Below are positions 1 to 57,068 of a stretch of DNA of 57,068 nt, one piece after another. The translations under genes were made by a program, and so were the position numbers. The stretch is from IMG/VR virus record IMGVR_UViG_3300046536_000466, positions 1 to 57,068 of that record, one strand, 5' to 3'. Position 1 is the stretch's first letter; every line of letters starts with the position of its first letter. This DNA is from a virus. Below the pieces are notes generated by a model. The model was given only the letters and a program-made list of their open reading frames with translations. It did no database searches and was not told the origin of the DNA.

Positions 1-127
1 TGTAGAAGACGCGGGTCGACTTGTGCACGGTCCAGGAGCAGTGCTCGCCGCTGCACCGGGTGCGGAGGGTGCCGGTGTCGTACCAGATGTCGACGTGGGC
101 GCCTGCGACGGTGAGGTAGCGGGCGAT
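1..127. repeat. Terminal direct repeat, left copy (circular overlap)
   Basis: Bases 1-127 are identical to 56942-57068. A length of exactly 127 is a common assembler k-mer size, and a single open reading frame continues without a break when the two ends are joined once. I read this as the overlap of a circular contig, not as a biological terminal repeat. Confidence 0.93.
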
Positions 128-169
128 CGTCGTCTCAGGCCACGGCTCGGTGGTGGGCTGCTGGCTCAT
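1..169 (-). CDS. Small Cys/His protein, N-terminal part (gene crosses the circular joint)
   Basis: The ATG lies at 167-169 and its first base overlaps the TGA of the upstream 65-codon gene (ATGA). The frame runs off the left end and continues at 56941 and below. The joined protein is about 94 residues. This part holds the start (MSQQPTTEPWPETTIARYL) and a CSGEHCSW cysteine pair. The layout, a Cys pair followed by a His/Cys pair near the C terminus, suggests a small metal-binding protein of the kind found beside Streptomyces plasmid transfer genes. Function unknown. Confidence 0.8.
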   Translation of the reverse strand, partial: MSQQPTTEPWPETTIARYLTVAGAHVDIWYDTGTLRTRCSGEHCSWTVHKSTRVFY

Positions 170-363
170 GCCGCTGCCGCCGCGAGGTTCTGGTCGGCGA
201 GCTGCCACAGCTCCCGGGCGCGGGTCTCGTTGCCCGCTGCTTCGGCGTCGGCCGCGGCGTTGGCGTAGAGGAGGCCGGCGAGGCGGGTGAGCTGGTCGGC
301 CTCGGCGAGCGCGTCCGCGCTGGGGGTGGGCTGCTGGTGGGGCTGGTGGGTAGCGTGTCCCAT
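166..363 (-). CDS. Small helical hypothetical protein, first gene of the tra/spd operon
   Basis: 65 codons, ATG at 363, Ala-rich and helical (ALAEADQLTRLAGLLYANAA), no membrane segment. Its stop overlaps the start of the next gene in an ATGA. It is the first gene of the leftward operon that, across the circular joint, leads to SpdB2-like and TraB-like genes. It faces the plus-strand HTH gene at 531 across a 167-bp promoter region. Function unknown. Confidence 0.72.
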   Translation of the reverse strand: MGHATHQPHQQPTPSADALAEADQLTRLAGLLYANAAADAEAAGNETRARELWQLADQNLAAAAA

Positions 364-474
364 AGGACCTGCTCCTTCGTCGTGGTTGTGGGTGGGTCCG
401 CCCCCGGCCCATATGGCGTTCGCAGCGCCGGGCCGGGGGCTTTGTGCTTAGTAGCGTGGTGCCACTTCCAGCAC

Positions 475-493
475 TGTAGGGGAACCCCCTACA
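475..493. promoter_or_regulatory. Operator-like palindrome between divergent operons
   Basis: TGTAGGGG-AAC-CCCCTACA: perfect 8-base arms around 3 bases. It lies 37 bases before the GTG of the HTH gene at 531 and about 110 bases before the start of the leftward tra/spd operon. A repressor encoded by the 531 gene is the natural candidate to bind it; that is inference. Confidence 0.55.
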
Positions 494-530
494 CTTTGGC
501 CAGTGGCCCGCCCAAGAGAAGGGGTCGGGT

Positions 531-824
531 GTGACCGAGGAGGCGCAGCGGGTGTTCGATGCCATCGACGCGCTGAAGGAGATCGCGGACCCAGCCGAGA
601 GAGCGCGCGCCTTGGGCGAGGTGCTGAAGGCGCTGCCGGGTCAGAACAAGTCGCTCAAGGAGGCGCGGCAAGAGGCGGTGCAGGAGCTGCTCGCGCGGCC
701 GGGTGCGTCGCTGCGCACCGTGGGCGCCGACTTGGACGTCAGCTTCAGCACGGTGCAGGACATCGTGAAGGGCTACTCGGGGTCGGGGAAGAACCGGCCG
801 AGGGTGAAGAAGGCAGAGGAGTAG
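531..824 (+). CDS. Small helix-turn-helix DNA-binding protein
   Basis: 97 codons, GTG start with the purine-rich stretch AAGAGAAGGGG upstream. The N-terminal half is a charged helix (RARALGEVLKALPGQNKSLKEARQ). The C-terminal part, about residues 55-80, reads as a sigma-4/resolvase-like HTH (GASLRTVGADLDVSFSTVQDIVKGY). It resembles in plan the two other small regulators at 10498 and 51778. It heads a four-gene plus-strand operon and probably regulates the divergent promoter that also serves the tra/spd operon. Target unproven. Confidence 0.7.
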   Translation: MTEEAQRVFDAIDALKEIADPAERARALGEVLKALPGQNKSLKEARQEAVQELLARPGASLRTVGADLDVSFSTVQDIVKGYSGSGKNRPRVKKAEE

Positions 825-826
825 GC

Positions 827-1042
827 GTGGCGAGGAACGAGTACCACTTCGTGATCACCCTCCAGTTCCGGCGGGAGGGCGAGCTGGGGGTCATGGCGAA
901 CACCGTGACGGGGACGGTGGCGGCGAAGCGCGGGGACACCCGGCAGACGCTGTATCAGCGGGTGTTGAAGGACGCGTGCGAGACGTTGCGCGCGGAGGAT
1001 CCGGTGACGATGTTCTTTGATCTTCAGCGGAACGACCTGTAG
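827..1042 (+). CDS. Conserved-looking small protein, unknown function
   Basis: 71 codons. The GTG at 827 follows GGCAGAGGAGTAG, a good ribosome site that overlaps the stop of the preceding gene. The protein begins VARNEYHFVITLQF and has an alternating beta pattern followed by a helix (TLYQRVLKDACETL) and an acidic end. No cysteines or membrane segments. Probably translated together with the HTH gene before it. I do not recognise it. Confidence 0.68.
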   Translation: MARNEYHFVITLQFRREGELGVMANTVTGTVAAKRGDTRQTLYQRVLKDACETLRAEDPVTMFFDLQRNDL

Positions 1043-1044
1043 GG

Positions 1045-1518
1045 GTGAGCGGCGTGGATCTGGTGCAGTGGCTCGGCGAGCAGCTCGACAAGGACGAACG
1101 GATCACGCGGGCCGTGCGCGTCCCTCACGACTGGCACCAGGGTCCGGGGGATGATCCGGAGTGGACGGACGCGGAGCTGGTCTGTATGTGGCCGCCCGAG
1201 TTCCACACCCCCTACGAGCGGGACAAGCACTGGCGCGGCCTCACTGTGGAAGGGGTCCAGTTGGCCGCGTTCATCGCCGAGCATGATCCAGCTCGGGTGC
1301 TGCGCGAGATCGAAGCGAAGCGGCAGATCGTGAAGTTGCACGGACGAGCCACCCTTCGCGGCGGAGGCGGTGCGCAGCACTTCGACACGAGCACCGTGTG
1401 CCGCTCCTGCGAGCCGAACCACCAGTTCCCCGAGCAGTCGTGGCCCTGCCCGACGCTCCGCCTACTCGCCCTGCCCTATGCGGACCGCGAGGGCTTCCGG
1501 GAGGAGTGGCGTCCGTGA
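1045..1518 (+). CDS. DUF6221-like protein with C-terminal Cys motif
   Basis: 157 codons, GTG start 2 bases after the previous stop. The body is helical (VDLVQWLGEQLDKDERI...). The C-terminal part has CRSC, then WPCPTLRLLALPYADREG, ending REEWRP. This pattern is what I associate with the DUF6221 family of Streptomyces mobile elements; function is not known for the family. A related CxxC...PCxT...AL signature appears in three minus-strand genes at 1.9-3.3 kb. Confident that it is coding, less so about the family name. Confidence 0.78.
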   Translation: MSGVDLVQWLGEQLDKDERITRAVRVPHDWHQGPGDDPEWTDAELVCMWPPEFHTPYERDKHWRGLTVEGVQLAAFIAEHDPARVLREIEAKRQIVKLHGRATLRGGGGAQHFDTSTVCRSCEPNHQFPEQSWPCPTLRLLALPYADREGFREEWRP

Positions 1519-1583
1519 GTGATACCGCCTGGGGCTGACACCCCACCCGAGCCCCTGCCGCGTGCCGTGGTGGGGGCTCATCC

Positions 1584-1841
1584 ATGCCCGTTTATGATCA
1601 CCGCGTGGACCTCCCCGATGATCTGATCAACCTCGAACGTCAGGCTGAGGCCGAGCGGGCTGCGATGGCAGGCCTGGCCGGGCCGCCGTATGAGGAGCAG
1701 TGGCGGAAGTGGCGGCGCGCGGCCGCGAAGGTGCAGGCCGCGATCACCGCACACGCGACGGCGACCGGGGAGAACCGGATGTCCGTCGAGATGGCTGTGA
1801 AGAAGGCGGTCCGGCACGCGAGCGAAGACCCGGCGGAGTAG
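1584..1841 (+). CDS. Hypothetical protein
   Basis: 85 codons, ATG start. Mostly helical, with alternating charged residues (LINLERQAEAERAAMAGL, then KKAVRHASEDPAE at the end). It is the last gene of the plus-strand operon and is followed within 12 bases by a strong terminator hairpin. There is a 65-base gap before it containing no strong ribosome site, so the start is less certain. Function unknown. Confidence 0.6.
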   Translation: MPVYDHRVDLPDDLINLERQAEAERAAMAGLAGPPYEEQWRKWRRAAAKVQAAITAHATATGENRMSVEMAVKKAVRHASEDPAE

Positions 1842-1852
1842 CCGGCATGCGG

Positions 1853-1887
1853 CTGCGCCCCGCCTCGGGGGATGAGGCGGGGCGCAG
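1853..1887. terminator. Bidirectional terminator hairpin between convergent operons
   Basis: CTGCGCCCCGCCT pairs perfectly with AGGCGGGGCGCAG around a 9-base loop. It separates the plus-strand operon ending at 1841 from the minus-strand operon ending at 1900. Confidence 0.8.
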
Positions 1888-1899
1888 CGCTGTCCACGG

Positions 1900-2490
1900 T
1901 CACGGTTTCCAGTTGGGGCCGCGCAGTCCGGGCGGGACGCTGGTCATCGCGAGACGCACCATCGCCTCCTGGACAGCGGACGGCATCTGGAAGCCGCGCC
2001 CTCCGTCGGCTCGCTCCGGTCGGGGCGGGGTCTCGGGTTGGTCGAGGGTGGCGAGGATCTCGGGTGTGATGCCGTGGGCGTGGGCGAGGTCGAGGAGTTC
2101 CGGGCACTCGTTGAGGTTGTCGACGTTGGAGAGGTCGGCGTATCCGTAGGTGCCGCAGCCGTGGCAGGCCGGTTCGTAGTAGTTGCTGGGGTCGAGGTGG
2201 TGGCGGTTGAGGATGCGGCGGTCGGCTTCGCAGCGGAGCAGCACGTTGTCCGGGTCGTGGGTGACGATGTGGTCGGCGTCCGGGGAGTGCGGCGGTGTGG
2301 TGCTCCAGTAGATCCGCTCGTAGGCGATCGAGGCGATGCGGGCTTGGTCGGGTGCGGACTGCCAGCCGTCGGTGTCGCGGTCGACGATGACCCCGTCGAA
2401 GACGTGGCGCCAGTCCGTGGCGGTGCAGGCGCGGGCGGTGGCTTCGGTCTCGTTGACGCGTTGGGTGATCCAGCCGTGCAGATCAGGCAT
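1900..2490 (-). CDS. DUF6221-like protein, C-terminal extension
   Basis: 196 codons, ATG at 2490, overlapping the end of the upstream gene by 8 bases. The N terminus MPDLHGWITQRVNETEATA resembles the start of the DUF6221-like protein at 1045 in style, and the centre has CHGCGTYGYAD in place of the usual CxxC. The remainder is a Pro-rich C-terminal tail. It is the last gene of the long early operon. Function unknown. Confidence 0.7.
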   Translation of the reverse strand: MPDLHGWITQRVNETEATARACTATDWRHVFDGVIVDRDTDGWQSAPDQARIASIAYERIYWSTTPPHSPDADHIVTHDPDNVLLRCEADRRILNRHHLDPSNYYEPACHGCGTYGYADLSNVDNLNECPELLDLAHAHGITPEILATLDQPETPPRPERADGGRGFQMPSAVQEAMVRLAMTSVPPGLRGPNWKP

Positions 2491-2836
2491 GACGCGGCTC
2501 CCGATGCTTGTAGTCAGACATCCCGCAGCGCGCGCACAGCCCGCTGTCCTCGGTCGTGGTCGGCAGTCGGTATGCCGCGCACACGTCGCCATCCTTCGCC
2601 GCCATCGGCAGGTACCGCCAGCGAGTTCCGTGCTCGTCCAGGTGGCTGCCGCTGTGCTGGGGCCGGAGCACGCACTCGGTGGACTGGCCGTGCTCGAAGA
2701 ACGCGGGCTTCTCCGCGCCGCAGCGTTCGCCTGACCGCAGGGCAAGGCGGGCTTTGCGTGCTCGACCGAGTGCCCACACGGCCACAGCAGCCCAGGTCCA
2801 GCAGATGGCGGTGGCGATGATCCAGTCCGTCGTCAC
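2483..2836 (-). CDS. Small membrane-anchored protein with cysteine pairs
   Basis: 117 codons from a GTG at 2836 that overlaps the upstream stop (GTGA). Residues 4-24 (DWIIATAICWTWAAVAVWALG) form one membrane segment. The rest is soluble and contains several cysteines, ending LCARCGMSDYKHREPRHA, so a cytoplasmic metal-binding tail is possible. Function unknown. Confidence 0.7.
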   Translation of the reverse strand: MTTDWIIATAICWTWAAVAVWALGRARKARLALRSGERCGAEKPAFFEHGQSTECVLRPQHSGSHLDEHGTRWRYLPMAAKDGDVCAAYRLPTTTEDSGLCARCGMSDYKHREPRHA

Positions 2837-3048
2837 GGCTGCTCCTGTCCGTCGAGTGCGGCCACTGTCGGGCACGGCCACTCCTGGTACCGGTCGTTCG
2901 TCGAGCACCACGTGCACGTCTCGTACTCCCGCTGGTGCAGCGCCCGGACGCGTTTGATCCGGGCGCAAGTGGCGGCGTGCATCTCGGCGAGCTGCGTGGC
3001 GTCGAACGCGGCGAGGAGCGCTTCAGCGGCGGGGGTCGGCTCGGTCAT
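2833..3048 (-). CDS. Small CxxC...WPCxT protein
   Basis: 71 codons, ATG at 3048. A helix of about 40 residues is followed by CTWCSTNDRYQEWPCPTVAALDG. The CxxC...WPCPT...AL motif matches the C terminus of the DUF6221-like protein at 1045 and of the next gene upstream at 3045. Three of the cysteines could ligate a metal. Overlaps both neighbours by 4 bases. Function unknown. Confidence 0.72.
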   Translation of the reverse strand: MTEPTPAAEALLAAFDATQLAEMHAATCARIKRVRALHQREYETCTWCSTNDRYQEWPCPTVAALDGQEQP

Positions 3049-3347
3049 CGGTGCTCCTGATCCAGCGCGCGGATCGTGTCGCACGGGTACGACACCGCGT
3101 AGTCCGGGTAGTCGCGGGCGGAGCAGTGCTCGCAGGTACCGGTGTGCTCGTTGCGCCGGTGCAGCGCGCGCACGCGGTCGATGACGGTTTGGAGTTCTTC
3201 GACGCGTCCGGCGTAGGAGCCGGCGGCGACGTCTGCTGACTCGGCTTCGGCCCAGCGGGCGGCTTCGGCTTGGGCGTGGGCGAGGTCGGTGTAGAGCTGG
3301 TCGAGGTCGTTGTCGTTGATCGAGTCGGCGGTGTGACGGTCGGTCAT
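3045..3347 (-). CDS. Small CxxC...YPCxT protein, paralogue of the neighbour
   Basis: 100 codons, ATG at 3347. Long helix with Ala/Glu pattern, then RVRALHRRNEHTGTCEHC and SYPCDTIRALDQ. The RVRALH-CxxC-PCxT-AL order is shared with the protein at 2833, so the two are tandem paralogues. Four-base overlaps on both sides show tight translational coupling. Function unknown. Confidence 0.72.
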   Translation of the reverse strand: MTDRHTADSINDNDLDQLYTDLAHAQAEAARWAEAESADVAAGSYAGRVEELQTVIDRVRALHRRNEHTGTCEHCSARDYPDYAVSYPCDTIRALDQEHR

Positions 3348-3472
3348 CGCTGCCTCCGGTTGCGGTGTGTGAGTGCGTGCCAGGTGTGTCGGATGGTGGT
3401 GAGGGCGCAGTAGGCGAACGGGGCGACGATGACGGTGACGGCGAGGGTCCAGCCCCAGTCGACGCGGGTCAC
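3344..3472 (-). CDS. Very small single-pass membrane protein
   Basis: 42 codons, GTG at 3472 overlapping the upstream TGA (GTGA) and its own stop overlapping the next ATG. Residues 6-25 (GWTLAVTVIVAPFAYCALTT) are hydrophobic; the C terminus is basic (HALTHRNRRQR), as in inner-membrane peptides with a cytoplasmic tail. The exact gene packing on both sides supports it. Confidence 0.62.
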   Translation of the reverse strand: MTRVDWGWTLAVTVIVAPFAYCALTTIRHTWHALTHRNRRQR

Positions 3473-3696
3473 GCGGTGGGCTCGGGTTCGAGAGCGGTGA
3501 TACGGGAGAGGCGGAACAGCCGGTTCGTCATCGGCTCGTTGCTCCCTCGGCAGTTGATCCACATGACGGCTTCGCTGTTGGCCCATTCCGCTGTGCCGAT
3601 GAGGTCGCGCATCTGCTGGAGGAGTCCTTCGGGGATGTCGGCTGTGAGGGTCTCTGGTTGGCCGTTGTCGGGGATCCAGGTGAGTCGGGTGGTCAT
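3469..3696 (-). CDS. Small hypothetical protein (ligand-display type fold unknown)
   Basis: 75 codons, ATG at 3696, overlaps both neighbours by 4 bases. Begins MTTRLTWIPDNGQPETLTADIPEG, with an alternating beta then helix pattern, no cysteine cluster. It reads like the small regulatory or accessory proteins of Streptomyces integrative elements but I do not recognise a family. Confidence 0.65.
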   Translation of the reverse strand: MTTRLTWIPDNGQPETLTADIPEGLLQQMRDLIGTAEWANSEAVMWINCRGSNEPMTNRLFRLSRITALEPEPTA

Positions 3697-3971
3697 GCGG
3701 CTTCCTTGTCTGCACGGCCCCAGGAGGGCGCTGTGGGCTTCGTAGGGGTCGGGATGGGTTCGGGTGCCTGCGGGGCCTGTTCGTCCACCAGAGGCCCCGT
3801 CAGGGCCCGCCATGCCCGCCGTGTCGCCCACGCTCCGGTGAGGATCGCCGTGTACAGGCAGACCGTGACCACGAACGCGGCGGCCACGATCCAGGCGAGG
3901 ACCGCGTCGAGGATCGCGTCGAGGAGGCTGGCCGCGGTGTCGATCACCTCGACGAAGAGCAGCGCGGTCAC
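3693..3971 (-). CDS. Small membrane protein with Pro-rich tail
   Basis: 92 codons, GTG at 3971 inside a GTGA overlap. One long hydrophobic region at about residues 13-50, probably one or two membrane spans, is followed by RRAWRALTG and a Pro/Thr-rich tail. Likely an inner-membrane protein with a cytoplasmic C terminus. Function unknown. Confidence 0.66.
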   Translation of the reverse strand: MTALLFVEVIDTAASLLDAILDAVLAWIVAAAFVVTVCLYTAILTGAWATRRAWRALTGPLVDEQAPQAPEPIPTPTKPTAPSWGRADKEAA

Positions 3972-4228
3972 GAGGCGGCCTTCGCCCGGGCGCAGGCGGG
4001 GCAATCGTCGTGGTGCTCTACAGGCGCGACGGTGACAGTGACCCGATGGCCACACACAGAAGCGATGCGCTGCGCCCAGTCGAGGGTGAGAACGACGCGG
4101 CCGAGCAGCATCTGGCTGAGGTGCTTCTGGCTCACGCCGAGCCGCTCGGCGATCCAGATCTGCTTGAGGCCCGAGGCTTTGACTGCAGCCTGGATCTGGG
4201 CTCGGAGGGTGTCGGAGCTGTCGGCCAT
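3968..4228 (-). CDS. XRE-family helix-turn-helix protein
   Basis: 86 codons, ATG at 4228. Residues 10-50 form a standard XRE HTH (AAVKASGLKQIWIAERLGVS followed by QKHLSQMLLGR). The tail ends HHDDCPACARAKAAS, a CxxC that could bind metal. It lies directly after the HNH endonuclease gene. Probably a local regulator. Confidence 0.78.
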   Translation of the reverse strand: MADSSDTLRAQIQAAVKASGLKQIWIAERLGVSQKHLSQMLLGRVVLTLDWAQRIASVCGHRVTVTVAPVEHHDDCPACARAKAAS

Positions 4229-4231
4229 GGG

Positions 4232-4711
4232 TCAGGCCTCCCCGTCGGGCTGGGCTACGGCGGCGGGGCTGCGGAGGCGGGCTCCCCGCCGTCGGTCACA
4301 CTCCCGCTTGCAGGTGCGGCACTTCCGACTGCCATCCGGCCTGAGAAGCGTGTTCTCGACGGAGAACGGGTGTCCGTTCACGCAGTGCGTCTTGGCCGCG
4401 CACTGGGCCGTCACGCCGCCGCTCCGCATCAGGTTCTCGCGGTGCGAGACGGCCTCCAGGTGCGCCGGGGCGACACAGGACCGATTGCGGCACAGGTGGT
4501 CCAACTCGGTGTTCGTTGGGATCGAGTCCGGCCCGTTCGCCCAGATGAAGGCCCACCGGTGCGCGAGCCCCGAGCGGCCGAAGCGCCCGTAGCCATCGCG
4601 GTCGACGGCTCCAGTCCACTCGATGCACGGGACGCCATCGTGGATTTGGTTGGCGGGTATGGCCTTGGCCCAGAAGCGCCGGTCGGCCTGTGGGTTGGTG
4701 GTGTCGGTCAT
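4232..4711 (-). CDS. HNH homing-type endonuclease
   Basis: 159 codons, ATG at 4711. The core holds ELDHLCRNRSCVAPAHLE followed by NLMRSGG, the standard phage HNH layout: Asp-His of the H site, Asn and a C-terminal His. A downstream NGHPFSVENTLLRPDG and CRTCKREC resemble the C-terminal zinc ribbon of these free-standing enzymes. A strong hairpin lies 40 bases upstream. It sits as an unlinked gene in the early operon, which fits a mobile endonuclease. Cleavage site unknown. Confidence 0.88.
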   Translation of the reverse strand: MTDTTNPQADRRFWAKAIPANQIHDGVPCIEWTGAVDRDGYGRFGRSGLAHRWAFIWANGPDSIPTNTELDHLCRNRSCVAPAHLEAVSHRENLMRSGGVTAQCAAKTHCVNGHPFSVENTLLRPDGSRKCRTCKRECDRRRGARLRSPAAVAQPDGEA

Positions 4712-4750
4712 GCGGACTCCAAGTCGGGGGCTGTGGTGGGATGGGCGGGC

Positions 4751-4779
4751 GGCCGGCCCTGGCATCAACAGGGCCGGCC
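4751..4779. terminator. Hairpin upstream of the HNH gene
   Basis: GGCCGGCCCTG pairs perfectly with CAGGGCCGGCC around a 7-base loop. It lies between the stop of the gene at 4793 and the ATG at 4711, so it may terminate or attenuate the early transcript before the HNH gene. Confidence 0.7.
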
Positions 4780-4792
4780 GTGCTGCGGGTGG

Positions 4793-5320
4793 TCACGGGG
4801 TGGGGCTGACGGCGCCCGCGAGGAGCCACTCCGAGGCGTCACGGAATCCGGCAGCCGCGCACAGATCGGCGGCGAGGCGGAGCGCCTCGGTCTGCGGGAC
4901 GTGGAAGCAGGACTCCGAGATCACGTCCCGTACTTGCAGTGCGACAGTGGGCCGGTCTTCGTCGTCCACGCAGTCGGGGTGGATCGTGAGGAGGTTGCCG
5001 GAAGCGTCGTTCCACAGCAGCGGCTCGCGGCTGTCCGCGGGGGCGCGGACGTCGGTGAGCGGTGTCGGGGTGGGGGCGGTCTCGTCGCCGGGGGTGGCGA
5101 GGAACTCGTGCAGCTTCCGGTCGGCGTCACCGGACGCTGCGCCCTGCCGTGCGATCTGGCCGATCAGGTAGCGGCGCTGGTACTGCAGTCGCCGGACTTC
5201 GTCGACGAGGGTCGTGACGATGGTCGGATCAACCTTGAGGCCGTCATGGTTGGCGGTGATGGCGAGTTCGGCGTAGCTGTCGAGCTGCTGCTCGGTGAGG
5301 GGCGTGTGGTCGGTGGTCAT
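4793..5320 (-). CDS. Hypothetical protein of the early operon
   Basis: 175 codons. I chose the ATG at 5320 because GGAG lies 6 bases before it; an in-frame ATG at 5326 is too close to that site. The protein starts MTTDHTPLTEQQLDSYAEL, has a helical N-terminal half and a beta-rich C-terminal half (TVALQVRDVISESCFHVPQ). No recognisable catalytic motif. This type of protein is frequent in Streptomyces phages; function unknown. Confidence 0.7.
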   Translation of the reverse strand: MTTDHTPLTEQQLDSYAELAITANHDGLKVDPTIVTTLVDEVRRLQYQRRYLIGQIARQGAASGDADRKLHEFLATPGDETAPTPTPLTDVRAPADSREPLLWNDASGNLLTIHPDCVDDEDRPTVALQVRDVISESCFHVPQTEALRLAADLCAAAGFRDASEWLLAGAVSPTP

Positions 5321-5403
5321 GGTCATCTCCGTGTTGGTCGGCGGGTCAGGGGTGTGGGCGGGGTCTGTCGGGTGTCCCGTGTCCGGGTAGCCGCGGCAGA
5401 CGG

Positions 5404-5853
5404 TCAGACAGCGGGCTGCGGCGCCTCGTGGACGGTCCAGGTGCCGTCGGGGCGGCGGATCAGGTGGTCGCCGTAGCGGGCGACGATGCGGTGCTCTCCG
5501 CTGCCGATCCGGAGGCCGACGCAGGTGGTCTTGCCGTCGACGGATTCGAAGTAGCCCTTGGCGTAGTGGCCGTCGTGGTCGACGAGGTCGTCGATCGCGG
5601 CGATGTTGCGGGGGGTGAGCTGCCACGTCTTGCAGCCCGCGGCCTCCAGCTCGACGAGCGGGGCGCAGCGGGAGCACTCGGTGCGGACGTCGGTGAGGTT
5701 GCCGTGCCCGTCGACGTCTCGGCCGTCGACGTCGCCGAGGAGTTGGCCGCAGCCGTTGCAGGCGCGCTTGAGCTTGACGGTGCGGGTGACGGACTGGCCG
5801 TCTTCGCCGTGGGTGATCACGTCGGGGGTGTGGGTGCGAGCGGCGGTGGTCAT
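5404..5853 (-). CDS. Zinc-ribbon hypothetical protein
   Basis: 149 codons, ATG at 5853. Two cysteine pairs, CNGCGQL at about residue 33 and CSRCAPL about 30 residues later, form a likely zinc ribbon. The C-terminal half is beta-rich (HYAKGYFESVDGKTTCVGLR). May bind nucleic acid; function unknown. Confidence 0.7.
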   Translation of the reverse strand: MTTAARTHTPDVITHGEDGQSVTRTVKLKRACNGCGQLLGDVDGRDVDGHGNLTDVRTECSRCAPLVELEAAGCKTWQLTPRNIAAIDDLVDHDGHYAKGYFESVDGKTTCVGLRIGSGEHRIVARYGDHLIRRPDGTWTVHEAPQPAV

Positions 5854-5923
5854 GGCCTGGCCTTTCAGGGGTGTGGTGGTGCGGGGGTGGGGGTCAACGG
5901 GCGGAAACGGATGCAGGCGGCGG

Positions 5924-6580
5924 TCAGGCTTCGTCGGAGTCGTTGACCACGCCGACCTCGCTGCGCAGCGCCTGGTGCTTCTCGTCCTGGTCCTCGCAGA
6001 CGACGCGGCCGTCCCGGAGCTCGTCCCAGCCAGCGCCGACGACGGTGTCCGTCGCTTCCTCGACTGAGTCGAAGGCGTGGATGAACTCGGTCTCGCCGAA
6101 GTGGTAGCCGCAGGCCGCGCAGTCGACGGTCACGGCGGTCGTGCGCTTGAAGCCGCCGGGGAGTTCGACGGTCGGCTGTCCGTCGGCCAGTTGGCGGAGC
6201 GCGGCGGCGACGCGGAGGATGCCGACGTTCTCGGAGATCTGCGCCGCCTTCCTCGCCCCGGTGGCGGGCTCGAACTGGCGCAGGCTCTCGGCGATGTCGG
6301 CGGCGACGCGGAACGCGGTGGGGACCTCGGCGTCGGCTACGGCGATGACGGCGTCGGCGAGGCGGGCCCGGTCGTCGCGTCGTTCGAGCTGCGCGTAGGT
6401 GTCGGCCTCCAGCAGGGCGGCCATGTAGCGCTCGCGGCGGTCGTGTTGGCAGGGCTGCTGGTGGTAGAGGCCGCAGTGCTGGTCGGGGTGGACGTTGAGG
6501 ACGTGGTCGCGGAGTGCGCGGTTGTCGGGCTTGACGGTGTCGCAGAGGGTGCAGGCGGTGCGGGTATCGGTGCTGGTCAT
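5924..6580 (-). CDS. Zinc-finger hypothetical protein
   Basis: 218 codons, ATG at 6580. The N terminus contains CTLCDTVKPDNRALRDHVLNVH, in the order of a C2H2 finger, followed by CGLYHQQPCQH. The middle is helical (LLEADTYAQLERRDDRARLADAV) and near the C terminus there is CAACGYHFG. Probably a DNA- or RNA-binding early protein. The gene is isolated by short gaps on both sides. Confidence 0.72.
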   Translation of the reverse strand: MTSTDTRTACTLCDTVKPDNRALRDHVLNVHPDQHCGLYHQQPCQHDRRERYMAALLEADTYAQLERRDDRARLADAVIAVADAEVPTAFRVAADIAESLRQFEPATGARKAAQISENVGILRVAAALRQLADGQPTVELPGGFKRTTAVTVDCAACGYHFGETEFIHAFDSVEEATDTVVGAGWDELRDGRVVCEDQDEKHQALRSEVGVVNDSDEA

Positions 6581-6653
6581 GGGGTGTTCTCCTGGTGTGA
6601 GTGGCGGTGTGGTGTGGGCGCGGTGGGTGTTGTTGGGGTGGCGTGTTGGCAGG

Positions 6654-6818
6654 TCAGGCGGCGGCCGGCTGGTTGATGTCGGGGGTGATCTGGTAGCCGC
6701 TGCTGATCAGGTACTGGGCCACGCGCCGGGTGGTGTGGTCGTGGTCTTCGTGGAGGCGTTCGGCGTCTTCGAGGGCGGCGTGGATGGTGGTGAGGGCGGC
6801 GGCGGGGATGTCGTGCAC
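6654..6818 (-). CDS. Small hypothetical protein
   Basis: 54 codons, GTG at 6818 preceded by GGAGGAACC, one of the best ribosome sites in the window. Helical (VHDIPAAALTTIHAALEDAER). Its first 112 bases overlap the 3' part of the zinc-ribbon gene at 6707 in another frame. Because of the strong ribosome site I accept both. Function unknown. Confidence 0.62.
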   Translation of the reverse strand: MHDIPAAALTTIHAALEDAERLHEDHDHTTRRVAQYLISSGYQITPDINQPAAA

Positions 6819-6961
6819 GGTTCCTCCTGGGTGGTCCATTCGGTGATGCGGGCGTCGTGGCTGGGGATGGTGAGCTTTCGGCCGCGGGGGCTGGTGCAGC
6901 GGGTGCCGGGGCGGGCTCCGCACCAGGGGCAGCGGATGGCCCACTCCGGCGGGTTGGTCAC
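6707..6961 (-). CDS. Phage zinc-ribbon protein with long out-of-frame overlap
   Basis: 84 codons, GTG at 6961 in a GTGA overlap with the upstream stop. Residues 1-48 carry CPWCGARPGTRCTSPRGRKL, the pattern of small actinophage zinc-finger proteins. The remaining 36 residues are Pro/Ser/Thr-rich and are read across the coding frame of the 54-codon gene. The tail composition suggests that only the N-terminal half is under selection. A related ribbon ends the upstream protein (CPACQAPLGRHC). Confidence 0.62.
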   Translation of the reverse strand: MTNPPEWAIRCPWCGARPGTRCTSPRGRKLTIPSHDARITEWTTQEEPCTTSPPPPSPPSTPPSKTPNASTKTTTTPPGAWPST

Positions 6962-7689
6962 TGGGCCTCGGTCTCGCGGAGTTGGCTCTGGAATGCCTCC
7001 ATCTGGGCGCGTTCCTCGGGCGTGAGCTGGCCGAGGTAGGCGGCGGCGGCTTCTTTGCGGGCGGTGATCTGGTCGGTGTCTTCGCGGGGCAGGTCGTGGG
7101 CGTCGCGTGCTGCGCGGCGGCGTGCGGCGTGGGCGACGGTGCGGGGGCTGCCGTTGCTGCGGCAGTGGCGTCCGAGGGGCGCCTGGCAGGCAGGGCAGGC
7201 GACGGTGAGCGGGCCGACGCGTACCGGCCGGCGGGTGCCGGTGGTGTCGTCGCCGGGTACGTCGTGTCCGACGGCGGTGAGTTCACGCATCAGCCGCGGG
7301 TCCGGGGTGCCGGGGCCGAGGGCGCGGAGCCCGGTGTCCGGTCCGATACGGCCGTCGGCGAGGGCAGCGGTGCGGGCGCGGAGCCGGTTGAGGTACTGCT
7401 GCGGGGTTTCGTCGGGGTCGCCGTCGTAGCGGAGGTTGGCGACGCGTTCGCGGCGGGCCCGCTTCGCGATGTCGATCAGGTCAACGGCCGTGACCCGGAA
7501 GCGGTCCTGCGGCTGGCGGGCTGCCATCTCCTGGTAGAAGGCGGTCAGCGCGGTCTCGGCGTCGGTGCGGGTGAGTCCGGCGGCGGAGAGGTCGGCTTGC
7601 CAGGCGAGGATGTCGGCGCGTCCGACGGTGCGTTGGTCGCGGGCGGCGGCGAGGCCGAGGAGTGTTGAGGCGTCTTCGAAGGTGATCAC
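6958..7689 (-). CDS. Early protein with C-terminal zinc ribbon, adjacent to the replication initiator
   Basis: 243 codons, GTG at 7689 in a GTGA overlap. The N-terminal half is helical (VITFEDASTLLGLAAARDQR, LSAAGLTRTDAETALTAFYQ), as in proteins that accompany phage replication initiators. At about residue 165 there is CPACQAPLGRHCRSNGSPRT, a CxxC...C ribbon related to the next gene. Position directly after the initiator suggests a helicase-loader-like or accessory role, but no ATPase motif is visible. Function inferred only from context. Confidence 0.68.
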   Translation of the reverse strand: MITFEDASTLLGLAAARDQRTVGRADILAWQADLSAAGLTRTDAETALTAFYQEMAARQPQDRFRVTAVDLIDIAKRARRERVANLRYDGDPDETPQQYLNRLRARTAALADGRIGPDTGLRALGPGTPDPRLMRELTAVGHDVPGDDTTGTRRPVRVGPLTVACPACQAPLGRHCRSNGSPRTVAHAARRRAARDAHDLPREDTDQITARKEAAAAYLGQLTPEERAQMEAFQSQLRETEAQ

Positions 7690-8549
7690 TGGGCCTCCCG
7701 GTGTGCGGCGGCTTGAGCTGCGTCGTGTTCGGCTTGCATCTGGCGGCCGAGGTCGAGGGCGGCCTGGACGCGGGCGTCGGTGGTGGAGGGGCGGGGTTGG
7801 GCGAAGGGCACGACGTTGGTGCTGGGGCGGTTGGCGCGCTCGGACGCGAACTTCGCGGAGCGGCGGATCCACTTCTGCCATTCGGTCGGCCAGTTGGGGC
7901 GGCGGACGTTTTGGGCGCGGAAGTGGTCGACGAACTGGGCGGTCTCGTAGTCGAGGTCGAGGCCGGGGCCGAAGGTGCGCAGCGCCCATCCGCGCATCGG
8001 GTCGGTGAGCTCGAAGCCGGCTGTCTCGATCGGGGTGAGGCCGTCAGGCTCCGGCGCGCGGCGACCGCGCGGGGCCACGTTCGGACGGTCCTCAGCCCCC
8101 TCCTTTTGTGTTCCTTCTGGTGTCTCTGTGTTAACTGCGTTATGGGGTACGGATTGTGGACCCCTACCGGTACGGATTCCGGACCCCCCCGGTACGGATT
8201 CCGCACCCCCCGGGGTCTTCTTTTCTGACCGGTACGGATTCCGTACCGGTACGGAATCCGTACCCCCCTTGCGGGTGTGGCCCTTGGCGCAGGGAAGCCT
8301 GTAGCGGGTCTCTCCGTGCGGTCCCGTGACGCCCAAGACGATCTCCAGTTCACCGAGATCGAGGAGGGTGTCGACGGCCTTGATGACGGCGGTGCGGGAC
8401 GCGTTGGACCGTCGCATCAGGAAGGTGCTTCCGGCGTACGCGGAGACGTCGGGTCCGCTCGCCTTGTCAGCGATGGCGAGGAGCACGAGGCGTGCCGTGT
8501 TCTTGGAAGCGGAGTGCTCCCATACCCAGTCCTGCGCGTCGAGGCTCAA
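7686..8549 (-). CDS. Probable replication initiator with internal iterons
   Basis: 287 codons from a TTG at 8549, preceded by GAGAAGGACCG. Residues 1-85 look like a winged helix (NTARLVLLAIADKASGPDVS, SRTAVIKAVDTLLDLGELEI), as in phage replisome organisers. The C-terminal part (WPTEWQKWIRRSAKF) has the Trp-rich helix found in DnaT/replisome organiser-like proteins. The linker between them, about residues 95-135, is Pro/Gly-rich and its DNA carries the repeated GGTACGGATTCCG iterons. This is the same arrangement as lambda O, where the origin lies in the initiator gene. Initiator function is inferred; no search was made. Confidence 0.75.
   Translation of the reverse strand: MSLDAQDWVWEHSASKNTARLVLLAIADKASGPDVSAYAGSTFLMRRSNASRTAVIKAVDTLLDLGELEIVLGVTGPHGETRYRLPCAKGHTRKGGTDSVPVRNPYRSEKKTPGGAESVPGGSGIRTGRGPQSVPHNAVNTETPEGTQKEGAEDRPNVAPRGRRAPEPDGLTPIETAGFELTDPMRGWALRTFGPGLDLDYETAQFVDHFRAQNVRRPNWPTEWQKWIRRSAKFASERANRPSTNVVPFAQPRPSTTDARVQAALDLGRQMQAEHDAAQAAAHREAQ
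8101..8270. repeat. Iteron cluster, candidate replication origin
   Basis: Copies of GGTACGGATTCCG (allowing small changes) begin at 8146, 8169, 8191, 8231 and 8248. The first three are spaced 23 and 22 bases apart, about two helical turns. The 8231-8247 copy and the 8248-8264 copy are each near-palindromic and abut. Bases 8101-8145 just beside them are clearly richer in A/T than the surroundings and could be the unwinding element. Lies wholly inside the initiator gene at 7686. Confidence 0.72.
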
Positions 8550-8587
8550 CGGTCCTTCTCTCGGTCGTGCTGATCTGCGGAGAGGAG

Positions 8588-8613
8588 CGGGGCCGCCCGA
8601 GAGCGGCCCCGCG
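8588..8613. terminator. Hairpin between ParB-like and initiator genes
   Basis: GCGGGGCCGC pairs with GCGGCCCCGC around 6 bases. It lies between the stop at 8621 and the TTG at 8549, and could reduce read-through from the ParB-like genes into the initiator. Confidence 0.65.
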
Positions 8614-8620
8614 GGTGGGG

Positions 8621-9517
8621 CTACTTGGGCTCGTGGTAGATGACTTCGCTGGTGGTGGGCGACTTGAGGCGGATCGCGGTCAGCGGCTCACCCTTGCGGA
8701 CCTTGTTCCACGCGAGGAAGATCATGCTGAGCTTGACGCCGTCGGGGACTTCCACCTTGTTCTTCTTGTCGATCTCAGCCTTCTTGCGAAGGGCGTAGAC
8801 GGGACTGCTGGCGGTGAGCATCAGACCGCTGCCGAGGCGGTCGAAGAACTCGCCACAGGTCGCCGAGTCGATCTTGTATGTGAGGTAGTGGGCCGTCCCG
8901 ATGACGGACGCGGGCAGGAACCCGAACCCGCCGTACGTGCGCGTTCCGATGTCGGCGGACCGCTGGAACGCGAGAGCGTCAGCCTGGAAGGCATCCTCGA
9001 TCTCGGCGTTGGAGATCGTCAGGTTGGAGGACAGCTTCTTGTCCCCCATGTTCCACATGAGGACCTTACGGATGACAGCTGCGACGTTCTTGCCATTGCC
9101 GACGCCGGCGAACTTGAGGGCGTCTCCGGCGGTGCGACGCGCGCCGGTGTCCATCGTGGACCGTGTCTTCTTGTCGAGTCCGGAGCGAATCCACAGCGGG
9201 ATCGGGAGATCGGTCTTGACGACGGCAAGGAGCCGGTGCTGGCCGTCAAGGAGGGCTGGCTCGTCGGAGAAACGGATGGTGTCGCCGTTGTCCTTCCAAC
9301 GCCCCTGGGTCATGTCGCGGGCGATCTTGTCGACGTTGGTCTGACGGATGGTGCGGTTCTCGACGTTCAGGTTCAGCAGCTCGGCCGCGAGTTCGGGCGT
9401 GACCATGACGAGTTGGGGACCGGCGTGCACGCTGAGCTTCAGCCACTGAACGGCCAGTTCCACGGGGACTGCCATCGGCTTGGGCGCGGTGTTGTTCTCG
9501 CTGAAGAGGTCGTACAT
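8621..9517 (-). CDS. ParB/Srx-like DGQHR-domain protein
   Basis: 298 codons, ATG at 9517. Residues 60-110 contain NRTIRQTNVDKIARDMTQGRW followed by LLDGQHRLLAV, the ParB/Srx-type DGQHR signature that contacts nucleotide in this fold. No ParB-type HTH follows; the rest is helical. The next gene upstream, at 9530, supplies an HTH with a ParB/KorB look. Known family members in actinophages have no clear function. Possible roles are DNA binding or partition; not decided by the sequence. Confidence 0.72.
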   Translation of the reverse strand: MYDLFSENNTAPKPMAVPVELAVQWLKLSVHAGPQLVMVTPELAAELLNLNVENRTIRQTNVDKIARDMTQGRWKDNGDTIRFSDEPALLDGQHRLLAVVKTDLPIPLWIRSGLDKKTRSTMDTGARRTAGDALKFAGVGNGKNVAAVIRKVLMWNMGDKKLSSNLTISNAEIEDAFQADALAFQRSADIGTRTYGGFGFLPASVIGTAHYLTYKIDSATCGEFFDRLGSGLMLTASSPVYALRKKAEIDKKNKVEVPDGVKLSMIFLAWNKVRKGEPLTAIRLKSPTTSEVIYHEPK

Positions 9518-9529
9518 TTGATGTGTCTC

Positions 9530-10303
9530 CTAGCTGAGGTTGTTGGCGATGTCGACCAGGACATTGCTGATGGTGTTGAGTCGCTCCGCCCACCATTGGC
9601 GGAGCGATTCGTCTTCCTTGGACGGCAGGTCGGCTGCGTTGATGAGTGCGGCGACCTGCTCCAGGGAGATCATGAGTTCCGTCATCCGGCCGTGGACCAT
9701 GTGACGGTGGCGTGGGAACCGGTCGTCGGCGGTGATGGCCGCGAGGCGGTTGCTGGCTTTGGTGAGGTCGTACTGGGCGGACGCGAACGTCTTGTCGAGC
9801 GGTGGCCGCTTCGGTTTCGGTGGCTCGGAGCGCGCGGGTTCATCGACGAGTTCGGCGTCGACGACCTCGTCCGCGCCCGGCCCAACCCAGATGTTCGGCT
9901 CGGGAGCGGGGCGGGAGGCAGGGCGCTCGCGACCGTCGAGGGAGAGCACGGTTCGCGACTCGTCGACTGGAACATCTGTTACAGACGGCTCGTCGAGGTC
10001 GCGTTGCACCGTCATGTGGGATGAGCCGACGGCCGACCCGATGGCGCGGGTCGACATCCCTGCGGCGGACATCCCGGCGACGATCTCGCGGCGCTGTTCG
10101 CGCGGGAGTTGGATGCGGTGCTCGCCGTACTCGCCGTCGAGGTACGTGTCCCAGGTCTCGTAGCCGAGTGCCTCCCAGTCGCGGGCGGCGTAGGCGGCGA
10201 TGACGTCCGTCTGCCATTCGGCGAGGACTCGCATGCCGGAGCGGATGCGGTCGGCGCGGCCGTGAGCCTCCTCGGGGGCGGATACCTGCACGATCTCTGT
10301 CAC
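9530..10303 (-). CDS. ParB/KorB-type HTH DNA-binding protein
   Basis: 257 codons, GTG at 10303, preceded by AAGGA at a good distance. The N-terminal part has WEALGYETWDTYLDGEYGE, typical of actinophage ParB-like proteins. It is followed by LPREQRREIVAGMSAAGMST and AIGSAVGSSHMTVQRDL, a KorB-like HTH at about residues 75-105. The second half is charged and disordered, then helical. It is the first gene of the leftward replication operon and diverges from the small regulator at 10498. Might be a partition or replication factor. Confidence 0.76.
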   Translation of the reverse strand: MTEIVQVSAPEEAHGRADRIRSGMRVLAEWQTDVIAAYAARDWEALGYETWDTYLDGEYGEHRIQLPREQRREIVAGMSAAGMSTRAIGSAVGSSHMTVQRDLDEPSVTDVPVDESRTVLSLDGRERPASRPAPEPNIWVGPGADEVVDAELVDEPARSEPPKPKRPPLDKTFASAQYDLTKASNRLAAITADDRFPRHRHMVHGRMTELMISLEQVAALINAADLPSKEDESLRQWWAERLNTISNVLVDIANNLS

Positions 10304-10401
10304 TGGCTGTCCTTGCTGGTCAGGTGGGGTGAGTGGCTTGTGACTGAGCGCAGCGAGGGAGCGCGTTTGATCCCGTCCGTCACGACGGCCTCGCACACAT
10401 C

Positions 10402-10478
10402 CATGATGCCACATAGATGTGGCCACATGTGAGTATCTTTCCCGGTCGGGTAAGGGCGGGCTTCCATGTGGCCACCTG
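10402..10478. promoter_or_regulatory. Paired GTGGCCAC operators in divergent promoter region
   Basis: ATGTGGCCACAT (perfect palindrome, 10417-10428) and CATGTGGCCACCTG (10465-10478) lie 49 bases apart; a half-copy GATGCCACAT precedes the first. They sit between the leftward ParB/initiator operon and the plus-strand regulator at 10498, so a single repressor could control both. Confidence 0.68.
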
Positions 10479-10497
10479 AATGTGCGAACATGTCGGC

Positions 10498-10725
10498 ATG
10501 CCCGCCACCGAGGAGACCGTCGCCGTGCTGCGGAAGGCCGTGCGCGCCAAGAAGACGGCTGAGGACCGCGCCACGGCGGCGCGCAACGCCCTTGCCATCG
10601 CCATGACCGACGCCATCCACGCCGGCGTGAAGCAAGGCGAGGTCGTCGCCATCACTGGGCTGACGCGCGAGCACGTTCGCCGACTGGTTCGCGAGGTCGA
10701 GGAGCAACGCGCCTCCGAGTCCTGA
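10498..10725 (+). CDS. Small coiled-coil/HTH regulator
   Basis: 75 codons with ATG at 10498; an in-frame ATG at 10480 is possible. Little ribosome site is visible, so the message may be almost leaderless. The first half is helical and charged (AVLRKAVRAKKTAEDRATAARN); the second half has GEVVAITGLTREHVRRLVREV, a short HTH. It lies just after two palindromic operators, so autoregulation and control of the divergent replication operon are likely. Similar in plan to genes at 531 and 51778. Confidence 0.76.
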   Translation: MPATEETVAVLRKAVRAKKTAEDRATAARNALAIAMTDAIHAGVKQGEVVAITGLTREHVRRLVREVEEQRASES

Positions 10726-10747
10726 CACCGTCTCCTCCTCTCCTCCG

Positions 10748-10768
10748 GGCCCCGCCGTGTGCGGGGCC
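10748..10768. terminator. Terminator after the small regulator
   Basis: GGCCCCGC-CGTGT-GCGGGGCC, perfect 8-base arms followed by TTCGTGC. It separates convergent genes ending at 10725 and 10781. Confidence 0.75.
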
Positions 10769-10780
10769 TTCGTGCTGTGG

Positions 10781-11029
10781 TCAGGCGCGCTTCCAAGCGA
10801 CGGAGCCCTGTTCGACGTAGCCGGAAGCCCGGCTCTCTCCGGTCGGCTCGAACGTCTCCTCGTCGACCACGGCCATGTAGTTGGTCCAGAACGAGACCCG
10901 TGCGCGGGCGGCGCCGATGGAGCCGTAGGGGCCCTCGTAGTCGGTGACCGTGGTGCCGTCGTGGTGCTGCTTGGTGATGACGGCGCGGAAGACGGTGGCG
11001 TCGGCGGCCATGCCGATGGAGCGGGCCAT
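10781..11029 (-). CDS. Small hypothetical protein
   Basis: 82 codons, ATG at 11029; the T of the ATG is shared with the upstream TGA. Beta-rich (ATVFRAVITKQHHDGTTVTD, ARVSFWTNYMAVVDE), ending with a charged tail. No recognised family. Last gene of its operon before a terminator. Confidence 0.64.
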   Translation of the reverse strand: MARSIGMAADATVFRAVITKQHHDGTTVTDYEGPYGSIGAARARVSFWTNYMAVVDEETFEPTGESRASGYVEQGSVAWKRA

Positions 11030-11349
11030 CAGGCGACCCTCCCGGCCTGTGCCGCACGGGTGCCGCGCCATACCGCGACCGCGGACCGTTCACCGGTCGG
11101 CCGGCTGGAGCGGTCGAACGTCACGTGCTCGATCAGCCGATCGCGGACGAGGGAGAGCACGAGGTTTCCCCAGTCGGCGCGCGGGTTCGGGGGTTCGGGG
11201 AGTTCGTTGTCCTTGGCGATCTCGTAGCTGGTGAACAGTCGGCCGGTCCGGGCCGCGGCCACGAACGCGGGCCGGACTTCGTCCACCCAGGTCGGGTAGT
11301 CGGACGCGGGTGCGGGGAGGGTGCCGTCGAGGGTGGGCTGTACGGGCAT
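11029..11349 (-). CDS. Small hypothetical protein with winged-helix look
   Basis: 106 codons, ATG at 11349. Contains GRLFTSYEIAKDNELPEPPN and RADWGNLVLSLVRDRLIEHV. The latter resembles a small winged-helix or DNA-end accessory domain found in Streptomyces phages, but I cannot name it. The leader upstream consists of two long C runs on this strand, which may affect translation and could also be a sequencing problem. Confidence 0.66.
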   Translation of the reverse strand: MPVQPTLDGTLPAPASDYPTWVDEVRPAFVAAARTGRLFTSYEIAKDNELPEPPNPRADWGNLVLSLVRDRLIEHVTFDRSSRPTGERSAVAVWRGTRAAQAGRVA

Positions 11350-11369
11350 GGGGTCCGCGGGGCGTGGTT

Positions 11370-11399
11370 GGGGGGGGGGGGCGCGGGTGGGGGGGGTGG
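11370..11399. repeat. G-runs (12 and 8 G) upstream of a small gene
   Basis: On the plus strand 11370-11381 is an uninterrupted run of 12 G, and 11389-11396 a run of 8 G. Such tracts are prone to length error in sequencing and replication, and can form G-quadruplex structures. They lie 20-50 bases upstream of the ATG at 11349. Confidence 0.8.
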
Positions 11400-11468
11400 G
11401 TGCCTCCCGCGCCCGGGTGGCGGCCGCGGAGTGGGGGCTCCGGGGGATCGGCCGCCGGTCAGGTGGTC

Positions 11469-11780
11469 TCAGGACATGTCGGGGACGACGAACCAGCCCG
11501 GCTCGGACTCGGCCTCCACGCCGACCCGGACAGCAGCGGTACGCAGCGCCTGGTCCCACTCGGCGCGCTGCTCCTCGGTCACCGTCTGCGGCGTCACCTG
11601 GACGAACTCGCCGAGGTCGGCTTCCTTGCAGGTGGTGGTCAGGAAGGTCATGTCGCGGTCGTAGCTACCTGCCAGCAGGTAGCCGACGCCGTCGGGGAAG
11701 TCGGCCTCTTCGAGCTGGTCGGGCTCGACGTCGGGGATGCGGATGCCGTAGGCGAAGTAGGCGGAGTGGTACATGCCCAT
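11469..11780 (-). CDS. Hypothetical protein
   Basis: 103 codons, ATG at 11780 (a second ATG lies two codons later). MGMYHSAYFAYGIRI is followed by an acidic, partly helical body (VTEEQRAEWDQALRTAAVRV). No cysteine clusters apart from one Cys. I know similar small proteins in Streptomyces phages but no function. Confidence 0.7.
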   Translation of the reverse strand: MGMYHSAYFAYGIRIPDVEPDQLEEADFPDGVGYLLAGSYDRDMTFLTTTCKEADLGEFVQVTPQTVTEEQRAEWDQALRTAAVRVGVEAESEPGWFVVPDMS

Positions 11781-11803
11781 GTCGTTGTCCTTGGGGTGAG
11801 TGG

Positions 11804-11977
11804 TCAGAAGAGGTCATCGAGCGCGTCGGCCAGGGCCTCAACACCGAGTTGGCCGAACCAGACGACGGCCGCGGCCACGGCGCCCGCGATCAGCCACCAC
11901 GGCTCCGACGCGGTGAAGACTGCGGCCACGGCCCCGGCGATGAGACCGGCGCCGATACCGGCGAGACAGCGGCCCAT
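11804..11977 (-). CDS. Very small two-pass membrane protein
   Basis: 57 codons, ATG at 11977 overlapping the upstream stop by one base; stop TGA at 11804. Sequence MGRCLAGIGAGLIAGAVAAV, then a turn (TASEPWW) and a second hydrophobic run, then an acidic end (DALDDLF). Too short for most ORF finders. Two transmembrane helices are likely. Function unknown. Confidence 0.62.
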   Translation of the reverse strand: MGRCLAGIGAGLIAGAVAAVFTASEPWWLIAGAVAAAVVWFGQLGVEALADALDDLF

Positions 11978-12183
11978 CAGACGGTCTCCGTCCGGGTTCG
12001 TCCGCTGCGGGGCCGGAGCGTGACCCCGGCCTCCAGCAGCAGGGCGTGCGTGCTGCCGTAGGAGCGGCCGATCTGTGTAGCGACGGACCGGATGGTGCAG
12101 CCGGCCACGTACAACCCGGCCGCATGGGCGCTGAGTTCGGCGCGTTCGGCGTCGCCGAGCGGTTTGGAGTACTTCCTGGTCAT
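11977..12183 (-). CDS. Small helix-turn-helix protein
   Basis: 68 codons, ATG at 12183. Residues 15-55 form a resolvase/NsrR-like HTH (AAGLYVAGCTIRSVATQIGR, then SYGSTHALLLEAGV), ending TLRPRSG. This single-domain type is very common in Streptomyces. Likely a DNA-binding regulator of the early operon. Confidence 0.76.
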   Translation of the reverse strand: MTRKYSKPLGDAERAELSAHAAGLYVAGCTIRSVATQIGRSYGSTHALLLEAGVTLRPRSGRTRTETV

Positions 12184-12235
12184 GCGGGCTGTCCTTCAGT
12201 CTGGGAGTGGTGGGCCGTGGGGTTCGGCCGCCGAT

Positions 12236-12538
12236 TCAGGTGGTCTTCTGCACTGCGGCCTGCGCCGCCCGATACACCGCCGGATTCGACCGGCGCTTCC
12301 CGGACGCGACCGCCCGGTCATCCGCCACCCGCGACGCCGAGATCGGCGACGGCGGGTGCGAGTTGGGCGTCGGGCTGACTGTCGACGGTGCTTCGGGCTG
12401 CCCCGCCATAGCGGCCGGGGTGTGAGCCGGACAGCGAGGGCCAGGCAGGAACGGACGGACACGGCCGGTGCTCTTGCAGTGGCGTTGCTCGGCGCCGATC
12501 CAGTGCGTGCAATCGCGGCCGAGCCACGGGCCGGTCAC
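12236..12538 (-). CDS. Small Cys-containing protein with disordered tail
   Basis: 100 codons, GTG at 12538 overlapping the WhiB stop (GTGA). The N terminus VTGPWLGRDCTHWIGAEQRH is followed by C and PGPRCPAHTP; this Cys/His arrangement recurs in small Streptomyces mobile-element proteins and may bind metal. The rest is Pro/Ser-rich. Translationally coupled to WhiB. Function unknown. Confidence 0.7.
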   Translation of the reverse strand: MTGPWLGRDCTHWIGAEQRHCKSTGRVRPFLPGPRCPAHTPAAMAGQPEAPSTVSPTPNSHPPSPISASRVADDRAVASGKRRSNPAVYRAAQAAVQKTT

Positions 12539-13107
12539 GCCGCGACCGCCAGGTCTGCCTCTTCCGCCCGTTCCCGCCGGTCCGCGAGATGCGCCGGCCG
12601 AACACACCCGTCGACCTGGCAGGTGCGTTTGACGTCGCCCTCGGGCCAGTGCCCGCGGTCGAGGTAGAACGCGAGCCGGTTCGGGGTGACGCTCTTGTTG
12701 TCGGGCCGGTAGATGACCTTGGGCCCGATCCACCGCAGGTGTTCGCCGTCTGTGTCGGTTCCGGCTACCCATACCTCTTCGAAGGTGCGGCCGGTGGCGG
12801 CGGTGCGTGGGGTGCCGGTGTAGTCGTCGACGCTGATGCGGGTGACCTTGCGGCGGCGGAGGATGGTGCGGCGTTCGGCCTCGGACGTGCCGCCCCAGAT
12901 GCCTGTTTCCTGGCCGGTGTCGAGTGCCCACTGGCCGCAGGCGTCGATGGCGGGGCAGCGTCGGCAGACGCTCTTCGCCTCCTCGATCTGGGCTGCGTAG
13001 GGGCCGGCGCTGCCCGCGGGGAAGAACAGGTCGGGGTCCTCGTCGCGGCAGACGGCTTCATCGCGCCAGTCCTTGGCGCGCGGGGTAGCGCCCTGGTAGT
13101 GGCTCAT
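12535..13107 (-). CDS. whiB: WhiB-family iron-sulfur regulator with C-terminal HNH-like extension
   Basis: 190 codons, ATG at 13107. The WhiB domain has Cys20 (EAVCRDEDPDLFFP), Cys48 and Cys51 and Cys57 (SVCRRCPAIDACGQWAL), and the GIWGG turn, all expected of the [4Fe-4S] family that binds sigma factor. Host WhiB proteins are about 85-130 residues. Here an extra part of about 100 residues ends in CQVDGCVRPAHLADRRER, which resembles the end of HNH endonucleases without the first catalytic His. Could alter host transcription or lysogeny, as phage WhiB proteins are known to do; inferred. Confidence 0.88.
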   Translation of the reverse strand: MSHYQGATPRAKDWRDEAVCRDEDPDLFFPAGSAGPYAAQIEEAKSVCRRCPAIDACGQWALDTGQETGIWGGTSEAERRTILRRRKVTRISVDDYTGTPRTAATGRTFEEVWVAGTDTDGEHLRWIGPKVIYRPDNKSVTPNRLAFYLDRGHWPEGDVKRTCQVDGCVRPAHLADRRERAEEADLAVAA

Positions 13108-13436
13108 GCCGCCGCTCCTTTCGTGCGGGCGCGGTGGACGGTCCGCTTCGAGCAGCGCACCCGCGCCGCGATGACGGAGGCGGGGAGCTGCCAGGCGTCG
13201 AGCCGCTGGATCGCGGCGCGCCGCTCCCTCGGGCTGAGCCGGTTGGGCGGGTCCCCGGCAGCGGCCCGGCGGATCGCGGCCTCGTCGGGCTGGGCCGGCG
13301 TGTAGTTGGCGTCGAACCACGTCCGGCTGCGGATACGGGCGCAGGCCCGGCAGTAACGCCAGCCGTTCGGCCGGTAGGCGAGGTTCTCGGGATAGGCGTG
13401 GCCGTGCTTGCACGTGGGGTCGGTGGGCTGGTTCAT
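13104..13436 (-). CDS. Zinc-ribbon plus HTH protein
   Basis: 110 codons, ATG at 13436. N terminus CKHGHAYPENLAYRPNGWRY-CRAC is the zinc ribbon common to phage HNH-related proteins. The C-terminal part, RRAAIQRLDAWQLPASVIAA then RVRCSKRTVHRARTKG, is a helix-turn-helix. Probably DNA-binding. Overlaps WhiB and the RuvC-like gene by 4 bases each. Confidence 0.72.
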   Translation of the reverse strand: MNQPTDPTCKHGHAYPENLAYRPNGWRYCRACARIRSRTWFDANYTPAQPDEAAIRRAAAGDPPNRLSPRERRAAIQRLDAWQLPASVIAARVRCSKRTVHRARTKGAAA

Positions 13437-14068
13437 GCCGCCACCGCCACGGTGGTCGTCGGCCAGGCCACGCCCTTCAGCGCCCGCGAGTGGGTGGCCG
13501 GCACGTCGGCGAGCGGGTAGCCGAGCCAGTCCATGCCCATCGCCATCAGCACGTAGGCGTCGGCCTCGTCGTACCGGGCAGTCCCGGCGAACTCGACGCC
13601 GTACCGCAGCGAAGCCTCGATGCGGACCAGCCCCTTGACCTGCTTGGCGGTCAGCTTCTGGCCGGTCTCGGCATCTTTGTGGCGGGCCTTGCCCGTGGCG
13701 TAGATGGTGCGCGAGTCGGGAGTGACGACCGCGAACGGGATGCCCCGTCGGTGGAGGTCGCAGCGGATCATCCAGCGGGCGGCGGACATCTCGTCGTGGC
13801 CGACCTGCTTGGCCATCGAGTACGCGGCGCCCTCGATGACGGCGAAGTCGGCGTTGCGGTAGAAGGTGGCCGCGGTCTCGACGATGTGGGTGAGGCGTTC
13901 CTCGGCGGCCAGTCCGGTGGTGCGGAAGTGGTCGGCCCAGCCGGGGCCTGCGACGCCGGAGGTGATGAGCGCGATGTCGAGGCCGACGACGAGGGGCTGA
14001 TTCTTCAGGACGGGCGGGGTCGGGAGGGCCGGTGCGGCGGTGTCGAAGAGGGTGGGTGCGGTGGTCAC
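13433..14068 (-). CDS. RuvC-like Holliday-junction resolvase
   Basis: 211 codons, GTG at 14068 in a GTGA overlap. RNase H-fold acidic residues are visible: Asp31 in VVGLDIA, Glu79 in FAVIEGAAYS, Asp167/Glu168/Asp170 in YDEADAYVLMA. RuvC-type enzymes cut four-way junctions; here it would process replication or recombination intermediates before packaging. It lies with the exonuclease and RecE/RecT-like genes. Length is close to phage RuvC proteins. Confidence 0.83.
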   Translation of the reverse strand: MTTAPTLFDTAAPALPTPPVLKNQPLVVGLDIALITSGVAGPGWADHFRTTGLAAEERLTHIVETAATFYRNADFAVIEGAAYSMAKQVGHDEMSAARWMIRCDLHRRGIPFAVVTPDSRTIYATGKARHKDAETGQKLTAKQVKGLVRIEASLRYGVEFAGTARYDEADAYVLMAMGMDWLGYPLADVPATHSRALKGVAWPTTTVAVAA

Positions 14069-14280
14069 AGGGTCCCCTCGGTGTCGTAGTAGTCGGCGAC
14101 CGCGGCGCCGTACTGCTTCATGCGGGCTGCGGCCTCGGCGACGAGCTCCTCGTCTGCGGCGGACAGTTCGGCCGGCTCGCAGATCGGCGGGCTCTGCGCG
14201 ATGGCGATGGCCAGAGCGATCAGTGCGGCCGCGTAGCAGGCGGCGATCACAGCGGCGGAGACGGCGACGACAGTGGTCAT
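14065..14280 (-). CDS. Small membrane protein
   Basis: 71 codons, ATG at 14280. Residues 2-28 are strongly hydrophobic (TTVVAVSAAVIAACYAAALI), followed by an acidic soluble helix. A single membrane anchor or uncleaved signal. Overlaps both neighbours by 4 bases. Function unknown. Confidence 0.68.
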   Translation of the reverse strand: MTTVVAVSAAVIAACYAAALIALAIAIAQSPPICEPAELSAADEELVAEAAARMKQYGAAVADYYDTEGTL

Positions 14281-14537
14281 CGGGCACCGCCGTGGATGTG
14301 ACTGCACGACCGGCAGATCAACTCACCGCGCCACGGCGTCCGGGCATGGATCGTGTTGCGGTCCTCGGCCGGGCAGCGCCTCGTCACCTCGGTCGGACGG
14401 AGCAGCCGCCACGGCGCCCGGTGCCGGCCACGGCTGGGTACGGCGTCGGCAGGCTGCACGAGACGGCGCAGGATCAGAAACGCCAGGCTCAGACAGACGA
14501 TGAGGGCAGTGGCGCCCACAGTCAGCGGATCGATCAC
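14277..14537 (-). CDS. Small membrane protein with Cys pair
   Basis: 86 codons, GTG at 14537 in a GTGA overlap. One membrane segment (residues 4-24, PLTVGATALIVCLSLAFLIL), then a basic region, and a C-terminal LICRSCSHIH that could bind metal. Function unknown. Confidence 0.68.
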   Translation of the reverse strand: MIDPLTVGATALIVCLSLAFLILRRLVQPADAVPSRGRHRAPWRLLRPTEVTRRCPAEDRNTIHARTPWRGELICRSCSHIHGGAR

Positions 14538-14833
14538 GGCCGTGCCCCTTCTGAGCGAACCAACTCGATCCGCAGGTCCACACCCCGCGCCTTGAACGCC
14601 TGCAGCAGAGAAGCCGCCATCGACTGCGCATCCACCCCGGCGCCCGCACGACCAGCGGTCACGATGTGCTCAGCCACCACGTCCTTCAGGTCGGACAGTT
14701 CGCTCGACACCCGCAGCAGCGCGGACGCGGTGGCTCTGGCCTCGGCGGCGAGCGCGTCCCGGTCCTCGACCAGGGCCTCGATGCGCGCGGACTCGGGGAC
14801 GGGGGTGGGGCGGGAACGGCGGAAGAACCTCAT
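14534..14833 (-). CDS. Coiled-coil hypothetical protein
   Basis: 99 codons, ATG at 14833. After a basic start (MRFFRRSRPTPVPE) the whole protein is helical with heptad character (ARIEALVEDRDALAAEARAT, LLRVSSELSDLKDVVAEHIV). Tight overlaps on both sides. Could be a structural or adaptor protein; unknown. Confidence 0.68.
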   Translation of the reverse strand: MRFFRRSRPTPVPESARIEALVEDRDALAAEARATASALLRVSSELSDLKDVVAEHIVTAGRAGAGVDAQSMAASLLQAFKARGVDLRIELVRSEGARP

Positions 14834-15543
14834 GCCGCACCCCCGACCGAGCGCAGCGGCCACGAACCGTCGATGACCGCGTCCGTCTCACCCTTGCCAC
14901 GCAGGTGCGCCTGGAAGTCGGCAGCCCACTCGTCATGCCATCCGGCCTGCGCTTTGTGCAGGTCGTCGAGGCTCATCTCCGCGAGCTGCGGGAAGACGCA
15001 CCCCAACCGCCAGGCCACCCGGCACGTCGCGATGGCGTCCGCGTCAGCGGTGTGCGCGCCGTCCAACGTCACCTTGTAGTGCCGGCACAGGTCGGTCAGC
15101 GTCCGCTTCCCACGCCGGTACATGTCCAGGCGCTTGTCGATCGTGCGGGGGTCCACCACGCGCAGCTCGTCGCCGACGACGTCCGACAGCGGCTGCACCC
15201 CGTACCTGCGGGCCTCGCGGTCGAGGAGCGTCAGATCGAAGGGGGCGTTCATGATGACCAGCGGCGTCCCCGCGAGGACGATCTGAGTCAGGCCGGCCAC
15301 CAACTCGGCGATTCCCTCCGCGGCGTCCTGGCCTTCGGCCTTCGCCTTCTCCGTGGTCACGCCGTGGATGTCGCTGGCCTGCGTCGGGATGTCGACGTTC
15401 GGGTTGAGCAGCCAATTCGCCGCGAGCGGCGGCTGCTTCCCGCCGACCTCGACGATGCAGGCGGTGACGATGCGATCCGACTCGACGTCGACGCCCGTGG
15501 TTTCCGTATCAAATCCGGCCAGTCGGCCAAGGTGCCAACTCAC
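14830..15543 (-). CDS. DEDDh-type 3'-5' exonuclease (DnaQ-like)
   Basis: 237 codons, GTG at 15543 with GGAG 8 bases before. Motif I FDTETTG gives Asp12 and Glu14; motif II MNAPFD gives Asp103; motif III HTADADA gives His164 and Asp169. These are the metal-binding residues of the proofreading exonuclease family. No polymerase domain. It likely trims DNA 3' ends in phage recombination or repair with the RecE/RecT pair. Preceded by a terminator-like hairpin. Confidence 0.88.
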   Translation of the reverse strand: MSWHLGRLAGFDTETTGVDVESDRIVTACIVEVGGKQPPLAANWLLNPNVDIPTQASDIHGVTTEKAKAEGQDAAEGIAELVAGLTQIVLAGTPLVIMNAPFDLTLLDREARRYGVQPLSDVVGDELRVVDPRTIDKRLDMYRRGKRTLTDLCRHYKVTLDGAHTADADAIATCRVAWRLGCVFPQLAEMSLDDLHKAQAGWHDEWAADFQAHLRGKGETDAVIDGSWPLRSVGGAA

Positions 15544-15580
15544 GATGGTTCTCCGTCCAGTGATGTGGTGTGCTGGGACC

Positions 15581-15609
15581 GGCCGCCCCCGATACCCGCG
15601 GGGGCGGCC
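15581..15609. terminator. Hairpin between exonuclease and upstream gene
   Basis: GGCCGCCCCC pairs with GGGGGCGGCC around 9 bases. It lies between the stop at 15623 and the exonuclease GTG at 15543, and may attenuate the early transcript. Confidence 0.7.
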
Positions 15610-15622
15610 ACCTGCGTGCGGG

Positions 15623-16225
15623 TTAGAACGGCGGGTCGTTGCTGTAGCCGGGCGGGGTGTCGTAGCTGAACGGCATGTCCGGCCGCAGGTCTTCGGCTCG
15701 GCGTTCGACGTGGCCAGCGAGGTCGAGGCCGACTCGGCGGAGTTCGTCGATGACGCTGCGGGCCCACTTGCGGACGGCGTCGTTCTCGCCGTCGACGAGC
15801 GCTTCCGCGACATGTCCGGCGATGACCGGGATCGCGGCGGCCAGCGTGTCGGCGGGCGTGACGTGCCCGGCCCGGTTGAGGTTCCGCAGGGCGGTCTCGA
15901 CCGGCGGCGAGTACGACTTGCCGGGGATGCGCGGCTTGAACTCGGCGGCGTGCCGGGCTGCCCATGGGTCGTCGTCCACGATCTCGGCAGGCACGACCCA
16001 GTCCACGACATCGCGCCACTCGTTGATGTGGGGCCCGTCGCCGACGTACCGGTCGGTGAGCTGGGCAGCCGCCGCGGCGGCCTGCGCTGCGGCGAAGTGT
16101 GCCTGCGCCGACATCAGGTGGTGGAGTGAGGCGCCCGGGTCGACAGGCATGCCGCCCGGCTTGTCGAGGAACGATGCGCTGCTGAGGTGCCGCTCGCCCT
16201 CGCGGTAGTGCTGCGGCCCGTTCAC
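15623..16225 (-). CDS. Hypothetical early protein beside RecT
   Basis: 200 codons, GTG at 16225, overlapping the RecT-like stop by 4 bases. The N terminus (HYREGERHLSSASFLDKPGG, then an Ala-rich helix AQAHFAAAQAAAAAAQLTDR) is typical of Streptomyces phage/AICE proteins of unknown function; the second half is helical and acidic. Translationally coupled to recT. Confidence 0.7.
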   Translation of the reverse strand: MNGPQHYREGERHLSSASFLDKPGGMPVDPGASLHHLMSAQAHFAAAQAAAAAAQLTDRYVGDGPHINEWRDVVDWVVPAEIVDDDPWAARHAAEFKPRIPGKSYSPPVETALRNLNRAGHVTPADTLAAAIPVIAGHVAEALVDGENDAVRKWARSVIDELRRVGLDLAGHVERRAEDLRPDMPFSYDTPPGYSNDPPF

Positions 16226-17040
16226 GCGTCACCGCCCGGCTGCGTCGCCTCGGGCCAGTCGGTGGACCCGTTGGCCGCGGCGTGGTCCCACACCCCGTCC
16301 TCGGGCTCGTCGGCACGGGCCACGCTGTACTCAGCCTCAACAGATGGCGAGGTCTGCTCCTCGGCAGCCAGAGGCCGCTGCACCCCGGCCGGCGTCGGCG
16401 GATTGGTGATCGCGGCCACCGACAGCGGCGCCCTCGCAGGGAGGACCTGACCGGTCGTGAAGCCCTCGTACTCCTCGGAGGCGTAAGGCATTCCGTGCAG
16501 AGCGTCCGACGCGATCAGGCGGCAGACGTCGCCCGTCGCGCGGGCGACGAGCATGCCCTTCGGGTTCTTCTTCCACTGGTCCTTACCGAGGAGCCCCATC
16601 ATCCGGGCGCGGTCGGTAGTCCACTCGACTTCCTGCCACGCCTCCGATCCGGCACGGCGGCCCCGCATCACACAGCGGGTGTCCGTCGACTCGACGAGCT
16701 CGATGTCGTGACCCTGCGTCTGGATTACGGCACGCATGGCGTGCGCCCTCAGGGCCGGGGTGCCCTGGATGATGTCGATGCTCTTCAGCGTGGCCATCGG
16801 CTTCAGCCCGAGCTCGGAGCCGGCGAGGATCGCGGCGGCGATGTCGCCGGGCTTGCCGCGCAGGGACTGCGGGACGAACGAAGTCGCGGCGAGCTTCTGT
16901 GCCATGTCGTAGGCGAGGTTGGCCTCTTGCGCCCAGGCGACGAGGGTGGTGGTTCCGGCGGTCGGCTGGACCTCCGGGAGGGCGGGGGCTTGGGTGGCGA
17001 CGACCTGCTGCTCGTCGCGGGGGGCGATCTCGGTGCTCAA
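16222..17040 (-). CDS. recT: RecT-family single-strand annealing protein
   Basis: 272 codons from a TTG at 17040. The TTG overlaps the upstream TGA (TTGA) and GAGGAG stands before it. The core (LAYDMAQKLAATSFVPQSLR, GKPGDIAAAILAGSELGLKP, TDRARMMGLLGKDQWKKNPK, MLVARATGDVCRLIASDALH) fits RecT-type proteins of actinophages. RecT binds and anneals single strands made by a partner exonuclease, which is the next gene upstream. The C-terminal 70 residues are a disordered acidic tail. Confidence 0.87.
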   Translation of the reverse strand: MSTEIAPRDEQQVVATQAPALPEVQPTAGTTTLVAWAQEANLAYDMAQKLAATSFVPQSLRGKPGDIAAAILAGSELGLKPMATLKSIDIIQGTPALRAHAMRAVIQTQGHDIELVESTDTRCVMRGRRAGSEAWQEVEWTTDRARMMGLLGKDQWKKNPKGMLVARATGDVCRLIASDALHGMPYASEEYEGFTTGQVLPARAPLSVAAITNPPTPAGVQRPLAAEEQTSPSVEAEYSVARADEPEDGVWDHAAANGSTDWPEATQPGGDA

Positions 17041-17924
17041 CTCAGGTACTCCTCGGCTTGGCGGAGGGTGTCCCAGCTCGGCATTCCGATCTGGGGGATT
17101 TCGGTGACGGGCCCGGTCCAGTCGGGCCAGATGCCGGTGCGCTCGCACTCGGCGTAGATGCGCAGGGCGCGTTCGTTGCGGGCGCGGCCGATGTCCTGGT
17201 CCTGGTCGGCGAGTTCACGAACCGTGATCAGGTATGGGGCCTTCTTCGAGATGAAGACGAAGACGAACCGGGCCCCCTCCGGGGCGAGCCCTGCGGCGGC
17301 GACGCCGTCGAGGTAGAGGGCGCCCTGCTGGTGGTAGCTGTAGGAGGCGATGGCCTTGCTGCACGCCGTCGGGTTCGCGTCCGTTGTGGTCTTCAGGTCG
17401 ACGACGACCGTGATCTCGGGCCGGACGATCAGCCAGTCCGGGCGGACCCGGACGCGGGCCCCGGTCGTCGGGTCGGTCCAGTAGATCGACCGCTCCGCGA
17501 CGCCGTTGCCCGGTGCGAACAGCGGGCCCGCCTCCGGGTGCCGGCGGATGGCCGTAGCCATCGCGTCGACTTGTTCCTTCTCCTTCGGCAGGAGCGGCAC
17601 CTTGCCTGCCTCGTAGGCGGCGAGTTTGTCGGCGCGGGCGGCGACGGTCTTGTAGTCGGTGGCTTTGATCTCGACGATGTCGGCGCCTTCGCCGAGGACT
17701 GCGGCGTGGACGGCGTTGCCGAGGTCGAACTCCCGCTTTGACGGCTGCGGGTGGTGGCGGTCGTACTGGAACTGGGCGGGGCAGCCGGGGTCGAGGAGGG
17801 CGCGGAGCCCGGTCGAGGAGACCGACGTCGTGTCGGCGTGGTACTCCTCGGCGGTGAGGTCGTCCCGGATGGCCGGGCCGGCGGCCGGGACCGTAATGGT
17901 CCCGGCCGTCACGGTGTGGGTCAC
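17037..17924 (-). CDS. RecE-like 5'-3' exonuclease (PD-(D/E)XK)
   Basis: 295 codons, GTG at 17924. Contains AEEYHADTTSVSSTGLRALL and KREFDLGNAVHAAVLGEG, the start of exonuclease VIII/DUF3799-like nucleases. RVRPDWLIVRP is followed by VVVDLKTT: the Asp and the D-x-K of the PD-(D/E)XK active site; YSYHQQGALYLDGV follows, as in the family. It should resect duplex DNA to give the single strands used by RecT, its overlapping downstream neighbour. Confidence 0.86.
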   Translation of the reverse strand: MTHTVTAGTITVPAAGPAIRDDLTAEEYHADTTSVSSTGLRALLDPGCPAQFQYDRHHPQPSKREFDLGNAVHAAVLGEGADIVEIKATDYKTVAARADKLAAYEAGKVPLLPKEKEQVDAMATAIRRHPEAGPLFAPGNGVAERSIYWTDPTTGARVRVRPDWLIVRPEITVVVDLKTTTDANPTACSKAIASYSYHQQGALYLDGVAAAGLAPEGARFVFVFISKKAPYLITVRELADQDQDIGRARNERALRIYAECERTGIWPDWTGPVTEIPQIGMPSWDTLRQAEEYLS

Positions 17925-18199
17925 GGGCGAACCCCCTGAACCGGCGTCGTGAAGCGGACCTGAAGCCGGATGGCGTCGTCGGTCATCTCCATCCGCGTCT
18001 CGAACCCCTCCGCAGGCATGTACGGGGTGCCATAGGCGGCGTCACCGATCGGGTAGCCGGTGCGGATCCTGCGGGCTACGTCGCGGGCGGTGATGCTGGA
18101 CCGGTAGTCGTTGACGGTGACCCAGGTACCGGGCTCGGTACGGGCCTGCCATGCGGACTTGGCGTGGTTGGCGCGGGGCCGACGCGCGAGGCGACTCAT
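17921..18199 (-). CDS. Hypothetical protein before RecE-like gene
   Basis: 92 codons, ATG at 18199. Basic N terminus (MSRLARRPRANHAKSAWQAR), then VNDYRSSITARDVARRIRTG and a beta-rich end. The total is small and basic, so nucleic-acid contact is possible. Overlaps both neighbours by 4 bases. Confidence 0.66.
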   Translation of the reverse strand: MSRLARRPRANHAKSAWQARTEPGTWVTVNDYRSSITARDVARRIRTGYPIGDAAYGTPYMPAEGFETRMEMTDDAIRLQVRFTTPVQGVRP

Positions 18200-18426
18200 G
18201 CGGTCCGCCTGTCCTGCTGCACCGGCAGCGGGTGCGCCGCGAAGTGCTTGCGGCTCTTCGCGCGGGACGGGTGCCGCATCAGGGCCTTCAGCCGCGCGGG
18301 CCGGTAGCCGTCCTCCAGTGCAACCTCGTCCGCGATGTCCAGCTCCACGGCTTGGTCGTAGCGGGCGCAGGAGGGGAGGTGGTCGCTGTCGTCGACCGCG
18401 GCGCAGTCGCAGTTCGGCATCTGCAT
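18196..18426 (-). CDS. Small Cys-containing hypothetical protein
   Basis: 76 codons, ATG at 18426. MQMPNCDCAAVDDSDHLPSC carries three Cys and a His at the N terminus, possibly a small metal site. The rest is helical and ends basic. The start shares its last base with the upstream stop. Function unknown. Confidence 0.66.
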   Translation of the reverse strand: MQMPNCDCAAVDDSDHLPSCARYDQAVELDIADEVALEDGYRPARLKALMRHPSRAKSRKHFAAHPLPVQQDRRTA

Positions 18427-18563
18427 CAGAGGTCGCCCCCGTAGTCGTTGTGGTCGTCGCCCGCGTTCCGGCAGCGGGTCGAGCAGTACGTCGTCCCCCG
18501 GGGGACCGGGGTGGGGCACTCGGCACACGGCCGGGACACCGGCTGGTTGGTGGGGTCAGGCAC
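18426..18563 (-). CDS. Very small zinc-ribbon protein
   Basis: 45 codons, GTG at 18563, TGA at 18426. VPDPTNQPVSRPCAECPTPV is followed by RGTTYCSTRCRNAGDDHNDY: two CxxC/CxxxC pairs in the order of a treble-clef zinc ribbon. Too short for most ORF finders, but the packing with both neighbours (8-base and 1-base overlaps) supports it. Confidence 0.68.
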   Translation of the reverse strand: MPDPTNQPVSRPCAECPTPVPRGTTYCSTRCRNAGDDHNDYGGDL

Positions 18564-18810
18564 GGGATGCCTCCGGTTGCACGGTGAGGATGAGGAGGAG
18601 GGCGGCCGCGGTGAGCGCGGCGTCCCGCATGGCGTGGCGGGCGCGGACGATCTCGACGAGCAACCGGTCCCGGACGGCGGCGAGCAGCGGCCGCGGGTCG
18701 AAGTCGGTGAGCTCGGCGTCGTGGAGGAGGTAGAGCAGCGAGGCGCAGGACGCCCACGCGCCCACTCCCAGCGATACGGCGGCCGCCCACTCGGCGGGGG
18801 TGTGGGTCAT
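18556..18810 (-). CDS. Small two-pass membrane protein
   Basis: 84 codons, ATG at 18810 (a GTG one codon earlier is possible). Hydrophobic segments at about residues 8-28 (WAAAVSLGVGAWASCASLLY) and 62-78 (DAALTAAALLLILTV) flank a charged helix. Function unknown. Confidence 0.66.
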   Translation of the reverse strand: MTHTPAEWAAAVSLGVGAWASCASLLYLLHDAELTDFDPRPLLAAVRDRLLVEIVRARHAMRDAALTAAALLLILTVQPEASRA

Positions 18811-18977
18811 CACGCACCACCCGTCCGGGCCGCGCGGCGGGCCAGCATCCGGGCCTTCACCTGCGCCTGCGACGGGGCGACCCACTTGTGCCAGCCGTCC
18901 TTCCAGCGCTGCATGTGCCCGCGCTCCGGGACACCGCACCGGCCACAACCCTGCGGCTGGGTAAGGGACTCGGTCAT
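18810..18977 (-). CDS. Small zinc-ribbon-like protein
   Basis: 55 codons, ATG at 18977. CGRCGVPERGHMQRWKDGWH, then a basic helix (QAQVKARMLARRAAR). CxxC plus two His gives a plausible zinc site. I have seen this pattern often in small Streptomyces mobile-element proteins; function unknown. Confidence 0.68.
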   Translation of the reverse strand: MTESLTQPQGCGRCGVPERGHMQRWKDGWHKWVAPSQAQVKARMLARRAARTGGA

Positions 18978-19888
18978 CGGGCACCGTCCAGCGGGGGCAG
19001 GTCGTGCGGGATACGGTCCGTCCGGTGCAGCGGCGACTCGTGCGGGTCCTCCAGCCCGAGCCGCTTCCAATGCGTCGCCTCGGCGCGCTCCACCGTCAAC
19101 TCGTCCAGCCGGGCGCGGCCCTTCAGCGGCGGCTCCTCACGCAACGCCAGCACCGGAGCGACCAACCGCGTGATCCCGTCCAACGGAGCAGCCAGCGGAA
19201 TCGCGAAGATGGTGCGCAACTCCGGCTGAGAGACCGAGTCCTCGCTGACCAACCGGTCCTGCCGCCACGTCTGACCGGCACGCAGACGCTCAGCCAGAGC
19301 CGCACGCTGCCCCTCCACCACGGCAAGCCGGGCCCGAAGCGCGGCGTTCGTCGACTCCAACTCAGCGAGCCGGTCCCGCTGCACCCGCAGCGCCTCAGCC
19401 GCCTCCGACACCGACTCGTTCGTCGAGTGCCGCTCCTCACGCAACACCGCGACCTCAGCCCGCAGACCCTCCAGCTCTCCCCGGTCCTTGAGCAGCGCGT
19501 CACGCCAACGCTTCCGGCTCTCCTCGGTGAGCTCCCGGAGCGCACGCGCCTCCCGCCGCCCCCGCTGCGCCGAAGCGAGCGCCAGCCGCAGCCGTGCGGT
19601 GTCGAGCTGCTCCTCGTAGAGGGACAGGCTCACGCCCGTCAGCTCGTCCTCGACCTGGCCGAGCGTGCGCGGCTCCACACCGACCGGCATCGGCAGCGCG
19701 AACGCCACCGACGCCAACCCGTGCTCCGCCAACTCCGCCATCGTCGACAGCACCACGTCCGGAGCCCCCGACACCGTGCCGGCCAGCGCGTACAGGCCCT
19801 TCCCGCCACACGTCACCGCGTGCCGCATCCAGCAACTGCCGTCCTGCGTGTTCACGACCAGCGGGTCGTGCGACTCCGGGGCGCTCAC
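18974..19888 (-). CDS. Large coiled-coil protein
   Basis: 304 codons, GTG at 19888. Residues 85-215 are almost unbroken helix with heptads (RLRLALASAQRGRREARALR, ALRVQRDRLAELESTNAALR). No enzyme motif. The middle resembles coiled-coil scaffolding or DNA-handling proteins; the position among recombination genes suggests an accessory role, but nothing proves it. Confidence 0.72.
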   Translation of the reverse strand: MSAPESHDPLVVNTQDGSCWMRHAVTCGGKGLYALAGTVSGAPDVVLSTMAELAEHGLASVAFALPMPVGVEPRTLGQVEDELTGVSLSLYEEQLDTARLRLALASAQRGRREARALRELTEESRKRWRDALLKDRGELEGLRAEVAVLREERHSTNESVSEAAEALRVQRDRLAELESTNAALRARLAVVEGQRAALAERLRAGQTWRQDRLVSEDSVSQPELRTIFAIPLAAPLDGITRLVAPVLALREEPPLKGRARLDELTVERAEATHWKRLGLEDPHESPLHRTDRIPHDLPPLDGAR

Positions 19889-20307
19889 GCGGGCACCTCG
19901 TTCGCGGCCATCTCCAGCACCGAGACAACCGACTCGACGGTTCGACCCTCCAGGTCACCCCACCCGTCGACATGCGCCTCCAGGTCGAAGATCCCGCCGA
20001 ACAGCGGACCCTCCCCGTCAACCTCAAGCCGCAGTGCCAGCACCGCGATCGCGTTGTCCGCGAGCAGCGACGTCAGGTGCGGGTCCCCGGTCGTCGCGCA
20101 CTTCAGCGCCGCCACGATCGACATCGGCCGCAGGAAGTGCGGCACGCACATCTCCCGGTCGAACGCGTCGGGAACGAAGTCGCCCTGGTAGTGGCCGTTC
20201 GCGTCGAGAATGCGGGCCGCCGCGCGGAACACCGCGGGGACGGTGGCCGGCCGCGCGACCGGCGCCTCGTGAAGGGGTTGAACTCTGGTCTGGGATGATG
20301 CGTTCAA
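19885..20307 (-). CDS. DUF6197-like hypothetical protein
   Basis: 140 codons if started at the TTG at 20307, which has GAGG 8 bases before it; no ATG is available in a good position. Contains VFRAAARILDANGHYQGDFV and MSIVAALKCATTGDP, the pattern I associate with DUF6197, a family of unknown function common in Streptomyces. The start is uncertain; a later GTG would shorten it by few residues. Confidence 0.65.
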   Translation of the reverse strand: MNASSQTRVQPLHEAPVARPATVPAVFRAAARILDANGHYQGDFVPDAFDREMCVPHFLRPMSIVAALKCATTGDPHLTSLLADNAIAVLALRLEVDGEGPLFGGIFDLEAHVDGWGDLEGRTVESVVSVLEMAANEVPA

Positions 20308-20402
20308 GGCGAACGCCTCGCTTTCTGGAATGAGTGGGGCTGTCGCCGAGTCGGGGGTCGTCGGGTCGCAACCGGCGGCCCTTCGGCGCGTACTGGGGTG
20401 GG

Positions 20403-20711
20403 TCAGGAACCGGCGAGCGCCGGCTTGCGTGCGGACGGGCGGCGACGCTGACGAGCGACCGTGCGGCCCTGGCGCGGGTCCCCTGCGCTGCGGATCGCGT
20501 GGATCGCGGCGCGCTGCTCCCGGTCGGTGACGATCTTTCCGCCGCGGCCGTGGCCGTTGCGTCCGCACAAGTTCGGGTAGTCCCGCAGGAGTTGGCGCAG
20601 CCAGGCCATTCCGCAGCGCAGGACGAACGCCGTCTCCTGGACGGTCATGAACTCCTGGTTGGGGTCAGCCGGAGGCTGCGGCTGGTGGTACTTGCTCTTG
20701 TCCGTGGGCAC
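20403..20711 (-). CDS. Excisionase-like HTH protein
   Basis: 102 codons, ATG at 20711. Residues 20-55 (EFMTVQETAFVLRCGMAWLR, QLLRDYPNLCGRNGHGRGGK) have the MerR/Xis-type HTH opening seen in excisionases, with a following recognition wing (GGKIVTDREQ). Basic C terminus. It lies next to the repressor-type HTH gene and 1.3 kb from the integrase, so an Xis or transcriptional role is plausible. Confidence 0.65.
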   Translation of the reverse strand: MPTDKSKYHQPQPPADPNQEFMTVQETAFVLRCGMAWLRQLLRDYPNLCGRNGHGRGGKIVTDREQRAAIHAIRSAGDPRQGRTVARQRRRPSARKPALAGS

Positions 20712-20714
20712 GGA

Positions 20715-20978
20715 TCAGTCCCTTTCGTGGCGTGGGGGTGGGTCCTCGGTGGGGCGAGGAGGGGTTCGCCGGAGGCGCTCGTCAGTCGCTTTGAGGGCGG
20801 TGCGGAGCGCGATGTACAGCTCGGGCGACGGATGCCGGCGGGTGCCGTTTTCGAGGTGGCAGATGTAGCGGCGGCTGGTTCCCACCTGTCTGGCCAACTC
20901 CTTGCGGCTCATGCCCGCTTGCATGCGCTCCTCGCGGATCGCGTCCCCGTCGACCTCGAAGGTCGTCGGTTGGTGCAT
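20715..20978 (-). CDS. XRE-family repressor/Cro-type protein
   Basis: 87 codons, ATG at 20978. Residues 12-60 are a clean XRE HTH (IREERMQAGMSRKELARQVG, SRRYICHLENGTRRHPSPEL). It is the first gene of the long leftward early operon and diverges from another XRE-type gene at 21154 with repeated TAGTTG-N3-CTGGTTG operators between them. This is the normal position for a Cro-like early repressor. Little leader is seen, so the transcript may be leaderless. Confidence 0.82.
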   Translation of the reverse strand: MHQPTTFEVDGDAIREERMQAGMSRKELARQVGTSRRYICHLENGTRRHPSPELYIALRTALKATDERLRRTPPRPTEDPPPRHERD

Positions 20979-21153
20979 GAGTAGAAACTAACCCTAGTTG
21001 ACTCTGGTTGTCTACCCTTTGATGGTTGCAAGTGACCCGAGTTAACCCGGTCGCCGCATCGATGCTGGTTGGAGATGGTTCGGCTGTCGCGAAATCCGGC
21101 CGTTTACCTAGTTGGAACTGGTTGGAACTGGCCTGTGCTGCCAAGATGTCGAC
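20979..21153. promoter_or_regulatory. Divergent lysogeny-switch region with paired operators
   Basis: TAGTTGACTCTGGTTG begins at 20995, and TAGTTGGAACTGGTTG at 21109; both fit TAGTTG-N3-CTGGTTG. A weaker CTGGTTGGAGATGGTT lies at 21064, and a further GTTGGAACTGG repeats at 21121. Half-sites are about 10 bases apart, as for a dimer bound on one face of the DNA. Both genes starting here encode XRE-type proteins. Confidence 0.7.
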
Positions 21154-21567
21154 ATGGCAACCCGCGATCTAGGCCGCCTCGCGACCCGCGTGAAGGCGCA
21201 CCGGCATGAGCAGTACCCGTCGCGTGACGCGGCGGCGGCAGCAGCCGGTGTCACCCGCAACACGTGGAAGCGCGTCGAGGAAGGGCTGGAGGTTCGCGAG
21301 CTCACCTACGCCAAGGTCGACAAGGCGCTCGGCTGGGTCACCGGAAGCTGCATCCTGATCGCCGACGGCGGCGAACCGTTTCTCGCCACAGAGTTCCCCC
21401 CGCACCAGCCGGCCGCCCCGGAGCTCACGGAGGAAGAGGCGCGCAAGGCTGCCTACGAGGCAGCCCGCGGGGCGATGCCCAAGGTGCCGATCGGGGAGGT
21501 CGACGACTTCGTCGACCGGTTCGTCAAGGCGCTGCGACAGACGGGTCAGATCAGCGACGGCGGCTGA
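21154..21567 (+). CDS. XRE-like transcriptional regulator, CI-type repressor candidate
   Basis: 137 codons, ATG at 21154. Residues 1-45 (LGRLATRVKAHRHEQYPSRD, AAAAAAGVTRNTWKRVEEGL) form an HTH; the remainder has acidic stretches (ELTEEEARKAAYEAARGAMP) and no protease or other enzyme motif. It is transcribed with the small gene at 21721 and the integrase, away from the early operon, the usual layout of a lysogeny module. An in-frame GTG/ATG upstream exists but would overlap the operator. Repressor function is inferred from position. Confidence 0.78.
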   Translation: MATRDLGRLATRVKAHRHEQYPSRDAAAAAAGVTRNTWKRVEEGLEVRELTYAKVDKALGWVTGSCILIADGGEPFLATEFPPHQPAAPELTEEEARKAAYEAARGAMPKVPIGEVDDFVDRFVKALRQTGQISDGG

Positions 21568-21720
21568 CCAGAGGCGATCGGCGTACAACCTTTTCGCCGT
21601 TATTGGATCGTGACCATCCGGCTCTAATGAAACTTGAACAACGCTCTGTTGCACACCGGTCACTCGTGTAAGTCTGGCGGTCCACCCGGGGAGGTCCCAC
21701 AGGCGACAAAAGGGGGACCG

Positions 21721-21924
21721 GTGAGTTTTGCCATCAACCTAGATCTTGGGCCGCAGTCCACGTTCCTTGGATACCCGACCCACGTCGACGGCGAGACAGT
21801 ATGCGTCCTGACCCCCAGGGCCACCGAAGACCGCGCGATTCAGGAGCGCGTGAGGCGGTTCATGAAAGGCCAGGGCCAGGATTGCAAAGCCTGCCGCGGC
21901 TGCCCCGTCGGCACGACAGACTGA
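21721..21924 (+). CDS. Small Cys-rich protein upstream of integrase
   Basis: 67 codons, GTG at 21721 with AAAAGGGGGACC before it. VSFAINLDLGPQSTFLGYPT at the N terminus, CKACRGC near the C terminus, a likely metal site. It lies 79 bases before the integrase, on the same strand. Could be a recombination directionality or accessory protein; sequence does not decide. Confidence 0.68.
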   Translation: MSFAINLDLGPQSTFLGYPTHVDGETVCVLTPRATEDRAIQERVRRFMKGQGQDCKACRGCPVGTTD

Positions 21925-22003
21925 GCAATCCACACGCGGAGGCCCGGCGGTAGGGGTGCCTGCCGGCCCATCCGCAGTCCAACTCACAACCCCGGGGGGG
22001 CGC

Positions 22004-23377
22004 ATGCCTTCTGTGGAGAACCGCGGCAACAGCATCCGCGTGAAGTGGTGGGGCGGCGAGTACCGACTCGACGACGACGGCCAGCCAACCAAGAAGAAGA
22101 AGTACGAGCAGGCATCCGGCCCCGAGCCGGGCATCCCGTTCGAGAGCGAGCAACAGGCCGTCGAGTACGGGCTCGACCGGGAATCCGAAGTCCGCAACGG
22201 CAAGTACCGGCCGAAGACTGCCGACATGAACATGGCCGAGTACAGCGATCTGTGGTTCTCCACCATCGACCTGGCCGCCCGGTCGAACGACAAGTACGAG
22301 TCGATCCTCAAAGCCGTCATCAAGCCGTACTGGCGCACCTGGACCGTCGGCCAGGTCACGCCCGTCGACTGCGACCTGTTTCGAGCCCACCTCAAGAGGC
22401 GCTACTCGGAGAGCTACAAGAACAGCGTCATGTCCGTCTTCCGGATGCTGATGACCGACGCCGTCCTCAAGTACAAACTGCGCGACGAGTCGCCGATCAT
22501 TGAGCAACGCGGGCGCGGTCGATACGAGAAGAAGCAGACCCGCCGTGTCAAGGGCGAGCTGCCCATCGAGGCTGTGCACCAGCTGGCCGTCAACGCCTAC
22601 CACGTGTGGGGCTACGCAGGCTGGGTGTACATCTGGACCATCGCCTTCACCGGTATGCGTCCGCCCGGTGAAATCCAGGGCATGCAGCGCGGGTTCACGT
22701 CCGTCCACTGGCCGGCCGCCGACCCGGACCGCGATCGGCGCCGAGAAGCCGAGAAACGCTACGACGGAATGTACGTCCTGCGGGTGCAGTACCAGACGTA
22801 TTACGCGGCCGGCAAGCAGGTGCTGGCGCTGCCGAAGTACGACAGCTACAGGTCTCTCGTGATTCCGCCATTCCTGCATGACCTGCATGAACAGCTGCTC
22901 GTTTCCCATGACAAGCCGTGGCTGTTCGTCTCCCCCATGGGCAAGAACCTGCTGGGCGTGGGGTTCACGAAGAACTACTGGTACCCCATCAGGGACGGCA
23001 GGAAAGAGCACGAACCGCGGGCCGGATTCGAGCGGTACGCGAAGTGCGCGCTGCCGGCGGTGGAGGACATGGCAGGACAGGACATCTACCGGCTGAGGCA
23101 CTGGCACAAGGCTTTGCTGGACGAGCCGGGGGCCGATGTTGCGACGGTGGCAAAGGAGGCCCGCATGGGGCATGAGATGCCCGGCATGGAGGGCGTGTAC
23201 AGCGAGGTGACACTCTCGATGGAGAAGCGGATCGTGAAGTACCTTCAGGAGGTGTGGGAGAAGCAGGTCGTGTCGGCGGGGTTGTGGATGCCGCCGTTTC
23301 CCACCCGTCTCCCAGATGATCTTCTGGGTGGTTCGTCTTCGCTGTTCAGCGAGCTTCCCTCTTTTGCCCTTCACTGA
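22004..23377 (+). CDS. int: Tyrosine site-specific integrase
   Basis: 457 codons with ATG at 22004; a GTG at 21956 in frame would add 16 residues. Residues 70-160 are an N-terminal SAM-like core-binding domain (MAEYSDLWFSTIDLAARSND). The catalytic domain shows Arg219 in TGMRPPGEIQ, the box-II Arg365 in IYRLRHWHK (the usual first His of HxxR is Tyr here), His390 in MGHEMPG and the nucleophile Tyr399 in GVYSEV. It should integrate the circle into the host chromosome at a tRNA or other site. The attachment site is probably in the noncoding region just downstream. Confidence 0.93.
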   Translation: MPSVENRGNSIRVKWWGGEYRLDDDGQPTKKKKYEQASGPEPGIPFESEQQAVEYGLDRESEVRNGKYRPKTADMNMAEYSDLWFSTIDLAARSNDKYESILKAVIKPYWRTWTVGQVTPVDCDLFRAHLKRRYSESYKNSVMSVFRMLMTDAVLKYKLRDESPIIEQRGRGRYEKKQTRRVKGELPIEAVHQLAVNAYHVWGYAGWVYIWTIAFTGMRPPGEIQGMQRGFTSVHWPAADPDRDRRREAEKRYDGMYVLRVQYQTYYAAGKQVLALPKYDSYRSLVIPPFLHDLHEQLLVSHDKPWLFVSPMGKNLLGVGFTKNYWYPIRDGRKEHEPRAGFERYAKCALPAVEDMAGQDIYRLRHWHKALLDEPGADVATVAKEARMGHEMPGMEGVYSEVTLSMEKRIVKYLQEVWEKQVVSAGLWMPPFPTRLPDDLLGGSSSLFSELPSFALH

Positions 23378-23532
23378 CACAGGATGTCGCTGGAACGGGG
23401 TGTGTTGTGGCTGGTCCGGGGAATGAGCTGGGGGTTCACCTCGGGTTAGCTGACCCAGGTTGACTGTAGTTGACTTGATCTGACGGTGGTGCACAAGATC
23501 TATTCCCCATTCGTTCCCCATGGGGTACGACG

Positions 23533-23563
23533 GAGCCCCCGTTGCCGATTCGGCCGGGGGCTC
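23533..23563 (+). terminator. Terminator after integrase
   Basis: GAGCCCCCG pairs with CGGGGGCTC around 13 bases, some 155 bases after the integrase stop. Confidence 0.65.
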
Positions 23564-23575
23564 TGCTGTGTCCAA

Positions 23576-23624
23576 ACCGGGGCGGGGCCGCCACCCGGGG
23601 AGGCGGACTGCGCCCCGCCCCGGT
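23576..23624. terminator. Second hairpin after integrase
   Basis: ACCGGGGCGGGGC pairs with GCCCCGCCCCGGT around 23 bases that contain a smaller hairpin. It insulates the integrase region from the following XRE gene. Confidence 0.6.
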
Positions 23625-23872
23625 CAGACGGCCTAACGATCTCATCCGGTAGGTGTCACGGTCACGTACCTGTGGAGAAAATGTTCAGATCACATGGACG
23701 ACAAGTGAACTGAATGGGCGCATAAAGACCGCCCGCCCGCCACAGGGGGGTGCTCACGGCGAACCGTGAACCTGCGACAGACGGACGGCCGTCCAGAAAG
23801 CGGCGGATAGCCCGAAAATTTGGCGACCACTTGGGTACTGACCTGTGATCATCATGCCCCCAGCGTCTACCC

Positions 23873-24112
23873 GTGCCCACCCGCCGCAACCCCCAACCCG
23901 AATGGGTCCTCGCCCGCCGCACCCAGCTCGGCCACCGCATCGCCGCCCTCCGAGCCGAAGCTGGGCTCTCGCAGGACCAGCTCGCCGAGCGCGCGGGCCT
24001 GGACCGGCGGAGCATCCAGCGGTACGAAGCCGCGGTCCGTGACCCGCAGTACGGGGACCTGCTCCTCATTGCCGCGGCCCTCGACACCCCGCTCGCCGAC
24101 CTCGTGCGCTGA
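23873..24112 (+). CDS. XRE-family helix-turn-helix protein
   Basis: 79 codons, GTG at 23873, no obvious ribosome site, so possibly leaderless. Residues 15-65 are a standard XRE domain (LGHRIAALRAEAGLSQDQLA, RAGLDRRSIQRYEAAVRDPQ). The single-domain size is common for Streptomyces accessory regulators. It stands alone on its strand. Target unknown. Confidence 0.8.
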   Translation: MPTRRNPQPEWVLARRTQLGHRIAALRAEAGLSQDQLAERAGLDRRSIQRYEAAVRDPQYGDLLLIAAALDTPLADLVR

Positions 24113-24192
24113 GCGGCCGCCCCCACCAGGGGCGACAGGGACGGCCGCCATACCCGGGCCCAGTAGTCCGCCGTCCTTGGGCCCGGGAGTCT

Positions 24193-24330
24193 CTACCAGT
24201 TCCTCTTGCGGTACGGGTGATAGTGCAGGCCCGCATGCCCCATCGGCAGACAGCAGTGCAGGCTGCTGCTCGGCTGCTCGGCCCAGCAGTAGGACGAGAT
24301 GCGGCCTCGGGGCAGGCTCATCTTGCTCAC
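24193..24330 (-). CDS. Very small Cys/His protein
   Basis: 45 codons, GTG at 24330 overlapping the upstream stop (GTGA) with GGAGAGATCGA before it. VSKMSLPRGRISSYCWAEQP, then CCLPMGHAGLHYH: Cys and His residues in a plausible metal site. Function unknown. Confidence 0.6.
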   Translation of the reverse strand: MSKMSLPRGRISSYCWAEQPSSSLHCCLPMGHAGLHYHPYRKRNW

Positions 24331-24554
24331 TCGATCTCTCCGTTCTGCGAAGGGCGCCGCGGCCGCATCCGGCAGCGTGGCCCGCACTCGTACACCTCGA
24401 CACTCAGGTCATGCGCGCCGCTCATCCCGGCGGCCCGGCCGGCTGACCTCGCGCCGCGGGTCAGGCGGGTGTTGCACCAGCAGCAGTTCCAGCCGGAGTA
24501 CTGCGCGCGCGTCAGCCCGCGGGCCGGGGGCGGTGTCGGGGTCCACGTCACCAT
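24327..24554 (-). CDS. Small zinc-ribbon protein
   Basis: 75 codons, ATG at 24554. YSGWNCCWCNTRLTRGARSA, then GAHDLSVEVYECGPRC: two Cys pairs about 35 residues apart make a likely zinc ribbon. This pattern is typical of small Streptomyces mobile-element proteins. Overlaps neighbours by 4 and 7 bases. Confidence 0.7.
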   Translation of the reverse strand: MVTWTPTPPPARGLTRAQYSGWNCCWCNTRLTRGARSAGRAAGMSGAHDLSVEVYECGPRCRMRPRRPSQNGEIE

Positions 24555-24748
24555 CGGTCGGCGAGCGGGATCAGACCCCGCTGTTCACGGCATGGCGCGC
24601 AGGCCCATACCGGTATCGGGGGTGCGCTCTGGCGCTCGATCGTGTCAACGATGACGGCCGTCGCCGACGGGCCCTTGTGGTAGTCGCACCGGCCCTCGGG
24701 TTCCGCCGGGTCTGTCCGTAGCTCCGGGGTGTGCGTAGGCTCAAGCAT
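24548..24748 (-). CDS. Small Cys-containing protein
   Basis: 66 codons, ATG at 24748. GRCDYHKGPSATAVIVDTIE, then VWACAPCREQRGL. One Cys/His pair and one CxxC may hold zinc. First gene of a three-gene minus-strand operon; a GC-rich hairpin (24773-24804) lies in its leader. Function unknown. Confidence 0.7.
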   Translation of the reverse strand: MLEPTHTPELRTDPAEPEGRCDYHKGPSATAVIVDTIERQSAPPIPVWACAPCREQRGLIPLADRW

Positions 24749-24772
24749 GTCGACTCCATCCAGTCGTCCAAG

Positions 24773-24804
24773 CCCCGGGCCGGTGACACGGCCGCGGGGG
24801 TTTT
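24773..24804 (+). terminator. Hairpin followed by TTTTCTGTT
   Basis: CCCC-G-GGCCG pairs with CGGCC-GC-GGGG, followed by TTTTCTGTT. The same GGGGTTTTCTGTT end occurs at 49735-49747 before another gene. On the minus strand it lies in the leader of the gene at 24748. Confidence 0.55.
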
Positions 24805-24805
24805 C

Positions 24806-24880
24806 TGTTCACCCGTATAGACCGTACTACCCACTACTACCCCCGTGGCTAGCTATGGCGCGACGTGTTCACCCGCCTAG
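24806..24880. promoter_or_regulatory. Repeated TGTTCACCCG boxes upstream of GntR gene
   Basis: TGTTCACCCGTATAG (24806-24820) and TGTTCACCCGCCTAG (24866-24880), 13 of 15 bases identical, 60 bases apart. They bracket the region just upstream of the GntR-type regulator at 24891 and may be its operators. Confidence 0.6.
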
Positions 24881-24890
24881 CTTCTGGATC

Positions 24891-25136
24891 ATGAGCATCG
24901 ACCGCGAGGGGCCCGTACCGCCGTACCGGCAGATCGCCGCGCAACTCCGCGCTCAGATCAGTGACGGCTCGATCCCTGTCGGCCGGCGCATCCCGTCCCT
25001 GGTCGAGCTGGAGCAGACCTACGGGGTCGCTCGGGACACGCTGCGCAAAGCCGTGCAGGTGTTGAAGGACGAGGGGCTCGTCGAGACGGTCAGCGGGATG
25101 GGCGTCTTCGTGATCGCGGTGCCCGCCGGGGGCTGA
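24891..25136 (+). CDS. GntR-family DNA-binding protein (short)
   Basis: 81 codons, ATG at 24891. The whole protein is a GntR wHTH: VPPYRQIAAQLRAQISDGSI, PVGRRIPSLVELEQTYGVAR, DTLRKAVQVLKDEGLVETVS, then GMGVFVIAV. There is no ligand-binding domain, as in the short GntR proteins of Streptomyces integrative elements and plasmids such as KorSA/KorA types, which repress transfer or replication genes. Paired repeats lie upstream. Confidence 0.85.
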   Translation: MSIDREGPVPPYRQIAAQLRAQISDGSIPVGRRIPSLVELEQTYGVARDTLRKAVQVLKDEGLVETVSGMGVFVIAVPAGG

Positions 25137-25164
25137 CGTCGGTGGTCGCCCGTAGAATCAGGGC

Positions 25165-25344
25165 ATGACCCCGAACCCCCTGCGCCCTGGTTCCGTGCGG
25201 TCTGCTGACGACTGGAACGCCGCGATCCGTGAACTGTGGACAGACCCCCGGGTACAGCTCACACGCGAGGGACGCGCCGAATACGAGCGGCTCCTCGCCG
25301 GGTGGGCGGCCGCACTGAAAACCGAACTCATCGAGGCCGCATAA
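25165..25344 (+). CDS. Small hypothetical protein
   Basis: 59 codons, ATG at 25165, TAA at 25342-25344. MTPNPLRPGSVRSADDWNAA, then RVQLTREGRAEYERLLAGWA. Amphipathic helices, no cysteine. Follows the GntR gene by 28 bases on the same strand, with no strong ribosome site. I know similar small Streptomyces proteins, function unknown. Confidence 0.62.
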   Translation: MTPNPLRPGSVRSADDWNAAIRELWTDPRVQLTREGRAEYERLLAGWAAALKTELIEAA

Positions 25345-25347
25345 GGC

Positions 25348-25677
25348 TCACGCCCCGGTGCGGTTGTACTCCTCCACCAGCGGATGCGGCGGCTCCGGAG
25401 TAATCCCCGCCTGCCCCATCTGCCGAGCCCACCTGTCAGCCGTCCACGAGAACGCCCGCAGCAGCGATTCCAGCCGCGACTGCCGCTCCCGCAGCGACCC
25501 GTTCTCTTTGTCGACCCGCTCCACCGTCGCCTGAAGGACAGCGAAATCCTGCTGCTTCGCCGCGGGCGCCGCCGCAATCGCCGCCGCTGTACGGCTGCCC
25601 CGATAGGTCAGCCACCCCGTGACGACCACACCTATGAGGGTGAGAGCCCCGCCCGCTATACCCCAGGCACCGTTCAA
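25348..25677 (-). CDS. Single-pass membrane coiled-coil protein of the lysis cassette
   Basis: 109 codons from a TTG at 25677 with GGGGAGACCCAG before it. Residues 4-24 (AWGIAGGALTLIGVVVTGWL) are a membrane segment; residues 40-75 form a coiled coil (DFAVLQATVERVDKENGSLR). Its place at the end of the lysis cassette, together with the TM-coiled-coil plan, suggests a holin-like or spanin-like accessory role, not proven. Confidence 0.66.
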   Translation of the reverse strand: MNGAWGIAGGALTLIGVVVTGWLTYRGSRTAAAIAAAPAAKQQDFAVLQATVERVDKENGSLRERQSRLESLLRAFSWTADRWARQMGQAGITPEPPHPLVEEYNRTGA

Positions 25678-26099
25678 CTGGGTCTCCCCTCAACCACCCC
25701 GGTCTCTGGTGGAACTCTAGATGCGCACCAGATCACCCCGCAGTGCGACGTCATGTACCAGCCGAAGATCCACAACCCGCGTGCGTACCCGTCGACCAGG
25801 CCCGCCCACCCGTAGGCGAACGCCCACAACGCAGGCGGCACCGACGCGGCAACGAAGCCGAGGACATCGCGGGTGAACGGCATCCACGCGGAGGCGAAAG
25901 TGACGAGCCCCGCAAGGATCCACACCCAGGCCCAGCAGTGCAGCGGCGCGATACCGGTGAGCATCCGCAGCCCGTCGGTGGCGGGCGGCTCAACGATCAG
26001 GCCGACACCCCAGCAGATCTTTCCCACGCCCATGAAGACGAGGAATCTGCCGCGGACGCCGGGGTGTCCGCTGAAGGCGCGTGCCGCCCGCCCCGACAC
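25674..26099 (-). CDS. Multi-pass membrane protein of the lysis cassette
   Basis: 141 codons, GTG at 26099. Four hydrophobic segments (RFLVFMGVGKICWGVGLIVE, WAWVWILAGLVTFASAW, VLGFVAASVPPALWAFAYGW, LWIFGWYMTSHCGVIWCAS). Overlaps the next gene by 4 bases and sits directly after the holin candidate. Could be an accessory lysis or superinfection factor. Confidence 0.68.
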   Translation of the reverse strand: MSGRAARAFSGHPGVRGRFLVFMGVGKICWGVGLIVEPPATDGLRMLTGIAPLHCWAWVWILAGLVTFASAWMPFTRDVLGFVAASVPPALWAFAYGWAGLVDGYARGLWIFGWYMTSHCGVIWCASRVPPETGVVEGRPS

Positions 26100-26468
26100 C
26101 TATGCCGCCTTGACCGGGCTGGTCTGCTCCACCCGCAGCGACGACACCGGGGCGGTCACTTCACGGTGCTCGAACAGAGCCAGGACCGCGGCGACGAGCG
26201 ACATCCATCCGGCCTGCTCGGGTGCGGACAGGTTGAGGCCGAAGCCGAGGAACAGTGCCAGCAGCGCGGACGCGAACTGGAGGATGGCTGCGCCGACGGC
26301 GCCCGTCTTCAGGACGATGGCGGAGACGATGGCGACGAGGCAGGCGAGGACGGTGTTGATGAGGGTCTGCTGCTCGTCGCTGACGTTGAGGCCGTAGGCG
26401 GCGGCCAGCTTCAGGCTGATCGCTATGACGGCCAGGATGTAGACGGGCTCTCTGCCGAAGACCTTCAT
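26100..26468 (-). CDS. Holin candidate
   Basis: 122 codons from ATG at 26468, with GGGAG 7 bases before; an ATG at 26474 is also possible and would overlap the endolysin stop. Three hydrophobic helices (VYILAVIAISLKLAAAYGLN, LINTVLACLVAIVSAIVL, VGAAILQFASALLALFLGFG) and a charged C-terminal end fit a phage holin. It lies directly downstream of the amidase endolysin. Holin assignment rests on topology and position. Confidence 0.75.
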   Translation of the reverse strand: MKVFGREPVYILAVIAISLKLAAAYGLNVSDEQQTLINTVLACLVAIVSAIVLKTGAVGAAILQFASALLALFLGFGLNLSAPEQAGWMSLVAAVLALFEHREVTAPVSSLRVEQTSPVKAA

Positions 26469-26470
26469 GG

Positions 26471-27271
26471 TCATGCTCCCTTCGGGCCGGTGACGTCCAC
26501 CGACACCTTGACCACCGCTTCTGCGATGGCAGCCTTCACCGCTGCCACCACGGCAGCCGTGTCCACCTTGGAACCGGCCAGCGCGGCCAGCGCGGTGATG
26601 GCCGCGGTCTGTGCGGCCTCCGCCGTGCGCACCGCGTCGATCCGCTTGAGGATCTCCGTCTGGGTGCTGGCCAGCGTCCACGTCGGGTTCGTCGCGGGCG
26701 CGCCCGGGACGGAGATGATCCCGTCCTTCTTCAGCACCGCCGTGGCGATCTCGTCGGCAGTGGGCATGTCGTCCTCCTCGGTGATGCTGGTCGCGCGGGC
26801 GATGATCGCGCCCCGCTGCGCTTTACGTAGGTCTCCGGGGCAGCCGGTGTGTCCGCCCCAGGTGGTGCCGCCGACGCCGTGCCAGGTCAGCCCGTGTGCG
26901 CTGGTGGAGTCGACGACGACGAGCGGCCACGCGAACACCTGGTGGCCCCAGGCGTAGATCTTGGCGACGCCCTCGACCTGCGCCGGGGTGAGCGGCTCGT
27001 CCGGGTGGCCCTCGGTCTCCACCGACGCGTAGTACGGGTTGCCCGCGGCCTGCGCCCACGCGTAGTCGACGCCGGTGTCGACGTACTGCTCGATCGTGCC
27101 GTCCTTGCCGACCCAGAAATCGGATGAGGACTGCGAGGCCGGGTTGTTGAACCAGCCGTAGGGGCTGTTGTTGCCGTCCTGGACGTGCAGGACCAGCCCA
27201 CGATGCTCACGCACCCCATCCGGATGACAGTTCACGACAGGGCGATACACAGCCCCCGGCATACGCGCCAT
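26471..27271 (-). CDS. N-acetylmuramoyl-L-alanine amidase endolysin
   Basis: 266 codons, ATG at 27271. Residues 20-150 form an Amidase_2/PGRP domain with zinc ligands His29 (VLHVQDGNN), His131 or His141, and Cys144 in GGHTGCPGD. After a hinge, the C-terminal part (DMPTADEIATAVLKKDGIIS) is the helical tail common to Streptomyces phage endolysins, followed by an Ala/Val-rich coiled-coil stretch and a short Gly-rich end. It cleaves the bond between muramic acid and the stem peptide. Confidence 0.91.
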   Translation of the reverse strand: MARMPGAVYRPVVNCHPDGVREHRGLVLHVQDGNNSPYGWFNNPASQSSSDFWVGKDGTIEQYVDTGVDYAWAQAAGNPYYASVETEGHPDEPLTPAQVEGVAKIYAWGHQVFAWPLVVVDSTSAHGLTWHGVGGTTWGGHTGCPGDLRKAQRGAIIARATSITEEDDMPTADEIATAVLKKDGIISVPGAPATNPTWTLASTQTEILKRIDAVRTAEAAQTAAITALAALAGSKVDTAAVVAAVKAAIAEAVVKVSVDVTGPKGA

Positions 27272-27273
27272 CT

Positions 27274-28119
27274 CTACAGTCCCTTCGCGGTGAGCCAGGT
27301 GCGGGCGGCGAGCGCCATCGCCATGTCCGGATCGGCCGGCACCGGGATAGGCGTCGGCTGCGGCGCTGACACCAGCGCGGGCACGGTGACATCGCCCTGC
27401 TGCGCGAGCAGCCACGTCAGGTCCGCGGTGGTGAGGTAGCCCCAGCCCTGGTCGCCCCACGTGGTGTTCCAGGAGTTGGGGACCCAGTACTCGCCGGTGC
27501 TCGCGTCGTACCGGGTCAGCTCCAGCTCGTGGCCGCCTGCGAGTCCCGAGCTACGGTCGACGGGGATCCGTCCGTCCGACTTCGGGTCGAACATGCTGTT
27601 CAGCCAGTCGATGCCGATCATCACCGGGCCTGACTGCAACGCGCTGTTGAGGGCGGCGATCGAGAACGCGTGCGTATACCCGGAGGCCAGCCCGAGCGCC
27701 CTCAGCGCCTTTGCCACCCCTAGCCCGGATGACCCGGTGTCGTCCGGCGGATAGGCGCCTGACACCCCGTCCAGGACGGTCGCCAGCGAGTACAGGGCGA
27801 CCGCGAACGCCTCGTTCAACTGGTGCGCACCCGCGGTGAACAGTCCGTGCGAGGCCGCAGCGCCCGCCGCGCTGATCGTCACCGACGTCGACGCGGTCCG
27901 GCCGGCCGAGTCCGTCCCCAGAATCCCGGTCCCCGCATTGCCCGTGCACGAGCCGAGCTGGCCCTGGTCCAGCACCGGAATCCGCCGTGTCCACTCCACG
28001 CTCTTGATCGCCGACTTCGGCAGCACCCCGTGCGCAAACGCCAGCGACCGCGGATCGTGTTCGACATGCCGTCCGAGCCGGTGCGGCCCGCCCCGCTCCG
28101 GGAGATGCTCAATCCTCAT
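27274..28119 (-). CDS. Papain-like (C1) cysteine protease
   Basis: 281 codons, ATG at 28119. Gln52 and Cys58 in [12 protein letters not shown] keep the exact six-residue spacing of papain's oxyanion Gln and catalytic Cys; His197 ([12 protein letters not shown]) and Asn215 ([17 protein letters not shown]) complete the triad. No signal peptide is seen. It lies between the endolysin and the distal tail genes. It may be a virion component or a lytic factor that cuts cell-wall or surface proteins; substrate unknown. Confidence 0.88.
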
Positions 28120-28129
28120 CAGATCCTCC

Positions 28130-28684
28130 TCACGCAGTCCGCAGCAGCGACACATACGAATCGGTGTAAAGCGTCGTGGCTGTCGCCGACGACACGGACT
28201 GCGACCAGTCCAACGACCACGTACCGCTGGTGGGGCCCACCCGCAGAACTCCGTTGATGAAGACGGACAGCGGGTTGCCGACGCCGAGGCAGCCGTAGGT
28301 GCGGAACTGTGCGACGTCGTTGGACTCGGTGCGGAGCATGTATCCGTTGGAGCGGACCGTGTCCGTCTCCAGCGTCGGTGTGGAGGCGGCCCCGATGACG
28401 GTGATGCCGGTACCGTGACCGGCCCATTCGCCCAGCGAGCCGGAGGGCGGGGTGAACGAGACCACAAGGTCTGCGGTGGTCGCGCCGTCGTACTTGAGCC
28501 AGCCGTGCCACCGGTAGACGGCATTCGCCACCACGTCGAACTGCAGGTGCGGGTCGGCGGCTGTCGTCGTTACGGCCGACCGTGCGGTGTCGGCGGTTTT
28601 CCGGGCGACCTGCTCCTGATTGGAGCGCAGCAGCGCCGCGGTGATCCGCTGTCCCGCGGGGAATGCCGGGTAGGCCTCAGCCAT
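28130..28684 (-). CDS. Minor tail protein
   Basis: 184 codons, ATG at 28684. [20 protein letters not shown] begins many actinophage tail-tip proteins, followed by a beta-rich body ([20 protein letters not shown]). No catalytic motif. Position between the tail base protein and the protease/lysis genes fits a distal tail or receptor-binding component. Confidence 0.75.
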
Positions 28685-28693
28685 GGTGCCTCC

Positions 28694-31558
28694 TTACAGG
28701 GAGAGGTAGGTGGGGTTGGCGAGCCGGACGTTCTCGCCCGCCGAGTGGGTTTTGACGACGCCGTTGATGGAGCGGGTCACGGTGAACTTCTGCGGGTTGA
28801 CCACGGCCAGATCGTCGAAGGACACGATGGGGTTCACGTTGGTGTTGCCGACTTCGAGAATCGACCGGACCCCGACCGACGTCGCCGACGACAGAGCACT
28901 GTCGGCGACGGTGACCTGCCACTCCGGGGTCTCCACCAGATCCGCGACAGGCCACGCTTTCGCCCGCAACCGGGCGCCCATCGCCTGGAACCTGATCCGG
29001 AAGAAGGCGCCCGGGGTGTACGTGTACGACAGCACCGACGACGCCAGCACCGACTCGGCTCCGGCGATCCTCCGGACGATCGCCATGGTCAGGACGTTCG
29101 CCGTCGAGAACGCGAGCCGGGCCATGTACAGGTTGTCGATGTCCGTGTACCGGCACATCAGCCCCGCATAGATCGGGGCCCCGGTCGCGGCCGCGCTGGT
29201 CGTGACGCTCCCGTACACGTCGCAGTTCGGGTACGTGATGTCCGTGCTCACGCGGCGGCTCACGTCGACGCTCGTCAGGGTCAGCGTGCCGACCCCCGCG
29301 GCCACGGCGAAGTCGGACGCGCTACCGCCCGCAGTCGTCCAGGCCTGCCCGGTATCCGCCGTACCCCAACTGCTCGACGCGGTGCGGGTGAACGAGTCGG
29401 TCAGCCGGGAGGCGACTGCTGTCACCCGCATGACCTCGCCACCCACCCGGATATCCCACGGGACTTCAGCGCTGTCGGTCGTCCACAACATCGTCGGGTC
29501 CAGGACGGGAGCTACATCGAGCGTCGTGTCCACCGTGCTCGGCGCGGACAGCAGCACCGAGTCATCCGTATCGATCCGGGCGGCCGTCGAGTCGAGGAAC
29601 CCGACCTGGTTGTACGGAGACGCCGGCGCGCACGTGAACGTGAGCCGGTGCTCGAAGTGCGTGATCGTCTCCGACATGCCGAGGACGAGCTGGTCGATCG
29701 TGTCCGGGGGGAGCCAGCTCGGGGGGTTGGTGATCTGCACCCGGTCCCCGAGGCGGAGGGCGAGGATTGCGCGCCGCATGTCAGGCGTGATCGACGGGTG
29801 CGCCAGGTTCACCGAGATACTGGGGAAGCGCGCCTCGTCGACGGTGCCGAGCCGGACGCGCCACGCGGCCTGGTCCCGCAGCGTCGCCGGCGTGGTGGAG
29901 GACAGGTTGAGGGTGACGTCGCTGCCGTACACGCCCATCCCGGCGGGCGGCAGTGCCGTGGACAGGGTGCCGTCCGTCGCCTCATACGAGCCCGTCACCC
30001 CGTTCACGGTGACCGTCACCTTGTTCTGTACGTACCGGTCGTCCTCCACCGGCACCGGGACCTGCGCCAGGTTGAAGCTGGGGTAGTCCAGGATCAGCGC
30101 TGGATCCTGCACATACAGCGACGCCCGCGTCCGGTAGCCGAGCCCGAGCACCGACCGGTTCTCGTACAGCAGCCCACCGTCAGCGAGGACCGACTCCTGC
30201 ACCAGGCCCAGCAGGTTCTGCCGGCCCTGCGCGCCGAGCGCCACCGTGTCGTCCAGGTCCCCGACCCCGTCGAACGCGAGCCCTTCCTCGCCACACAGCC
30301 GCTGGATCCGGCGCCCGGCAGTCTCACCCACCGGGTTCAGGCGACGTCCGAGCGCAGTCACCGGCGTGATCGCGTTCTCCACCGTGCAGTGTCCGACCGC
30401 CACACCCGGCAGGAACTGGGACCCGATAGGGGAGACGACGCTGCGGGACGGCGCCCCGAACTGCACCCGAGTCACCCTGCTGAGCTGGGTCACGGCGGCC
30501 GTGTCGGTGACGCTGGACGTCTCGACCGTGTTGATGTCCGTCAGCCGGACCGCGCGGATGATTCCCGTACCGGACTCCTGGAACTCGACGGACACGTAGA
30601 GCTGTTTGCCGCGGACGTCGAGCGTGGACTCCAGATCGGCGCCGAGGTTGGTCCCGTCAGACGCGCAGGTCCGCAGGGTCAGCGAGGTCGAAGTGCCGGT
30701 GAAATTCCCGTAGTACAGCTCCCAGAACTGGGCGCTACCCGGGCTGTAGTCGGTCTGGTCGATCGCGCACACAACCTTGCCGACCGTCAGCCCCGCCAGC
30801 GGGACCGACAACAGGAATCTGATCTGCGTAGCCGTCGGGTCGTCGTACTTCGTGACCCCGCCCGACACGTACCCGGCCGACAGGTCAGGCAGCGGATCGG
30901 ACGCCTGGAACCCGCTGTAGGACGCCAGGGCAGGCGATCCGGTGAACGTCATCCCTGACCCCGAGACCAGAGCGGACGCCAGTCTCGTCGACCCCTCCGG
31001 GTCCTCGCACGGCCAGTACCCGACCACGCTGCTCGCCAGCGGATCCGTCACCGCGTTGTAGATCACCGACCGTTCCGGGACCGGAGCCTGCGCCAGACGC
31101 TGCAGGATCCCCGACACGGTGACGTCGCACCACACATCCGTACCGGTCGAGTCCCAGCCCGGCGCCCACTCCGACACCTCACCCCACAAGCGGTAGGTCT
31201 TGCCGCCGCTCCCGTCCGGGACCGAGATCCGCAGCGGGGTGTTCCTGCCGATCAGCCCGTAGTACGGGCCGGACGGGTTGCGGGGGGAGAACCTGCCGTC
31301 CCCATTCTTCAACTGGAGGGTGGCCTGCCCGCGCTCCGTCTGTGACCCCTCCCCAGCCGTGATCCCGTAACTCACCGAGATCTGGCCGGAGTCGTCACGG
31401 ACCATGCAGTACGAGGTGATGTCGACCCACACGCCCGCAACGAGCAACTCCACCGTGACCGGCTGCCCGTTCGACACCTCCCCGCTCGCGGCCGTCGGGC
31501 CGGGCAGGTTGGCGAGGCGGCGCCGGAACGCCGAGACGAATGGGGCGAGCTGCGGCAT
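28694..31558 (-). CDS. Large minor tail protein (tail-tip/baseplate)
   Basis: 954 codons, ATG at 31558. Beginning MPQLAPFVSAFRRRL, then VELLVAGVWVDITSYCMVRD and LKNGDGRFSPRNPSGPYYGL, typical of the long minor tail proteins of Streptomyces siphophages. The remainder is mainly beta-structured with repeated loops (TSVDVSRRVSTDITYP). It is downstream of the tape measure, where the tail-tip proteins belong. No enzymatic motif seen. Confidence 0.85.
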   Translation of the reverse strand: MPQLAPFVSAFRRRLANLPGPTAASGEVSNGQPVTVELLVAGVWVDITSYCMVRDDSGQISVSYGITAGEGSQTERGQATLQLKNGDGRFSPRNPSGPYYGLIGRNTPLRISVPDGSGGKTYRLWGEVSEWAPGWDSTGTDVWCDVTVSGILQRLAQAPVPERSVIYNAVTDPLASSVVGYWPCEDPEGSTRLASALVSGSGMTFTGSPALASYSGFQASDPLPDLSAGYVSGGVTKYDDPTATQIRFLLSVPLAGLTVGKVVCAIDQTDYSPGSAQFWELYYGNFTGTSTSLTLRTCASDGTNLGADLESTLDVRGKQLYVSVEFQESGTGIIRAVRLTDINTVETSSVTDTAAVTQLSRVTRVQFGAPSRSVVSPIGSQFLPGVAVGHCTVENAITPVTALGRRLNPVGETAGRRIQRLCGEEGLAFDGVGDLDDTVALGAQGRQNLLGLVQESVLADGGLLYENRSVLGLGYRTRASLYVQDPALILDYPSFNLAQVPVPVEDDRYVQNKVTVTVNGVTGSYEATDGTLSTALPPAGMGVYGSDVTLNLSSTTPATLRDQAAWRVRLGTVDEARFPSISVNLAHPSITPDMRRAILALRLGDRVQITNPPSWLPPDTIDQLVLGMSETITHFEHRLTFTCAPASPYNQVGFLDSTAARIDTDDSVLLSAPSTVDTTLDVAPVLDPTMLWTTDSAEVPWDIRVGGEVMRVTAVASRLTDSFTRTASSSWGTADTGQAWTTAGGSASDFAVAAGVGTLTLTSVDVSRRVSTDITYPNCDVYGSVTTSAAATGAPIYAGLMCRYTDIDNLYMARLAFSTANVLTMAIVRRIAGAESVLASSVLSYTYTPGAFFRIRFQAMGARLRAKAWPVADLVETPEWQVTVADSALSSATSVGVRSILEVGNTNVNPIVSFDDLAVVNPQKFTVTRSINGVVKTHSAGENVRLANPTYLSL

Positions 31559-31561
31559 AGG

Positions 31562-32074
31562 TCAGCCCACCTGCTGGAAGGTCACCCAGCACCGCATGTC
31601 CGCGGCAGTGGTCGGGCAGGTCGCCCGGATCCTCAGGAACTTGGACACGGCGACGATGGGCCGGTCGTCCGGCATGAACGTCCGCACGTACTGCAGGTCC
31701 GACTCACCCGACACCGAGGACAGCGACACCACATCGAATGCCCGTGCCGCGGCCGTCGTCCCCTCGGCGGTGGCCGTGTACCCGGTCGCCGACGTGCCCA
31801 CGGTGAGCAGCGTCGTCGGCCCGTTCGGGTCCAGGTTCACCACACCAGTCGCCGCGACATGCGCGGTCACCGTCGCCGCGACATCCGTCTGCAACAGCTC
31901 CACCACCCCGTCCGCGCCGGGCGGGTCGTCGAGGCTGAACCCCCACTCCAGGATCTGAATCTGGGTGGTGCTCGGCGTCGCCAGTTGCAGCATGGTCTTG
32001 ATCGCCGTGCCGGTCGTCACCGACTGCTGAGCAGCAGTCGTTGGCGCCGGGCCGTTCCATACTGTGAAGGGCAT
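31562..32074 (-). CDS. Tail protein
   Basis: 170 codons, ATG at 32074. MPFTVWNGPAPTTAAQQSVT and an all-beta pattern (IQILEWGFSLDDPPGADGVV). It lies between the tape measure and the large tail-tip protein, the slot of a distal tail component. No family recognised. Confidence 0.72.
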   Translation of the reverse strand: MPFTVWNGPAPTTAAQQSVTTGTAIKTMLQLATPSTTQIQILEWGFSLDDPPGADGVVELLQTDVAATVTAHVAATGVVNLDPNGPTTLLTVGTSATGYTATAEGTTAAARAFDVVSLSSVSGESDLQYVRTFMPDDRPIVAVSKFLRIRATCPTTAADMRCWVTFQQVG

Positions 32075-32092
32075 CTGCCCTCTCCTCTCTCG

Positions 32093-35000
32093 TTACCTGC
32101 CGCGCGGCGGCTGCAGAGTCGCCTCGATCGAGCCGCGCGCCCGCACCTGCTTGCGGCCCGCGTCGACCCACAGCTCGCCAAAGTCCTTGTCGCCGATGCG
32201 GAGCTGGATCACGATCGGCTGACCGCCCCCAGCCGCCGGTCCCCCGCCCGCAGCAGCAGGCGCCCGGCGGGGGGTGTTGAGCATCGACGCCCACGGAGCC
32301 TGAGCCGACGCCAGCCGGCGCATACTGTCCGGGTTCGACAGGACCCGCGCCCCGACCGGCAGCTCCGCGAGCTCCGGGCCGTGCTCGCCCACCCACGTCA
32401 GACCGGACCGGATCCCACCCGACGCCGCAGCGCCGACGATCCCGCCGCTGGCCTTCTTCCCGAAGGCGTGCTCGATCGCCTTTTCCATGGACTTGGTGAG
32501 CTTGTCCATGGACTTCTTCAGGTTGTCCTGGCTCTTGGTCAGCACCTTCACGATCGCGGTCTGGGCCTTGATCGCCGCCCCGTACACGGTGTCGGCCGTG
32601 GTCTTCCCCGCCGACCCGGCCGCGGACGAGATCTGCCCCTGCACCTGGTTGATCGACGACACCTCAGACGACGACGCCTGCAGCAGCGCGCCCGCGGTCT
32701 CCAGGCCGCCGCCGTCAATCCCGGCCTCGGCGACCTGCTGAATGATCGAGCTCGAAAAGCCCTTCGCCTTCAACTGCTTCAGCGCGGACGCGAACGCGGT
32801 CACCTTGTCCCGGGACGCCGTCATCCCCGACCGGATCGACCCCAGCGTCACCGTGCTGTCCGCGCCTGCGCCCTTGGTGATGTTCGCCGAGCTGATCAGG
32901 CTGGACTTCACCGAGTCGGACAGTTGCGACGCCGAATCCTTCAGCGAGTTGAGCTTGTCCTTTGCCTTGTCCAGCGACGCCGTGACCTTGGTGAGCGCCT
33001 TCTCGTACCCGAGCAACTTGCGGCCCGTGGAGTCGAGCTGCTTCAGGAGCTTGTTCTCGGTCGACCCGTGCGTGGCCTTCTTGATGATTCCCCGCCACTG
33101 GTTCAACGCGTTCACCAGCGAACTGACCGAGTCCGGCTTACTCAACGCCGACCCGAACTCGCTCCGCTTGTAGCCAGCCATGTGCCCGAAGTGGGAGATC
33201 GTCAGATCGCCCATCGCATCGTGCCGAGCGTCGCTCTCGGCCTTCGCCGCGGCCTGCGCCTTCTTCTGCGCCTTCGACAGTTTGACCTTGCCGCCCTTCG
33301 CGAAGTGCGGCATGTCGAGTTGGCCGTCATTCAGGCGCTGGAGGAACTTTTCGCCGTACTTGTCGACGGCGGCCTTCTTCATGACGAACTCGCCGTTCGA
33401 CAACCACGGCGCCGGAACGTCATCCGAGGTACCAGTCCCCGGCCCGGAGACCAGGCCGCCGTCTGCGTACCGGAACCCGGATCCCTGCCCGGTGTACAGG
33501 CCGCCCGTCGCGCCGACCATGTCGTGCAGGGACTGCCCCTTGGGGATGCTGCCAGCAACCGAGTAGCTCGTTTTGATCTTGTGGTACGTCCAGGTCGTGG
33601 CCGTCTTACCGTCCAACGCCCGCAGTGCAGCCGCCACACTCGCGATCCCGGACAGCGCCTGCCCGTTCTTGCTGGTGACCTTGACGCTGCCGTTCTTCAG
33701 GTGAGTGACCTTGTAGCCCAGGGACTCAAGCGCCTGCTCAGCCCCCGACGACAGGGCTTTCAACGTGACGGACTTCGCCCCGGGCACCCTCTTGACCGCG
33801 GCGTTGAACGCCTTCAGGTCCGCCTCGGCAGCCTTCTTGTCCACCTTGATCTTGGACACCGGGGGGGCCTTCAACAACTGGTCAGCAAGCTTCTCCGCGG
33901 CCTTACGGGTGTCACCCATCGCCATTGCCGTGTCGACGAACGCCTTCCGGCCCTCTCCATACACCTTGTTGATCTTGTCCACAGAGAAGTGCTGCTTGTT
34001 CATCTTGTCGACGTAGTCCTCAGTCTTCGCGGCCAACTGAGACAGCACGTCACGGTTCTTACGGCCCGCATCCGAGTGGATATTGAGCGTCCGCCCGTTC
34101 TCCTTGACCGCCTTAGACGAGTCGCTGATGGCCTGCTCGAACGCCGTCTCCGCGTCGAACGCGCCGCGGTGGACGGCGTTGAGGGCCATGATCGATTGTT
34201 CGAGGCCCTTCGCGCTCATCGCCTCGCCATCGAGGTCTTTCTGCGTGGCCACCGCTGCCGCGCCGAACTTGCCCATGGAGTCGGCGGAGAGCTTCTCGCC
34301 CAAGGACACACCGTTCAGCGCGCCCTCGTAGTCGTTCATCGTCGACTTGAACCGCTTCGCGGACCCGCCCCCGGCGATCCACGCCTTCTCCAGCCGCTCG
34401 GCCGCCGCCCGCGCAGTGTCCGCATGCCCGTTCTGCACCAGACTCGCGAGGCTCTTGTCGACCGCGTCGACGTTCTCCTTCGCCCGCGAAATGCCTGGCC
34501 CGGACGCAAGCCCGGTCCACGCACCGAAGTCGGAGACCCAGGTGGCGAACTTGTTGTCCGAGGCGCCCTTCGACACCATCGCGATACTCGTGCTCAAGTC
34601 CGCCAAATTGTGCTGCAGCTCGCCCGTGACCTTCCCGGACCGCCCCAGATTCCCCAGCGACGTCGTCAGCCGGTCCACATCGATCGGTGCCCTGTCGTAG
34701 CCCGCCAACTCGTGCAGGGCCATGATGAGCGCGCCGATAGCCGCGACCGTCACACCCAGCTTGGCGCCCGTGCTCAGGGTCGAAAACGCCGCTCCCAACC
34801 CGCGCACGCCACCGCCGGCTCTGACGAACGCGTCCCGCATGTACAAGGCTTTCAGGGCGACCGTGTCGAAGAGGCCTTGAATGGCTGTCGCGCCCTTTGA
34901 GATGCCGCCCCACACCAGCTTGGTGGCCGCGACCGCCTTCATCGCAGCAGCGACCGCCACAGTCACGGTGAGGAGCCCCGCGAGCGACCCAGCCAACGCG

Positions 35001-36121
35001 ACGGTGGCGCCCTTGTGCGCGAGCATCACACCGACCACCGACTGCAGCGGCGGCATGAGCTTCGTGCCGACGGTGATCGCCAGCGCGTCGAACCCGGCCT
35101 GCAACGCCTTCATCTGGAACGCGAAAGTCTTCTTCGTGTCTTCCCAGCTCTTGCCGAACTTGTCCGCACCTTCAGCGAGCGCCGGGTACTTCGACTCCAG
35201 ACGATCCATCTGGGACACGAGGACGTTGAGGCCCGCGCCCGCCTTCCGGCCGAAAGCGTCCGTGATGACCTGGCCCTGCTCCTTCGAGCTGATGCCCGCC
35301 TTCTTCATCCGCCCGACGAGGTCTTCGAGGGCGAGCTTCAGGCCGCCCTTCTGCATGTCCTTGCCGAGCGTGTCCGTGGTGATGCCCAGCCGCTTCAGCG
35401 TGTCCCCGGCAGTTGCTACCGGGTGGGCGAGCGCCATGACGGACATGCGCAATTGGTTGCCCGCGAGGCTGCCGCGAATGTTGTTGTCGCCGAATACGGC
35501 GAGGGCGGCGCCGACGTCGTTGATGTTGAGGCCGAAGCCCTTGACCGTGGCGACCATGCCGGACCCGAAAGCATTCGCCAAGTCCTGCATTTTCATGTCG
35601 CCGACGCCGACGGTGGCGTTGAGGACACCCATGGCTTTGCCGAAATTCTGCACCCCGGGAATACCCGAAGCCACGGCCGCCGTAAGCGCGTTGGTGACGT
35701 CGACCAGATCCGCGTGGCCGGTCGTGGCGCCCTTCGCCGCAACCTCGACCAGGGAGAGTGCCTTCTTCGAGCTGATCCCCATCGACTCGAAGTTCGACTC
35801 GACGTGGAACAGCGACTCCGCCAGGGAATCCGGGTCTTGGCCAACCTTCCCCGCCAGAGCAAGTACGCCCTGCTTCAGCCCGGCCATCTTGGACTGCGCC
35901 ACACCCGCCTGCGTATGCAGCAACGTCATGCTGGAGTCGAACTTCGCGGCCATCTTCACCGACTCGATACCAATCGCAGCCAGCCCGACACCCGCGATCA
36001 TCGCCGTCTTATGGAAAGCCTTCATCGCGCCGCCGGCCTTGTTCACCTCGGCATTGACGGAGGCCATCGCGGGCCCGGTGAGATTCTTAGCCGTAACCAG
36101 AATCTCCACCACGTTCGCCAT
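32093..36121 (-). CDS. Tape measure protein
   Basis: 1342 codons, ATG at 36121. N-terminal ILVTAKNLTGPAMASVNAEV, helical throughout with hydrophobic patches at about residues 40-55 and 335-390 and many Ala/Lys/Gly repeats, as expected of a siphovirus tape measure. Near the C terminus, a Gly/Ala-rich region (GIVGAAASGGIRSGLTWVGE) precedes HGPELAELPVGARVLSN, a motif frequent in actinophage tape measures. It is the longest gene and follows the frameshifted chaperone. Its length implies a tail of roughly 200 nm (about 0.15 nm per residue). Confidence 0.94.
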   Translation of the reverse strand: MANVVEILVTAKNLTGPAMASVNAEVNKAGGAMKAFHKTAMIAGVGLAAIGIESVKMAAKFDSSMTLLHTQAGVAQSKMAGLKQGVLALAGKVGQDPDSLAESLFHVESNFESMGISSKKALSLVEVAAKGATTGHADLVDVTNALTAAVASGIPGVQNFGKAMGVLNATVGVGDMKMQDLANAFGSGMVATVKGFGLNINDVGAALAVFGDNNIRGSLAGNQLRMSVMALAHPVATAGDTLKRLGITTDTLGKDMQKGGLKLALEDLVGRMKKAGISSKEQGQVITDAFGRKAGAGLNVLVSQMDRLESKYPALAEGADKFGKSWEDTKKTFAFQMKALQAGFDALAITVGTKLMPPLQSVVGVMLAHKGATVALAGSLAGLLTVTVAVAAAMKAVAATKLVWGGISKGATAIQGLFDTVALKALYMRDAFVRAGGGVRGLGAAFSTLSTGAKLGVTVAAIGALIMALHELAGYDRAPIDVDRLTTSLGNLGRSGKVTGELQHNLADLSTSIAMVSKGASDNKFATWVSDFGAWTGLASGPGISRAKENVDAVDKSLASLVQNGHADTARAAAERLEKAWIAGGGSAKRFKSTMNDYEGALNGVSLGEKLSADSMGKFGAAAVATQKDLDGEAMSAKGLEQSIMALNAVHRGAFDAETAFEQAISDSSKAVKENGRTLNIHSDAGRKNRDVLSQLAAKTEDYVDKMNKQHFSVDKINKVYGEGRKAFVDTAMAMGDTRKAAEKLADQLLKAPPVSKIKVDKKAAEADLKAFNAAVKRVPGAKSVTLKALSSGAEQALESLGYKVTHLKNGSVKVTSKNGQALSGIASVAAALRALDGKTATTWTYHKIKTSYSVAGSIPKGQSLHDMVGATGGLYTGQGSGFRYADGGLVSGPGTGTSDDVPAPWLSNGEFVMKKAAVDKYGEKFLQRLNDGQLDMPHFAKGGKVKLSKAQKKAQAAAKAESDARHDAMGDLTISHFGHMAGYKRSEFGSALSKPDSVSSLVNALNQWRGIIKKATHGSTENKLLKQLDSTGRKLLGYEKALTKVTASLDKAKDKLNSLKDSASQLSDSVKSSLISSANITKGAGADSTVTLGSIRSGMTASRDKVTAFASALKQLKAKGFSSSIIQQVAEAGIDGGGLETAGALLQASSSEVSSINQVQGQISSAAGSAGKTTADTVYGAAIKAQTAIVKVLTKSQDNLKKSMDKLTKSMEKAIEHAFGKKASGGIVGAAASGGIRSGLTWVGEHGPELAELPVGARVLSNPDSMRRLASAQAPWASMLNTPRRAPAAAGGGPAAGGGQPIVIQLRIGDKDFGELWVDAGRKQVRARGSIEATLQPPRGR

Positions 36122-36646
36122 CTTCGGAATTCACCCCCAATCGCTCAATCTCCAGCAGGCGGAATGTTTCGGCAGGCTCGGCCTCAATCTCCGACGGCAG
36201 TTTGTGCCAGCGGTCGCAGAGTTCGAGGATTTGTCGGGCGTAGGTCAGCTCGCGAGGCTCTCCGACAGGGGTTCCGTCGGAATGGAGGCCACCTGGGAAA
36301 TCTCGCCAGAGGGTGAGGTCGCGTCCAAAGGGGCGGGAACCCCGGACACCGCTTCCATCCACCGGTTGATGATGTCGAGGATGAGGTCGTCGTCCTCGCT
36401 CTTCATCGCGTCGAGGGTGGCCGGGACCGCCTCGCCCGTCTCCTCGTCTTCGAGGTTCCAGTCGAGGATCCGGTCGGCGAGGAGCTCGACCGTGCCTTCC
36501 AGGCCGTCCTTCCCGTTGGCGCTCTTGCCGCTCTTGGCTTCGAGGAGCTGGCCCATGTTGAGGGAGCGGATACTCACTTCGAGGCCGGCGTAGTCGCCGT
36601 CCTCCCACTTCAGGCGGTAGATCTTGGGGTTGCGCTTGAAGCCCAC
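36087..36646 (-). CDS. Tail assembly chaperone, long frameshifted form (gpGT-like)
   Basis: Ribosomes that slip -1 at CCCTTTG (36326-36332 on the plus map) join 107 codons of the gpG frame to 79 of the second frame, giving about 186 residues. After the slip the protein continues GRDLTLWRDFPGGLHSDGTP and YARQILELCDRWHKLPSEIE. The second frame has no good start of its own and overlaps the tape measure start by 35 bases. The slippery heptamer fits X-XXY-YYZ exactly. Product ratio unknown. Confidence 0.84.
36245..36646 (-). CDS. Tail assembly chaperone, short form (gpG-like)
   Basis: 133 codons, ATG at 36646. Begins MGFKRNPKIYRLKWEDGDYA and is acidic near the C terminus, as gpG proteins are. It ends normally at 36245 when no frameshift occurs. 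Placed between the tail tube genes and the tape measure, as in lambda. Confidence 0.86.
   Translation of the reverse strand: MGFKRNPKIYRLKWEDGDYAGLEVSIRSLNMGQLLEAKSGKSANGKDGLEGTVELLADRILDWNLEDEETGEAVPATLDAMKSEDDDLILDIINRWMEAVSGVPAPLDATSPSGEISQVASIPTEPLSESLAS
36326..36332 (-). promoter_or_regulatory. Programmed -1 ribosomal frameshift site CCCTTTG
   Basis: On the minus strand the bases read C-CCT-TTG in the gpG frame and CCC-TTT-G after a -1 slip, a canonical slippery heptamer. It lies 27 codons before the gpG stop. Confidence 0.86.
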
Positions 36647-36681
36647 GAGGGGGTTCCTTTCAGAAGTGTCCGTTATGGGCT

Positions 36682-37089
36682 CTAGCTCCAGGTAGGTACC
36701 GTTCCGTCCGCCAGGACGCCAGGCACGGCGAACGTGAGTTCGCCGCCGTCTGCGCGGGTCAGCGGGTAGTCCGTGAACAGAACCTCGTTCGCGAGGGTCT
36801 TGGCACTCACGACGAGCGTGACCGTCCGGGCCACCGACGTGCTGGGGACGGTCTTGAACACGTCGTGCGACTGGTTCGACGCCGGGTTGAAGACACCGTT
36901 CAGAGTGATCGAGAAGTCCGCGAGCAGCAGCAGCCGCTCGTAGGCCGACTTGTCGATGCCGGTGATGTCCTGCACGCCACGCGGGGTGGCGAACTGGAGG
37001 TTGGTGAAGTCGTTCTTGATGGTCTGCGGCGTGCCGCTGCTGTCGTCAACCGACGCAGTCGTCCACCCGAGGCCCGAGCTCTTCGCCAT
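36682..37089 (-). CDS. Major tail tube protein candidate
   Basis: 135 codons, ATG at 37089. TIKNDFTNLQFATPRGVQDI, then TGIDKSAYERLLLLADFSIT. The TGIDKSAxER segment recurs in the gene at 37554. The protein is small, all-beta and immediately upstream of the chaperones, the normal slot of the tail tube protein. Confidence 0.78.
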   Translation of the reverse strand: MAKSSGLGWTTASVDDSSGTPQTIKNDFTNLQFATPRGVQDITGIDKSAYERLLLLADFSITLNGVFNPASNQSHDVFKTVPSTSVARTVTLVVSAKTLANEVLFTDYPLTRADGGELTFAVPGVLADGTVPTWS

Positions 37090-37092
37090 GGG

Positions 37093-37554
37093 TCAGCCCC
37101 TTTCGATCTGGTCTGCGATGTTCTGCTGGTGCTCGCCGAAGTCCTCGACCCACGACTCGGGCCTCTGGTGCATCCGCGTCTTGGTGCCGCGTGGATTCCC
37201 GCGGTAATCGCCGTCCCGGACGAGGAACAGCTCCGGCTTGTCGAGGCGCGTCCGGTGCTCACCGGCGCGGAAGCACGGCTGGCCTGCCTCGAAGTGCAGC
37301 CACGTCTCGCCCGCGGCGACGGCGAGTTCGGTGTACCGGTAGGACACCCACTTGCCGTTGACCTGGAAGCGAGCCGTCTTGGCCGTGTGCAGCATCTCCG
37401 GCGGCAGGCCCTCAACCCGGACCCGCCATCCGCCCAGGTAATCCGGGCAGTCCGTCTCCGCGCACGTGGCCGGCCGGTGGTGCGTGCTGGCCGGGGCGAC
37501 GATGGAGTACGTCTTGTACGCCTCAGGGCCCATCTGGGGCTGGATCCGGCCCAT
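37093..37554 (-). CDS. Head-tail or tail accessory protein
   Basis: 153 codons, ATG at 37554. RPATCAETDCPDYLGGWRVR, then YRYTELAVAAGETWLHFEAG and a basic C terminus. The two Cys may hold metal. It sits between two tail-tube-like proteins. Resembles small proteins of actinophage tail modules with no known function. Confidence 0.68.
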   Translation of the reverse strand: MGRIQPQMGPEAYKTYSIVAPASTHHRPATCAETDCPDYLGGWRVRVEGLPPEMLHTAKTARFQVNGKWVSYRYTELAVAAGETWLHFEAGQPCFRAGEHRTRLDKPELFLVRDGDYRGNPRGTKTRMHQRPESWVEDFGEHQQNIADQIERG

Positions 37555-38315
37555 CAGAAGGCCACCGCCGTGTCGTTGCGGACCGCAGTCACCGCGAACA
37601 CGGCGTTGGAGAACGTGCCCGTCGTCACGGCACGCAGGTAGCGCTCCACGGTCTGGCTGGAGGACGTCGCGATGCGCTGCGTCGTGACCCCGGTGGCCGC
37701 GGTGAACCCGCCGCCGGTGACGTCCGCCCACGTGTCGCCGACGCCGTTGTCACCGGACTCCTGGATCTTGACGGTCACCGACGTTCCGGTGAACGCGAAG
37801 ACCTGGAGGTAGAACTGCGCGCCGAACAGGCCGGACCCGTTGAACAGCGGGGGGCTGCCGAGGCCGAAGTCGACGCCGGTGCCGTTCGTCGCGGTGGTGT
37901 CCGTGCGCTTGCCTGCGGTGAGTTGCTGCCCCCACTCCAGGCCGAAGCCGTTGCACTGCGCCTCGACCGCGAAGGTGAACTCGCCGCTGTCCCCGCGGGT
38001 GCCGTCGTAGTTGATCTGCTTCGACACCTGGCAGGCGGCCGGGTTCCCCAGCGTCGTGCCCCGCATGTACATGCAGTGCACGTCCGCCGTCGGCAAGGCT
38101 GCGAGCTTGTCGTGCGTCAGCCCGAGACCCGGGTTGAAGAAGGCCTTCCACGACATGCTGCCGGTGCGCAGGCCGCCGATCCGCTCGTGCGCACTCTTGT
38201 CGATGCCGGTCACATCGAGGGTCGCCGGGCCGCCGGACAGGCTGATGCTGCCGATGTCACCGGACATGTCGTAGCCCGCGAGGTAAAAGTTGTCACCGAG
38301 CCCGCTTGTTTTCAT
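37554..38315 (-). CDS. Second tail-tube-like protein with extended domain
   Basis: 253 codons, ATG at 38315 with GGAGGGC before it. IGSISLSGGPATLDVTGIDK, then SAHERIGGLRTGSMSWKAFF: it shares TGIDKSAxER with the gene at 36682, so both are probably paralogues of the tail tube family, with an added C-terminal domain here (GVGDTWADVTGGGFTAATGV). Might be a tail tube component, decoration or a tail terminator. It lies beside the inserted HNH gene. Confidence 0.72.
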   Translation of the reverse strand: MKTSGLGDNFYLAGYDMSGDIGSISLSGGPATLDVTGIDKSAHERIGGLRTGSMSWKAFFNPGLGLTHDKLAALPTADVHCMYMRGTTLGNPAACQVSKQINYDGTRGDSGEFTFAVEAQCNGFGLEWGQQLTAGKRTDTTATNGTGVDFGLGSPPLFNGSGLFGAQFYLQVFAFTGTSVTVKIQESGDNGVGDTWADVTGGGFTAATGVTTQRIATSSSQTVERYLRAVTTGTFSNAVFAVTAVRNDTAVAF

Positions 38316-38365
38316 GCGGCCCTCCAAATGCACCGAAAGACTGGGGGATTGGCTATCATTGGGGT

Positions 38366-38986
38366 ATGCCGAAGTGCCTTCCGAACTGCACCTGTAAGCG
38401 CCACTCCAAGGTCGGCAAGTTCTGCCCCGAGGGCTGCACTTGCGCTCGCCACTCGCCCTCCCCGGAACGCGGGCGTCGTATCAGTGAGGCCACGAAGGGC
38501 CGGAAGTTCTCTGCCGCACGTCGCGCCGCCCTGAAGTGCGCCGATGACTGCACCTGCGCAAAGCACACAGTGCGCAATTCCGGCCAGTACCAGCCGGGTT
38601 CTCCCGGCTTCACGGGCAACCACACGGACGAGACGCGCGCCAAGCTCGCGTCCTATACCGGGGAGAGGGCGTCGGCCTACAAGCACGGCCAGTCTCAGAC
38701 CCTCACGTACATCACCTGGAAGGCGATGAGAAGCCGCTGCTACGACCCCGGGAACGCCTCGTACCCCAGCTACGGCGCCCGTGGCATCACCGTCTGCGAG
38801 CAGTGGATGAAGTACGAGAACTTCCTTGCCGACATGGGCGAGCGACCTAGCAAGGACCACTCCATCGACCGCATCGACAACAGCCGCGGGTACGAGCCGG
38901 GCAACTGCCGATGGGCAACGCGAGCCGAGCAGAATGCCAATCGCCGGGATCCTGGGGGCTGGGAGAGGCGCCGTCAGCGCAGCTGA
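38366..38986 (+). CDS. HNH homing endonuclease inserted antisense in the tail operon
   Basis: 206 codons, ATG at 38366. It starts with three CxCxxH clusters (CTCKRHS, CTCARHS, CTCAKHT). These are followed by RRISEATKGRKFSAARRAAL, a NUMOD3-like DNA-binding repeat, then WKAMRSRCYDPGNASYPSYG, ARGITVCEQWMKYENFLADM and HSIDRIDNSRGYEPGNCRWA, the catalytic HNH. All neighbours run the other way; only 50 bases separate its start from the divergent tail gene and 2 bases its stop from the convergent one. TATCAT at 38353 may be its -10. A free-standing homing endonuclease. Confidence 0.9.
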   Translation: MPKCLPNCTCKRHSKVGKFCPEGCTCARHSPSPERGRRISEATKGRKFSAARRAALKCADDCTCAKHTVRNSGQYQPGSPGFTGNHTDETRAKLASYTGERASAYKHGQSQTLTYITWKAMRSRCYDPGNASYPSYGARGITVCEQWMKYENFLADMGERPSKDHSIDRIDNSRGYEPGNCRWATRAEQNANRRDPGGWERRRQRS

Positions 38987-38988
38987 TT

Positions 38989-39447
38989 TCATGCCACCTG
39001 CTCCCAGAGGTCGTTGACGATGAGGGGAAGGGTGATCGTGAGCACCCGGTACTCGTTGCCGGACGTGGTCAGGTAGCCGGCGCGCGCGGATAGGGGGTCT
39101 CCGTAGGCGCCGAGGAGGTCGACCTGGCGGACGAGGCCGTCGAGTTCGAAGTCGCCGGAGTAGGCGGCCATGAGGGCGTCGAGGGCGGTCATCATGTCCG
39201 GGTCGATGGCGTCCTCCGGCTCGGACACCATCGGCGTGTACAGGCGGACGTTGAGGGCGAGGCGGGCGCTGGTCGAGTCCAGGCCGGAGCTGCCGCGGGC
39301 CGGGCCGATCTGCTCCACCCACACCGCGCACGTGAGTCCGGACTGCGGGGCGCTTTTGGGCTCGTGGCCGTTGACGGCGGAGAAGAACCCGGACGCGAGA
39401 GCGTGGGATTCGACCGCGTCGAGGATGGTGCGAATGTCGAGGGCCAT
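38989..39447 (-). CDS. Tail completion/terminator-type protein
   Basis: 152 codons, ATG at 39447. MALDIRTILDAVESHALASG, then NVRLYTPMVSEPEDAIDPDM and ATYLTT-like beta structure near the end. Size, position after head-closure genes and style fit phage tail terminators (gpU-like). Convergent to the HNH gene with a 2-base gap. Confidence 0.72.
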   Translation of the reverse strand: MALDIRTILDAVESHALASGFFSAVNGHEPKSAPQSGLTCAVWVEQIGPARGSSGLDSTSARLALNVRLYTPMVSEPEDAIDPDMMTALDALMAAYSGDFELDGLVRQVDLLGAYGDPLSARAGYLTTSGNEYRVLTITLPLIVNDLWEQVA

Positions 39448-39448
39448 G

Positions 39449-39847
39449 TCAGATCAGCCCCATCGCCTTGTAGCGGGCCAGGAGTTGTACGGCGATCTGT
39501 CGGGCCTTCTGGTCGACGAGGGGCTTCGTGCGGCGGAACGTCTGGTAGCCCGCGAACCGGGTGACCGGGCTGTTGCGGCTTCCGGTCCCTTCCAACCAGG
39601 GCCCGTAGATCACGTTGCCGTCGGAGACGCGGTAGCCCTGTCCGGCCCGGTCAACGCTGATCCGCGACTCGTAGTAGCCGGTCGGGTGCTGGAGCACCGT
39701 CTTGAGGCGCTGCCGGATCAGCTTCTCGCCCTGCTCGGCGATCCGCAGGCTGATCTCGTCCTGGAAGGTGTGCATGGCCGCACGGGTGCGGCCGTCGAAC
39801 ATCGGGCCCCTCTTGGCCAGCCGAACGTCGAACATCGCCTCGGGCAT
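39449..39847 (-). CDS. HK97 gp10-like head-closure/tail-adaptor protein
   Basis: 132 codons, ATG at 39847, first base shared with the upstream stop. FDGRTRAAMHTFQDEISLRI, then PTGYYESRISVDRAGQGYRV and YGPWLEGTGSRNSPVTRFAG, the pattern of HK97-gp10-type neck proteins. Ends with a helix. Confidence 0.8.
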   Translation of the reverse strand: MPEAMFDVRLAKRGPMFDGRTRAAMHTFQDEISLRIAEQGEKLIRQRLKTVLQHPTGYYESRISVDRAGQGYRVSDGNVIYGPWLEGTGSRNSPVTRFAGYQTFRRTKPLVDQKARQIAVQLLARYKAMGLI

Positions 39848-40896
39848 CAGACGCTCCTCATCCGGGCCTTGCGGCCGTGCTCGGTGTACGTCTGGTCCCG
39901 CAGCGTCTGCAGCGCGTCCGCGGACACCTTGGCCGCGCTGTTGCCGGTCGTGGATGCCTTCAGGAACCAGCCCGACCGCTCCTGCGTGAGGATCGTGATC
40001 GCCTCGGCCTTGGCGAGCTGGTGCACCAGACCGGGCGGCACCCACCGGTACACGCTGCTGCCCGAGTTGTGGGCGCCGGCCGTCGTGCCGAGTGCACCGC
40101 GAGTCACGGTGAGCGTCCGCGGCGCGTAGATCGGCACGGTCGTGTGCGCGGCGAGGACGGTCCCGTCGTAGGCCCGCTCGACAGCCAGCAGGTTCCCGGC
40201 GATTTCGTCGATCCGGATCCGTTCCGCGTCGAGGAGGAGCACCTCGTCCACAGCGAACTCGGTGCCGTCCGCGACCGTGAGGGCGACGTCGCTCTTGCTG
40301 CCGCCGAGCGTGCCGGTCTGCCCGGTGGACGTCTGCGATCGGCCGGTCACGATGAGGCGCTCGGAGTCGAGTCGGAGTACGGAGCCGACGCCGATCTCTG
40401 CGGATGTGGCACCGTCCACGGTCACGGTGGTCTGCGTGTCGTCCACCGAGCCGACGGTGTCGCCGAGGGTGGCCTCTACGAGCGCGCAGCCTGCCCACAG
40501 GCCGTCGATCTGGATGTCGCGCTGGTAGGTGTCGCCGCCGCCGAACGTCGCGTCCGAGCCGATGTTGAGTTCGAGCCGGCTGTACGGCGGCCCGGACCGG
40601 TTCGGCTCCAGCAGAACATCGGAGGTGGAGACGGTAGTGCCGCCGCTGCTGATCGCGGTCAGCGAGACGAGTTCGCTGTCGTCGAGCCACAGCCGCCACG
40701 ACGTCCCGTACTGGGGGGACGGCCAGTCGAAGTAGCGGGTGGCCAGGACCGGGTAGAAGCGGCGGTGGCAGAGGCTGTCCACGCTGCGGGAGGCGGCAGC
40801 GAGAGCACTGTCGATCTCGCGGCGGTTGCGCGCCGACTCCTTGACGTCGAGGGCGCGCATCACGTCTTCACGGGTGGCGTACCAGGGGGTTTCCAT
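39847..40896 (-). CDS. Head-tail connector (gp6-like) protein with extra domain
   Basis: 349 codons, ATG at 40896. The N terminus WYATREDVMRALDVKESARN and ALAAASRSVDSLCHRRFYPV are typical of the small head-tail connector family, normally about 100-200 residues. Here the middle (residues 110-270) is an all-beta insert with repeats such as VTVDGATSAEIGVGSVLRLD. It sits between the capsid-side genes and the gp10-like gene. Confidence 0.78.
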   Translation of the reverse strand: METPWYATREDVMRALDVKESARNRREIDSALAAASRSVDSLCHRRFYPVLATRYFDWPSPQYGTSWRLWLDDSELVSLTAISSGGTTVSTSDVLLEPNRSGPPYSRLELNIGSDATFGGGDTYQRDIQIDGLWAGCALVEATLGDTVGSVDDTQTTVTVDGATSAEIGVGSVLRLDSERLIVTGRSQTSTGQTGTLGGSKSDVALTVADGTEFAVDEVLLLDAERIRIDEIAGNLLAVERAYDGTVLAAHTTVPIYAPRTLTVTRGALGTTAGAHNSGSSVYRWVPPGLVHQLAKAEAITILTQERSGWFLKASTTGNSAAKVSADALQTLRDQTYTEHGRKARMRSV

Positions 40897-40902
40897 GTCT
40901 CG

Positions 40903-42021
40903 TCACCTCCTCTCAAGTGCGGTGCTGACGTGCCCGATCAGGCGGCCACCGGTGCCCCAGATCTGGCCGTCGAACGGGCAGTAGCGCTCGTTGCGGGGCC
41001 CGGCGCGGAGTGGTTCTCCGCAGTCCAGGCAGGCCACCGGGTCCCGTTGCTGCTCCTCGCGGTAGAGCTGTGCGCCCTCGCGGAGGATGTCGAGCAGCCC
41101 GTACCAGGACCCGGACTCCGCGGCCCCGGGGACGTGGCCGCGCGCCGTTCCGGTGAGCCCGCCGAAGTGGCCGGACGCTGTCCCGGTGACGTGCGAGGGG
41201 GAGCCGGCCGTACCGGTGAGGCCGCCGAACTGCACGCCTGCGGCGCCGATGACGGTGCGGAGACCAGTGGCGGTGCCGGTCAGCGTGCCGCCTGCGAGAG
41301 CGGCAGTGCCGGTGACCTTGCGGGTGCCGCTTCCCGTGCCAGCCAGCGCGCCGAACGCGCCCACGGCCGTGCCGGTAACACTGTTGGAGAGAGGGGGGTC
41401 GGCCTCGGTGGACACGGCGGTCGTTCCGGCCGTCAGGTTGCGTCCGTGGCCGGAGTGGTCGGTCAGGTCGGTGGAGTCGGTGAGCGGCCAGGATGCCCAC
41501 AGGCTGGCCGTGATGACCGGGGTGGCGCTCGCCCACTCGGCCTCGATCTGCACCTGGGTGAGCTCGGTCGTCCAGACGCGGACGTAAGCGAGCCTGCCGT
41601 TGAAGCTCTCGCTGCTGTCGGCCGGGGCCCGGCCGCCGAGGGTGATCCCGTCCGGGGTGCCGACGCCGACCGTGCCGGAGTCGACCTCAGTCGTCCCGCC
41701 GATCGTGTTGACGTAGGACTTGCCGGTCGTGCCGGAGCAGGAGATCGCCACCTTGCGCCACGCGCCGACAGCCATGCCCGTCGCGTTCGTGACGGAGCCG
41801 CCGCCGGTGAAGTAGTTCGGGCCGCCGAGGCCATCGCTACTGGTTGCCCAGGTTGCGACGGTGCTGCCACCTGAGGAGGAGTGCAGGCGGGCGAACGTCG
41901 AGTTCGCGTCCGTGTCGACCGACACGTAGGCCCACGCGGTGATGGTGAACCCGGAGCCGACCGAGAACATCGTTCCGGCGAACGAGATCCGGTCGCTGGC
42001 TGCGTCGAACCTGGTGGACAT
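40903..42021 (-). CDS. LamG/concanavalin-type structural protein with repeats and C-terminal zinc ribbon
   Basis: 372 codons, ATG at 42021. Residues 1-165 have the LamG/laminin-like jelly-roll pattern (ITAWAYVSVDTDANSTFARL, AYVRVWTTELTQVQIEAEW). Residues 215-300 are Gly/Thr-rich repeats (TGTAVGAFGALAGTGSGTRK, LTGTATGLRTVIGAAGVQFG). The end has CLDCGEPLRAGPRNERYCPF, a zinc ribbon. Likely a head surface or tail decoration protein that may bind sugar; the module order is unusual. Confidence 0.74.
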   Translation of the reverse strand: MSTRFDAASDRISFAGTMFSVGSGFTITAWAYVSVDTDANSTFARLHSSSGGSTVATWATSSDGLGGPNYFTGGGSVTNATGMAVGAWRKVAISCSGTTGKSYVNTIGGTTEVDSGTVGVGTPDGITLGGRAPADSSESFNGRLAYVRVWTTELTQVQIEAEWASATPVITASLWASWPLTDSTDLTDHSGHGRNLTAGTTAVSTEADPPLSNSVTGTAVGAFGALAGTGSGTRKVTGTAALAGGTLTGTATGLRTVIGAAGVQFGGLTGTAGSPSHVTGTASGHFGGLTGTARGHVPGAAESGSWYGLLDILREGAQLYREEQQRDPVACLDCGEPLRAGPRNERYCPFDGQIWGTGGRLIGHVSTALERR

Positions 42022-42056
42022 TCGGGTTCACCTCCTCTCAGGGCTGGGCTGGTTGG

Positions 42057-42422
42057 TCAGGACGCGACAGGGATGGTCTGGACGAGGCTCCCGGCCGGGA
42101 TCGTGAACGTGTCGCCGGACGTGACGGCGTTCGCGGTGATGACCCCGGACCCGCCGAAGGTGCCGCCGCTGGACGCCGACCACTCCGAGTAGTGCGTGAA
42201 GTCCTCCGACCCAGCCACGCCGGTCCAGACCAGGTCCGCAGTCGTGGTCATCGAGGCACCCGACGCGGAGCCCCACGTCGCCTGCTTGCGGGTCGTCTCG
42301 GTCGCAGCGTTCGACGTGCCATTCGCCCCGGGCGCACCCACGTGGAGCTTGATCCACGAGTAGGTGCTGCCCTGGGTGTTCAGGACCGCGTTCGCTGCTG
42401 CGGTGGAGAACCCCTCAGCCAT
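42057..42422 (-). CDS. Structural protein of the head module
   Basis: 121 codons, ATG at 42422. FSTAAANAVLNTQGSTYSWI, KLHVGAPGANGTSNAATETT, GVITANAVTSGDTFTIPAGS. This small beta protein (AN-GT-A-ET-R-pattern) is common in actinophage head/tail modules. Overall sequence fits a decoration or tail-fibre component. Confidence 0.74.
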   Translation of the reverse strand: MAEGFSTAAANAVLNTQGSTYSWIKLHVGAPGANGTSNAATETTRKQATWGSASGASMTTTADLVWTGVAGSEDFTHYSEWSASSGGTFGGSGVITANAVTSGDTFTIPAGSLVQTIPVAS

Positions 42423-42424
42423 CG

Positions 42425-42745
42425 CTACTTACCTCGCGCCCTGCGCTGCCGGGGCGCCTTCTCAGACTCCTCGGCCACCGCCTCGCCCTCGACCGGCGGC
42501 AGCGCCGAGCCGGAACCGTCTCCGGTCACCTCGTCCCCGTCGACCGCAGTCATCGGCTCACCGGTGCCGGGGTCCTCCTGAAAGGCCGCGTTCGTTGCAC
42601 CACCGTGAACGGTGATCTTCGCCATCTCGTCCTCCTCCGGAGGCTGCGTGTTCTCGTTGACGCGGACAGTCGACCCGCACTGCGGGCACTTCGGTGCGCC
42701 CACCGCGTACCGGGTCGTGCACTCCCCGCACTCCCACAGCGCCAT
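42425..42745 (-). CDS. Zinc-ribbon protein of the head module
   Basis: 106 codons, ATG at 42745, first base shared with the upstream stop. WECGECTTRYAVGAPKCPQC is a full four-Cys ribbon at the N terminus; the rest is acidic and disordered, ending in a basic RQRRARGK. Possible packaging or scaffold accessory factor. Confidence 0.7.
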   Translation of the reverse strand: MALWECGECTTRYAVGAPKCPQCGSTVRVNENTQPPEEDEMAKITVHGGATNAAFQEDPGTGEPMTAVDGDEVTGDGSGSALPPVEGEAVAEESEKAPRQRRARGK

Positions 42746-43263
42746 CAGGAAAGCGCCGCCTGAAGGTTCGCGGGCGCCCGGCCGGCGGCCAGGTCGTGGA
42801 GCAGGTACAGAACTCCGCCGAGCTGCGCGTTCGTACCGACGTCCGCGACGTCGAGGGACACGTAGGAGTAGCCGTCCGACAGCGACGTGCCGAGCACCGG
42901 GATGACGAGGATCTGCTGCGACTCCGCCGACGTGCCCGCACCGCCCGGGTCCGTGATCGTCGCCGCCGCGGCCTGCGAGACACGCGACCAGGTCTCGGTC
43001 CCCGCGAGCGTGGTCGCGTTCTTCAGGTAGTAGTGGTCGATGGCCACGAGGTTCGACGAGGTGCCCGAGCTGGACGCGGTGTGCTGCTTCAGCGTCACCA
43101 CCGGGTCGTCACCCGCCGTACCGGCCGCCTTGAAGACCACGATCGTGAGAGCAGCGGCGCGCTTCAGTGAGACGCGCTTGCCGGTGACGGCAGCGGACGA
43201 GAGGTCGACCGGGGCCGCACCGACGCTGATGTCGAACAGCCTGCCGAGTCCTTCGGATGCCAT
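42745..43263 (-). CDS. Head protein downstream of the capsid
   Basis: 172 codons, ATG at 43263. GRLFDISVGAAPVDLSSAAV, then LTIVVFKAAGTAGDDPVVTL. All-beta. The position immediately after the major capsid gene and the style fit a capsid decoration protein. A strong hairpin lies between the two genes. Confidence 0.72.
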   Translation of the reverse strand: MASEGLGRLFDISVGAAPVDLSSAAVTGKRVSLKRAAALTIVVFKAAGTAGDDPVVTLKQHTASSSGTSSNLVAIDHYYLKNATTLAGTETWSRVSQAAAATITDPGGAGTSAESQQILVIPVLGTSLSDGYSYVSLDVADVGTNAQLGGVLYLLHDLAAGRAPANLQAALS

Positions 43264-43323
43264 GAGGGTTCTCCTGTCTGGGGGTTGCCGGTTCGGGGCG
43301 ACACTGCCGACCCGGGTGGTGCA

Positions 43324-43353
43324 CCGCCGCCGGGGGTTGAATGCCGGCGGCGG
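43324..43353. terminator. Hairpin after the major capsid gene
   Basis: CCGCCGCCGG pairs with CCGGCGGCGG around 10 bases. It would lower transcription of genes downstream of the capsid, a usual feature of highly expressed capsid genes. Confidence 0.66.
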
Positions 43354-43362
43354 CCAGGGGTG

Positions 43363-44721
43363 TTACGCGGCGAGCTCGATGAAGGGGGAGAGCTTGTTCG
43401 TGGAGCCGTTCTGGGGGGTGATCGCGGACTGGATCCACGGGCGGCCGTCGACGCGCTGGATGATCCGGAACGTGGTCTTGTCGGAGCCGAACTGGTAGTC
43501 CGTCGAGGAGTCGGCGGTCATGATCTGCCGGTCGCCCAGCAGGTAGTAGGAGAGGTCGACGAACGCGAGGTCGCCGCGGGAGCCGAGGGCGCCCGCCTTC
43601 TCCGTGATGATCAGCGGCCGGCCGAAAATGGTCATCGGCATGCCCGCGGCGGCGTTGACGACGAACACGCTGTTGCCGCCGGTGCCGACGGTGAGGCTCA
43701 TCTGGAGGAGCTGGGGGATGGCGTCGGGGGAGCACATCCACACGGCGCGCGACAGGCTGGAGGGCAGCATCTGCGCGAACATGTTGACGATGTCCGGGTA
43801 CTTGATCAGGTTGGTGGTGGTGCGGGCGACGGCGATCGCGGCAGGGTTCCCGGCGCCGCGGAAGCCGAGGGGTTCGCCGACTCCGCTGCCGGTCTGGCAC
43901 TTCGCGTCCTCCTCGAACGCGAGGGCCTGCGGCCACAGCGTCTCGATGAGCGCGGAGAACGAGGTGATGGAGTCCTGGAGCAGCTCGTTCGGGACGGCGC
44001 TGAGGCCGGTGAGCTTCTTCGCGTCGAGCGTGACCCGGCCGAACTTGGGGCTGGAGTCGGTGAGGGCTGCGCCTTCCTCACCCCAGTAGGCGACCATGCC
44101 GCCGAAGACGCTGCCGTTGTTGGTGGTGGTGTCGATCATCGGGAACGGAACCCGCGCCGACTCCATCGGCACGACCGTGGCGAGCGGCCGCACCACGGAC
44201 TGCTCCAGAGCAAGCTGAAGGAGCTGGCTCCGCAGGGTCTCCGGGACGAGGAACCCGCCGTCGGCCGGGCTGACGCTGCTCGCAGCGTTGCGGAGCGCGG
44301 CCAGCTTGTCGCCGTCGGCCTGCGGGTTCTTGTGCCAGATGTTGCGCACGTAGTCGATCGAGTTCTCGAAGTGCTTGTCGACCTGCGCGCCGGCTGCGGT
44401 CGCGTTGTAGGCGGTGCCCTGCCGGTGGGAGGTGAGCATCCCGCTGCCGCGCTTGGCCTGCGGGTCGAGGTCGAGACGCTTGATCCCGTCCTTCGCGTCG
44501 TTCATGCCGTTCTCGCGCATCATCTGCGCGAAGACGCGCTGCGTCTCCTCGGCCACCAGCCGGTTCAGGTCGGTGCCCTCGCCCTGGAGCGCGGTGCCGT
44601 AGGCGGTGATGAACTCTGTCAGGGACTCTCGCGAGGCCATGACCTCCTTCAGCTTCGCGCCGTCGGCGAGCATCTCCGCCAGTTCGTCGGCGTTGCGCGG
44701 GATGGTCATCGTGGGTGCCAC
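43363..44721 (-). CDS. Major capsid protein, HK97 fold
   Basis: 452 codons, GTG at 44721 with GAAGGAGG five bases before, the best ribosome site in the head module. The N-terminal 110 residues are a helical delta-like domain (ADELAEMLADGAKLKEVMAS, LVAEETQRVFAQMMRENGMN). The HK97 core starts at about VSPADGGFLVPETLRSQLLQ, includes NELLQDSITSFSALIETLWP and GEPLGFRG, and ends IQSAITPQNGSTNKLSPFIE. Located after the protease and portal genes. Confidence 0.93.
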   Translation of the reverse strand: MAPTMTIPRNADELAEMLADGAKLKEVMASRESLTEFITAYGTALQGEGTDLNRLVAEETQRVFAQMMRENGMNDAKDGIKRLDLDPQAKRGSGMLTSHRQGTAYNATAAGAQVDKHFENSIDYVRNIWHKNPQADGDKLAALRNAASSVSPADGGFLVPETLRSQLLQLALEQSVVRPLATVVPMESARVPFPMIDTTTNNGSVFGGMVAYWGEEGAALTDSSPKFGRVTLDAKKLTGLSAVPNELLQDSITSFSALIETLWPQALAFEEDAKCQTGSGVGEPLGFRGAGNPAAIAVARTTTNLIKYPDIVNMFAQMLPSSLSRAVWMCSPDAIPQLLQMSLTVGTGGNSVFVVNAAAGMPMTIFGRPLIITEKAGALGSRGDLAFVDLSYYLLGDRQIMTADSSTDYQFGSDKTTFRIIQRVDGRPWIQSAITPQNGSTNKLSPFIELAA

Positions 44722-44732
44722 AGTTGCCTCCT

Positions 44733-45830
44733 TCAGGCCGTCGCCGCGCTGGACGACGTGTCGGGCTCGATCAGGTTGGAGACGAGCGCCGACCATGCGT
44801 CTGCGTCGTCGGGGATGAGGGCGGCGACCATGGCCGTCCAGTCGTTGGCGGGTTCCGGCTGGGTGCCGGGCTCCGCGGGTTCGATGAGGTCGGCCGCGGC
44901 CACAGGCTCGGCCGGGACGTCAGGTTCTGTAGCGGGCTCCGGAGTGGCGACGGGCTGCGGTTCGGACTCGGCGTTCTTCGTCCGGACCATGGCGCGGAGG
45001 GCCTCGACCATCTGCTCGTCGAGGGCGTCGCCGATGTTGATGACGAGCGTCGACTGCGCCTCGTCGGCCGCTGGCGGGGGCTTCGGCGCTTCCGCCTTGG
45101 CCGGGCCGGTGTAGCCGTAGGCGGTGAGGTCGAACTCCTTGCGCATCTCCGGCTCCGCCTCGTCCGCGCCTGGTTCGACCGGCTCGGTCACAGGCTCGCC
45201 ACGCTTCGGAACAGAGACCGCCTCGTCCGCAAGCCCGGCCGTGACCGCGTCGTCGGGCAGGTACCAGGTCTCCGCGCGCATCTGCTCACGCCACTGCTCC
45301 CGGGTGCCGCCTGCCCGTGCGGCGTAAGCGTCCGCGATGTTGTCTGAGATGAGGTCGAGGAGTTCGCCCATCTCCCCCATGTCTGCGGCGTTGCCCATGC
45401 ACAGACCGGACGCCTCGTGGATCATGAGCATGGTGTTCGGGGCCATCTCGATCCGGTCCCCGGCCATCGCGATGACGGAGGCGATCGATGCCGCGATCCC
45501 GTCGACCTGAATCGTGACGCTCGCGGGGTGGGAGCGCAGCGCGTTGGCGATCGCGATGCCCTCGAACACCGACCCGCCAGGCGAGTTGATGCGCACCCGT
45601 AGGTTCGGGGACGTGATGCCGCGAAGATCGGCGATCATCTGATCGGCGGTGCAGCCCCACCATCCGCCCACCTCGTCGTACAGCATCAGTTCGGCTTCGT
45701 CCGGGTCTGCCGCGTTGGTGATGCGATACCAGGACCGGGCCTCCACGCCGAGGTACGCGCGCTGCTTCTCCGCCTGCTCGCGCTGGCTGGCCATGAAGGT
45801 GGCCGCCTTGCTGGGCAGCGTGATGTTCAT
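44733..45830 (-). CDS. ClpP-type head maturation protease with scaffold-like tail
   Basis: 365 codons, ATG at 45830. VRINSPGGSVFEGIAIANAL, the Ser in DGIAASIASVIAMAGDRIEM and the His in MLMIHEASGLCMGNAADMGE are the ClpP-family catalytic features. Residues 225-365 are acidic and Pro-rich (PVTEPVEPGADEAEPEMRKE), with helical parts, as in protease-scaffold fusions. It would process the capsid shell during assembly. Confidence 0.9.
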   Translation of the reverse strand: MNITLPSKAATFMASQREQAEKQRAYLGVEARSWYRITNAADPDEAELMLYDEVGGWWGCTADQMIADLRGITSPNLRVRINSPGGSVFEGIAIANALRSHPASVTIQVDGIAASIASVIAMAGDRIEMAPNTMLMIHEASGLCMGNAADMGEMGELLDLISDNIADAYAARAGGTREQWREQMRAETWYLPDDAVTAGLADEAVSVPKRGEPVTEPVEPGADEAEPEMRKEFDLTAYGYTGPAKAEAPKPPPAADEAQSTLVINIGDALDEQMVEALRAMVRTKNAESEPQPVATPEPATEPDVPAEPVAAADLIEPAEPGTQPEPANDWTAMVAALIPDDADAWSALVSNLIEPDTSSSAATA

Positions 45831-47326
45831 GAGCCCTCTCCCTTACGGCCGCGCTTCACGACACGGCAGCGGCACTCGTTGCCGTGTGCTGCGCCCTCGC
45901 AGTGCACGTAGCCGGAGCCGCCGGGGTAGTCCTCGTAGGCCTGCTGCCGGTTCTTGTACGTCCGGTCTGCGTTGTCGGCACACGGCTGGCAGACGTTGTC
46001 GTCGCCTGCGGTTTCGACCTCCCACCGCTGCGCGTTCTCAACGTCTCCGCCGGTCAGCCTGGCTACGGCCTGCGCCCACGACGCGTCAGGCTCCGTCGGC
46101 ACAGCGGGGATCGCTGGGGTGCCGCGGAATGCGATCTCCGGCAGGCCGACAGCAGAGAGGACACCCTTGGGTTCGAAGCCTGCGGAGACGAGTGCCTGCG
46201 CAGCATTGGCCTGTGCGGTGAGCTGCTTCGACTCCATCTCGACGTCCCCGGTGACGGGGTCCTCGAAGTCGAACTCCAAACCCTGGCCTGTGGCGCCGAA
46301 CATCGGCAGCAGGCGAGTGTTGAGGACTTCGCGGGTGCGTTGCAGGCGGACGCGGATCAGCCACTTTGCGAAGATCGCCTCGGCCGACTCCATGTTGGCC
46401 CTGTTGGCGTCATCCACCGTGCCCAGCATGGGTTTCGGGAAACCGAAGGCCTCGCGGATGATCTCGCGGGATGCGTTGCGGAGTTCCGCGAACTGCATGT
46501 CCGCCATGCTGTAACTGCGGTCGACCCAGGTCAGGCCGTTCTCCAGAACCGCGACCCTGTGCGCGTTGGAGACGCCGCGGTGCTGCTCGTTCCACCGGTC
46601 CCGGAACTCATTGAACTCCTCGTCAGACAGGCGCTGATCGGCCTGAACGATCCCACCGGGCTGCGCCGAGTTACGGAAGAACTGCGCGTTCCACTCGGCG
46701 GATGCGCGCGCGGAGTCGAGGTCGGCGAGCAGCGTCTGCACCGGACCCCACCCGCGGTACGGATCCAGGGGATTGGGGCGGCGGAGCATGATGACGTCGT
46801 CCAGGCCGAGCGGGACCTGCTCACCGGTCGGCGACGAGTACCTGTACCCGGACAGGAAAGTGTCCCGGTCGGGTACCGGAACCATCCGGTCGGGGCGGGC
46901 GAACCAGAGTTCCAGCGGGATGCTGCTGCGCTCGTGGCGGGCGGTGATCCACCACTGTTCGCCGGTCAGTTCCTCGTGCTGCTGCGTCGCTTCGCGCCAC
47001 TGCGGGCCGGTCATGAACGGGTTCGGCTGGTTCCACAGGTCGAGGGCTGCGTGGGAGGTGACTTCTTTGCGGTCCTCGTCGCGGCCGCTCTTGGCGCTGC
47101 GGTAGAGGTGCCATTCGACCTGGCTGTAGGCGGTGGTGATCCGCTCCACGATGGCGAAGAGGGTCCCGACGCTGCCCATGGCCCGCATCTGGGCTTCCTG
47201 GCCGGCGGGTCGGACGATGCTGGAGATGAGGCCGCTGCGCCCGCCGGATGGGGCGAGGGCGATCGGTGAGCGGTTGGTGAAGGTGGCGGTGGCTTTGCCG
47301 AGGGCTCCGAAGAGGGTCCTGCCCAC
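45827..47326 (-). CDS. Portal protein with MuF-like C-terminal domain
   Basis: 499 codons, GTG at 47326. The portal core (AIVERITTAYSQVEWHLYRS, HAALDLWNQPNPFMTGPQWR, REIIREAFGFPKPMLGTVDD, FAKWLIRVRLQRTREVLNTR) is typical of HK97-type siphophages. After residue 440 there is VCQPCADNADRTYKNRQQA, YPGGSGYVHCEGAAHGNECR: the Cys/His end of the MuF/phage minor head domain, normally a separate gene. So portal and minor head protein appear fused. Confidence 0.92.
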   Translation of the reverse strand: MGRTLFGALGKATATFTNRSPIALAPSGGRSGLISSIVRPAGQEAQMRAMGSVGTLFAIVERITTAYSQVEWHLYRSAKSGRDEDRKEVTSHAALDLWNQPNPFMTGPQWREATQQHEELTGEQWWITARHERSSIPLELWFARPDRMVPVPDRDTFLSGYRYSSPTGEQVPLGLDDVIMLRRPNPLDPYRGWGPVQTLLADLDSARASAEWNAQFFRNSAQPGGIVQADQRLSDEEFNEFRDRWNEQHRGVSNAHRVAVLENGLTWVDRSYSMADMQFAELRNASREIIREAFGFPKPMLGTVDDANRANMESAEAIFAKWLIRVRLQRTREVLNTRLLPMFGATGQGLEFDFEDPVTGDVEMESKQLTAQANAAQALVSAGFEPKGVLSAVGLPEIAFRGTPAIPAVPTEPDASWAQAVARLTGGDVENAQRWEVETAGDDNVCQPCADNADRTYKNRQQAYEDYPGGSGYVHCEGAAHGNECRCRVVKRGRKGEGS

Positions 47327-47344
47327 CGGCCACCCCCTTCACGG

Positions 47345-47506
47345 TTAGTCGCTGTCGAGCACCCACTGGAGTACGCAGGTGAGGACTCCTCCAGCGATGA
47401 GACCAACGCCCATACCGAAGATATTCCAGCATCCTGCTGTGATGAGTGTAAATCCTCCTGTCAAGAGAGTCGCTGGCCGCAAATCTTTCAGCTTCTTGGG
47501 GTTCAC
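47345..47506 (-). CDS. Very small membrane protein between portal and terminase
   Basis: 53 codons, GTG at 47506 preceded by GAGGAAGGGTCAC, TAA at 47345-47347. VNPKKLKDLRPATLLTGGFT, then LITAGCWNIFGMGVGLIAGG: basic N terminus and two hydrophobic runs. Fills exactly the gap between the terminase and portal genes. Function unknown. Confidence 0.68.
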   Translation of the reverse strand: MNPKKLKDLRPATLLTGGFTLITAGCWNIFGMGVGLIAGGVLTCVLQWVLDSD

Positions 47507-47517
47507 GTGACCCTTCC

Positions 47518-48912
47518 TCATCCGACGAACCTCACCCGCGGCCGACCAACGAGATCCCGCTCCGCGACCATGTAGCGCAGCGCGTCCATCGCGTGGTCGT
47601 TCTCCTTCAGCGGTTCTTCCTTCAAGCCACCCTTGTTGCCCGGGCGCACGGCCCAGACGTAGCCGGTGATCTCTTCCGCCGCCTCCATAGGGCGCGCAGC
47701 CTCCTCAAGCTCCGGATCTCGCTCAATGAGGGAGTCGCGGCAGATGAACAGGCGCGGCTTGCCGTCCCCCTGGACCTTCAGACGGGACTGCACCGCTTGG
47801 ATCCCGTCCGATACCGACTTCTTCGCGGGGATGGTGGACATGCCGAGGTGACGCTCCAGCGTGGCCCGGTCCTCCGCATCGTGGTCACAGATCACCGCGC
47901 GCGGCTGCGGCTCCGTCCACTCCATCCGACACGTCTTGCAATCGTGGCAGTCATGGTCGCTGGCCTTCGACTTGCAGCACTCCACGCACTGCGTGACCAG
48001 GCGCAACATGTGCTTCGCGTGGTCTTCGACCAGGCGGCGAGTTCGATACACCTGCCTGTACAGATACAGCCGGCCGTCCCCGTCTTCGGCCCACCACAGG
48101 GCGGCGAAAGGTGCGGTGTACCCGAAGTCGATGGAGAGCCACCTGGTCCACCCGGCGGGGATGTTGATCGGGTCGATGAGGTGAACGGTGGGGTCGAAGT
48201 TCTCGTAGACCTGGCCTTCAGCCGCAACCCATTGACCATGACGCAGTCGTTTGAACCGGACGCCTGTGAGTGCGTCGAGCTTGTTGATGTAGTCCTTGCC
48301 GCGCTCGGTCAGGGTGCCGTCGGCGTTGTACAGGACGGGATTGTCCTCATGGCGGCACTTGATCATCTTTGTGCGGCCGCCGATGCAGCGTTGGTGCAGC
48401 CAATGATCGGGCTTGTCCGGGTTGCAGTCGGCGATCAGTTGTTGGAACGAGATGACGCCGTTGCGCAAGCGGGTGGTGATGTTCTCCCAGTCCGTGGTGG
48501 TCAGCTCGATGGCTTCCTGCACGTAAACCGCGTCGTACTCCGAGGACATGATCTTGGTCGGCTTGTCCATCCCGCCGATCATGATCCGTGAACCGTTCGA
48601 GTACCGATACTGCGGCGGCTCCTCCGCCGATCCTCCGTAGAACGAAACGATCCCGGTGGCCAGCGCCTCCTTTGCCACATGCTCTCGGTACGTGACCAGC
48701 GCCGTGGACCCGAGAGACTCGCGGGTCTTGCGGACGATGAGCCCGCGCATTCCCTTGTTGGCGAGCGCCATGAGGTGCAGCTTCTCCAGGCACGCCCGGC
48801 TCTTCCCCGTGCCTGCCGGCCCGCTCAGGAGCACCTCGGGGGCGCGGCACCGCATCAACTCCAGCGCCGCGCCCCAAGGCTCGTACCGATGGACTGTCTC
48901 ACTCACGCGCAT
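47518..48912 (-). CDS. terL: Terminase large subunit with Cys-rich insertion
   Basis: 464 codons, ATG at 48912. ATPase: Walker A GPAGTGKS (residues 31-38), Walker B-like YDAVYVQEAIE (126-136), coupling SFQQLIADCNPD. Nuclease: Asp262 in SIDFGYTAPF, Asp343 in ICDHDAEDRA, and NDHAMDALRY near residue 448. An insertion at about 309-328 has five Cys and two His (CVECCKSKASDHDCHDCKTC), a likely zinc site not usual in the family. Cleaves and pumps DNA into the head. Confidence 0.93.
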   Translation of the reverse strand: MRVSETVHRYEPWGAALELMRCRAPEVLLSGPAGTGKSRACLEKLHLMALANKGMRGLIVRKTRESLGSTALVTYREHVAKEALATGIVSFYGGSAEEPPQYRYSNGSRIMIGGMDKPTKIMSSEYDAVYVQEAIELTTTDWENITTRLRNGVISFQQLIADCNPDKPDHWLHQRCIGGRTKMIKCRHEDNPVLYNADGTLTERGKDYINKLDALTGVRFKRLRHGQWVAAEGQVYENFDPTVHLIDPINIPAGWTRWLSIDFGYTAPFAALWWAEDGDGRLYLYRQVYRTRRLVEDHAKHMLRLVTQCVECCKSKASDHDCHDCKTCRMEWTEPQPRAVICDHDAEDRATLERHLGMSTIPAKKSVSDGIQAVQSRLKVQGDGKPRLFICRDSLIERDPELEEAARPMEAAEEITGYVWAVRPGNKGGLKEEPLKENDHAMDALRYMVAERDLVGRPRVRFVG

Positions 48913-49681
48913 ACCGCCTGAGATAAGCAGCCGCAGCTTCCAGCCGCTCAGGAGCGTCTCGCATCAGACCGATGGCCGTGTTGCAGTTGCCGCACGTGAG
49001 GGCGCGGAGGCAGTTCCCGCAACTCTTCCCTTTTCCGGGGCAGCATGCGTGATCGTGGTCGACGTGAAGCACGGCAGGCTTGTCGCCGCAGATGGCGCAG
49101 GCGCCTCCCTGCGCCGCAGCGCGTGCCTCGTAGTCAACGAGCGTGATCCCAAAGTTCTCGACTAGCTTCCGGTTGCGCATGCAGCGCCTGCAGCGAGGGT
49201 TGAGCCCGTCCGCGCAGTTCTTTGACCCGTGATAGTTGTCGAGGGTCTTCCATTCTCGGCAGAGTCTGCACTGCTTCCTGCCTTGGGCATCGCGGATAAC
49301 GGTGGACACGTGCTCCCGGATCGCTGGATCTCCGATGGAGCCGGTGCGCTTGACCCGGGCGTAGTGCGTGTAGCAATAGCCGCCCGTGTTGTGCTTGCGC
49401 CCGCAGTCTTCGACGGAACAGATGAGCGCGGATTGTGGGAGGTCCGGAAGCCCGCTGCGGCGCAGTCGGCCGTAGTGCATCTCGCACAAGCCGCGGCATT
49501 TCAGCGGCTTCTTGCACCCCTCGCTGGTGCATGCGCGTTGACGCGGAGCGGCTTGGGGCTGCGCGATCTCAGCCGGGCCCGCGATGCCTGTGGCCTTCCA
49601 CCGCTTGTAGTGGGCTGTGCAGTAACTCTTCCCGTAATGGCGCCTGCCGCATTCGGGCACACTGCAAGTACGCTTGGCCAT
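48899..49681 (-). CDS. HNH/Endonuclease VII-like protein beside the terminase
   Basis: 260 codons, ATG at 49681. Three N-terminal zinc repeats (CSVPECGRRHYGKSYC, CTSEGCKKPLKCRGLC, CSVEDCGRKHNTGGYC), a CRLCREW ribbon, then the Endonuclease VII core: GGACAICGDKPAVLHVDHDH, CLRALTCGNCNTAIGLMRD. Overlaps terL by 14 bases. HNH proteins next to terminase assist cos cleavage in HK97-like phages; a homing or junction-cutting enzyme is the alternative. Confidence 0.88.
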   Translation of the reverse strand: MAKRTCSVPECGRRHYGKSYCTAHYKRWKATGIAGPAEIAQPQAAPRQRACTSEGCKKPLKCRGLCEMHYGRLRRSGLPDLPQSALICSVEDCGRKHNTGGYCYTHYARVKRTGSIGDPAIREHVSTVIRDAQGRKQCRLCREWKTLDNYHGSKNCADGLNPRCRRCMRNRKLVENFGITLVDYEARAAAQGGACAICGDKPAVLHVDHDHACCPGKGKSCGNCLRALTCGNCNTAIGLMRDAPERLEAAAAYLRRYARE

Positions 49682-49708
49682 GTCGATCTCCTCAGTAGAT
49701 CGGCCGCG

Positions 49709-49747
49709 CCCCGGGAGTGTTGGTAGCACTCGCCGGGGTTTTCTGTT
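49709..49747 (+). terminator. Hairpin ending GGGGTTTTCTGTT before the HNH/EndoVII gene
   Basis: CCCCGG-GA-GTG...GCAC-CG-CCGGGG followed by TTTTCTGTT. Same 13-base end as the hairpin at 24773. It lies between the small terminase gene and the Endonuclease VII-like gene. Confidence 0.55.
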
Positions 49748-49806
49748 GCCCCTGATTCTATCGTTTCCGCAGGTCAACCGCCGGGAAACCAGGGGCAGTT
49801 GCCTCC

Positions 49807-50370
49807 TCAAGTGAGGTCCGCAGGATCAACGCCGACGACCTCGTACTTCACGCCGCCGGAGTGTTCGATCTTGTTGGGCTGCTTGAGTCCCCACAGGTCT
49901 TGGTATGCCTTGCGCACGTCGAGCGCTACGCGGATGGCTTGGAGCTTGGGGCCGTCGTCGGGGAGTGGTTCTTCCTGCCCGGTGTCGGGGTTGCGCCACA
50001 TCACGATCCGTCCGTGGGAGACGGTGACGTGGTTGCGCTGGAGGATCGCGCACGCTTCGGCGTACAGGACGTCCAGTTCCTCGGACTCGGTGGCGATGAG
50101 TTTGGTGACGGCCGGCCGGGCGACGTCGGCTTTGGCTTGGTCGATGCCGAGTCGGGCGTCTTTGTGGTCGTAGTAGCCGAAGAGTTCGGCGAGTTGGCGG
50201 TAGCTGGTGCCGGGGTGGTCGGCGAGGTAGTCGGCTGCGGCGGCGTCGCGGCGGGCGGTTTTGATGCTGCGGGTGAAACGCCCGCGCCCGTCTCGCTGGC
50301 GGGCCTGCGGTGTTTCCGGGCCCGAGCCGTCCGGCTCGGCCGGTACGGGTGGCTCGTTACCGGTAGTCAT
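49807..50370 (-). CDS. Terminase small subunit candidate
   Basis: 187 codons, ATG at 50370. RRDAAAADYLADHPGTSYRQ, LAELFGYYDHKDARLGIDQA: an HTH of the terminase-small type, then a central helical region and a conserved-looking end (KIEHSGGVKYEVVGVDP), which is typical of small terminase proteins. First gene of the head operon, with a strong terminator upstream. cos or pac recognition is expected. Confidence 0.82.
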   Translation of the reverse strand: MTTGNEPPVPAEPDGSGPETPQARQRDGRGRFTRSIKTARRDAAAADYLADHPGTSYRQLAELFGYYDHKDARLGIDQAKADVARPAVTKLIATESEELDVLYAEACAILQRNHVTVSHGRIVMWRNPDTGQEEPLPDDGPKLQAIRVALDVRKAYQDLWGLKQPNKIEHSGGVKYEVVGVDPADLT

Positions 50371-50422
50371 GGTCTGATGGTAACGGCGTGTGCAACTGGG
50401 TGGCGGTGGTGCGCACGCGGTG

Positions 50423-50455
50423 GAGGGGCTCGACCGGGTGGCGGTCGAGCCCCTC
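50423..50455. terminator. Strong terminator upstream of the terminase operon
   Basis: GAGGGGCTCGACC pairs perfectly with GGTCGAGCCCCTC around 7 bases. It insulates the packaging operon from the small genes upstream; the late promoter would lie between 50371 and 50422. Confidence 0.82.
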
Positions 50456-50493
50456 AGCTGTGCAGGGGTGCGGTCAGGCTTCCCTGGCATGCC

Positions 50494-50625
50494 TTATTCG
50501 TCGTCGGTGAGTTCACCGGTCCCCGGGTCGCGGGGGCATTCGCATCCACATGGGCCGTGCTGGCTGGCGCAGTGGCAGTAGCAGCCGGATTCACCGCAGG
50601 GCTCGATGTAGTCGTCGTCACGCAT
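50494..50625 (-). CDS. Very small Cys-rich protein
   Basis: 43 codons, ATG at 50625 with GGAGG 8 bases before, TAA at 50494. CGESGCYCHCASQHGPCGCE: seven Cys in about 20 residues, then an acidic end. A small metal-binding peptide; function unknown. Confidence 0.68.
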   Translation of the reverse strand: MRDDDYIEPCGESGCYCHCASQHGPCGCECPRDPGTGELTDDE

Positions 50626-50639
50626 GCAGAAGTCCTCCG

Positions 50640-50828
50640 TTAGGGATTGGCCTGGCGGCGCGCTTGCCGCTGGGTACAGCGATGTTCGGGCAGGGTGGTC
50701 AAGGTCTCGGTGTGGACCAGGTAGGCGCAGTCGGCGCATCGAACGAAGCCGGTAAGGCGCCACAGCTCATCAACTGTCACGCCTTCCGGCTCAAGCTCCA
50801 CAAACGCGGGCCGGTTCTTAGCGACCAC
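50640..50828 (-). CDS. Small Cys pair protein
   Basis: 62 codons, GTG at 50828. FVELEPEGVTVDELWRLTGF, then VRCADCAYLVHTETLT and HRCTQRQ: CxxC, His and Cys suggest a small zinc site. Overlaps the upstream gene by 11 bases. Confidence 0.68.
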   Translation of the reverse strand: MVAKNRPAFVELEPEGVTVDELWRLTGFVRCADCAYLVHTETLTTLPEHRCTQRQARRQANP

Positions 50829-51228
50829 AGCGGGCTGTCGCGAGGAAGGCGAGCGGGTTGACGCCGTTGCCGTCGTCGTCGACGGTCATCAGCCACTCGT
50901 CGAACAGGTCGTCGCCGAGGCGCTCGTTCAGCTCATCCATCATCCAGCCGCGCACAATGGCGAGTTCCTGGGTGACGGGCTTGCCCTCGGTGGCCATCCA
51001 GGCGAGGCACAGGGCCTCGTCGGTGAGCTTGGCGGCCATCTTCTGCACTGTCTTCTCGGACTGGCTGGCGCGGTGCCTGATGATCGCCTCGATGGTCCAC
51101 CCCAGACGCTCAGCCTCGGCGCGGTCGATGCGGGTGCAGTTGTCGCACGCGTCGAGGGAGATGGAACCGGCGCGAGTGAGCGTGTGGGTGGCGGGCTGCT
51201 TGCAGGTCCAACAGAGGCGGGCGGACAT
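50818..51228 (-). CDS. Cys-pair hypothetical protein
   Basis: 136 codons, ATG at 51228. CWTCKQPATHTLTRAGSISL and CDNC form a small zinc ribbon; the rest is helical (RAEAERLGWTIEAIIRHRAS, LNERLGDDLFDEWLMTVDDD). A nucleic-acid-binding helper is possible; no family recognised. Confidence 0.72.
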   Translation of the reverse strand: MSARLCWTCKQPATHTLTRAGSISLDACDNCTRIDRAEAERLGWTIEAIIRHRASQSEKTVQKMAAKLTDEALCLAWMATEGKPVTQELAIVRGWMMDELNERLGDDLFDEWLMTVDDDGNGVNPLAFLATARCGR

Positions 51229-51288
51229 GGACGGCTCCTTGCGGGTCTGGCTGGTGGTCTGGTTCGTCTGCTGCGCCGTGAAGTTGGT

Positions 51289-51672
51289 TCAGGCAGCCTC
51301 CGTGTAGTTGGAGGCGAGCAGGTGGCGGGTGCCCTTGTACGAGTTGAGGCCGGCGTAGAGGGCTTCGTCGATGGGGCCGTAGACGTGGACGTGGATCCAC
51401 TTGCCGGTGGTGCGGTGCTGCGCCCAGACCCGCAGGGGTTCGGTGCCGTTGGCGGCGATGTACGCCTTCTTGGCGTGGCGGCCGAACCAGCTCTTCTTGC
51501 CGTCGGGGAGGTCGCCGCCGCCGATGCGGTCCAGGAAGTCCCCGGTCTTGATGAGCCGGCCCGACTCGACGAGGGCGCCGATGATGCCGGAGAGGGTGCG
51601 GTAGCCGAGGGCTTTGGTGGTGTGGGTGGCGGTGCGGAGGGTGTTGCGGCGGGTGCGGGCCTTGGCGTTCAT
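51289..51672 (-). CDS. Hypothetical protein beside divergent promoter
   Basis: 127 codons, ATG at 51672. Basic N terminus (MNAKARTRRNTLRTATHTTK), then GYRTLSGIIGALVESGRLIK and HVHVYGPIDEALYAGLNSYK. Diverges from the small regulator at 51778 across repeated operators. No cysteines, mixed helix/strand. Function unknown. Confidence 0.7.
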   Translation of the reverse strand: MNAKARTRRNTLRTATHTTKALGYRTLSGIIGALVESGRLIKTGDFLDRIGGGDLPDGKKSWFGRHAKKAYIAANGTEPLRVWAQHRTTGKWIHVHVYGPIDEALYAGLNSYKGTRHLLASNYTEAA

Positions 51673-51702
51673 CGGGATCCCCCTCGTGGTGCGGCGTTCG
51701 CT

Positions 51703-51768
51703 ATGCCTCATAGACTAGGCCTAACCCGTGAGGCATGTCAACTAGGCTAGGCCTAGTTCGTGAGGCAT
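51703..51768. promoter_or_regulatory. Operator region with 21-bp direct repeats
   Basis: TAGGCCTA-ACC-CGTGAGGCAT (51716-51736) and TAGGCCTA-GTT-CGTGAGGCAT (51748-51768) match at 18 of 21 bases, 32 bases apart. An inverted ATGCCTCA lies at 51703-51710. They lie between divergent genes starting at 51672 and 51778. Confidence 0.72.
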
Positions 51769-51777
51769 ACTGGGGGC

Positions 51778-51984
51778 ATGGTCACCCGAGACGACGTCAC
51801 CAAGATCCGACAGACCTACGACGAGGCGGTCGCCGAAGCGGAACGCGCACGCGCACGGGATCTCGCAAAGGCCGCCGACCACATGCCGCAGAAGGACATC
51901 ATCGAAGCCACTGGCTACAGCCGAGAGACCGTCAGGCGCCTGATTGCTGAAGGGCGTCAACTCTCAGGGGGGACCACCGCATGA
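51778..51984 (+). CDS. Small coiled-coil/HTH regulator
   Basis: 68 codons, ATG at 51778. A charged helix (MVTRDDVTKIRQTYDEAVAE) is followed by MPQKDIIEATGYSRETVRRL, a short HTH. Same plan as the regulators at 531 and 10498. Sits just downstream of 21-bp repeats; likely an autoregulated repressor of both divergent operons. Confidence 0.76.
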   Translation: MVTRDDVTKIRQTYDEAVAEAERARARDLAKAADHMPQKDIIEATGYSRETVRRLIAEGRQLSGGTTA

Positions 51985-52454
51985 GCAGCGCTGGCGAGAC
52001 CCTCGCCACGGAGCGCATCCAAGCCGCCGGGTACCGGGCCTTAGAGCCGTACCCCGGACGGGTCAACCTGCGGTGGCTGCTGGAATGCGTCGAGTGCGGC
52101 GAGCAGCAGCGGCTCCGCCCGGACCCCAAGCTGAAGCCGTGCCAGCACAAGCAGCGGCGCGCCGACGAGGCCTCGGCCCAGCGGTACTTGGACGCGCTCC
52201 TGGCGGTGCGGGTTCGGACGCTGGGCACGAAGAACCTGCGGGCGCTGGAGGATCACCCGGGCGGTGAGGGCGAGTTGTGGTGGGTGGAGTGCAAGTACTG
52301 CGGCCGGACGTGGCACATGCGTGAGGACCAGCTGCGAGCCTGTCCGCACAAGGGGACGGGGGACGCAGGAGCCCCTCCGTCACCAGCCAAGCCAGCCCCG
52401 AAGCGAAGGGCTAAAGCGGAGCGCCCGGTGAGCAGCGAGGGGAACAACGCATGA
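51981..52454 (+). CDS. Double zinc-ribbon protein
   Basis: 157 codons, ATG at 51981 overlapping the previous stop (ATGA). LLECVECGEQQRLRPDPKLK with CQH, and later VECKYCGRTWHMREDQLRAC with PHK: two related CxxC...C-x-H ribbons. The two halves share a similar order (YLDALL, LEDH). DNA- or RNA-binding is likely. Basic C-terminal tail. Confidence 0.74.
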   Translation: MSSAGETLATERIQAAGYRALEPYPGRVNLRWLLECVECGEQQRLRPDPKLKPCQHKQRRADEASAQRYLDALLAVRVRTLGTKNLRALEDHPGGEGELWWVECKYCGRTWHMREDQLRACPHKGTGDAGAPPSPAKPAPKRRAKAERPVSSEGNNA

Positions 52455-52651
52455 GCGAGCGCGTGCCACACGAGGTCGCCGAACTCCGCTCGTACTACGG
52501 GCCCACCGACTGGAACCCCGACGCGGGCCGCTTGTGGCACTACGACTGCCCGGCCGGGCAGGGCGAGGTCATGTACGACAAGGACGGCGCCGCGTTCTGC
52601 GAGGGCTGCGGGGCGTGGCAGGCGCCGGAAGACGAGGAGACCACGCCATGA
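52451..52651 (+). CDS. Small Cys-containing protein
   Basis: 66 codons, ATG at 52451 in a 4-base overlap. VAELRSYYGPTDWNPDAGRL, then CPAGQGEVMYDKDGAAFCEG-CG: Cys at three positions gives a possible zinc site. Acidic end. Function unknown. Confidence 0.68.
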   Translation: MSERVPHEVAELRSYYGPTDWNPDAGRLWHYDCPAGQGEVMYDKDGAAFCEGCGAWQAPEDEETTP

Positions 52652-52827
52652 GCGAGCAGCCGAGCCCCGTCGACACCCTGTACCTGGACGCGGAACACCT
52701 CGTGCTCACCGCCGAGGCGCAACCGCCGCTGGAACCGAGGCAGCGCGTCCGGCCCGGCGGTCGCCCGTTCCCCGGCCTGTTCCCGGTCGCGGGTCTGGTG
52801 CGCCCGGGTGAGGAGCCCACCACATGA
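52648..52827 (+). CDS. Small Pro-rich hypothetical protein
   Basis: 59 codons, ATG at 52648 overlapping the previous stop (ATGA). MSEQPSPVDTLYLDAEHLVL, then a Pro/Arg-rich tail (RVRPGGRPFPGLFPVAG). No fold recognised. Packing on both sides supports it. Confidence 0.62.
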   Translation: MSEQPSPVDTLYLDAEHLVLTAEAQPPLEPRQRVRPGGRPFPGLFPVAGLVRPGEEPTT

Positions 52828-53021
52828 GCGCTGACCTTGCCGAGATCCTCGCCCGCGAACTGGGTGACGCCGACGCAGCGAGCGATGCCCTACGTGACCG
52901 GCTCGACCGCGCCAACCGGGCCCTGATCCAAGTCCTGTACATCGCCGAGGTGATCGACGCGAACGGCATCAAGTGGGCAGCCGACTCGGTGCGAGCGGCT
53001 GTACGAACAGCCGTCGAGTAG
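52824..53021 (+). CDS. Small helical protein
   Basis: 65 codons, ATG at 52824 overlapping the previous stop. MSADLAEILARELGDADAAS, then DRANRALIQVLYIAEVIDAN: helical with heptad character, no cysteine. Last gene of a five-gene plus-strand operon, followed by a terminator. Confidence 0.68.
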   Translation: MSADLAEILARELGDADAASDALRDRLDRANRALIQVLYIAEVIDANGIKWAADSVRAAVRTAVE

Positions 53022-53036
53022 CCCACCGGATGACGA

Positions 53037-53066
53037 AGGCCCCGCCCCATCCCGGGAGCGGGGCCT
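53037..53066. terminator. Terminator between convergent operons
   Basis: AGGCCCCGC pairs with GCGGGGCCT around 12 bases. It ends the plus-strand operon (stop 53021) and the lipoprotein gene on the other strand (stop 53079). Confidence 0.75.
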
Positions 53067-53078
53067 CTGTGCGTCAGA

Positions 53079-53414
53079 TCACGGCTCAGTCGGACACGAC
53101 GCCGGATCGTCCGTGCACGCCTTGAACGACGCCTGCGCCCGCCGGTTTCGCTTGCTCAGCCCCGCCATGTACGCATCGAGTTGGGCACTGTCCGCCAGTC
53201 CCTTGCACACTGACGGCGTGTCGTCCGAGCTGGCTCCCGCGTCGATCGCGTCCGCCCATGCGTTCACGCACGCGGCCCGCTGCTGAGTGGCGGACAGTGC
53301 GGGTGTCTTCGTGACCGTGATGGTCGGCGTCGGCTTGTCGTCGCTGCTGCTGCTCCCGCATCCGGTGAGCAGCAGTCCGGCGGTGAGCAGTAGTGCGGTG
53401 GTGGTGTGGCGCAT
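53079..53414 (-). CDS. Secreted lipoprotein
   Basis: 111 codons, ATG at 53414. MRHTTTALLLTAGLLLTGCG has an N-terminal positive charge, hydrophobic core and the lipobox LLTGC with the lipidated Cys at residue 19. It is followed by a Ser/Asp/Thr-rich linker and a small domain with CVNAWADAIDAG, SVCKGLADSA, CTDDPASC. In phages such proteins may block superinfection; in conjugative elements they may act in entry exclusion. Which of the two is not decided. Confidence 0.78.
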   Translation of the reverse strand: MRHTTTALLLTAGLLLTGCGSSSSDDKPTPTITVTKTPALSATQQRAACVNAWADAIDAGASSDDTPSVCKGLADSAQLDAYMAGLSKRNRRAQASFKACTDDPASCPTEP

Positions 53415-53479
53415 GGTCCCCCCAGGACAGTGTGTGGCGGGGATGCTAGCGCCGGCCACCGACAGGGACGCCCGGAACG

Positions 53480-53580
53480 CGGGAAACAGCCACCCGAACG
53501 GGGTCCCCAACCGGGTCCAACGCAGCGCCCGCGACGGGACCCTGACACGGCAACGCCGGGACCCCGAACGGGACCCCCGC
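53480..53580. repeat. GC-rich repeats between lipoprotein and traB
   Basis: CGGGACCC occurs at 53535, 53557 and 53569, and GGGTCC in the opposite sense at 53501 and 53513. CCGAACGGG also occurs twice (53494 and 53565). These lie in the intergenic region just after the traB stop. They could be TraB recognition repeats (clt-like) or terminator hairpins. Confidence 0.5.
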
Positions 53581-53603
53581 GAAATGCTGCCTGACCTGCG
53601 CTT

Positions 53604-55370
53604 TCACCCATCCAGGGAGACAGATACCGCCTGCGCCTCCCACGCGCTCTGAGGAACCAGACGCCACGTCCCCGCGTCCGTCCGTTCCACGTCCGGCTTC
53701 AGCCCGTCGAGGGCCTTCAGCACCTGCCGCTCCTCCAGCCCGGTCGCCTGCTCCAACTCCCGGCGGGTCACGTTGCCGTACTTGGCGAGCGCGTTGCGGA
53801 CCTTCTCCTGCTGAGTGCCGCCGGCCGCGGGGAGGATGAGCCGCTTCCCCACCGGGGCCTTCGCCGTCTCCCGGGCCAGGCGGGCGACCTCGCGGCGGAA
53901 GTCCTCGCCGCGCAGCCACTGCACCCGGGACCGGAACGGCCGCGCGTAGTCGGGGGTGTTGACGAGGATCTCGCCGGGCTTGGTGAGGTCGCCGGGGTTG
54001 TAGCCGGAGGCGCGCCCGAACACGAACATGGCGTGAGCCCGGTCGTTCATGCGGGTGCTGATCCGGTTGGCGTAGTTCCCGCGGGCGTCGGTCTTCCCGC
54101 CGAACACCCCGGACGACGGCTGCTGCGTCGCGGAGATCATGTGAATGCCATACGCCCTGTTCAAAGCGAGGAACGACTCCACCTTGTCCGAGATCCGCTC
54201 GCCCTTCTTCCGCCCCTTGTCGCCCTGCCGCACCAACTCGGCATGCTCGTCGACGATGACGTACACCGCGGGCCGGCCGTGCCGGGCGGGGATCCACTCC
54301 TGGGCCTCGTCCTCAGCCAGGATGGCGCCGCGCTCGTCCAGCTCCTGCCGCATCCAGTCCATCAGCGCGTGCGCCTCCTCGGGGGTGGAGGCGAGATCTT
54401 GCAGGATGGGCCGCATCGGGGAGAGCTCGGGACTGCCGGGCTTCATGTCCACCCCGTACAGGACAGTGTCCGGACGCCCGGCGAGACGGATCGCGAGCAG
54501 CCTGACCAGCGTCGACTTACCGAACTTGCTGGATCCGGCGATCAGGGTGTGGGAGTAGGCCATCTCGATCGCGACGGGCTGTCCGAACTCGTCCCGGGAC
54601 ACGACGACCGGGTCGAGAAACGTGGCGCCACGCTCCGACTCGTAAGGCACCGCCGTGTCGAGGGGGTCGCCGTCGACGTAGTTCACCACCAACTGGCTGG
54701 TGAGCGGCCCGTCGTCGAGGTGGAACGCCCCGTCGACACGCAGCGCTCCGGCCACCTTCGGCCAGCGAGTGCGCAGCGTGGCCCGGTCGAGGGACGCGGG
54801 GCAGTCGATGACGGCCCGCCAGCCGACGTCCGTGGCCTCGATGAGGCACCCGGCGAGCTCCGTCTTCAGCGTCTCCCACACGGCGGTGCGGAGCTGCTGC
54901 TCCTCGACGGTGCGTCCGGACAGGTCCGGACCGGCCGGGACAAGGTCCGGGACGGTGAGCTTGGCGAGCTGCTGCTGCCGGATCTGCTGGCCGACAAGCG
55001 CCGTCTGGAGCTTCACGGCCTCCATGTTCAGGCGCATGTCGTCGTGGCGGGTGTGGTGCTTGTACACCAGGCGGGCAGCGACAGCGGTGGCCGCGGAGAC
55101 CAGCCACGCGAAGGCGGTGGGCCCGACGCCTCCGACGGTGGTGACGCCTGCCTGCGTGAACGCGCCGGCCATCGCGAGGGCGCCCCAGGACAGTGGCGGT
55201 GACCACTTGCGGGCGAAGCTGACGAAGGCGAGCTTCCCGGTGGCCAGGGCGGTGACGAACTCGGCGACGGCGGCGTGGGTTCCGTACTGCCATTCGGCGA
55301 TGAGGGCGGCCCCGGTGACGATGCTGGGGACGGTGAGGCTGGTGGCGATGTCGGCGCGGCTGACCTTCAC
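53604..55370 (-). CDS. traB: TraB-like FtsK/SpoIIIE DNA translocase
   Basis: 588 codons, GTG at 55370. Two N-terminal hydrophobic segments (residues 10-28 and 62-102) anchor it in the membrane. Walker A GSSKFGKST (279-287), Walker B VYVIVDEHAEL (369-379), then NRAYGIHMISATQQP and NRISTRMNDRAHAMFVFGRA, all as in Streptomyces TraB/FtsK. The C terminus (519-572, QQEKVRNALAKYGNVTRREL, EQATGLEERQVLKALDGLKP) is a winged helix, like the gamma domain that reads clt repeats. It should pump double-stranded DNA across a membrane or septum. Confidence 0.92.
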   Translation of the reverse strand: MKVSRADIATSLTVPSIVTGAALIAEWQYGTHAAVAEFVTALATGKLAFVSFARKWSPPLSWGALAMAGAFTQAGVTTVGGVGPTAFAWLVSAATAVAARLVYKHHTRHDDMRLNMEAVKLQTALVGQQIRQQQLAKLTVPDLVPAGPDLSGRTVEEQQLRTAVWETLKTELAGCLIEATDVGWRAVIDCPASLDRATLRTRWPKVAGALRVDGAFHLDDGPLTSQLVVNYVDGDPLDTAVPYESERGATFLDPVVVSRDEFGQPVAIEMAYSHTLIAGSSKFGKSTLVRLLAIRLAGRPDTVLYGVDMKPGSPELSPMRPILQDLASTPEEAHALMDWMRQELDERGAILAEDEAQEWIPARHGRPAVYVIVDEHAELVRQGDKGRKKGERISDKVESFLALNRAYGIHMISATQQPSSGVFGGKTDARGNYANRISTRMNDRAHAMFVFGRASGYNPGDLTKPGEILVNTPDYARPFRSRVQWLRGEDFRREVARLARETAKAPVGKRLILPAAGGTQQEKVRNALAKYGNVTRRELEQATGLEERQVLKALDGLKPDVERTDAGTWRLVPQSAWEAQAVSVSLDG

Positions 55371-55694
55371 TGGCTGGCTCCGGAGACGGCGCGGCCCCCG
55401 CTGGTGGGCGGGGGCCAGGGCGGGCGGCTTACAGGTACTGGCCGCGCTGGGCGATGCGGCGGACGCTGTCCTGGTTGAGGTCGGGGCGCAGCCGGGCGGC
55501 TTCCTGGAGGAGGAGGTCCTCGCGGATGCCTTGGGCTGCGAGGGAGCGGACGAGTTCGGACGGGCCGGCCGCCTTGTCCGCGATCTCCTTGAGCGGGTCC
55601 GGACGCTCGTCCGGGCTGGTCGCGGGCTCTTCTGTGTCGTCTTCGGGCTCGTCGTCCGGATCGGCGTCCGGACGCCCGGACAGGGTGTCCGGAC
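54468..55694. repeat. Cluster of GTCCGGAC octamers in the traB/spdB2 region
   Basis: Exact GTCCGGAC occurs at 54468, 54914, 54924, 55597, 55666 and 55687, with one-base variants between and after them (54945, 55654, 55708). At roughly 70% GC about 0.05 exact copies are expected per 1.2 kb. Part of the density comes from repeated Pro-Asp codons in the coding sequence. Confidence 0.6.
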
Positions 55695-56346
55695 TGTCCT
55701 GGACAACGTCCGGCAGCGTGGGGTGGCGGGCTTCCAGGGCGAGGCGGAGACGGACGGTTCGGTCCGCGGTGAGCATCCGGTCCCGCTCGCCGAGCGCGAG
55801 GGCCTGTTCGGTCCCGGCCTGCTGCTGCAGGGTGCGGAGGTACGCCTCGTACTTCGGGTCAAGCTTGATCCGGATGGTGTGCATGCCGATCGCCCACACG
55901 CCCTTCGCCGCGGCGGAGACGAGCGCGCCGACGATGCCGACGAGGAGCGCGTCGTGGCGGTGCCCGTCGAGGATGATCGCGGTCATCGACACGGCGAGCA
56001 TCGCGACGCCGGCCTTCACGGGGATGTCGGCGCGCTTGCTGTCGTAGCGGAGGATCCACTCGGCGATCAGGCAGGCGGCCCATCCTGCGTCGAAGACTCC
56101 GGCGACGAGGTACGCGGCCCATGCGGGGGCGAGGAGGGCGAGCATGCCGCCGATGGCGACGGTGCCCCAGACGATGGCGACGGCGGTCATGGCGACGGCG
56201 AACGCGAAGAGGATGCGGCGCAGCATCGAGTCGAGGTTGAACGGGAGCCGCGGCATCGGGGTGGTGTCGGGCACGTCGTACTCGACGGGCACGCCGTGGA
56301 CGACCTCGGTCACGGTGCGGGTCGGGCGGTGGAACGGGCGGGCCAT
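55429..56346 (-). CDS. SpdB2-like membrane spread protein
   Basis: 305 codons, ATG at 56346. Four hydrophobic segments between residues 40 and 150 (LRRILFAFAVAMTAVAIVWG, AIGGMLALLAPAWAAYLVAG, AGVAMLAVSMTAIILDGHR, LLVGIVGALVSAAAKGVWAI). They are followed by a helical cytoplasmic domain, an acidic linker rich in PD (PDTLSGRPDADPDDEPEDD) and a C-terminal helix. This plan fits SpdB2-type proteins of Streptomyces plasmids, which help DNA spread across septa. Lies directly upstream of traB, 58 bases apart. Confidence 0.8.
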   Translation of the reverse strand: MARPFHRPTRTVTEVVHGVPVEYDVPDTTPMPRLPFNLDSMLRRILFAFAVAMTAVAIVWGTVAIGGMLALLAPAWAAYLVAGVFDAGWAACLIAEWILRYDSKRADIPVKAGVAMLAVSMTAIILDGHRHDALLVGIVGALVSAAAKGVWAIGMHTIRIKLDPKYEAYLRTLQQQAGTEQALALGERDRMLTADRTVRLRLALEARHPTLPDVVQDSPDTLSGRPDADPDDEPEDDTEEPATSPDERPDPLKEIADKAAGPSELVRSLAAQGIREDLLLQEAARLRPDLNQDSVRRIAQRGQYL

Positions 56347-56369
56347 GGCGGTTGCCTCCGGGGTGGCGG

Positions 56370-56612
56370 TCAGGCGTGGGCGGTATGCGGGCGGTGGGTG
56401 CGGATCTGATGCGCGACGTAGGCGGCGCCGGCGAGGAGGGCGGCTGCTCCGGGGTGGGCTGCGGCTCCGTCGGCTGCGCCTTGGACGATGGCGAGGAGCA
56501 GTTCGATGCCGATCTGGACCAGGTGCTCGGTGGCGTGCTGGTTCATGGCGGCGAGGATGATCAGGCTGGTGATGAGCAGGTTGCGGAGCAGGTGGTTGGG
56601 GCGGCGTGCCAT
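56370..56612 (-). CDS. Small membrane protein of the spd operon
   Basis: 80 codons, ATG at 56612. Residues 8-22 (LLRNLLITSLIILAAMNQ) are one membrane segment, followed by an Ala-rich stretch (GAAALLAGAAYVAHQIRTH) that could be a second. Fits the small Spd proteins next to SpdB in Streptomyces plasmids and integrative elements. Confidence 0.7.
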   Translation of the reverse strand: MARRPNHLLRNLLITSLIILAAMNQHATEHLVQIGIELLLAIVQGAADGAAAHPGAAALLAGAAYVAHQIRTHRPHTAHA

Positions 56613-56679
56613 GGCGTAGCTCCCGGGAGATGGGCCGGGCCCCGCGGGGGGAATGTCGCGGGGCCCGGCGGCTGGTGGG

Positions 56680-56826
56680 TTACTGCTGGTCGTCGCTGCT
56701 CGCGTCGGCGTGGGCTTGCATGAGCGCGGCCTCGACGTCGCCGCCGGGGACTTCGCCGCGTTCGATCTGCGCGTACACCTGTTCCGCCGCCAGGAAGAAG
56801 CGGTCCTGGAAGTTCGGCTCGCTCAT
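56680..56826 (-). CDS. Very small acidic helical protein of the spd operon
   Basis: 48 codons, ATG at 56826 overlapping the stop of the gene that crosses the joint (ATGA). MSEPNFQDRFFLAAEQVYAQ, then IERGEVPGGDVEAALMQAH. No cysteine. Probably a soluble component or regulator of the spread operon. Confidence 0.68.
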   Translation of the reverse strand: MSEPNFQDRFFLAAEQVYAQIERGEVPGGDVEAALMQAHADASSDDQQ

Positions 56827-57068
56827 GCGGTCGCCGCCGGTCGGGGCATCGCGCGGCACTTCTCCGCGTGGGACTGGGCGTCGGGCTGGAGCGCGGGGAC
56901 AGCGGCGGCGATCTTCTCGTCGCGCTCCTCGGCGGAGTCGGTGTAGAAGACGCGGGTCGACTTGTGCACGGTCCAGGAGCAGTGCTCGCCGCTGCACCGG
57001 GTGCGGAGGGTGCCGGTGTCGTACCAGATGTCGACGTGGGCGCCTGCGACGGTGAGGTAGCGGGCGAT
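56823..57068 (-). CDS. Small Cys/His protein, C-terminal part (gene crosses the circular joint)
   Basis: This is the 3' part of the gene that starts at 169. It contains the CSGEHCSW pair inside the duplicated 127 bp and ends with AQSHAEKCRAMPRPAATA; HxxxC with the earlier Cys pair could bind zinc. The TGA at 56823-56825 overlaps the ATG of the next gene (ATGA). Position at the head of the spd/tra operon suggests a role there, but no function can be assigned. Confidence 0.8.
   Translation of the reverse strand: MARYLTVAGAHVDIWYDTGTLRTRCSGEHCSWTVHKSTRVFYTDSAEERDEKIAAAVPALQPDAQSHAEKCRAMPRPAATA
56942..57068. repeat. Terminal direct repeat, right copy (circular overlap)
   Basis: Exact copy of bases 1-127. 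Removing one copy gives a circle of about 56,941 bp. The base after 57068 corresponds to base 128. Confidence 0.93.

Follow-up and report, generated by a model that had tools for sequence, protein, structure and literature searches.

Several phages are known to place an origin of replication inside the gene for its initiator. In lambda, the iterons lie between the N- and C-terminus of O (annotated nt 349-433 of O, spacing 20-24-23), and an AT-rich patch follows them (80% AT at about nt 436-475 of O). The Stx phages P27 and 933W carry six iterons and an AT-rich tract within the O gene, and these iterons have been footprinted (PMC7466680). In the Bacillus phage SPP1, oriL combines direct repeats in the initiator gene 38 with an AT-rich element, and the phage encodes its own helicase loader and helicase in addition to the initiator gp38 (PMC6316719). 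The RepA_N initiators of plasmids and satellites (pSK41, pTZ2162, PLE RepA) bind iterons with inverted halves that converge at an A-tract (PMC7145576). In mycobacterial prophages, an origin placed as in lambda has been suggested as one possibility for repA (PMC7157519). The Streptomyces phages SV1, Picard, ToastyFinz and Tubberson encode initiators whose annotation goes no further than DNA binding or replication initiation protein, and no origin is annotated in them.

The locus described here lies in IMG/VR record IMGVR_UViG_3300046536_000466, a viral DNA of 57,068 nt with about 70% GC, which was analysed over its whole length and is called the window. It very probably contains a theta-type, lambda-O-like phage origin placed within its own initiator gene, where the winged-helix domain of the protein would bind six iterons encoded by the linker. 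This reading draws together the initiator family match, the array within the gene, the AT maximum with its phased boxes, the covariation with the N-terminal domain, the loader and helicase neighbours in relatives, and the disordered linker. The original prediction had also proposed a lambda-O arrangement, and the matches to initiator and O-like PHROG families, a layout equal to that of annotated lambda O, and the relatives support it. The arrangement is of a known kind, since lambda, the Stx phages and SPP1 oriL provide precedents with experimental support.

The initiator matches the replication initiation protein family PHROG 6643 over residues 1-141, which span the N-terminal domain and the linker (profile match, E 1.1e-27). 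SV1 gp38 matches the same family (E 1.7e-87). The initiator also matches the O-like PHROG 391 (E 2e-7); the matches to PHROG 391 and 678 that it has in common with lambda O are weak or fall over different parts. AlphaFold2, run on an alignment from which the rows of the annotated phage collection were left out, predicts a well-defined N-terminal domain, a linker with a pLDDT mostly below 50 at residues 107-167, and a helical C-terminal part. The N-terminal domain is similar in fold to solved winged-helix structures (Z up to 8.7), including those of the RepA_N-type initiators 4pt7 and 4pql. The winged helix is a common fold, and the likeness to RepA_N initiators exists only at that level. A scan for promoter and terminator consensus sequences was uninformative. 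The coordinates of the features are given in the table.

Table. Features of the initiator locus in the window (positions in the 57,068-nt record)
Feature	Position	Strand	Remarks
Replication initiator gene	7686..8549	-	287 aa, TTG start; matches to PHROG 6643 and PHROG 391
N-terminal winged-helix DNA-binding domain, aa 1-90	8280..8549	-	AlphaFold2 pLDDT ~95
Predicted disordered linker, ~aa 97-170	8040..8261	-	codes for most of the array and the AT-rich patch
Iteron 1	8248..8264	-	abutting inverted pair with iteron 2
Iteron 2	8231..8247	-	
Iteron 3	8214..8230	-	degenerate, GGTCTTCTTTTCTGACC on the + strand; intact in most relatives
Iteron 4	8191..8207	-	
Iteron 5	8169..8185	-	
Iteron 6	8146..8162	-	adjoins the AT-rich patch
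A-rich (coding strand) presumed DNA-unwinding element	8104..8143	-	60% AT vs 32% for the gene
AACRCA box 1 (AACGCA)	8136..8141	-	2 nt after the array
AACRCA box 2 (AACACA)	8127..8132	-	
AACRCA box 3 (AACACA)	8107..8112	-	
Presumed helicase-loading partner	6958..7689	-	PHROG 8924, zinc-binding domain PF24623; 4-nt overlap with the initiator stop

The array consists of six 17-bp near-palindromes of the type GGTnCGRAWTCCGnACC, which in order of position are spaced 23-22-23-17-17. It is located in the initiator coding sequence between the DNA-binding and C-terminal domains. Its dyads, set at 22-23 bp with an abutting triplet at 17 bp, agree with the lambda O type of iteron (about 18 bp, 20-24 bp apart). 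Iterons 1 and 2 are abutting palindromes that are 100% complementary to each other. Iteron 3 keeps the outer GGTC...GACC and occupies what seems to be a 40-bp gap between clear copies. The original prediction counted five repeats. All five are present as clear copies, with the first three 23 and 22 bp apart and two palindromes abutting, just as it had described, but the number is six, the degenerate copy having been missed. Its placement of the repeats in the linker of a winged-helix protein agrees with the position of the array and with the AlphaFold2 domains. No copy of the exact GGTACGGAWTCCG occurs elsewhere in the 57-kb record, and no second iteron array was found there.

The AT-richer stretch that the original prediction noted beside the repeats is present, directly after the array in the sense of the gene, on the C-terminal side. 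No 40-nt stretch of the record is richer in AT, the sole other one to equal it is at 23675-23717, and only 0.01% of the 40-nt windows in the record reach this level. The genes of relatives have their AT maximum at the same place. Within this patch, AACRCA boxes fall at intervals of about one helical turn. In the window's group (17 genes), every AACRCA falls in the 60 nt that follow the array, with offsets near 2, 11-12, 21 and 31 and in all three reading frames, and there are 38 boxes compared with 6.3 +/- 2.2 in 500 shuffles. GC skew, which had been proposed as a check, shows no switch at 8.1-8.3 kb; this was listed against the origin, yet it neither supports nor refutes it.

The array exceeds what the coding of the protein would be expected to produce. 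When codons were shuffled with the protein kept, the observed score was reached in none of 100 and none of 200 shuffles, although the margin in the test of 200 is narrow (best shuffle 4.92, observed 4.95). The same script found no comparable array in 16 further large genes of the window or in lambda P. As a positive control, it recovered exactly the four annotated iterons of lambda O, a score that 0 of 200 shuffles reach.

The initiator family was gathered from IMG/VR, GTDB genomes and annotated phages. The layout of the array is kept in 15 near relatives, nearly all with 17-17-23-22-23 in the sense of the gene (17-17-17-22-23 in L043), and a few of the 15 are without one recognisable site. 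It stays constant although the protein varies and so does the repeat core, with GGTCCGAAAACCGGACC replacing GGTACGGATTCCGTACC for instance. Over 16 loci, 92 consensus sites lie in initiator genes and one in the 156 kb outside them. A loss of the repeats from close relatives that keep the protein would have counted against the original prediction; all close relatives retain them at the same positions. In more distant members of the family, the linker carries palindromes of quite another sequence, and most of these beat codon shuffles. The SV1/Picard group is an exception: there, most spacings are multiples of 3, and 4 to 28 of 100 shuffles reach the score.

The inheritance of the array follows that of the DNA-binding domain. 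In six relatives (L003-L006, L013 and L014), the C-terminal domain is 48-80% identical to that of the window protein, whereas the N-terminal domain is unrelated (15-29%). Their linkers have 0-1% of the window's 13-mers in common and carry their own repeats, set at about 22 bp. These are clear in L013 and L014; in L003-L006 they are weak and are often equalled by shuffles. Between the window and L003, DNA identity rises from 30% to 88-98% shortly past the AT-rich patch. Across 35 genes, iteron similarity is correlated with that of the N-terminal domain (r 0.80, partial 0.79), a value to which shared descent contributes, and much less with that of the C-terminal domain (r 0.24, partial 0.11). 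Judged by these comparisons, the domain swaps break the link between the iterons and the C-terminal half, despite the shared descent in the correlation. These natural swaps show the DNA-binding domain, the iterons and the presumed opening region moving as one cassette.

The array could have other roles. As an operator, it would allow the winged-helix protein to act as an autorepressor, bound inside its own gene and blocking its transcription, and replication would begin elsewhere. Dyad sites for a DNA-binding protein within its own gene would suit such a role, and an additional regulatory function would be compatible with an origin. However, the sites lie about 285-405 nt into the gene; the upstream region has none, and there is no clear one elsewhere. 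The matching PHROG families are those of replication initiators, the next gene encodes a helicase or loader in several relatives, and the AT-rich phased boxes would be left unexplained. We regard an operator in place of an origin as improbable. A parS-like partition site for the ParB-like protein encoded just upstream (8621-9517) is scarcely credible. That protein has a weak ParB-like match (PHROG 12305, E 0.021), but none of the array-bearing relative loci has a homologue of its gene in the flank examined, and the array co-varies with the DNA-binding domain of the initiator itself.

The repetition in the DNA could also be a by-product of a repetitive, disordered linker peptide. The linker does contain the related peptides GTDSVP, ESVP and QSVP, and the spacing in SV1-type relatives is mostly in frame. 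In the window and its near relatives, by contrast, the spacings of 17, 22 and 23 are never multiples of 3, so that the iteron DNA is read in all three frames and encodes different peptides. Shuffling codons while keeping the protein does not reproduce the array, and palindromy would not be expected from a peptide repeat. It is very unlikely that the protein sequence accounts for the repeats.

If the locus is an origin of the lambda O kind, initiation may proceed in the following manner, which we infer from the sequence. The winged-helix N-terminal domain, probably as one dimer per 17-bp dyad, would bind the six iterons in its own gene. The resulting complex would strain the adjoining A-rich patch, where the phased AACRCA boxes lie, and so cause it to open. 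Through its C-terminal domain and tail, the initiator would next bring in host DnaB and the product of the neighbouring gene, by way of which the C-terminal part would deliver the helicase, and the host polymerase would take over.

The next gene overlaps the initiator gene by 4 nt, just as P overlaps O in lambda. Its family is one of unknown function, and its product had no significant match to solved structures by sequence profile or fold, and no recognised loader fold or family. A G39P- or DnaC-like identity, suspected from the helical pattern, was dropped because no structure matched significantly. Some relatives carry the gene for a DnaC/IstB-type ATPase or a DnaB helicase in that slot. 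The slot is exchangeable among a zinc-domain protein, a DnaC-type ATPase and a DnaB helicase, as seen in the window (6958-7689), L001, L036, L051 and L070. The C-terminal tail of the initiator appears to follow the helicase-loading partner, which we treat as a lead. A tail of the type NP[T/D/A][D/N][Q/H/D] is present at 8 of 9 loci beside a DnaC-type gene and at 0 of 49 beside a zinc-type gene; the pattern was chosen post hoc, the zinc-type loci were partly assigned by inspection, and the loci are related. The close pairs window/L001 and L035/L036 are alike except in the initiator tail and the partner.

The comparison with described systems also brings out differences. Unlike lambda, the window has six GC-rich iterons of 17 bp, including a contiguous triplet, and, within a genome of 70% GC, an AT patch that is only modest and has phased AACRCA boxes. 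Its N-terminal domain has no direct profile match to O (hhalign probability 0.6%), and its partner is not recognisably lambda P. The origins in Stx-phage O genes differ in that their sequences and hosts are unrelated, and the window array is known from sequence alone. SPP1 has a second origin, oriR, elsewhere, whereas a single array was found in the window record. The initiators of SV1, Picard, ToastyFinz and Tubberson are homologous (PHROG 6643) and have repeats in the same linker, but with other iteron cores and spacings of 36, 30 and 24. What sets the predicted origin apart is its Streptomyces-type family, the contiguous iteron triplet, the phased boxes and the exchangeable partners. The phased second box is possibly new. 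A literature search, conducted mostly outside subscription journals, found no paper on this origin in Streptomyces phages or on the GAACCATCA box. The Streptomyces-type phages concerned form a large group that has been little studied, and the locus offers a precise, testable candidate origin for them, on a short, self-contained segment that is a candidate replicon.

Distant relatives have GAACCRTCA in place of AACRCA. IMG/VR was scanned for two nearby GAACCRTCA boxes without regard to the encoded protein, with a scrambled pattern as the control. Among the matches listed, 55 of 69 reading frames match replication-initiation families. An array with 20-24 bp spacing lies directly upstream of 83 of 108 GAACCRTCA sites compared with 8 of 90 scrambled-control sites among the matches listed, the two patterns being comparable only in their neighbourhoods. 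The boxes in the matches listed are mostly 11-12 bp apart. The most frequent distance is 12, but many are not multiples of three, which argues against a motif of the peptide (EPS) alone. Viral contig loci L116-L195 have GAACCRTCA doublets 11-12 bp apart just past the arrays in their O-like initiator genes. Such doublets are possibly an undescribed origin element that these phages share. We tentatively suggest, at somewhat less than even confidence, that O-like origins have in common a helically phased second box after the iterons (AACRCA or GAACCRTCA), which would serve as a code for strand opening or loading that does not depend on the phage-specific iterons. If functional, the phased second box would be an unexpected element common to distantly related phages.

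Other genes of the window were also noted. The gene at 8621-9517, just upstream of the initiator, encodes a DGQHR motif and has a weak ParB-like match (PHROG 5931), and a GC-rich inverted repeat lies between the two genes at 8587-8612. The early region encodes a protein with a WhiB-family transcription factor domain (12535-13413; PF02467, E 5.9e-24). A RuvC-like resolvase (13433-14287) and a pair formed by a RecT-like annealing protein and a RecE-like exonuclease VIII (16222-17924) look like a recombination module. The FtsK/SpoIIIE-like protein encoded at 53604-55862 is unusual beside phage structural genes, and its gene could be one of a host chromosome or a conjugative element.

Follow-up and report, generated by a model that had tools for sequence, protein, structure and literature searches.

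Streptomyces plasmids such as pSVH1, pIJ101 and pWTY27 carry an FtsK-like transfer motor with a membrane N-terminus and a C-terminal winged helix, accompanied by a SpdB-like partner with four transmembrane helices and by small spd-type genes; Spd proteins aid the passage of DNA across septa (PMC4170104). In pWTY27 the proven clt site covers 16 bp of tra and the 159 bp that follow on its 3' side; TraA binds the direct and inverted repeats there, each 7 bp long, and the TraB of pSVH1 reads 8-bp repeats via helix alpha-3 of its winged helix (PMC3583192). Phages that conjugate are also known. The Streptomyces plasmid-phages pZL12 and pFP4 are described as phage elements that propagate, conjugate and make infective particles (PMC4170104), and transfer of pZL12 requires a major tra gene and two adjacent genes (PMC3583192). 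The Streptococcus prophage Phi1207.3 is reported to be capable of conjugal transfer (PMC4260502), but its host has no septate mycelium. FtsK-like genes have been annotated in Streptomyces phages, and for that of a Woodruffvirus, another genus of Streptomyces phage, a role in replication has been suggested (PMC11536984). The original prediction for the locus described here had allowed that its general idea might not be new, and pZL12 and pFP4 have already been published. In the open-access literature that we searched, no paper described a matched set of TraB, clt and Spd in a family of integrating phages.

We analyzed a viral sequence of 57,068 nucleotides (IMG/VR record IMGVR_UViG_3300046536_000466), referred to below in its entirety as the window. 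Our main reading, to which we give a probability of roughly 0.63, is that it carries a complete single-protein module of the Streptomyces type that would pump and transfer double-stranded DNA, and that this module is at home in a family of temperate siphophages that integrate. We observed homology, anatomy, conservation, phage context, co-variation between the TraB helix and nearby repeats, and purifying selection on traB.

Because the record ends in a 127-bp exact repeat, the contig is circular, with a unit of 56,941 bp and 68.6% GC, and it represents a temperate siphophage genome. Terminase, portal, capsid and tail genes had been proposed to lie on the same circle as the transfer genes, and similarity searches bore this out: portal, terminase, HK97-type major capsid protein, head-tail adaptor and tape measure were all confirmed, and an endolysin, a major tail protein and an O-like replication initiator were also identified. 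Head, tail, packaging, lysis and integration modules are all present, as in a temperate tailed phage, and relatives are integrated with att sites. The proposed tyrosine integrase stands on a PHROG_1 match alone (61.8 bits); in a Pfam search, Phage_integrase fell below significance. A tRNA search of the window returned none, and replication iterons at 8146-8255 were the sole standout in a dense 8-mer scan of the whole genome. The phage genes referred to here are:

21956..23377, plus strand: tyrosine integrase (PHROG match; homologues at attL of integrated relatives)
43363..48912, minus strand: terminase large subunit, portal and HK97-type major capsid protein (similarity searches)

The transfer genes form a minus-strand operon that runs from base 363 through the circular joint to 53604, as had been predicted, with genes for proteins of 65, 95, 48 and 80 amino acids followed by the spdB-like gene and traB. 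The 95-aa gene itself crosses the joint. The operon and its neighbors are:

166..363, minus strand: protein of 65 aa, encoded by the first operon gene (ORF and conservation)
56823..57068, minus strand: 95-aa protein whose gene crosses the joint, beginning at base 169 on the following turn (ORF and conservation)
56680..56826, minus strand: small operon protein, 48 aa (ORF and conservation)
56370..56612, minus strand: small hydrophobic protein, 80 aa, a candidate of the spd type (conserved directly upstream of spdB)
55429..56346, minus strand: spdB-like gene, 305 aa, four transmembrane helices and a coiled tail, the C-terminal domain being variable (profile, hhalign and model)
53604..55370, minus strand: traB, FtsK/SpoIIIE-type DNA translocase, 588 aa, GTG start (ORF, Pfam, Walker motifs, PDB matches and tree)
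53079..53417, minus strand: small lipoprotein gene, often just downstream of the clt-like element (ORF and conservation)
531..824, plus strand: HTH-like protein, 97 aa, facing the operon (adjoins the module in several relatives)

The 80-aa protein is conserved at 54-75% identity in 10 contigs, and the 97-aa HTH-like protein may be a Kor-type regulator.

The coordinates and lengths given earlier for a 588-residue FtsK/SpoIIIE-type TraB proved right, the protein matching Pfam FtsK_SpoIIIE at 52 bits, where the cut-off is 24. It consists of an N-terminal membrane part, a motor at about residues 200-490 and a C-terminal winged helix at 519-572 (modelled with pLDDT of about 70-86), in which the recognition helix occupies 546-555. 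The Walker A (GSSKFGKST) and Walker B (DE) motifs are invariant across 19 relatives. The closest solved relatives are TcpA, the conjugation protein of pCW3, by sequence, and FtsK motors and TcpA by fold, the fold comparison having used a low-confidence model (full-length pLDDT 46). At 0.17-0.25 to close relatives, the dN/dS ratio places traB under purifying selection.

To place this protein we compared a family profile with 1542 ORFs. Gilgamesh-type translocases of phages and phage-plasmids scored 174-224 bits and that of the Woodruffvirus Mischief19 117, followed by plasmid TraB at 56-79 bits, AICE TraB at 46-67 and chromosomal FtsK at only 30-32. A maximum-likelihood tree joined the family with the Gilgamesh-type proteins and small-plasmid Tra, including that of pIJ101, apart from chromosomal and mycobacteriophage FtsK (support 97/94), although its long branches leave the exact sister relation unsure. 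On the same tree, one AICE-like plasmid Tra fell within the AICE clade. A grouping with chromosomal FtsK or with packaging motors, either of which would have counted against the prediction, was not found: profile scores and tree reject a chromosomal FtsK origin, and a packaging-motor origin is rejected by the presence of a separate terminase and by a PHROG terminase score of only 20 bits. Plasmid TraB was the top NCBIfam match in 19 of 19 family members, with scores far under the cut-off; for the window protein the equivalog plasmid_TraB (NF041214) gave 30.4 bits against a cut-off of 800. By sequence, then, it is TraB-like, outside that equivalog and remote from characterized TraB.

The nearest sister group belongs to Gilgamesh and Streptomyces phage-plasmids of about 130 kb. 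Its TraB contains a PSxKVFGGxTD motif similar to that of the window family, but the phage is a different and much larger one, with major capsid proteins 65-90% identical within the group; neither a SpdB homologue nor comparable clt repeats were seen beside its traB. The plasmids of about 130 kb are among the top plasmid TraB matches, and because they carry Gilgamesh-type major capsid proteins (65-90%) we regard them as phage-plasmids. The window family also differs from pZL12, which is extrachromosomal, has ParAB and an annotated 'Tra3-like' gene, whereas the family integrates. An FtsK domain was sought in three adjacent genes of pZL12 and found in none of them.

The SpdB2-like protein with four membrane passes was upheld in part. 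Four helices of transmembrane length were modelled (36-69, 75-101, 103-130 and 134-161), and a profile of 14 sequences run against the 1542 ORFs had hits in phages, in one plasmid element and, apart from those, in pIJ101 SpdB alone (17 bits, E 3e-4), for which hhalign gave 87% over the transmembrane region. DUF2637 matched weakly in 3 of the 14 members, but profile-profile comparison found no match to the DUF2637 proteins of AICEs, and a fold search with the model found nothing. The protein is likely a remote member of SpdB, judging from these sequence comparisons. Compared with the Streptomyces plasmids, the window module shares the motor, winged helix, membrane N-terminus, SpdB-like partner and small spd-type genes. 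Unlike theirs, it rides on an integrative phage that forms virions, its sequence is remote and its repeat motif differs; and spd lies upstream of tra in the window family but downstream in pIJ101.

Candidate clt repeats had been proposed without coordinates. Alignment of the DNA 3' of traB in relatives, rather than repeat scans, revealed a convincing element, which lies outside the 53604-56612 interval of the prediction:

53500..53578, minus strand: clt-like element adjoining traB on its 3' side (geometry shared by 23 family members; its class co-varies with the recognition helix)

Direct copies of GGTCCC lie at 53575-53570, 53563-53558 and 53541-53536 (spacings of 12 and 22 bp), and inverted copies at 53518-53513 and 53507-53502. 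The geometry is fixed in every family member (n = 23): direct repeats spaced by 12 and 22 bp are followed by one or two inverted copies, usually 11-12 bp apart. The window as a whole contains GGGTCCC 7 + 5 times, the element accounting for 4 of the 12 copies, and an equally dense cluster of 4 copies arose in 2 of 200 shuffles. Position and make-up match those of the clt site of pWTY27. The pSVH1 motif, GACCCGGA, was rejected as the window repeat, since it is scattered through the window and does not cluster at traB.

TraB and the element vary together. The repeats fall into type A, GGTCCC(C), type B, GGTCGG(A), and type B', GGGTGGA, and the winged helices into the classes ERQVLKA..GLKP, EKQVLDAARAL and DKQVRDAAGAL. 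Repeat class matches recognition-helix class in 11 of 11 members for A, 10 of 10 for B and 2 of 2 for B' (for A versus B, Fisher p 2.8e-6, which is optimistic given phylogenetic non-independence). On a tree of the remaining TraB (the motor-domain tree) the winged-helix class switches at least 5-6 times. For example, the TraB of contig L009 is 89% identical overall to that of the window, yet helix and repeats both differ. Mutual information with class is near zero over TraB residues 1-540 (a single column at 121-140 reaches 0.50), and peaks at 548-566, which covers helix 3 and the wing, along with 583-584 in the tail. The diverged TraB of L084 has a different C-terminus, and its repeat, GGGTGCGAG, is different too. 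With the fold modelled and helix 3 co-varying, the winged helix is predicted to read the short repeats. Binding and a role in cis are predicted. In their anatomy, element and helix correspond to a clt site and the TraB that recognizes it, and the module therefore looks complete and under selection.

We considered whether the element might instead be an operator or terminator, its link to the helix mere physical linkage and the clt site of TraB-Spd elsewhere. The winged-helix codons do adjoin the repeats, at a distance of about 100-200 bp, so that shared recombination could contribute to the co-variation. However, linkage alone would be expected to give the intervening DNA a class signal as well, and the variable leader after the traB stop codon has none; the signal returns only at the repeats. 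All copies switch together, the 12 and 22 bp spacings are kept across classes, and in several members a separate terminator-like hairpin lies further 3'. We regard the operator or terminator explanation as improbable.

FtsK loads at short polar repeats, which raises another possibility: TraB might serve the replication cycle of the phage itself, by handling dimers or concatemers, segregating DNA at septa or helping the tyrosine recombinase, rather than transfer, and the repeats might be KOPS-like loading sites. The FtsK homology of TraB would fit such a role, as would the one suggested for the FtsK-like protein of Woodruffvirus (PMC11536984). The repeats, however, form one cluster beside traB and not polar marks throughout the genome, TraB is constantly paired with a SpdB-like gene, and it is far from chromosomal FtsK. 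A function in replication is unlikely in our view, while still deserving attention.

Another check on the transfer module is its distribution. Scans of viral contigs for TraB and Spd, confirmed by tblastn, gave 19 further contigs, all with TraB at 55-89% identity. A Spd match was absent in two of these (G003 and G006), and spd was directly upstream of traB in 17 of the 17 contigs where both were located, so the pairing is not due to chance. The TraB family is also present in eight Streptomycetaceae genomes, in four of which it belongs to complete integrated prophages, where direct repeats of 18-99 bp (attL/attR) enclose 54.7-58.2 kb. Their gene order is that of the window: integrase, early genes, 95-aa gene, spd, traB, terminase, portal, capsid, tail, lysis. 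Since these related prophages, as distinct from the window itself, are integrated with attL/attR, we do not class the family as phage-plasmids. Other contigs bearing the module differ in their portal/terminase/capsid families (PHROG 776/859/777; 38/104; 12/979), which shows that it is common to several phage types. Of 44 relatives of the window terminase examined, a single one, the diverged L173, has TraB by profile (291 bits). As most lack traB, it is dispensable for the virion cycle, and the module is accessory. The idea of a plasmid-type module inside a phage thus needs amending: the TraB, SpdB-like and clt-like set does reside on a complete integrating phage, but it is no drop-in to one phage. 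The window TraB family is a long-resident phage clade that keeps the same genome position in several phage types.

In some relatives this slot holds Spd-like membrane genes but no FtsK is present, and phages SF3 and TurkishDelight have Spd-like genes without such a TraB. This would suit a module devoted mainly to superinfection exclusion, membrane-linked immunity or genome entry, with Spd as the effector. We consider that quite improbable, because it leaves the conserved motor, the clt-like element and the co-variation of helix and repeats unexplained. AICEs of the pSAM2 type also combine an integrase with TraB and SpdB2/DUF2637-like genes; unlike the window they carry Rep and lack virion genes, and their TraB is another clade. 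Homology to plasmid and AICE transfer genes might suggest that recombination had trapped a piece of an AICE or plasmid in a prophage, where it is now decaying. We rejected an AICE remnant, and a fragment of either kind is hardly credible, given the conserved place and order of the genes in many phages and prophages, their intact ORFs and the purifying selection on traB. The initiator in the window is O-like, as in phages, and a search for an AICE Prim-Pol Rep found none in the window while its control worked; a RepSA search matched neither the window nor its own control.

Under the transfer reading, TraB would use its C-terminal winged helix to bind the repeats that adjoin the 3' end of its gene, and would assemble as a membrane-anchored FtsK-like ring. 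The ring would pump unprocessed double-stranded phage DNA, either the excised prophage or a replicating circle, through hyphal junctions, and the SpdB-like membrane protein and small operon proteins would aid its passage across septal cross-walls. We infer the DNA binding, the pumping, the DNA that moves and its course: it may pass from colony to colony, travel within a single mycelium or do both, and replicating DNA might also spread in the lytic phase. In Mischief19, GGGCCAC-like repeats spaced 11-12 bp apart lie beside the FtsK gene, a single case that weakly favors intramycelial spread; Geonosis, another member of Woodruffvirus, is predicted to be virulent (PMC11536984). More tentatively, TraB, clt and Spd might be movement proteins by which phage DNA is pumped between hyphal compartments, and into mating partners, without virions, in a design that recurs in several unrelated Streptomyces phage types, possibly including Woodruffvirus, a probably virulent genus, with diversifying TraB-clt specificities keeping co-resident elements apart. 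This wider picture is possible, though we would not lean on it.

If the main reading is true, a group of chromosomal Streptomyces prophages spreads in two ways: inside particles, and through the mycelium as naked double-stranded DNA. Data on the host range, immunity and superinfection of prophages in filamentous bacteria would then have to be interpreted differently. Natural TraB-clt pairs with at least three specificities would become available for the study of how an FtsK-type winged helix reads DNA, as would a testable function for 'FtsK-like' phage genes that are now unexplained or assigned to replication.

Beside the transfer module of the window lies a gene that is kept there and oriented opposite to the transfer operon, and that we consider a candidate Kor-type regulator:

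531-824, opposite to the transfer operon, HTH-like gene

Approximately 110-170 bases 3' of traB, immediately past the clt-like element, a TGCCACACTGG box is conserved in compared records L012, L030, L036, L037, L040 and others, in both classes of clt-like repeat. In some members it is preceded by TTGACAG, and the box is possibly a promoter or regulator site. Elsewhere in the window, five copies of GGTACGGA(TT) at 8146-8255 lie within the initiator gene and, judged by sequence, are an iteron-type phage origin:

7686-8549, O-like replication initiator gene

Streptomyces phage Mischief19 carries repeats directly downstream of its FtsK gene:

L004:2075-2175, inverted GGCCCA at 12 bp distance and direct GGGCCAC-like repeats at 11 bp distance

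This layout is the mirror image of the clt-like geometry in the window family.

Spd-like genes also occur in records from which TraB of the window family is absent, namely those of phages SF3 and TurkishDelight and plasmid pSITFR-21c:

L005:4914-6188, Spd-like gene
L006:4911-6131, Spd-like gene
L008:5932-6984, Spd-like gene

The module slot of phages that have a related terminase is occupied by a Spd-like gene and, behind it, genes for two or three further membrane proteins, of which the final one carries a winged-helix-like tail:

L135:2661-4843, Spd-like gene and membrane-protein set
L138:3446-5360, the same
L145:2605-5216, the same

No FtsK gene was found in these three slots, which appear to hold an FtsK-less alternative module.

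Five Streptomyces replicons of approximately 130 kb that are catalogued as 'plasmids' (NZ_CP108441, NZ_CP122459, NZ_CP070374, NZ_CP107821 and CP108533) each carry a TraB-like gene. PLSDB typed all three of those examined as non-mobilizable; the five are Gilgamesh-type phage-plasmids.
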